From: a virus | Virus record (IMG/VR): IMGVR_UViG_3300013286_000083 | Span: 1 to 20,045 of that record | Length of the DNA: 20,045 nt | Reading direction: 5' to 3' (one strand) | Shown: positions 1 through 20,045 of the stretch, in pieces | Layout: every line of letters begins with the position of its first letter | How positions within the stretch are numbered: the stretch's first letter is position 1 | Program-made: the position numbers and the translations under genes | The notes under the pieces: generated by a model | Database searches by the model: none | What the model saw: the letters and a program-made list of their open reading frames with translations, nothing else | What the model was told of the DNA's origin: nothing

Positions 1-1
1 G

Positions 2-103
2 TATGCCACTGCCGACCAAATTGCTAGCAGAACTAATGGTTTCCCTACTAAAAGAAGAAAGCCAGCAGTCAAAAAAGCAGCCAAGAAAGCGGTGAAGAAG
101 TGA
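2..103 (+). CDS. C-terminal end of an unidentified gene with a Lys/Ala-rich tail (partial)
   Basis: Reading from base 2 there is an open frame of 33 codons that ends at the TGA at 101-103. The gene begins outside the window. The last residues include RRKPAVKKAAKKAVKK, a repeated Lys/Ala pattern like the tails of histone H1-like or AlgP-like bacterial proteins. Such tails bind nucleic acid without sequence specificity. The stop overlaps the GTG start of the DNA polymerase in a GTGA junction, so the two genes are probably translationally coupled, which suggests a replication or DNA-binding role. Nothing of the main domain is visible, so no product name can be given. The open frame is well supported by the tight overlap; the DNA-binding role is inference. 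Confidence 0.6.
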   Translation, partial: YATADQIASRTNGFPTKRRKPAVKKAAKKAVKK

Positions 104-1932
104 ACCTAATAACGATTGACTTTGAGACTTTCTACGATAAGTCTACGTTTAGTCTGTCCAAGATGACGACGGAAGAATATGTGCGTAGTGATCGCTTTGA
201 AGTAATTGGTGTAGCCGTTAAAGTAAACGATGGTGAAACCGAATGGGCGAGTGGTACGCATGAACAGATCAAGGGTTGGCTCGAAGGGTTTGACTGGGCT
301 AACTCTATGGCGGTTGCACACAATATGATGTTTGACGGATTTATTTTATCCGAGCGATTTGGTATTCACCCCAAGGTCTATGCCGATACTTTATCTATGG
401 GTCGGGGACTGCATGGTGTTGAAGTGGGCGGTAGCCTAGCGGTGCTTGCACAAAGGTACAACCTAGGTGTTAAGGGTGATGAGGTTATCTCTGCTTCAGG
501 GAAGAACCGAGTGGACTTCACGGAGGAAGAACTTGATAGATACGGTGACTACTGTGTGAATGACGTAGAACTTACTTACAAGTTGTTTAGTGCCATGGTC
601 AAGAAAGGCTTTCCGAAGAACGAGATGAAGTTGATCGATTTAACTACTCGCATGTTTACTAGGCCGATTTTAGATTTAGACCTAAATCTTCTTGAGATGC
701 ACTTGACCGATGTCAAGGAGAAGAAAGAGAAGTTACTGCTTGAAGCTGGCATTACTGACAAGGCTGAGTTGATGTCAAACCCGAAGTTTGCCGAGTTGCT
801 TAAGGGGCTGGGTGTCGAACCGCCTATGAAGATTAGCCCGACGACAGAAAAAGAAACCTTTGCGTTCTCCAAGACTGACGAGGAGTTTAAGGCTTTGTCT
901 GAACATCCTGATATAAGAGTACAGACTTTAGTTGCCGCTAGGTTGGGTAACAAGTCTACGCTGGAGGAGACAAGGACTGAGCGATTCATTGGGATCGCCA
1001 AGCGAGGTGTGATGCCAGTGCCCCTCAAATATTATGCAGCGCATACGGGAAGGTGGGGTGGTAGTGATTCCCTAAACTTGCAGAACTTGCCTAGTCGTGG
1101 TGTTAACGGTGGCAAGCTAAAGAAAGCGATTATTGCACCCGAGGGTTGCTCAATCATTGATGCCGACTCTGCTCAGATTGAGGCACGAGTATTGGCATGG
1201 CTTGCTGGACAAAACGATTTAGTGGAGGCATTTGAAAAAGGTGAAGACGTATATAAAATCATGGCATCGTCGATCTATGCGAAAGACAAAGAAGATATAT
1301 CTAAAGAGGAGCGGTTCGTCGGAAAGACTACCATTCTCGGTGCTGGCTATGGCATGGGGGCGCAGAAATTTAGGGTACAGCTTAAGACGTTCGGGGCTGA
1401 AGTATCGGAAGACGAAGCTCGCCACATTATTCAAGTCTATCGTTCGACCTACCCGAGTATCGTGGGGTTATGGCAACAAGCCCAGCGCACGTTGGAAGCC
1501 ATAAGTAAGGGCTATACAACATCTTTGGGTAAACATGGGGTATTGACTATTGACCCTAACGAGAAAGGTATTCGCCTACCAAGTGGTTTGATGATGCGGT
1601 ATGACCAGCTTGTTGCAGTGCGGGATGATAAGGGTATGCAATATCAATACAAGACTCGCTACGGATGGAATAAAATCTATGGTGGTAAAGTTATTGAGAA
1701 CGTATGCCAAGCTATCGCTCGTTGTATTATTGGTGAGCAGATGATTAAGATTGCCAAGCGTTATAACGTTGTACTAACGGTACACGATGCGATTGCCTGT
1801 GTAGTAAAAGATGACGAAGTGATAGAAGCCCAAGCCTACATTGAGGAGTGCATGAAGTGGACACCTGAGTGGGCAGACGGATTACCAGTAAATTGTGAAT
1901 CAGGTTATGGAAAGAGTTATGGCGATTGCTAA
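100..1932 (+). CDS. Phage family A DNA polymerase with 3'-5' proofreading exonuclease
   Basis: This is the replicative polymerase of the phage (610 aa), with a proofreading domain followed by a Pol I-type polymerase domain. Exonuclease motifs are DFE (D7, E9), NMMFD (N75, D79) and YCVND (D155). Polymerase motif A is DSAQIEAR (D356, E361, R363). Motif B is R405-x3-K409-x7-Y417-G418. Motif C is VHDA (H562, D563), with Ala where Pol I has Glu. The residue aligned to E. coli Phe762 is Leu413. No 5'-3' exonuclease domain is present, as in T7 gp5. The start is GTG, overlapping the previous stop by 4 bases (GTGA); this start puts the Exo I motif at the usual place near the N-terminus. The next small gene starts inside its 3' end. 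Family assignment is firm; processivity partners are not visible here. Confidence 0.97.
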   Translation: MNLITIDFETFYDKSTFSLSKMTTEEYVRSDRFEVIGVAVKVNDGETEWASGTHEQIKGWLEGFDWANSMAVAHNMMFDGFILSERFGIHPKVYADTLSMGRGLHGVEVGGSLAVLAQRYNLGVKGDEVISASGKNRVDFTEEELDRYGDYCVNDVELTYKLFSAMVKKGFPKNEMKLIDLTTRMFTRPILDLDLNLLEMHLTDVKEKKEKLLLEAGITDKAELMSNPKFAELLKGLGVEPPMKISPTTEKETFAFSKTDEEFKALSEHPDIRVQTLVAARLGNKSTLEETRTERFIGIAKRGVMPVPLKYYAAHTGRWGGSDSLNLQNLPSRGVNGGKLKKAIIAPEGCSIIDADSAQIEARVLAWLAGQNDLVEAFEKGEDVYKIMASSIYAKDKEDISKEERFVGKTTILGAGYGMGAQKFRVQLKTFGAEVSEDEARHIIQVYRSTYPSIVGLWQQAQRTLEAISKGYTTSLGKHGVLTIDPNEKGIRLPSGLMMRYDQLVAVRDDKGMQYQYKTRYGWNKIYGGKVIENVCQAIARCIIGEQMIKIAKRYNVVLTVHDAIACVVKDDEVIEAQAYIEECMKWTPEWADGLPVNCESGYGKSYGDC

Positions 1933-2104
1933 AGTAGAGTACACCCCTATGTATTTAGAGGCATCAAAAGAGCTGAGGATGGCAATAGAAGCACTATCAA
2001 GAAATAAGTTCCAAGTAGCGTATGAGCATTGCTTAAATGCCCAAACTGAAATGCGTTTAATGACGGGTGCAGTTAAGACATGGATGCCAACAAATGAACA
2101 ATGA
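1919..2104 (+). CDS. Small helical hypothetical protein
   Basis: A 61-residue protein is predicted from the ATG at 1919. The start lies 14 bases inside the polymerase gene and is preceded by GGAAAGAG at 1909-1916, a purine-rich ribosome site that sits rather close. A longer version from GTG 1895 or ATG 1907 is possible but would lie deeper in the polymerase. The sequence reads as two amphipathic helices (around LEASKELRMAIEALSRN and AYEHCLNAQTEMRLM) with no catalytic motif or membrane segment. It overlaps the DUF3310 gene by 11 bases, so it belongs to the same tightly packed operon. I do not recognise a named family. Tight spacing and continuous coding density support it as a real gene; its function is unknown. 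Confidence 0.6.
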   Translation: MAIAKVEYTPMYLEASKELRMAIEALSRNKFQVAYEHCLNAQTEMRLMTGAVKTWMPTNEQ

Positions 2105-2300
2105 CCCAGTTAATCATCCGAAGCATTACACCAACCACCCTAGTGGAGTTGAGTGTATTCAGATCACAGAACACATGGGCTTTAACCTAGGTAATGCCTT
2201 GAAATACATATGGCGGTGCGACCTTAAAAAGGATGCAGTTGAGGACTTATGCAAAGCCCGTTGGTATATTGACCGTGAGATTGCTAAGAGGACTAAGTAA
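2094..2300 (+). CDS. DUF3310 family protein (related to a domain of T7 gp1.7)
   Basis: This 68-residue protein carries the DUF3310 signature: VNHPKHY near the N-terminus, then GVECIQITEHMGFNLGNALKYIWR, and a C-terminal basic helix with ARWYIDREI. The domain is widespread in phages, often as a stand-alone protein of this size. In T7 it forms part of gp1.7, a nucleotide kinase involved in dTMP/dGMP metabolism. The stand-alone versions are often called nucleotide kinases, but they lack a P-loop, and none is visible here, so that label is weak. The ATG at 2094 is chosen over the upstream GTG at 2067 because the conserved N-terminus begins just after it. It overlaps the previous gene by 11 bases, and its TAA shares a base with the next ATG (TAATG), implying coupled translation. 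Confidence 0.88.
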   Translation: MNNDPVNHPKHYTNHPSGVECIQITEHMGFNLGNALKYIWRCDLKKDAVEDLCKARWYIDREIAKRTK

Positions 2301-2968
2301 TGACTAAACCTATATCATGGTCGTATTCCAGCATTAAGTTGTTTGACCAATGCCCAAAGAAGTATTACCACCTACGTGTGCTAAAAGATGTTAAAGAACC
2401 ACCGACGGACGCAATTACGTACGGGAAAGAGTTTCACGAAGCGGCTGAGTTATACATCAAAGATGGTAAGCCGATTCCACCGCAATTCGCATTTGCTAAA
2501 AACGCACTTGATAACCTTAAGCAGTTAGAAGGTGAGAAGCACTGCGAGTTGGAGATGGGTTTGACCGAGAACTTAGAGCCGTGCGACTTCAAAGACCCCA
2601 ACGTTTGGTGGCGGGGTGTAGCCGACTTAGCTATCATCAATGGTACTAAAGGTAGATGCCTAGATTACAAGACAGGAAAGTCTGCTAAGTATGCGGACAC
2701 TGACCAGCTAGAGCTTATGGCACTTGCAATGTTCAAGCATTTCCCCCAGTTGACCGAGGTACAGGGTGCGTTGTTCTTTGTCATATCTAAGAACTTCATA
2801 AAGGACTCGTACAAAGCTGACAAACAGGATAAGATGTGGACTAAGTGGTTGGCAGAATACAACAGAATGAAGATGGCTTACGATAGAAATGTATGGAATC
2901 CTCGCCCTTCGGGACTGTGCAAAAAACACTGCCTTGTTATGGAATGTCCGCACAATGGAAGGAACTAA
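2300..2968 (+). CDS. PD-(D/E)XK nuclease, Cas4/RecB-like, with probable Fe-S cluster
   Basis: A 222-residue single-domain nuclease of the PDDEXK_1/Cas4-AddB type, expected to cut or resect DNA ends in replication or recombination. Motifs in order: SYSSIKLFDQCPKKYYH with C18; GKEFHEA with H46 (motif I His); GVADL with D109 (motif II); LDYKTGK with D122 and K124 (motif III); and QLELMAL with Q136 (motif IV). Three cysteines close the protein at C207, C211 and C216. Together with C18 they form the four-Cys pattern that in Cas4 and AddB holds a 4Fe-4S cluster. The ATG shares one base with the preceding TAA. The gene sits between DUF3310 and a basic HNH-like protein in the replication operon. The nuclease assignment is strong; the Fe-S cluster is inferred from Cys spacing, and the biological substrate is unknown. 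Confidence 0.93.
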   Translation: MTKPISWSYSSIKLFDQCPKKYYHLRVLKDVKEPPTDAITYGKEFHEAAELYIKDGKPIPPQFAFAKNALDNLKQLEGEKHCELEMGLTENLEPCDFKDPNVWWRGVADLAIINGTKGRCLDYKTGKSAKYADTDQLELMALAMFKHFPQLTEVQGALFFVISKNFIKDSYKADKQDKMWTKWLAEYNRMKMAYDRNVWNPRPSGLCKKHCLVMECPHNGRN

Positions 2969-2970
2969 TA

Positions 2971-3294
2971 ATGCCGTACGTTAATAAGCCAAGACCGTAC
3001 AAGAAAGAGTACGAACAACAAAAAGCTAGAGGTGAGTTAGAGCGTCGCATGGAACGTCAACGTCTGCGTCGTGAGTATGACAAGAAGCATGCTGATAGTC
3101 CGTTAGACAAAGACAAGACTGCCGAAAGTAGAGAAGGTAAAGACCTTGCCCACAAGAAAGCACTTGACAAAGGTGGCTCTAATAAAGACGGATTTACTGT
3201 GCAGAGCAAGTCAAAGAACCGTAGCTTTAAGCGTGATAGTAAAAGTAATTTAGTTGGTGAAACTAGCAAGCGTGAACGTAAGAAAAAGACTTGA
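2971..3294 (+). CDS. Small, very basic protein with an HNH-like segment
   Basis: This 107-residue protein starts at ATG 2971, preceded by GGAAGGA at 2957-2963, a strong ribosome site. An in-frame upstream start at 2893 lies inside the nuclease gene and is not needed. The N-terminus (MPYVNKPRPYKKEYEQQ) and a middle helix rich in Arg/Glu are followed by DLAHKKALDKGGSNKDG and a terminal run KRERKKKT. The H-K-K-x-L-x-K-G-G spacing and the later N-R-S-F-K-R resemble the second half of an HNH nuclease fold (DHxxPLxxGGxxxxxN). The leading Asp/His pair and the zinc-binding cysteines are absent. It may be a reduced HNH protein or just a basic nucleic-acid-binding protein. It is the last gene before the structured non-coding leader. 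Confidence 0.72.
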   Translation: MPYVNKPRPYKKEYEQQKARGELERRMERQRLRREYDKKHADSPLDKDKTAESREGKDLAHKKALDKGGSNKDGFTVQSKSKNRSFKRDSKSNLVGETSKRERKKKT

Positions 3295-3318
3295 ACTTTT
3301 TAGTATTTGATGTAAGAT
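3291..3318 (+). promoter_or_regulatory. Candidate sigma70-like promoter before the SNF2 gene
   Basis: TTGAAC at 3291-3296 and TAAGAT at 3313-3318 are separated by 16 bases and match the -35 and -10 consensus at four positions each. They sit at the end of the basic-protein gene and would place a start of transcription near 3325, giving a leader of about 185 bases before the SNF2 gene. Weak matches are common in AT-rich DNA, so this is only a candidate. Confidence 0.3.
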
Positions 3319-3360
3319 AAGAATTACTTGTTTTGATTGTGTTGCAAGATGTAAGCGTTA

Positions 3361-3446
3361 GGTATGAGTGGCAAACATCACGGTTTCATTTCCGTCTAAA
3401 CCATACCAGTCGGTACTATTAACCTCATTTCCGATAGGGAGCCGAC
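3361..3446 (+). promoter_or_regulatory. Structured leader: three-way junction plus hairpin, repeated loop CATTTCCG
   Basis: The non-coding gap 3295-3508 folds well by eye. GGTAT (3361-3365) pairs with ATACC (3403-3407) and encloses two hairpins: GTG/CAC (3368-3370/3379-3381) and GGTTT/AAACC (3382-3386/3398-3402). These join with few unpaired bases, making a compact three-way junction. A second unit is closed by GTCGG (3409-3413) and CCGAC (3442-3446). Within it CTAT/ATAG or CCT/AGG can form an inner hairpin. The 9-mer TCATTTCCG occurs at 3386-3394 and 3425-3433, and its CATTTCCG core falls in the loop of each unit. Paired loops of identical sequence suggest a tandem binding site for a protein or RNA. 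A replication origin element is an alternative. No known RNA family was recognised. Confidence 0.45.
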
Positions 3447-3454
3447 AACCTTAG

Positions 3455-3484
3455 TAGAGCATAGTGGACACCACTTATGCTCTA
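3455..3484 (+). promoter_or_regulatory. Long hairpin upstream of the SNF2 start
   Basis: TAGAGCATAGTGG (3455-3467) pairs with CCACTTATGCTCTA (3471-3484), leaving one bulged T and the three-base loop ACA, for 13 base pairs in all. It ends 13 bases before the Shine-Dalgarno of the TTG-started SNF2 gene. No T-run follows, so it is not a standard intrinsic terminator. It could be an mRNA-stabilising stem, an RNase processing site or a protein-binding operator. The pairing is directly visible; the role is open. Confidence 0.55.
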
Positions 3485-3497
3485 TTCCCGCATCACT

Positions 3498-3511
3498 GGA
3501 GAATATAGTTG
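3498..3511 (+). promoter_or_regulatory. Ribosome site that fixes a TTG start
   Basis: GGAGA at 3498-3502 lies six bases before TTG at 3509-3511. No ATG or GTG in this frame has an equivalent site nearby, so the TTG is the best start for the SNF2 gene. The rare start codon and the strong upstream stem suggest deliberately limited translation. Confidence 0.65.
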
Positions 3512-5047
3512 CAAATAATAGACAATAAAATTCTGTTGCTAAATCTACGTAACCCTAACAAAGTTACAACGGTTATACCAAAGAGTAAACAACTTGAGGG
3601 GAATCAAGTCGCCGTCAACTGGGGCCTAGATGAAGCCCGCATATTAAAAAATCTGCAAATAAAAAACATCCCATCACCAATCATGGGACATTACACCTGG
3701 CCTGGATTACATAAGCCGTTTGACCACCAAAAAATTACTTCTTCTTTCCTAACCCTACACCCCCGTGCCTTCTGCCTTAACGAGCAAGGTACTGGCAAGA
3801 CAGGTTCGGTTATATGGGCGGCTGACTACCTGATGAACATCGGTAGAATCAAGCGTGTATTGGTTATCTGCCCTTTATCTATTATGGATTCGGCTTGGAG
3901 AGCAGACCTATTCAAGTTCGCTATGCACCGCCATGTAGATATTGCCTACGGTAGTCGTGAAAAACGTATTCGCATCATCAACTCCGACGCTGAGTTTGTC
4001 ATCATTAACTATGATGGGGTCGAGATTATCCAAGAAGAAATAGCAAATGGTGGCTTTGACTTAATAGTTATTGACGAAGCTAACGCATACAAAAATGCCC
4101 AGACGACTCGTTGGAAGACACTCAATAAGATATTAAAACCTGATACGTGGCTATGGATGCTTACGGGTACACCAGCAGCGCAGTCTCCAGTAGATGCCTA
4201 TGGTTTGGCTAAGTTAGTTAGCCCGCACAACGTGCCTAAGTTTTACTCGGCTTTCAAAGACATGGTAATGTATAAAGTATCACAGTTCCGTTGGGTGAAC
4301 AGACCCCAAGCTGAAAAGGTTGTACACGAAGCACTACAACCAGCAATCCGATTTACTAAAGAAGAATGTTTAGATTTGCCTGAGTTGGTTTACGTTACTC
4401 GTGAAGTCGAACTTACTGCGCAACAGAAGAAATACTACGAGCTACTACGCAAGCAATTAGTTGTTTCAGCTGCGGGAGAACAGATTACTACGGTAAATGC
4501 TGCAGTGGGAATGAGTAAACTCTTACAAATATCTTGTGGTGCAGTGTATTCAGATTCGGGTGAGACCCTAGAGTTTGACATTAAGAATCGCTACAAGGTC
4601 ATGCGTGAAGTGTTAGATGAAACCAAACAAAAAGCACTGATTTTTGTACCCTTTAAAAACACTATTAAGATTCTATCTGACAAGTTACAAGCTGATGGCT
4701 TTACCACCGAAATTATTAACGGGGATGTGCCAGCACACAAACGAGCCGAAATTTTCAAGAATTTTCAAGAAACACCGAACCCAAGAATCCTAATCATTCA
4801 ACCACAAGCGGCGGCTCACGGAGTCACTTTAACGGCGGCTGACACGGTTATTTGGTGGGGGCCTACCCCAAGCCTAGAAACATATGCTCAAGCTAATGCA
4901 CGGGCGCATAGAGCGGGGCAAAAGCATCCAGTTACGGTGATTAGATTACAGGGTAGCAATGCGGAGAAACACCTATATAAAATGCTTGACAACCGTATAA
5001 ACGATCACGTAAAGTTAGTTGAACTTTACAAGAATTTACTTGAATAA
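3509..5047 (+). CDS. SNF2-family (SF2) DNA helicase/translocase
   Basis: This 512-residue ATPase has both RecA-like lobes of an SF2/SNF2 enzyme and should move along duplex DNA to remodel protein-DNA or branched structures during replication or recombination. Visible motifs are: a Q-like FDHQ (Q74); Walker A NEQGTGKTG with K97; motif Ib-like LVICPLSI (118-125); Walker B VIDEAN (D189, E190); motif III MLTGTP (218-222); motif V-like AAAHGVTLTAAD (434-445); and motif VI QANARAHRAGQ with R465 and R468. HRxGQ is typical of the SNF2 group. At about 510 residues it is a compact, accessory-domain-free phage version. It starts at TTG with a good ribosome site behind a structured leader. Phages often pair this gene with a Cas4-like nuclease, as here, but the exact job is inference. 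Confidence 0.94.
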   Translation: MQIIDNKILLLNLRNPNKVTTVIPKSKQLEGNQVAVNWGLDEARILKNLQIKNIPSPIMGHYTWPGLHKPFDHQKITSSFLTLHPRAFCLNEQGTGKTGSVIWAADYLMNIGRIKRVLVICPLSIMDSAWRADLFKFAMHRHVDIAYGSREKRIRIINSDAEFVIINYDGVEIIQEEIANGGFDLIVIDEANAYKNAQTTRWKTLNKILKPDTWLWMLTGTPAAQSPVDAYGLAKLVSPHNVPKFYSAFKDMVMYKVSQFRWVNRPQAEKVVHEALQPAIRFTKEECLDLPELVYVTREVELTAQQKKYYELLRKQLVVSAAGEQITTVNAAVGMSKLLQISCGAVYSDSGETLEFDIKNRYKVMREVLDETKQKALIFVPFKNTIKILSDKLQADGFTTEIINGDVPAHKRAEIFKNFQETPNPRILIIQPQAAAHGVTLTAADTVIWWGPTPSLETYAQANARAHRAGQKHPVTVIRLQGSNAEKHLYKMLDNRINDHVKLVELYKNLLE

Positions 5048-5068
5048 GTAATAGTTTGGTAGTATAGT
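5040..5068 (+). promoter_or_regulatory. Candidate sigma70-like promoter for the Gp157-like/HTH/SSB genes
   Basis: TTGAAT (5040-5045) overlaps the stop codon of the SNF2 gene, and TATAGT (5063-5068) follows after exactly 17 bases. The -10 matches consensus at five of six positions and the -35 at four of six, with ideal spacing. Transcription would begin near 5075, about 50 bases before the next ATG. This is the best promoter-like site I found on the + strand; it is predicted by eye only. Confidence 0.45.
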
Positions 5069-5107
5069 AGAAGTACCAATAGCGAGAATAATACCAAGCC
5101 ACTATTG
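5056..5107 (+). repeat. Overlapping inverted repeats in the 5048-5124 gap
   Basis: TTGGTA (5056-5061) is the inverse of TACCAA (5074-5079). CAATAG (5077-5082) is the inverse of CTATTG (5102-5107). The two pairs share CAA and so cannot both form as hairpins. They overlap the -10 and start region of the candidate promoter. An operator for a repressor, possibly the HTH protein two genes downstream, or a switchable 5' leader are both possible. Short inverted repeats can also occur by chance. Confidence 0.3.
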
Positions 5108-5124
5108 TTTAACAGGAGAATATT

Positions 5125-5550
5125 ATGAGTGACGAAGTAGAATCACAGGCCGAAGTGCCTTTAGAAAAGCTGACTCGTATCTACATCAAGATGCGGGATA
5201 AAAAAGCTGAAGTAACGCATGAACTTGAGAAGAAGATTTCCAAAATTGAACAGGATATGAAGACTGTGAAAACAGCCATTCTGAATCATATGAAGGAGAT
5301 TGGAGCCGAGAGTTTAAGAACTGAGTCTGGCATTGTGTATCGTACCGTAAGGACTATGTATGCAACGTCAGATTGGGAATCCATGCACAAGTTTATTCTT
5401 GAACATGGTGTGCCTGAGTTATTGGAGAAGCGTATTCAACAAACCAATATGAGGGCATTTTTAGAAGAAAATCCTGAGATGCTTCCCCCAGGATTAAATG
5501 CGAATAGCGAATATTCGGTAACAATACAAAGGAGCAAAAATGGTGGATGA
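5125..5550 (+). CDS. Gp157-like helical phage protein
   Basis: A 141-residue soluble protein starts at ATG 5125 behind AGGAG at 5115-5119. The first half is a long charged helix, likely coiled coil (about residues 12-60, rich in Lys/Glu: KKAEVTHELEKKISKIEQD). A conserved-looking segment follows, with GAESLRTESGIVYRT (60-74), a tryptophan in SDWESMHKFI (83-92) and a closing LPPGLNANSEYSV (121-133). This long helix followed by a small beta unit resembles the siphovirus Gp157 group and many unnamed proteins placed next to phage ssDNA-binding or annealing proteins. No catalytic residues stand out. Its end overlaps the HTH gene by 11 bases. A role as a recombination or replication accessory is inference from position. 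Confidence 0.65.
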   Translation: MSDEVESQAEVPLEKLTRIYIKMRDKKAEVTHELEKKISKIEQDMKTVKTAILNHMKEIGAESLRTESGIVYRTVRTMYATSDWESMHKFILEHGVPELLEKRIQQTNMRAFLEENPEMLPPGLNANSEYSVTIQRSKNGG

Positions 5551-5812
5551 AGCGTTTGTCCCGATAGAAGATGTGGCTAAGCATTTTGCCGTGTCTGTAT
5601 CGACAGTCCGTGCGTGGATTCGACAGAGTTTAATCCCTGCGTTAAAACTTGGCGGTGTATATCGTTTCAAGATTAGCGAAGTGGAGCAAGCCCTGCGAAA
5701 ACTAAACGGAGGAGAACTAGTACGAGAAGAAGCCGACGGCAGTCTAACGGTCAATGTACCCGCAGGTTCAGCCCAAATGGCTCTTAACTTTAACCCTGAT
5801 GAAGATATTTAA
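5540..5812 (+). CDS. Excisionase/MerR-type helix-turn-helix DNA-binding protein
   Basis: This 90-residue protein begins at ATG 5540, inside the end of the previous gene, with GGAGC just upstream. Residues 7-55 form a helix-turn-helix plus wing of the HTH_17 group: PIEDVAKHFAVSVSTVRAWI (8-27), the linker and wing around LKLGGVYRFKISEVEQAL, in which a hairpin leads into a final helix. The family includes phage Xis proteins, plasmid replication regulators and MerR-like repressors. An acidic, hydrophobic C-terminal tail (residues 60-90) extends past the domain. No integrase is visible, so excisionase activity is unlikely. Regulation of this operon or binding of a replication origin fits the location better. 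It lies 11 bases before the probable SSB gene. Confidence 0.82.
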   Translation: MVDEAFVPIEDVAKHFAVSVSTVRAWIRQSLIPALKLGGVYRFKISEVEQALRKLNGGELVREEADGSLTVNVPAGSAQMALNFNPDEDI

Positions 5813-5823
5813 GGAGAATTAGC

Positions 5824-6711
5824 ATGAGTGAAATGACTCTATTTAAAGGTGGTTTACCATCATATTTACAATCCGCAACGGATGACGCAACCAATGCCCT
5901 AGCTGGTACAAGCGATGGTGGTGGTTTAGGTGCTCGTCGTATTTCTATCAAAGGCGGTGTATTCCGTGAGTTTATTGGTGGAAAAGAGTTCCGTGTATCT
6001 GAAGAACGTTCTATGAACGTAGTTATTATCAAAGCCGCACCGAAGGTATCACGTATTTACTACGCTGGAAGCTATACCGAAGGTGAAGCAGTATCCCCAG
6101 CTTGCTGGTCATCCGATAGCCAACGTCCTGATGAGAAGGTCAAAGAAAAGCAGTCAGCCACCTGCCTAACTTGCCCACAAAACATCAAGGGTTCTGGTCA
6201 GGGTGAAAGCCGTGCCTGCCGTTATCAACAACGTTTAGCAGTAGTTATTGATGGCGAAGTCGACAAAGGTGAAGTGTACCAACTCGTGTTGCCGCCTACT
6301 TCTGTATTCGGTGATGGTGAAAAAGGTAAGCTCCCCTTACAGGCATATGCTCGTCATCTGAAAAATCACGGTACTCCTATTACTGGGGTTGTTACCGAGA
6401 TGCGGTTTGACACAGCAAGTCCTACACCAAAGCTGGTATTTAAACCTGTCCGCCCCGTAACCGAAGACGAATTTAACAAAGTTCAAGAACTTAAAGATTC
6501 ATCCGAAGCAGTACAGGCTATTACATTAACTGTTGCACAAACAGATGGTGTGAAGGATAAGCCAGCCGTTAAGAACGCACTAGCTGCACCAAAAGCGGAA
6601 GTAGAAGAAGTAGAAGTGATTGAAGAACCAAAGAAAGCTCCTCCTAAGAAAGCCCCTGTGGCAAATGAGCCTAAACTAGAAGACCTAGTCGGCGAATGGG
6701 ATGATGCTTAA
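5824..6711 (+). CDS. Probable ssDNA-binding protein with four cysteines and acidic tail
   Basis: This 295-residue protein starts at ATG 5824 behind AAGGAG at 5811-5816. The body (about 35-215) reads as beta-rich, consistent with an OB fold. It includes C94, then C114-x2-C117, then C132, spaced like a metal-binding insert. The segment 240-285 is a low-complexity Lys/Pro/Glu linker (PKKAPPKKAPV), and the protein ends in EDLVGEWDDA, an acidic tail with an aromatic residue. A beta core, flexible linker and acidic C-terminus is the layout of replication SSBs such as T7 gp2.5 and T4 gp32. In those proteins the tail recruits polymerase and helicase. Its place between the HTH protein and the primase-helicase supports this. 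Sequence identity to a named SSB is not visible, so the function is inferred. Confidence 0.68.
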   Translation: MSEMTLFKGGLPSYLQSATDDATNALAGTSDGGGLGARRISIKGGVFREFIGGKEFRVSEERSMNVVIIKAAPKVSRIYYAGSYTEGEAVSPACWSSDSQRPDEKVKEKQSATCLTCPQNIKGSGQGESRACRYQQRLAVVIDGEVDKGEVYQLVLPPTSVFGDGEKGKLPLQAYARHLKNHGTPITGVVTEMRFDTASPTPKLVFKPVRPVTEDEFNKVQELKDSSEAVQAITLTVAQTDGVKDKPAVKNALAAPKAEVEEVEVIEEPKKAPPKKAPVANEPKLEDLVGEWDDA

Positions 6712-6721
6712 ATAACGGTTA

Positions 6722-6809
6722 TGGGGGAAAGCGTGCGTAGTAGGTCGGCTCGGCGACGTTAAATAGCCTGTACTCTCCATTAGGAGTTAAGGGACACGCA
6801 AGTACCCCA
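6722..6809 (+). ncRNA. Structured mRNA leader before the primase, riboswitch-like
   Basis: The gap 6712-6824 has nested pairing. An outer helix pairs TGGGG (6722-6726) with CCCCA (6805-6809), and an inner helix pairs GCGTG (6731-6735) with CACGC (6795-6799). The internal loop between them has GAAA (6727-6730) on one side and AAGTA (6800-6804) on the other. This matches the AGUA/GAA pairing of a loop-E (bulged-G) motif. Inside lie hairpins GTCG/CGAC (6744-6747/6754-6757) and CTCC/GGAG (6775-6778/6783-6786), plus a possible AGG/CCT plus GTA/TAC helix joining 6737-6744 to 6767-6773. I could not match it to a known riboswitch class. It probably controls translation of the downstream gene through the adjoining Shine-Dalgarno hairpin. 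Confidence 0.5.
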
Positions 6810-6822
6810 CCTTCAAAGGTGG
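6807..6822 (+). promoter_or_regulatory. Hairpin that hides the primase Shine-Dalgarno
   Basis: CCACCT (6807-6812) pairs with AGGTGG (6817-6822) around a TCAA loop. The only ribosome site for ATG 6825 (AAAGG, 6815-6819) lies in its loop and 3' arm. Bases 6807-6809 are also needed for the outer helix of the upstream structured leader. The two folds therefore compete, the usual logic of a translational switch. The pairing is seen directly; switching is inferred. Confidence 0.55.
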
Positions 6823-6824
6823 CT

Positions 6825-9698
6825 ATGAACAATTTAGAATTTTTACAGCAAGTCCTTGGCGACGAAGGATACTACTGCATAGTTGGGCTAAAGAAAGACT
6901 CGGACAAAGCTGTCCAAAAGTTTTTCCAACGGCTTGAAGATGCAGCGACTGTTGCTGAGAACTTAAAGGACGAGGGTTACGATGCGTACTACGCACTAGC
7001 TACGTTCAAAGATGGGAAGTCACGAAAGACGGCAAACGTACAACAACTTAGGTCGTTGTTTGTTGATCTCGACTGCGGCCCAGGTAAGCCATATGAAACA
7101 CAGAAAGAAGCACTAGTAGATTTAAAACGTTTCTGTAAAGAAACAAATATGCCAAGACCAACACTAGTTAACTCTGGTGGGGGCATACACGCATACTGGC
7201 CTTTGACTGAATCTCTTTCACGAGAGCGATGGTTGCCGTTAGCTGAAAAGCTAAAGAAGATGTGCGATGACCATGACTTGTTTGCTGACCCCGTTGTTAC
7301 GGCAGATTCGGTACGTATTCTACGAGTCCCAGGAACTTTAAACTTTAAAAATGATGCAGCTAGGGACGTAACTTTAATCGGTAGCTCACCAGGCTCATAC
7401 GAACTAGATACACTAAAAGATGTTATAGGGGAACTTATACCAGCTAGACCATCCTATATCCCACGAGGAGAAATGGACGAAGTTACCAAAGCCATCCTAG
7501 GTAACTACACGAATCGGTTTAGAACCATCTTGATGAAAACAAAAGATGGTGACGGCTGTCAACAATTAAAGTATATTTATGAGAACCAAGCAACCATGTC
7601 TGAACCGATGTGGAGAGCAGGCCTATCTATTGCCAAATTTTGTGTTGATGCGGATAAAGCAATCGAGAAAATATCTGAGCATCACCCCGAATATAGCCCC
7701 ATGTTTGCCGATAAAAAGGTGCGAAACATCAAAGGTGGCCCGTATACATGCGTAAAGTTTGAAGAGTTTAACCCAGGCGGGTGCGACGGATGTCCCCATA
7801 AAGGTGTACTTAAGTCCCCTATTGTGCTGGGTCGTGAAGTACAAGAAGCAACTGATGAAGACAACATAGTAGAAGATAGCCCTGCAGATATAGACCAAGG
7901 TCACACACAGACTTATGTTATTCCTAAGTACCCTGACCCGTATTTCCGTGGCAAGAACGGTGGCATATTTAAACGCATCATCAAAGAAGAAGATGAGATT
8001 GAAGTAATGATTTACCACAACGACCTGTATGTAACACGTCGTTTATTGGACTCCGATGTCGGAGAAGCCGTAGTAGTTAGATTGCACCTTCCAAAAGATG
8101 GTGTTAAAGAATTCACTATACCGTTATCAGCGGTTACATCTAAAGACGAAATACGCAAATACATGTCATCACATGGCGTAGCGGTAGTAAAGACAGACGA
8201 GATTATGTCTTATGTAACAACTTGGGTAAACCACATGCAATATAACGCTAAAGCGGACACGGCTCGCAGACAATTCGGCTGGACTGATGATACGTGCGAA
8301 GCATTTGTTTTAGGTGATAAAGAAATTCGTGCAGATAGGGTAGACCACAACCCACCCTCTGCGGCTACTGCCCAACTATTTGATGCGTTTGTACCAAAAG
8401 GTAATATGGAAACATGGAAAGAAGCCATGAATTTTTACAACCGTCCTGGTATGGAATTACATCAGTTTGCTATTGGGGTAGCTTTTGGCTCTATATTCTC
8501 TAACTTCACTACTATTCATGGTTCAGTTTTGCACATCTTTAGTCCTGAGTCGGGTATTGGTAAAACAACTTCTATGATTGCTGGCGCTAGTATTTGGGGC
8601 AACCCAGGGCGGTTAGTGGTTAAAGAGTCCGACACTATGGCAAGTACTATGAATCGTGCCGAAGTACAAAAACATCTATGCTTGTTCCGTGATGAGGTAA
8701 CTAACTCAACGGCTAAAGAGTGTAGTGACTTCTTATACCAATACACATCAGGCTCCCAAAGAAACCGTATGTCAGGTAGCTCTAATCAAGAGCGTACCCG
8801 TGGGGAACCGTGGAAACAAAATGCCGTAACTACGGGTAATGCGTCCATGATGGAAAAAATTGGTGTATACAAGGCACTTCCCAAAGGCGAGGCTATGCGT
8901 TTACTAGAGGTTCGTGCTAGACCTGTAGCTGGTTTAGAAAAAGACGAAACTGATTTATTAAGCGAACAGTTAGCAAATAACTACGGACATGCTTGTATAC
9001 CCTACTTACAGCACGTGATGAACGATATAAAAGGTGTTAAAGCCCTATACAAAGTAACTCAGCAAAAAATAGACAAGGCTTGTAATTTTGCACCCGCAGA
9101 CCGATTTCATTCTGTGTTGGTAACTAACGGCATTATGGGCTTGATGATGGCTAAACAAGCTGGGCTAATAAACTATGACATTAAATCTGTAGTGCAATGG
9201 ACTAAACAAGTAGTAGGTAGTTTGCAAGAGCAGGTGAAGTCTATGGATGTTGACGCCGAAACTACTTTAACTAACTACCTTGCTGAGAACTATAACAACG
9301 TACTGCGTATTAAGAGTACTGAAGATGCCCGTACCGCTAGCAAGAATGACTTAGATCATCTAATTATTCCTGATGCAACACCACGAATTTCTTTGCTTGC
9401 ACGGTATGAATATGATATTAAGATGTTGTATTTGTATCCACTACCACTTAAAGATTGGTGTGTTAAAAAACAAGTTAACTACGAAGGGTTTGTTGATTCT
9501 TTAAAACGTGGTAGAACTAAAGCTAAGATTGATAAAAAACGTATGGGTAAAGGTACTCGTATGAGCCTACCATCTGCAGATGTGTTATGGATTAGTTGCG
9601 AAGGATTCCTAGATGACGACAGAGAAGAAGAAATTGCCTCGGCAGCAAAGCACAAAGCCGCTCTTGAAGGTGATGAGGGAGGGACAAGTCTGTCCTGA
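6825..9698 (+). CDS. Primase-helicase: AEP-type primase fused to DUF927/SF3-like ATPase
   Basis: A large replication protein that should prime DNA synthesis and unwind the fork. Residues 1-190 look like an archaeo-eukaryotic primase: VDLD (D81, D83) for metal binding, NSGGGIHAYW (116-125) with H122, and DSVRILRVPGTLNFK (161-175). C309, C320, C323 and H325 form a probable zinc site in a stretch ending SPIVLG. A DUF927-like segment follows, with RRQFGWTDD. The ATPase has Walker A SPESGIGKTT (573-582, K580) and Walker B CLFRDE (619-624). The basic C-terminus (about 880-940) may bind DNA. ATG 6825 is chosen over GTG 6819 because the SD (AAAGG) overlaps the GTG. It follows the structured leader, and its last 86 bases overlap the next small gene. 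No separate DnaB-type helicase is visible in the window. Confidence 0.9.
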   Translation: MNNLEFLQQVLGDEGYYCIVGLKKDSDKAVQKFFQRLEDAATVAENLKDEGYDAYYALATFKDGKSRKTANVQQLRSLFVDLDCGPGKPYETQKEALVDLKRFCKETNMPRPTLVNSGGGIHAYWPLTESLSRERWLPLAEKLKKMCDDHDLFADPVVTADSVRILRVPGTLNFKNDAARDVTLIGSSPGSYELDTLKDVIGELIPARPSYIPRGEMDEVTKAILGNYTNRFRTILMKTKDGDGCQQLKYIYENQATMSEPMWRAGLSIAKFCVDADKAIEKISEHHPEYSPMFADKKVRNIKGGPYTCVKFEEFNPGGCDGCPHKGVLKSPIVLGREVQEATDEDNIVEDSPADIDQGHTQTYVIPKYPDPYFRGKNGGIFKRIIKEEDEIEVMIYHNDLYVTRRLLDSDVGEAVVVRLHLPKDGVKEFTIPLSAVTSKDEIRKYMSSHGVAVVKTDEIMSYVTTWVNHMQYNAKADTARRQFGWTDDTCEAFVLGDKEIRADRVDHNPPSAATAQLFDAFVPKGNMETWKEAMNFYNRPGMELHQFAIGVAFGSIFSNFTTIHGSVLHIFSPESGIGKTTSMIAGASIWGNPGRLVVKESDTMASTMNRAEVQKHLCLFRDEVTNSTAKECSDFLYQYTSGSQRNRMSGSSNQERTRGEPWKQNAVTTGNASMMEKIGVYKALPKGEAMRLLEVRARPVAGLEKDETDLLSEQLANNYGHACIPYLQHVMNDIKGVKALYKVTQQKIDKACNFAPADRFHSVLVTNGIMGLMMAKQAGLINYDIKSVVQWTKQVVGSLQEQVKSMDVDAETTLTNYLAENYNNVLRIKSTEDARTASKNDLDHLIIPDATPRISLLARYEYDIKMLYLYPLPLKDWCVKKQVNYEGFVDSLKRGRTKAKIDKKRMGKGTRMSLPSADVLWISCEGFLDDDREEEIASAAKHKAALEGDEGGTSLS

Positions 9699-9885
9699 TG
9701 GTGTAGTTATTGACATAAACTGGGGTGCTTTTGAGGTAGGCACTTCAGTTTTTATACCTGCTGTTAACTTAGTAATGTTAAAGAAACAGATGCAGATACT
9801 TGCAAAACGTAAGCAAATGCAAATTAAAGGGTTTGACAGAATCGAATCTGGAAAATTAGGTATGCGCTTTTGGCGTATTTTGTAA
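9613..9885 (+). CDS. Small basic protein overlapping the primase-helicase end
   Basis: A 90-residue protein is predicted from ATG 9613, with AAGGA at 9601-9605 seven bases upstream. This start lies 86 bases inside the primase-helicase gene. A shorter version from ATG 9673 (70 residues) also has a GAAGG, but only two bases before it, which is too close. The N-terminal 20 residues are Lys/Arg-rich. The rest has a beta-like stretch (GVVIDINW, GTSVFIPAVN), a basic helix with KKQMQILAKRKQMQ, and a C-terminal GKLGMRFWRIL. I do not recognise a family; it may be a small nucleic-acid-binding protein. It is the last gene of the + strand operon and is followed by a terminator. The gene is likely real; the exact start is uncertain. 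Confidence 0.62.
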   Translation: MTTEKKKLPRQQSTKPLLKVMREGQVCPDGVVIDINWGAFEVGTSVFIPAVNLVMLKKQMQILAKRKQMQIKGFDRIESGKLGMRFWRIL

Positions 9886-9893
9886 TATACTTT

Positions 9894-9918
9894 CTAGGCA
9901 ACATTCTCCTGTTGCTAG
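9894..9918 (+). other. Hairpin in the convergent intergenic gap
   Basis: CTAGGCAACA (9894-9903) pairs with TGTTGCTAG (9910-9918) around the loop TTCTCC, leaving one bulged G. It begins nine bases after the last + strand stop. No T-run follows on either strand, so it is probably not an independent terminator. It may stabilise the 3' end of the + strand mRNA or of read-through transcripts from the other side. Confidence 0.45.
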
Positions 9919-9941
9919 TTCTACAACGTTAAGACCCCTTG

Positions 9942-9970
9942 AATCCCCGCCTAAAAACGGGGATTTTTTT
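9942..9970 (+). terminator. Rho-independent terminator of the + strand operon
   Basis: AATCCCCG (9942-9949) pairs perfectly with CGGGGATT (9958-9965) around an eight-base loop, and the T-run 9964-9970 follows. This is a textbook intrinsic terminator for rightward transcription. On the opposite strand the hairpin is not followed by a T-run, so it should not stop leftward transcription equally well. The T-run merges into the TAA stop (9969-9971) of the convergent giant gene, leaving no spare base between the two units. Confidence 0.9.
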
Positions 9971-12900
9971 ATTGATCGCCGTACTCAGCTATGCTGGCTT
10001 TAATTTCCGCAATACGTTTTTTGTTGTACCTAGCACCGTTCAACATCTCTTTGGTAGCACGATCTTGAGCTTTTATTGAGGCTTCGAGTATTCCATTTAC
10101 GGTGCCTTGAGTAATTCCTAATCCCCTATGCTTATTACCAATTTCAAGCAGGTCATTTTTAAAATCGTTCATACCCTCAACATCACCTTCACGCTTAGCC
10201 ATATAGTATTTTTGCTTTAGCTTACTTACTTTCTTAGATAGGAAAGTGTCAATACCTTTTTCACGGGAGTTAATTTCCAGCTGGCGTTGGTAATCTGCGG
10301 GGGCGAAGCCAAGTACCTGAGCTACTGCATTGTAGACACTTACGTCTCCTGTAATAGGATCGCCACGCAGGGTGGTAGTACCGTTTGTAAGGTACCTAAC
10401 CCCTTTAAATGCGTTACCAACTGCAGAGGGTAACAATTCTTCAAGACCTCTAAGCGTGTGCCCTTCACCTATTTTGCTATAGCCACGTTGTATCCGATCG
10501 GATACACCTATTACAGGCCCACCCACTGCTTGAAGCATTTGCTGAGTAAAGGTTGAGTCACCACTTTTAGGAACATCACGGATAATTAAGTCATTCAAAG
10601 TAATGCGACTAGCAATAGCTAGGTTAGTTGCGTAATCAATTGGGCCTTTATACAAGAAGTCACCTAAAGCCTTCTGCGTAATTGTATCAAAATCTTCGTC
10701 GTCCTCATCTGTAAACAAGCTATAGACTAAAGATACGGCACCGTAAATTGGGATACCCTGTGCACCAGCCATCAGTGCGGACATACCCATAATTCCACCT
10801 ATTTGACGCATAGCGGCTTTTCTAATCTCTGGAGTCTCACCTTTAAGAGCTTCTTTTGCTGCTTTAAGTAACATGAAGTACTGGGTAATACCGTAGCGTT
10901 TGTACATAAACAGTACTTTGCCTAACGAACTTTGCGCAATACGTGGGGCAGCGGCAGCGGCAGTTCCACCGTTAAGTAAGTCTGTTGTAGAAATAGCTTG
11001 GTAGGCTGCATAAGTTTCTGTAGCTTCTCTTGCGGTTATCTCAGGAGTTCCTTCTTCCCGTTTTGCATTTAACTCTTGGCGGATAGCTTCAATTTTATCA
11101 ACGTCTTTTTTGCTTGGCTTTTTAAGGCGCTCCATTTCAAGGTTGTATGTTGAAAGCAAAGTAACTTCACGGTTCATACGTTCCCCGTGCCGCATCATCC
11201 ACCCCGATGCAATATTAATCTTAGCCAATATTCCCGTTTTAGTATCCCCGCTAAGCATTTCGTACAACTGGGAACGATTAAGCTGTCCATTTTGTTTCCA
11301 TACTTTTACAGCGGTTGCTAACTTTTTGCCGATTTCTGATGTGGGTGTATAGTTAGCAATAGATGGCATTGCTCGCCCAGCAGCTGTGTCTTTACTACCA
11401 AGGATTGGTATATCAATCTTAGTGCCACTCCCCATAAACAACTTAGTAGCATCACCAATAGCCCTAGCAACTTGTCCTTCAGGGTAATGTGCTTTTAAAT
11501 ACGGAGCAACAATCATTGGAACGTTAGCGCCATTAACTACAACTGAAGATACGTTAAAGCCAAGGGTATAGTTAAACGCAACAGACGTTAGGATGTTACC
11601 AAGATCATTTTTAGTTGGGTTTAATATATACGACTTGCGTTTTTTATACTCTTCAAAGTATTTTATTTCTGTTTCGTTATTACGAGCAGGTATAGTTTCT
11701 TTAGCGATATTACCTAGGGCATCAACTTTTCCTGCCTCTACTCCGCTACCCGTTTGGATAGCAAGTTTTTCCATAGTGTTAATGGCGTTATCTATCTTAG
11801 GGTTGTACTTCATGTTGGCAATTTGATGCGCCATACCCCGCACTTTACTATCAAAGACTTTAATAGCATCTTCCATATAACCTGCTTTATTACCACGTCT
11901 TTGGAACGATTTTGCAAAAGCGGTTTCTGGTAAGGTAGATATAAACAAACGCATCATTTCGTCAACGGCTTTGTCGTTAATCTTGTTTGTTTCCATGATG
12001 TTTAGAACACTATTAACAAAGGAGCCTGATGGGGCATCACGATAATTAATCTTGTCTAAACCTTCGTAAACTTCGTACTTGACCCCTAGTTTTTGTAACT
12101 CGTCCATACGTTCTTTACGAGCAAACTCAGACTCAAACGCTTGATTAGCCCGTTGTTTTTGACCATTTTTATCTGTGTAGTCATATGCCAACCATTTATC
12201 GCCGCTACGACCTAAAGCAAAATAAGGTTCGATCATGCCTTTTTCGGCAAGTTTTTTCATGATGTCGGCTTTAATAATAACTTTAGTAGCTGCATCTAAG
12301 TCAGTACCATCAATACGTTCGTTAATAGCGCCTTTAATCTCGTTATACATATGCTTATAAGCATCACGCATAGTGACGTACAAGTCTTGCCAAACTTTGT
12401 CTAACTTCTTATAACGAGCATTTAAATCTTTCCACGCAGCTTCTTTAGAATTACCGTCTCTATCAAACTCACCAACATAATCAGATTGTTTTTTAGTTGG
12501 GTCAACTTCGGCAATCGTACTATCGTGCGCAATATCACTAAAGTCTTGTTTTTGCTGTGGAGCTTTTTTAGTAGCTGCTTTAATTATTGCTTCAACACCA
12601 TCAATGCCTTCAGATAGCTTATCTTGATAGCCACTACGCTGATTAATTAAAGTGTTAATCTCAGAACCTAGCCCAGGAAATACATTATCAGTTAAATCTC
12701 CCAATGTTTTTAAAGGCATTGTAGAAAAGTACCCTGCCGAAACTACATCGCCAGTACGGTCTATGGCGTTAGCTACAGTAGCTTTTTGGGTGTTATTAAT
12801 AATAGGTAAATCCCGTATCATTTTATCTATCCCACCCCATACTTCTGTGGCAGCGGCTACTTGATACTTTGGGTCTTTGTTTGTAGAGTCTAAATATTGA

Positions 12901-15830
12901 TCAAAACGAGTAAGAACTTCTGCATGATTTTTAGCTAACTGCCCAGTAGCAGCTTGATTAAATACTGTTTCAACATCGTTATAACCGTAACCTTTTAGCC
13001 AATTTCCAATCTTTCTTAAAGCAGTTAATGCTTTTTCCATGATTGATTGCGCTCTTGGGGACTGTCTTTGGAAGTCTGCAAATGCTTCAGCAACAGCCTC
13101 TTCAATCTGTTCTTCTTTAGTCAGGTTTGAATATTTAGCTTCGATACCATATTTGTTAACCCAATTACTTCTAGCCATGTTGCTTAGGATATTCCAGTCA
13201 GCAGGGGAGAAAAGCCCCATCTCACGCATAGCGTGAAGCGCTTCGTGGTTTAGTGTGTGCATAGCATCGTTAGCATTTAATGCTATCTCGATTAACCTAT
13301 TAACGTACATACCTTGCGCACTTGTACCTTCTGCGGTAGTAAGCGCCTTTTCTAATCTTAAGCCAATACCACTAAGCCCCATCTTATCTAGGGCAGCACG
13401 TAAGTCTTTAGCTAGTTTAGATACATCGCCTTGGAACGAACCTGTGCCTTGACCAACTTGTGCTTTACCTTTTACGCCGAGCTTAGCTTTTAGGTCAAAT
13501 ATTTCTTTGCTAAGAGTCTTAATCTCTGTGGGGTCAACAGTGCCTTCTAAAGCATCTTTTAAAAATTGTAAGTATGCAATCTGGTCTTCCCGTGTTTCTT
13601 CTACTTTAGGAGCTGCAGGAGTAGCTTCTTCCGCCACTTGCTCGGCAACGGGAGTCTGTATAGCAGGCTTAGTAACCGCAGTCTTAGGTTTGGTTTCAGT
13701 AATTTCACTTGATGTTTCCTCTGTTAATGTACTTGGCTGTACATTTTCTCCGTTTCCAGACTTGCTAGTAATGCTTCCAACTGGTGCCAATCCTGGTTGT
13801 TCAGATGTTCCAACTCCTTCGGTAGGTTCTGGTACCTGCTGCTCAGGAACTTGAACGCTTGCTCTATCTGCTGTAACGGCAGGTGATCCAAATTTAGTGG
13901 TTCCATAGTTTACGTCTTTCCTTATACCGCCACGTGGTCCTACCATGTTTACTTGTTGCCCTAAAGCAGCAAATGCTTGCGTAGCAAGACTCTCAATGGC
14001 TTGTTTAGTCGAATCGGCAATGTTTGGGTTTTGTCTTACTTGTACAAGTATATCTCGTACCGCTGCCTGGTCAGCAGGATCAGCTAAGTCTTTGTTAAGA
14101 AGTTTTTTAAAGAAACCAGATTGTGGTCTGAGACCAGTTCCCTGTAAAGAAGGAGCATCTAGTTTAGTTTTAAACTCGGCAGGAGCTTCTGGTGGGCCTG
14201 CTAGCGCCGATTCAACGTTGCCTGGTAATCCCTGCGCTCGTGCTTGTGCCTGTGCTAAACCAAGTTCTTTTTCAAACATGTCAGGCTGATAGCCAACAAC
14301 TTTTTGTGGTGTGAGACGTTCGGCTTCCGCCTGCTCTGGGGTTCTAGCAACATTTTGCTGGTCTACTGTAATCGGCGTTGTATCAATAGATTGCGTAGGG
14401 TATGCTTTGCCAGGGGTATAACCAAGCAAAGGACCAAGCAAGTCCAGAAGCATTTGTTTCTCATAAGACTGAGAAGGTAACGAGTCTTCAATACGTTTGA
14501 GCTTTTCTGCAATAGCAGCTTGTTCTGTAGGATTTTTAGTAGCTTTAAATTGCTCAACCAAGGTACCAATCATTGCACCTACTGGATCAGCGGCGGCTTC
14601 TCTTTCAGCTACAGTCGTAGATGGGATGCCAGGACCTTGGGGTACTTCTTGCCCAAACAAATCACCAGTAGCTTGTTGTTGACGTGCAAGTTCTTGTTGG
14701 TCTGCTTGTTCTTTTTCTTGACGTTGCTTCTCAGCTGCTTGCTGTTCTAATAGTTGGCGCTGTGCCATTTCTTGTGCGGCAGCTTGTTTTATACGGCTAG
14801 CTTCCATGGCTGCGCCAGGAGTACCAAATGTGCCACCACCTACTGCGCCTTTTAAACCAGCGAACAAGATGCTATCAATGTTCTTCTGTGAAAAGAATGG
14901 GTCTTTGCCACCAGCAACTTGTCCTGCAAGGATGTCAATAGCTTGTTGTGCCGATTCAGTTAAACCTTCGCCAGCAGTAGTTTTAGCAATCTCGCCTAAA
15001 AAGGCTTTCTTAAAGTTAACTGGAACAACAGTAGATTTCTCTAGCATCGCTGCGGCAACACGGTCCTTACCAGCTGGGCCAAGTTGTTTTAAGATCTTAC
15101 TAGGTAAGTATGTATCCAATGCTCCCTTCAGGGAACCGAAAGTAATCGCTAGTCCAGGGGCTAAATCGCCTGTCTCTTCGTAAATACTATTTAAGGTCTC
15201 AGGAATACTCTGAGCCATGGATGATCCGAATAGACCAACTGTACCACCAATATCGGCGCCTTTAGCTGCGGCTTGCCCAAGAACTCGTTGTTCTAATTTA
15301 GTAGCAGCTTCTTCAGCTAATTGTCTTTTAGCTACGTGCGCAGGTAGTCCTTCTTTTAATGCAGCAGCTGCACCACGTTTAGCAATGGCCTTACCTGCAA
15401 CTGTACCGACTCCAGTACCTAACAAGAACGATGCAATATCAGGCGCTAGTTCACCAGCAGTTTCGGCAATAAACCCACCAAAGTCACCGATGCCTTGTAT
15501 GTCTTTAATGCTTTTGTATGCTGTAGGATTAACTTGCTCCTCGGCAGCCATACGGTCTCGGTACTCTTGTAGTTGCTGCTTGGCGTAATCTTTTTGCCCA
15601 ATCAGCGAAGCACCCAATGCTGGCAGTAAATCAAACACCGTACCTTTAAAACCTTCTAGGCCACGAGATGCGCCGCCTTTAACTAGTTGCCCAAGACCTA
15701 GTTCTCTAGGATCTACTAAAGGTTTGTTTGCTTCTGTTTGAATAGCCCGTGCTTTAGCTAAAATATCAGCGTCGGATAATGAATCAGCAAACTCTACAGG
15801 ACCTACGCCTGGAATATTAACCCGTGCCAT
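9969..15830 (-). CDS. Giant internal virion / polyvalent protein with HEALH metallopeptidase motif
   Basis: The 1953-residue product is probably packed in the capsid and ejected into the host, as T7 gp16 (about 1300 aa) is. The N-terminus has a short IPGVGPVEFADSLSDADI element common at the start of phage virion proteins, then a Gly/Ala-rich hydrophobic stretch (117-150). Residues 343-388 are a Gln-rich coiled coil and 643-757 a Pro/Thr/Glu-rich linker. HEALH (862-866), followed by EEQIEEAVAEAF with E911/E915, fits a gluzincin zinc peptidase. The C-terminal part has FMYKRYG (1641-1647), a basic helix, a hydrophobic segment (1677-1706), then an Asp-rich turn; this resembles the LPD38/PLxRFG-type terminal domain of phage polyvalent proteins. 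ATG 15830 follows AAGGA and lies nine bases after the previous gene. Virion role and peptidase activity are inferred; the long frame is certain. Confidence 0.85.
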   Translation of the reverse strand: MARVNIPGVGPVEFADSLSDADILAKARAIQTEANKPLVDPRELGLGQLVKGGASRGLEGFKGTVFDLLPALGASLIGQKDYAKQQLQEYRDRMAAEEQVNPTAYKSIKDIQGIGDFGGFIAETAGELAPDIASFLLGTGVGTVAGKAIAKRGAAAALKEGLPAHVAKRQLAEEAATKLEQRVLGQAAAKGADIGGTVGLFGSSMAQSIPETLNSIYEETGDLAPGLAITFGSLKGALDTYLPSKILKQLGPAGKDRVAAAMLEKSTVVPVNFKKAFLGEIAKTTAGEGLTESAQQAIDILAGQVAGGKDPFFSQKNIDSILFAGLKGAVGGGTFGTPGAAMEASRIKQAAAQEMAQRQLLEQQAAEKQRQEKEQADQQELARQQQATGDLFGQEVPQGPGIPSTTVAEREAAADPVGAMIGTLVEQFKATKNPTEQAAIAEKLKRIEDSLPSQSYEKQMLLDLLGPLLGYTPGKAYPTQSIDTTPITVDQQNVARTPEQAEAERLTPQKVVGYQPDMFEKELGLAQAQARAQGLPGNVESALAGPPEAPAEFKTKLDAPSLQGTGLRPQSGFFKKLLNKDLADPADQAAVRDILVQVRQNPNIADSTKQAIESLATQAFAALGQQVNMVGPRGGIRKDVNYGTTKFGSPAVTADRASVQVPEQQVPEPTEGVGTSEQPGLAPVGSITSKSGNGENVQPSTLTEETSSEITETKPKTAVTKPAIQTPVAEQVAEEATPAAPKVEETREDQIAYLQFLKDALEGTVDPTEIKTLSKEIFDLKAKLGVKGKAQVGQGTGSFQGDVSKLAKDLRAALDKMGLSGIGLRLEKALTTAEGTSAQGMYVNRLIEIALNANDAMHTLNHEALHAMREMGLFSPADWNILSNMARSNWVNKYGIEAKYSNLTKEEQIEEAVAEAFADFQRQSPRAQSIMEKALTALRKIGNWLKGYGYNDVETVFNQAATGQLAKNHAEVLTRFDQYLDSTNKDPKYQVAAATEVWGGIDKMIRDLPIINNTQKATVANAIDRTGDVVSAGYFSTMPLKTLGDLTDNVFPGLGSEINTLINQRSGYQDKLSEGIDGVEAIIKAATKKAPQQKQDFSDIAHDSTIAEVDPTKKQSDYVGEFDRDGNSKEAAWKDLNARYKKLDKVWQDLYVTMRDAYKHMYNEIKGAINERIDGTDLDAATKVIIKADIMKKLAEKGMIEPYFALGRSGDKWLAYDYTDKNGQKQRANQAFESEFARKERMDELQKLGVKYEVYEGLDKINYRDAPSGSFVNSVLNIMETNKINDKAVDEMMRLFISTLPETAFAKSFQRRGNKAGYMEDAIKVFDSKVRGMAHQIANMKYNPKIDNAINTMEKLAIQTGSGVEAGKVDALGNIAKETIPARNNETEIKYFEEYKKRKSYILNPTKNDLGNILTSVAFNYTLGFNVSSVVVNGANVPMIVAPYLKAHYPEGQVARAIGDATKLFMGSGTKIDIPILGSKDTAAGRAMPSIANYTPTSEIGKKLATAVKVWKQNGQLNRSQLYEMLSGDTKTGILAKINIASGWMMRHGERMNREVTLLSTYNLEMERLKKPSKKDVDKIEAIRQELNAKREEGTPEITAREATETYAAYQAISTTDLLNGGTAAAAAPRIAQSSLGKVLFMYKRYGITQYFMLLKAAKEALKGETPEIRKAAMRQIGGIMGMSALMAGAQGIPIYGAVSLVYSLFTDEDDEDFDTITQKALGDFLYKGPIDYATNLAIASRITLNDLIIRDVPKSGDSTFTQQMLQAVGGPVIGVSDRIQRGYSKIGEGHTLRGLEELLPSAVGNAFKGVRYLTNGTTTLRGDPITGDVSVYNAVAQVLGFAPADYQRQLEINSREKGIDTFLSKKVSKLKQKYYMAKREGDVEGMNDFKNDLLEIGNKHRGLGITQGTVNGILEASIKAQDRATKEMLNGARYNKKRIAEIKASIAEYGDQ

Positions 15831-15839
15831 ATTTTTTCC

Positions 15840-18332
15840 TTATTCTACTTCTGGGCGTGCTTTTACATTTCTAGATTGCATTGTATTTAAGTACTGATTC
15901 ATGTGGGCATCCGCATATCTGTTGTATTCATTCATTAAATTTTGATACGACTGAGTATTAGGCTTATATCCCTGCCTAAATCCTTCTTGTACTTTAGGCG
16001 GTAATGAAGAAAATACTGGAGATGTTAGTGGGTTAGCTTTATATTCTTCATACCGTTGAGCTACTTTATCATAAGTAGCGGGGGGTATATTAGCTATTCC
16101 TGTAGGACCTTTACCTCTACCTGAACGGTAGTATTCAGCCTGAGCCGCAAACAACGGTGCGTGTGCTTTGTAGTATTCCTCAGTGATACCCATCTTCTTA
16201 AGTTCTTGCTTGAGTTCAGCACCTTTGAGGTTAAGTGCAGCAATCTGACCAAGTTGTTTAGCTTCGTCGCTACGGATGCCACGCATTTCTTCTTGGTAGC
16301 CTTGTAGTGCAGGGATAGCGCCTTTAAAGTTAGCCGCAGCATATTGTGATGTGCCACCCATAATGCCAAGACCAGCCTGTAACATAGCCATTAACTTAGC
16401 TTCTTTACGTGCATCAGCATTGTCTTTGGAAAGATTTTTAATATCGCCAATAGACTGCTTGATAATTTCGTCAATGCCACCTGTATCAGTCTTTGTTTCT
16501 GGAGCGCCAGTAGGAATGTTTAAATTGCTAGCAGGTTTAGTGCCTAAGTTTTTGTTATCACGAATAACTGTTAAGTTGTCAGCAGGTGCAGCCTGTGTAG
16601 GCGCAGCGCCTGGGTCTTGTGCGGATGGGTTAAACGTAGCACCTGGAGTTACTTTACCTGTATTAATCTGTTCTCTTAAACCCCTAAAGAAAGGACCTGC
16701 TTTAGCCCCTATGTAAGAAGGTAAGTCACTAATTTGCTCTGGGAACCCCATACTTACGTCATAAGGCATCGGATTGCCTTCGTCATCTTTTCTTGGGGTA
16801 TTGCCGCCTTTATAAAAGTGTTCAACTTCACCACCATCATCAAACGCAATGATGCCACCACCAGCATATTCAGTAGGCAGGTTACTTTGAGCCATCTCAA
16901 TACCTTGTTGACGTTGTTGGTCAAGTGCGGCACGTTCGGCAAGAATCTGATCTTTGATTGTAGGAGGAGTACCCTGTGCCATAGCAGCGGCAATTTGACG
17001 TTCTTTATCGTCCTTGTTCTTTTGCTGTATTGCAGCAAGACCCACTAAATCATCTACAAGACCATCTTTAGTACTTCTATCTATAGTTTGTTTAGAGTAA
17101 GCATCGGGGTTCATTAGAACCTTACGAGAGATAGCTTGGCTGATACCACCACTTACAAAGTTTTTAGTATCGTCTTCCCCAATAGAACCGCCCTCTGCAT
17201 AAGACTTAACTTCACCGCCAGTAGCGCCCCTAGCTAAACCATAAGCTGCAGCGCCAGTTAAGCCGAGACCAGAAATTTGCGAGATAGCGGAAGGAGCAGC
17301 TTGATAAGATTGTGTAGTAGCCGATTGCAAAGGCAAACCACGTAGCAAGCCAGACATAGCAGACAATTGCTGCATTGGGTACTGTTGCTGCATAGCGTAG
17401 TTCTGGATAGCTTGATTGACCTTGTTCTGCTCTTGGGTTTGCATTTGCGCACCCATTTGGTTCTGTAAACCAATAATGCCTTGTTGCCCTTGCAACTGTC
17501 GCCCGCCAATATCAGCCAAAGCGGTACCAGCCTGAGTTAATTGGCCTGTACCTTGAAGGGCAGTGCCTAAACCTTGTAAGCCTAAGTTAGCGCCATACTG
17601 CTGGGCTTGTTGTGCAGCTTGGAAAGCATTTTGATAGCCAGAACCAATCGCTTGGTTCATAGCAGTATTCTTATTACGTTCATTTTCGGCTTGTTGCAAC
17701 GCAGCACGATTACCACCAAAAGCGCCTTGACCTACTGACTGCCCACGCATTTGATTGCCAGTAATATCATATTGACGACCAATTTCTTGTAACTGAGGTT
17801 GTAATGCAGACTGGATATAAGGCGACATAAACGCTTGGGTAGCGTATGGGTTTGTTGCCATCATGTTGTACTGATTACCAACGTTAGCGGCACGATCAGC
17901 TACGTTAGCTGCGCCCATACCACCTAAAGCTGCATAGCCTGTACCTGTGTTGTATTGCCCAGGAAGACCTAAATTACTAGCGTTGTAAAAAGATTGTTGC
18001 TGTAATGGGCTAAACGGTGCTACTGCCGCAGAGGCTTGTTCTTGAGCTGTGTTAGTAATGTTACCGTTGGCATCAACAGTTGCGCCATAAGGCGTATAAC
18101 CTTTAAACCCAGTTACTGTTTTGTTGCCTTCAGCATCAGGTGCGCCATAGTTATATATTTGTTGTTGGGCAGTGCCAAGCATTGTCTCTACATATGGACG
18201 AGCGTATTCTGGAATGTTAGAGTTTTGTACATTTGTCTGAGTTGGTTGCCCACCCCCACCACCACCACCTGTAAAAGGAGTGCGCTTTAAGTCCCAAGTC
18301 CAACCGCTGTGTTTAGATTTTAAAAAGCTCAT
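15840..18332 (-). CDS. Gln/Gly-rich virion protein (probable internal or tail component)
   Basis: This 830-residue protein starts with a basic patch and a seven-glycine run (23-29). It then has a long Gln/Ala/Asn-rich helical region (about 90-345) holding GQGAFGGNRAALQQAENERN near residues 200-220, a pattern I associate with structural proteins of environmental podophages. Short glycine motifs follow: GGEVKSYAEGGSIG (372-385), VSGGISQAI and YAGGGIIAFDDGGEV (489-503). The last third is charged and helical. No enzyme motif or signal peptide is visible. Its ATG overlaps the stop of the GNAT gene (ATGA), and nine bases separate it from the giant gene. In position it corresponds to T7 gp14/gp15, between a gp13-like protein and a gp16-like giant, but no sequence similarity to those is apparent. 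Confidence 0.75.
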   Translation of the reverse strand: MSFLKSKHSGWTWDLKRTPFTGGGGGGGQPTQTNVQNSNIPEYARPYVETMLGTAQQQIYNYGAPDAEGNKTVTGFKGYTPYGATVDANGNITNTAQEQASAAVAPFSPLQQQSFYNASNLGLPGQYNTGTGYAALGGMGAANVADRAANVGNQYNMMATNPYATQAFMSPYIQSALQPQLQEIGRQYDITGNQMRGQSVGQGAFGGNRAALQQAENERNKNTAMNQAIGSGYQNAFQAAQQAQQYGANLGLQGLGTALQGTGQLTQAGTALADIGGRQLQGQQGIIGLQNQMGAQMQTQEQNKVNQAIQNYAMQQQYPMQQLSAMSGLLRGLPLQSATTQSYQAAPSAISQISGLGLTGAAAYGLARGATGGEVKSYAEGGSIGEDDTKNFVSGGISQAISRKVLMNPDAYSKQTIDRSTKDGLVDDLVGLAAIQQKNKDDKERQIAAAMAQGTPPTIKDQILAERAALDQQRQQGIEMAQSNLPTEYAGGGIIAFDDGGEVEHFYKGGNTPRKDDEGNPMPYDVSMGFPEQISDLPSYIGAKAGPFFRGLREQINTGKVTPGATFNPSAQDPGAAPTQAAPADNLTVIRDNKNLGTKPASNLNIPTGAPETKTDTGGIDEIIKQSIGDIKNLSKDNADARKEAKLMAMLQAGLGIMGGTSQYAAANFKGAIPALQGYQEEMRGIRSDEAKQLGQIAALNLKGAELKQELKKMGITEEYYKAHAPLFAAQAEYYRSGRGKGPTGIANIPPATYDKVAQRYEEYKANPLTSPVFSSLPPKVQEGFRQGYKPNTQSYQNLMNEYNRYADAHMNQYLNTMQSRNVKARPEVE

Positions 18333-18742
18333 AGCTTAGTTTCCATAATAATGTGGCGCTCTACCATACCAACTTGTTTATACAGTCTAGCTGCAGATTC
18401 TCTAGCAGCGCATTGAACTCTTGTAGCCCCGTTCGCCTTTATAAAGCTACAAACCTGCCCATATACATCTTCATTCACAATCGCTTTACCAGCCATTGCA
18501 GTAATAAATCCAACACGGTAGTTTGGCATATTATAAAAACTTACTGATGCTGCACCGTGAATAGTTTTTTCTTCGTCTATTGCTACTAATAATACCCATG
18601 AACCGTTAGCCAGTAAACCTTTAATCTGATCTACTGTATAGTCCCCAGGATCGTGTTTATTGGCTTTTACAAACAAATCTTCTACTAAAGGCCATGTCTG
18701 ATGGACATATTGCACGCCTACTGAGTGAACCGTTATAGTCAT
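18329..18742 (-). CDS. GNAT-fold protein, T7 gp13-like (DUF2833 type)
   Basis: This 137-residue protein has the strand-helix order of a GNAT acyltransferase. It opens with a helix (PLVEDLFVKANKHDPGDYT), then a substrate-side region (LLANGSWVLLVAIDEE), a central strand pair (IHGAASVSFY, VGFITAMAGKAIV) and a final strand-helix (ATRVQCAARESAARLYKQVGM). The last piece resembles the N-terminal end of GNAT motif B (N..A..lYek.GF). The usual acetyl-CoA pyrophosphate loop (Q/RxxGxG/A) is not evident, so enzymatic activity is doubtful. T7 gp13, about 138 residues, belongs to a family placed in the acetyltransferase clan and is needed for virion assembly or infectivity. The size and the position before larger internal virion proteins match. 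Its ATG shares one base with the preceding TAA and its TGA overlaps the next ATG, so translation is coupled. Confidence 0.75.
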   Translation of the reverse strand: MTITVHSVGVQYVHQTWPLVEDLFVKANKHDPGDYTVDQIKGLLANGSWVLLVAIDEEKTIHGAASVSFYNMPNYRVGFITAMAGKAIVNEDVYGQVCSFIKANGATRVQCAARESAARLYKQVGMVERHIIMETKL

Positions 18743-20045
18743 TAAGCAACCATGTATTTAGCTGGTTTAATCTGTTTACCTTGTTTTGAATTACCCGTGC
18801 GGGCTTTCCGTACTCGGTTCATCATGGCGTAAAGTTGCTTAGCCCCTGCATCAGTAGAGCCATTACCAAGGTGAGAAACAACATCGGCAGGTATTACAAA
18901 CTCGCCATCAGCCAAACGGGCGGGTTGCTTACCAGCAATCGTAGCTGGAATATTGTCAGACATACCATCGCCAGGACCTTTCAACATACGACCACCATCA
19001 GAGTAACCACCTAAATTAGCCATACCACCACCAGCTAAATTTTGTGCAGCCATCTGCCCATAAACATCTTGTAAGGCAGGTTTAGTCATACCTTGCATAC
19101 CAATAGCGTCCATTTGTTCTTTTGTCAACATGCGTTTTTTACCTGCTTGAGCTAAAGCCGCAATACCTTGATCTGCCATTGCTTGTGCCCCAGCGCCTGT
19201 ACCAGCACCACTAGGTAAACCCATAGCCATACCACCCATATCAAAACGAGCAACACCACCAGAAGCCATATTAGCTGTAGCTACGCCAGTATATGGATTG
19301 GTTTTAGTATCGTAATCGGATTGAATTACTTCCGCCGAAGCAGGCATCTGCGTAGGAGTAGCAAAATTGGTGTGTTCTTGCTGGCTCTGTGGGTACATAT
19401 TGCTTGTACCGCCCATAATATTTTGGCTCATTTGCTCAACTGGGCCTGGGTTGGCTATACCCCCTTGGGCTAACTTCATAATGCCACCTTCAGCCGCATA
19501 AGTAGGGCGATAAACGCTTTCAGGTGCGTAAGTTGGGGTAGAAGCTGTAAAACTATTTGGGTCGTATTTGAGTTTTTTTAAATTACCACCATTGTATTTA
19601 TCAGTAGGTTGCCCAAATTTAGCTCTTTCGGCTTGCATAGCACCAGATAACCCAGCAGTACCTGCAGTCATACCTAATTGTGTATTAGATAAATAGCCTT
19701 GCTCCCCTGGTCTATATCCAAATATGTTTTTTACGTTTTGAGCATTGTTTTGGCTATTGTCAACCGATGGCGTTGGTGGCCTATTAAATATAGATTGATT
19801 GCCTGATTCGGCTAAAGATTGAGTTGTAGGAGAAAGAGCCTCAGCAACACCACCAGCAGGAGCAGCTGCAACACCACTAGAAATGGGGGCAGTACTTACC
19901 GCAGGGGCAGCGCCAGCAGTTAAACCAAACCCACTACCTGTACCAGCACCGCTAATACCACCACCTAATTGAGTGGCTGCATTAACACTTTGTCCCGCAC
20001 CGCTAAAAATACTAGACGTAGTTGCAGGAGTAAAACTAGAAGTAA
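18742..20045 (-). CDS. Gly/Ala-rich virion protein, 5' end outside window (partial)
   Basis: The frame is open from the window edge to the TAA at 18742-18744, at least 433 codons. The first internal ATG is at 19671, but 124 further codons without a stop lie upstream, in the same Ala/Gly/Ser/Thr-rich style, so the gene starts beyond 20045. Short glycine motifs recur: AEGGIMKLAQGG, ASGGVARFDMGG and LAGGGMANLGGYSDGG. The C-terminus has GPGDGMSDNIPATIAGKQ, then LADGEFVIPADVVSHLGNGS and a basic tail. The SDxIPA...GEFVIPA element is widespread in phage tape-measure and other tail or virion proteins. No enzyme motif is seen. It lies first in the visible leftward cluster and overlaps the GNAT gene by one base (TAATG). 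Structural role is inferred from composition, motif and neighbours. Confidence 0.75.
   Translation of the reverse strand, partial: TSSFTPATTSSIFSGAGQSVNAATQLGGGISGAGTGSGFGLTAGAAPAVSTAPISSGVAAAPAGGVAEALSPTTQSLAESGNQSIFNRPPTPSVDNSQNNAQNVKNIFGYRPGEQGYLSNTQLGMTAGTAGLSGAMQAERAKFGQPTDKYNGGNLKKLKYDPNSFTASTPTYAPESVYRPTYAAEGGIMKLAQGGIANPGPVEQMSQNIMGGTSNMYPQSQQEHTNFATPTQMPASAEVIQSDYDTKTNPYTGVATANMASGGVARFDMGGMAMGLPSGAGTGAGAQAMADQGIAALAQAGKKRMLTKEQMDAIGMQGMTKPALQDVYGQMAAQNLAGGGMANLGGYSDGGRMLKGPGDGMSDNIPATIAGKQPARLADGEFVIPADVVSHLGNGSTDAGAKQLYAMMNRVRKARTGNSKQGKQIKPAKYMVA

Follow-up and report, generated by a model that had tools for sequence, protein, structure and literature searches.

What does a zinc-peptidase motif do inside a viral protein of 1953 residues, and would the domain that carries it cut anything? 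The window that we analysed is an entire IMG/VR record of 20,045 bases, and the protein is encoded by a giant open reading frame at 9969-15830 on the minus strand (it starts with the ATG at 15830 and its stop codon ends at 9969), the strand on which all window features located below also lie. A first-pass annotation had reported this frame without its strand, assigned the protein to the ejected polyvalent proteins, recognised in it a gluzincin-type metallopeptidase, and suggested that the combination of domains may be undescribed. The frame is confirmed, and the class and the type of peptidase are supported. The novelty is not, because polyvalent proteins were described in 2017 as carrying zincin metallopeptidases more often than any other domain, and roles in self-processing, against virion targets and against host targets were proposed at the same time (Iyer et al., 2017, PMC5512222). 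Since then class, fold and all three possible functions have been on record; what is new here is this member, the assignment of its residues and a quantified, near-fixed pairing of the zincin with a C-terminal module.

The giant combines several domains, an LPD domain among them. LPD39 (PF18858; residues 1020-1178, 12297-12773, E 3.3e-16) is the sole Pfam match in the whole protein, and Pfam recognises no peptidase family in it. It overlaps the start of a conserved, mostly helical C-terminal module (residues 1091-1940, 10011-12560; alignment A8) that has 444 relatives among viral contigs, and in PHROGs the C-terminal 750 residues resemble DarB-like giants. The AF2 model of the module reaches a pLDDT of only 68, and this low-confidence model has no fold match in the PDB. 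The C-terminal part had been described as LPD38/PLxRFG-like. The LPD/PLxRFG type is borne out but the domain is LPD39: LPD38 (PF18857), which is detected in 10 of 19 relatives, is not found in this giant by Pfam at E up to 1, and we reject it as the C-terminal domain here. Nor does the PLxRFG motif lie in residues 1600-1953, the region that had been suggested; its degenerate form, PYFALGRSG(D), is found earlier, at residues ~1202-1211 (12201-12227), aligned with the consensus PYFPLxRFG of the relatives.

At the other end, a Gly-rich N-terminal region (residues 1-345, 14796-15830) with a conserved GEGLTESAQQ motif (alignment A7) matches the N-terminal parts of phrog_6958 (E 1e-10) and phrog_2206 (E 8e-7), families of a virion structural protein and a virion RNA polymerase that are each matched by 5 of 15 relatives; the N-terminal 786 residues gave no match when compared with phage records. 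Pfam and PHROGs find no T7-type RNA polymerase domain, so the giant is not a member of the N4-like virion RNA polymerases. No RNA families or tRNAs were found. The stretch rich in Pro, Thr and Glu that had been noted before the peptidase motif is evident from the translation, as a variable, poorly conserved linker (residues ~640-795, 13446-13913). Linker sequence also holds a QPDMF motif (residue 515, 14274-14288), with QADLF and QPDLF in close relatives; it resembles a beta-clamp-binding motif, a reading that we reject since the likeness is confined to close relatives and shows no excess over chance across the family.

The giant lies next to virion genes. It comes after ejection-like, GNAT-like and structural-like genes that run in its direction, and replication genes on the opposite strand converge with it. 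Immediately upstream, in the same direction, lies an 830-residue protein (15840-18332) that weakly resembles a family of DNA ejection proteins (phrog_4287, E 3e-8) and has relatives in three of the other loci (L004, L138 and L107). It is preceded by a 137-residue protein (18329-18742) that is GNAT-like by motif only: Pfam gives no match, the two nearest relatives have it at 88-91% identity, and it occupies the position of annotated acetyltransferases beside other giants. Next upstream is a structural-like protein (18742-20043) with a conserved C-terminal block; its C-terminal ~85 residues are 73-84% identical where its other parts diverge among relatives. The same succession of acetyltransferase, structural protein(s) and giant recurs in Lastavirus, Skulduggeryvirus, Parlovirus, Roslyckyvirus and Lessievirus, and in Lessievirus JC1 the corresponding giant is prominent in CsCl-purified virions by mass spectrometry, with 51 unique peptides (PMC9144972). 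The zincin region of JC1 is 40-46% identical to those of the ZX1, Parlo and Skulduggery giants, whose C-termini align with our giant; because the JC1 C-terminus has no convincing alignment with the module of this family, these proteomic results carry over to our giant via the zincin region alone. Gene order, the N-terminal match to virion families and JC1 proteomics are indirect signs that the giant may be carried in the virion.

The peptidase motif itself is HEALH, at residues 862-866 (13233-13247), as first reported, and it is the only HExxH in the protein. A profile built on four zincin domains retrieved 80 viral loci, and in the alignment of 57 non-redundant, diverse domains only H862, E863, H866, E911 and A916 are invariant. 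Two glutamates, E911 and E915, had been named downstream of HEALH, and both are there, 45 and 49 positions past H866. The third zinc ligand is likely E911 (13098-13100, beside E910) rather than E915, because E911 never varies while E915 (Glu in 53 domains) is replaced by Asp in two, His in one and Arg in one, and we reject E915 for this role; H862 and H866 would be the other two ligands and E863 the general base. This test of conservation is partly circular because the search patterns sat on the HExxH and Glu motifs themselves. Of the 82 domains so collected, however, 74 match the Glu pattern only, yet all of these carry HExxH, and five match the HExxH pattern only, yet all retain E911, the other three being seeds that match both. 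Y900 (13131-13133; Tyr in 54 of 57) is the nearest conserved tyrosine and a candidate catalytic residue.

Structure prediction, which had been recommended for this region, gives a minimal zincin core. The AF2 model of residues 787-986 (pLDDT 87.8, pTM 0.80) consists of a helix, three strands, the HExxH helix and a helix that carries E911 (119-136 of the model), in agreement with the core described for polyvalent-protein metallopeptidases (PMC5512222); together with the profile of 57 relatives and Foldseek it supports a zincin domain at residues 797-975 (12906-13442). The best PDB match is PPEP-2, at a probability of 0.96 but with an E value of 0.011 and a TM-score of 0.38, which is weak; no PDB match falls below an E of 0.001, and MATCAP, M61 and ulilysin match less well. 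The viral structure library BFVD gives 17 matches at E ≤ 0.001, all of them large phage proteins, giants of which several are named structural protein or large polyvalent protein. The PPEPs are M34-like, which puts the nearest solved relative in the same neighbourhood as the M34 lethal factor endopeptidase that Iyer et al. matched to the N4 domain (PMC5512222). PPEP-3 binds zinc through His153, His157 and Glu197, with Glu196 adjacent and the catalytic Tyr190 seven residues before Glu197 (PMC12828418); PPEP-2 and PPEP-3 have a tandem Glu whose second member binds zinc, which resembles E910/E911. The likeness has bounds. The PPEPs are secreted bacterial enzymes with no sequence match to the zincin of the giant, which gives no sign of Pro-Pro specificity, and 44 residues separate the second His from the Glu here, against 39 in PPEP-3. 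That Y900 is the counterpart of Tyr190 is only suggestive, because it stands 11 residues before E911 and not seven.

Since the first relatives were found by patterns on the motifs, we also gathered giants through the C-terminal module alone, with the zincin unused. The best 80 of the 444 relatives were fetched, a limit which means that this control samples the nearer relatives; two fragments were left out, and 73 of the 78 loci examined were testable, five having too little upstream sequence. Among these best relatives one HExxH lies 223-308 residues upstream of the module in all 73 testable loci and in all 45 non-redundant ones, whereas shuffles place one there by chance in ~0.8% of proteins. 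HExxH is therefore conserved across homologues in both sets (57/57 and 45/45), the check on which the annotation had been made to depend. An E-x-x-x-E/D motif follows in 45 of 45 (44 by the first pattern; L127 counts only if Met is allowed), after 39 intervening residues, the spacing of PPEP-3, in 35, and a Tyr stands exactly seven before the Glu in 37. In the 22 full-length proteins of this set the equivalents of H862, E863, H866 and E911 are invariant; among their domains only LPD39, present in 21, recurs in more than three of these proteins, and no further effector enzyme can be recognised. The zincin and the C-terminal module are a constant pair in this lineage. Outside it the pairing is not universal: nine of 11 named-phage giants with the module have HExxH or HExxxH at 1065-1235 residues from the C-terminus (seven HExxH; HELITH in douglas 12A4 and HELIGH in Vibrio 1F273 are longer-spaced), but those of Atu_ph08 and PBC5 have no HExxH before the module. 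These two carry a conserved HNHP...S..D in the zincin slot (L096 ~13840-14560 and L101 ~13300-14030); a JAB/RadC-like domain, which the motif recalls, found no support in Pfam or PDB profile searches and is set aside. In PBC5 the annotation splits the DarB-like giant into two genes (L101 1328-7870 and 9502-17076).

Known systems give this layout a frame. Like the metallopeptidases of polyvalent proteins (PMC5512222), the domain has a three-stranded sheet, an N-terminal helix, the HExxH helix and the Glu helix, and sits inside a giant phage protein with LPD domains; one common phage clade among the 12 described there has an Asp three residues after HExxH, which our giant lacks. The DarB-like/PLxRFG giants of Lastavirus, Skulduggeryvirus, Parlovirus and Pavtokvirus share a C-terminal module 23-26% identical over ~850 residues, an HExxH nearly equidistant from the C-terminus and, in several, the gene order. 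They are 3700-5000 residues long, against 1953 here, and some of them (Pavtok, Vibrio 1F273, Atu_ph08) have an annotated or detected methylase, helicase or transglycosylase, domains of which none is recognised here. N4 gp50 (NTD, RNAP, C1 with HExxH, C2) has the same order of N-terminal ejection region, cargo, HExxH domain and helical C-terminus of ~1100 residues; its HExxH lies 1273 residues from the protein end, it is likewise a late gene at the convergent end of a virion operon, and the N-termini of several relatives match the virion RNA polymerase PHROG. It has a polymerase, which our giant does not. Homology in sequence with gp50 we do not claim: profile comparisons are weak for the N-terminus, the zincin and the C-terminus, and the C-terminus has no fold match.

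We therefore picture, from sequence comparison, a predicted fold and analogy, a virion-borne, ejected polyvalent protein in which an ejection region at the N-terminus is followed by a variable linker, an M34/PPEP-like zincin and a C-terminal module of ~1000 residues that comprises LPD39 and the PLxRFG region. Because the zincin keeps a near-fixed position before the C-terminal part, it probably belongs to the working ejection machinery and is no dispensable addition. Catalytic activity of the zincin is probable, and its main job would most likely be to cut the giant itself or partner virion and ejection proteins, either while the head matures or once entry has taken place, in coordination with the adjoining module. 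We rank such regulated processing first, at roughly an even chance (about 0.5). Reported cases point both ways: the zincin-bearing DdrB of P1 is reported to be processed before packaging (PMC5512222), which speaks for processing, and full-length recombinant N4 vRNAP, with its HExxH domain at the corresponding place, showed no degradation (PMC12633501), which speaks against it. N4 vRNAP is also packaged unprocessed (PMC5512222), so spontaneous autolysis is not general. Release of effectors explains less, because in most of the near relatives no further enzyme can be recognised. A bolder and rather less likely reading takes up that, in this lineage of giants of ~2000 residues, no catalytic domain is recognised besides the zincin and LPD39 (the latter merely a suspected enzyme) and that the zincin is tied permanently to the module. 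Such giants would be ejection proteins that bear a protease and deliver proteolysis itself, whether directed at the ejection apparatus or at a host target, and the zincin would not serve to free other effectors.

Regulated processing has to be weighed against a zincin that acts as an injected effector and cuts a host protein, such as a restriction, defence or transcription factor, after entry. Iyer et al. proposed this role (PMC5512222), the polymorphic-toxin metallopeptidase families Tox-MPTase2, Tox-MPTase4 and Peptidase_M91 give weak matches, and the 22 full-length relatives hold little else to release; but a host-directed effector should be present in some relatives and absent from others, whereas the zincin is constantly paired with the C-terminal module, which hints at a core function within the particle, and members from many giant types keep the same active site. 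We regard it as a credible but rather doubtful alternative. Improbable, to our mind, is a mainly structural role in assembly, where the fold would be integral to the C-terminal encapsidation and ejection region, like C1-C2 of N4 vRNAP, and catalysis minor or absent. The near-fixed spacing to the module would fit it, as would N4, whose zincin-containing region is needed for encapsidation (PMC5512222) and whose purified protein is stable (PMC12633501), but E863, which would bind no zinc, is invariant in 57 of 57 and 45 of 45 domains, and this argues for catalysis, since a purely structural zinc site could do without it. A chance HExxH in a repetitive giant, for which only the shortness of the motif speaks, is excluded by conservation, given the shuffle rate, the invariant columns and the confident predicted fold.

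We found in the literature no activity data for the zincin of an injected phage giant, and this compact one of some 2000 residues would be a good place to learn whether such zincins cut, and what, because its pairing is near-fixed, its putative general base invariant and no other cargo obvious. The domain of ~180 residues could also be annotated as a family; no curated Pfam or NCBIfam model for it appears among the 25 most frequent families of each list. One relative (L002:1020-1300) carries, beyond the conserved motif, another HExxH: its open frame reads HELGH at residue 340 and EEIIAEF further downstream.
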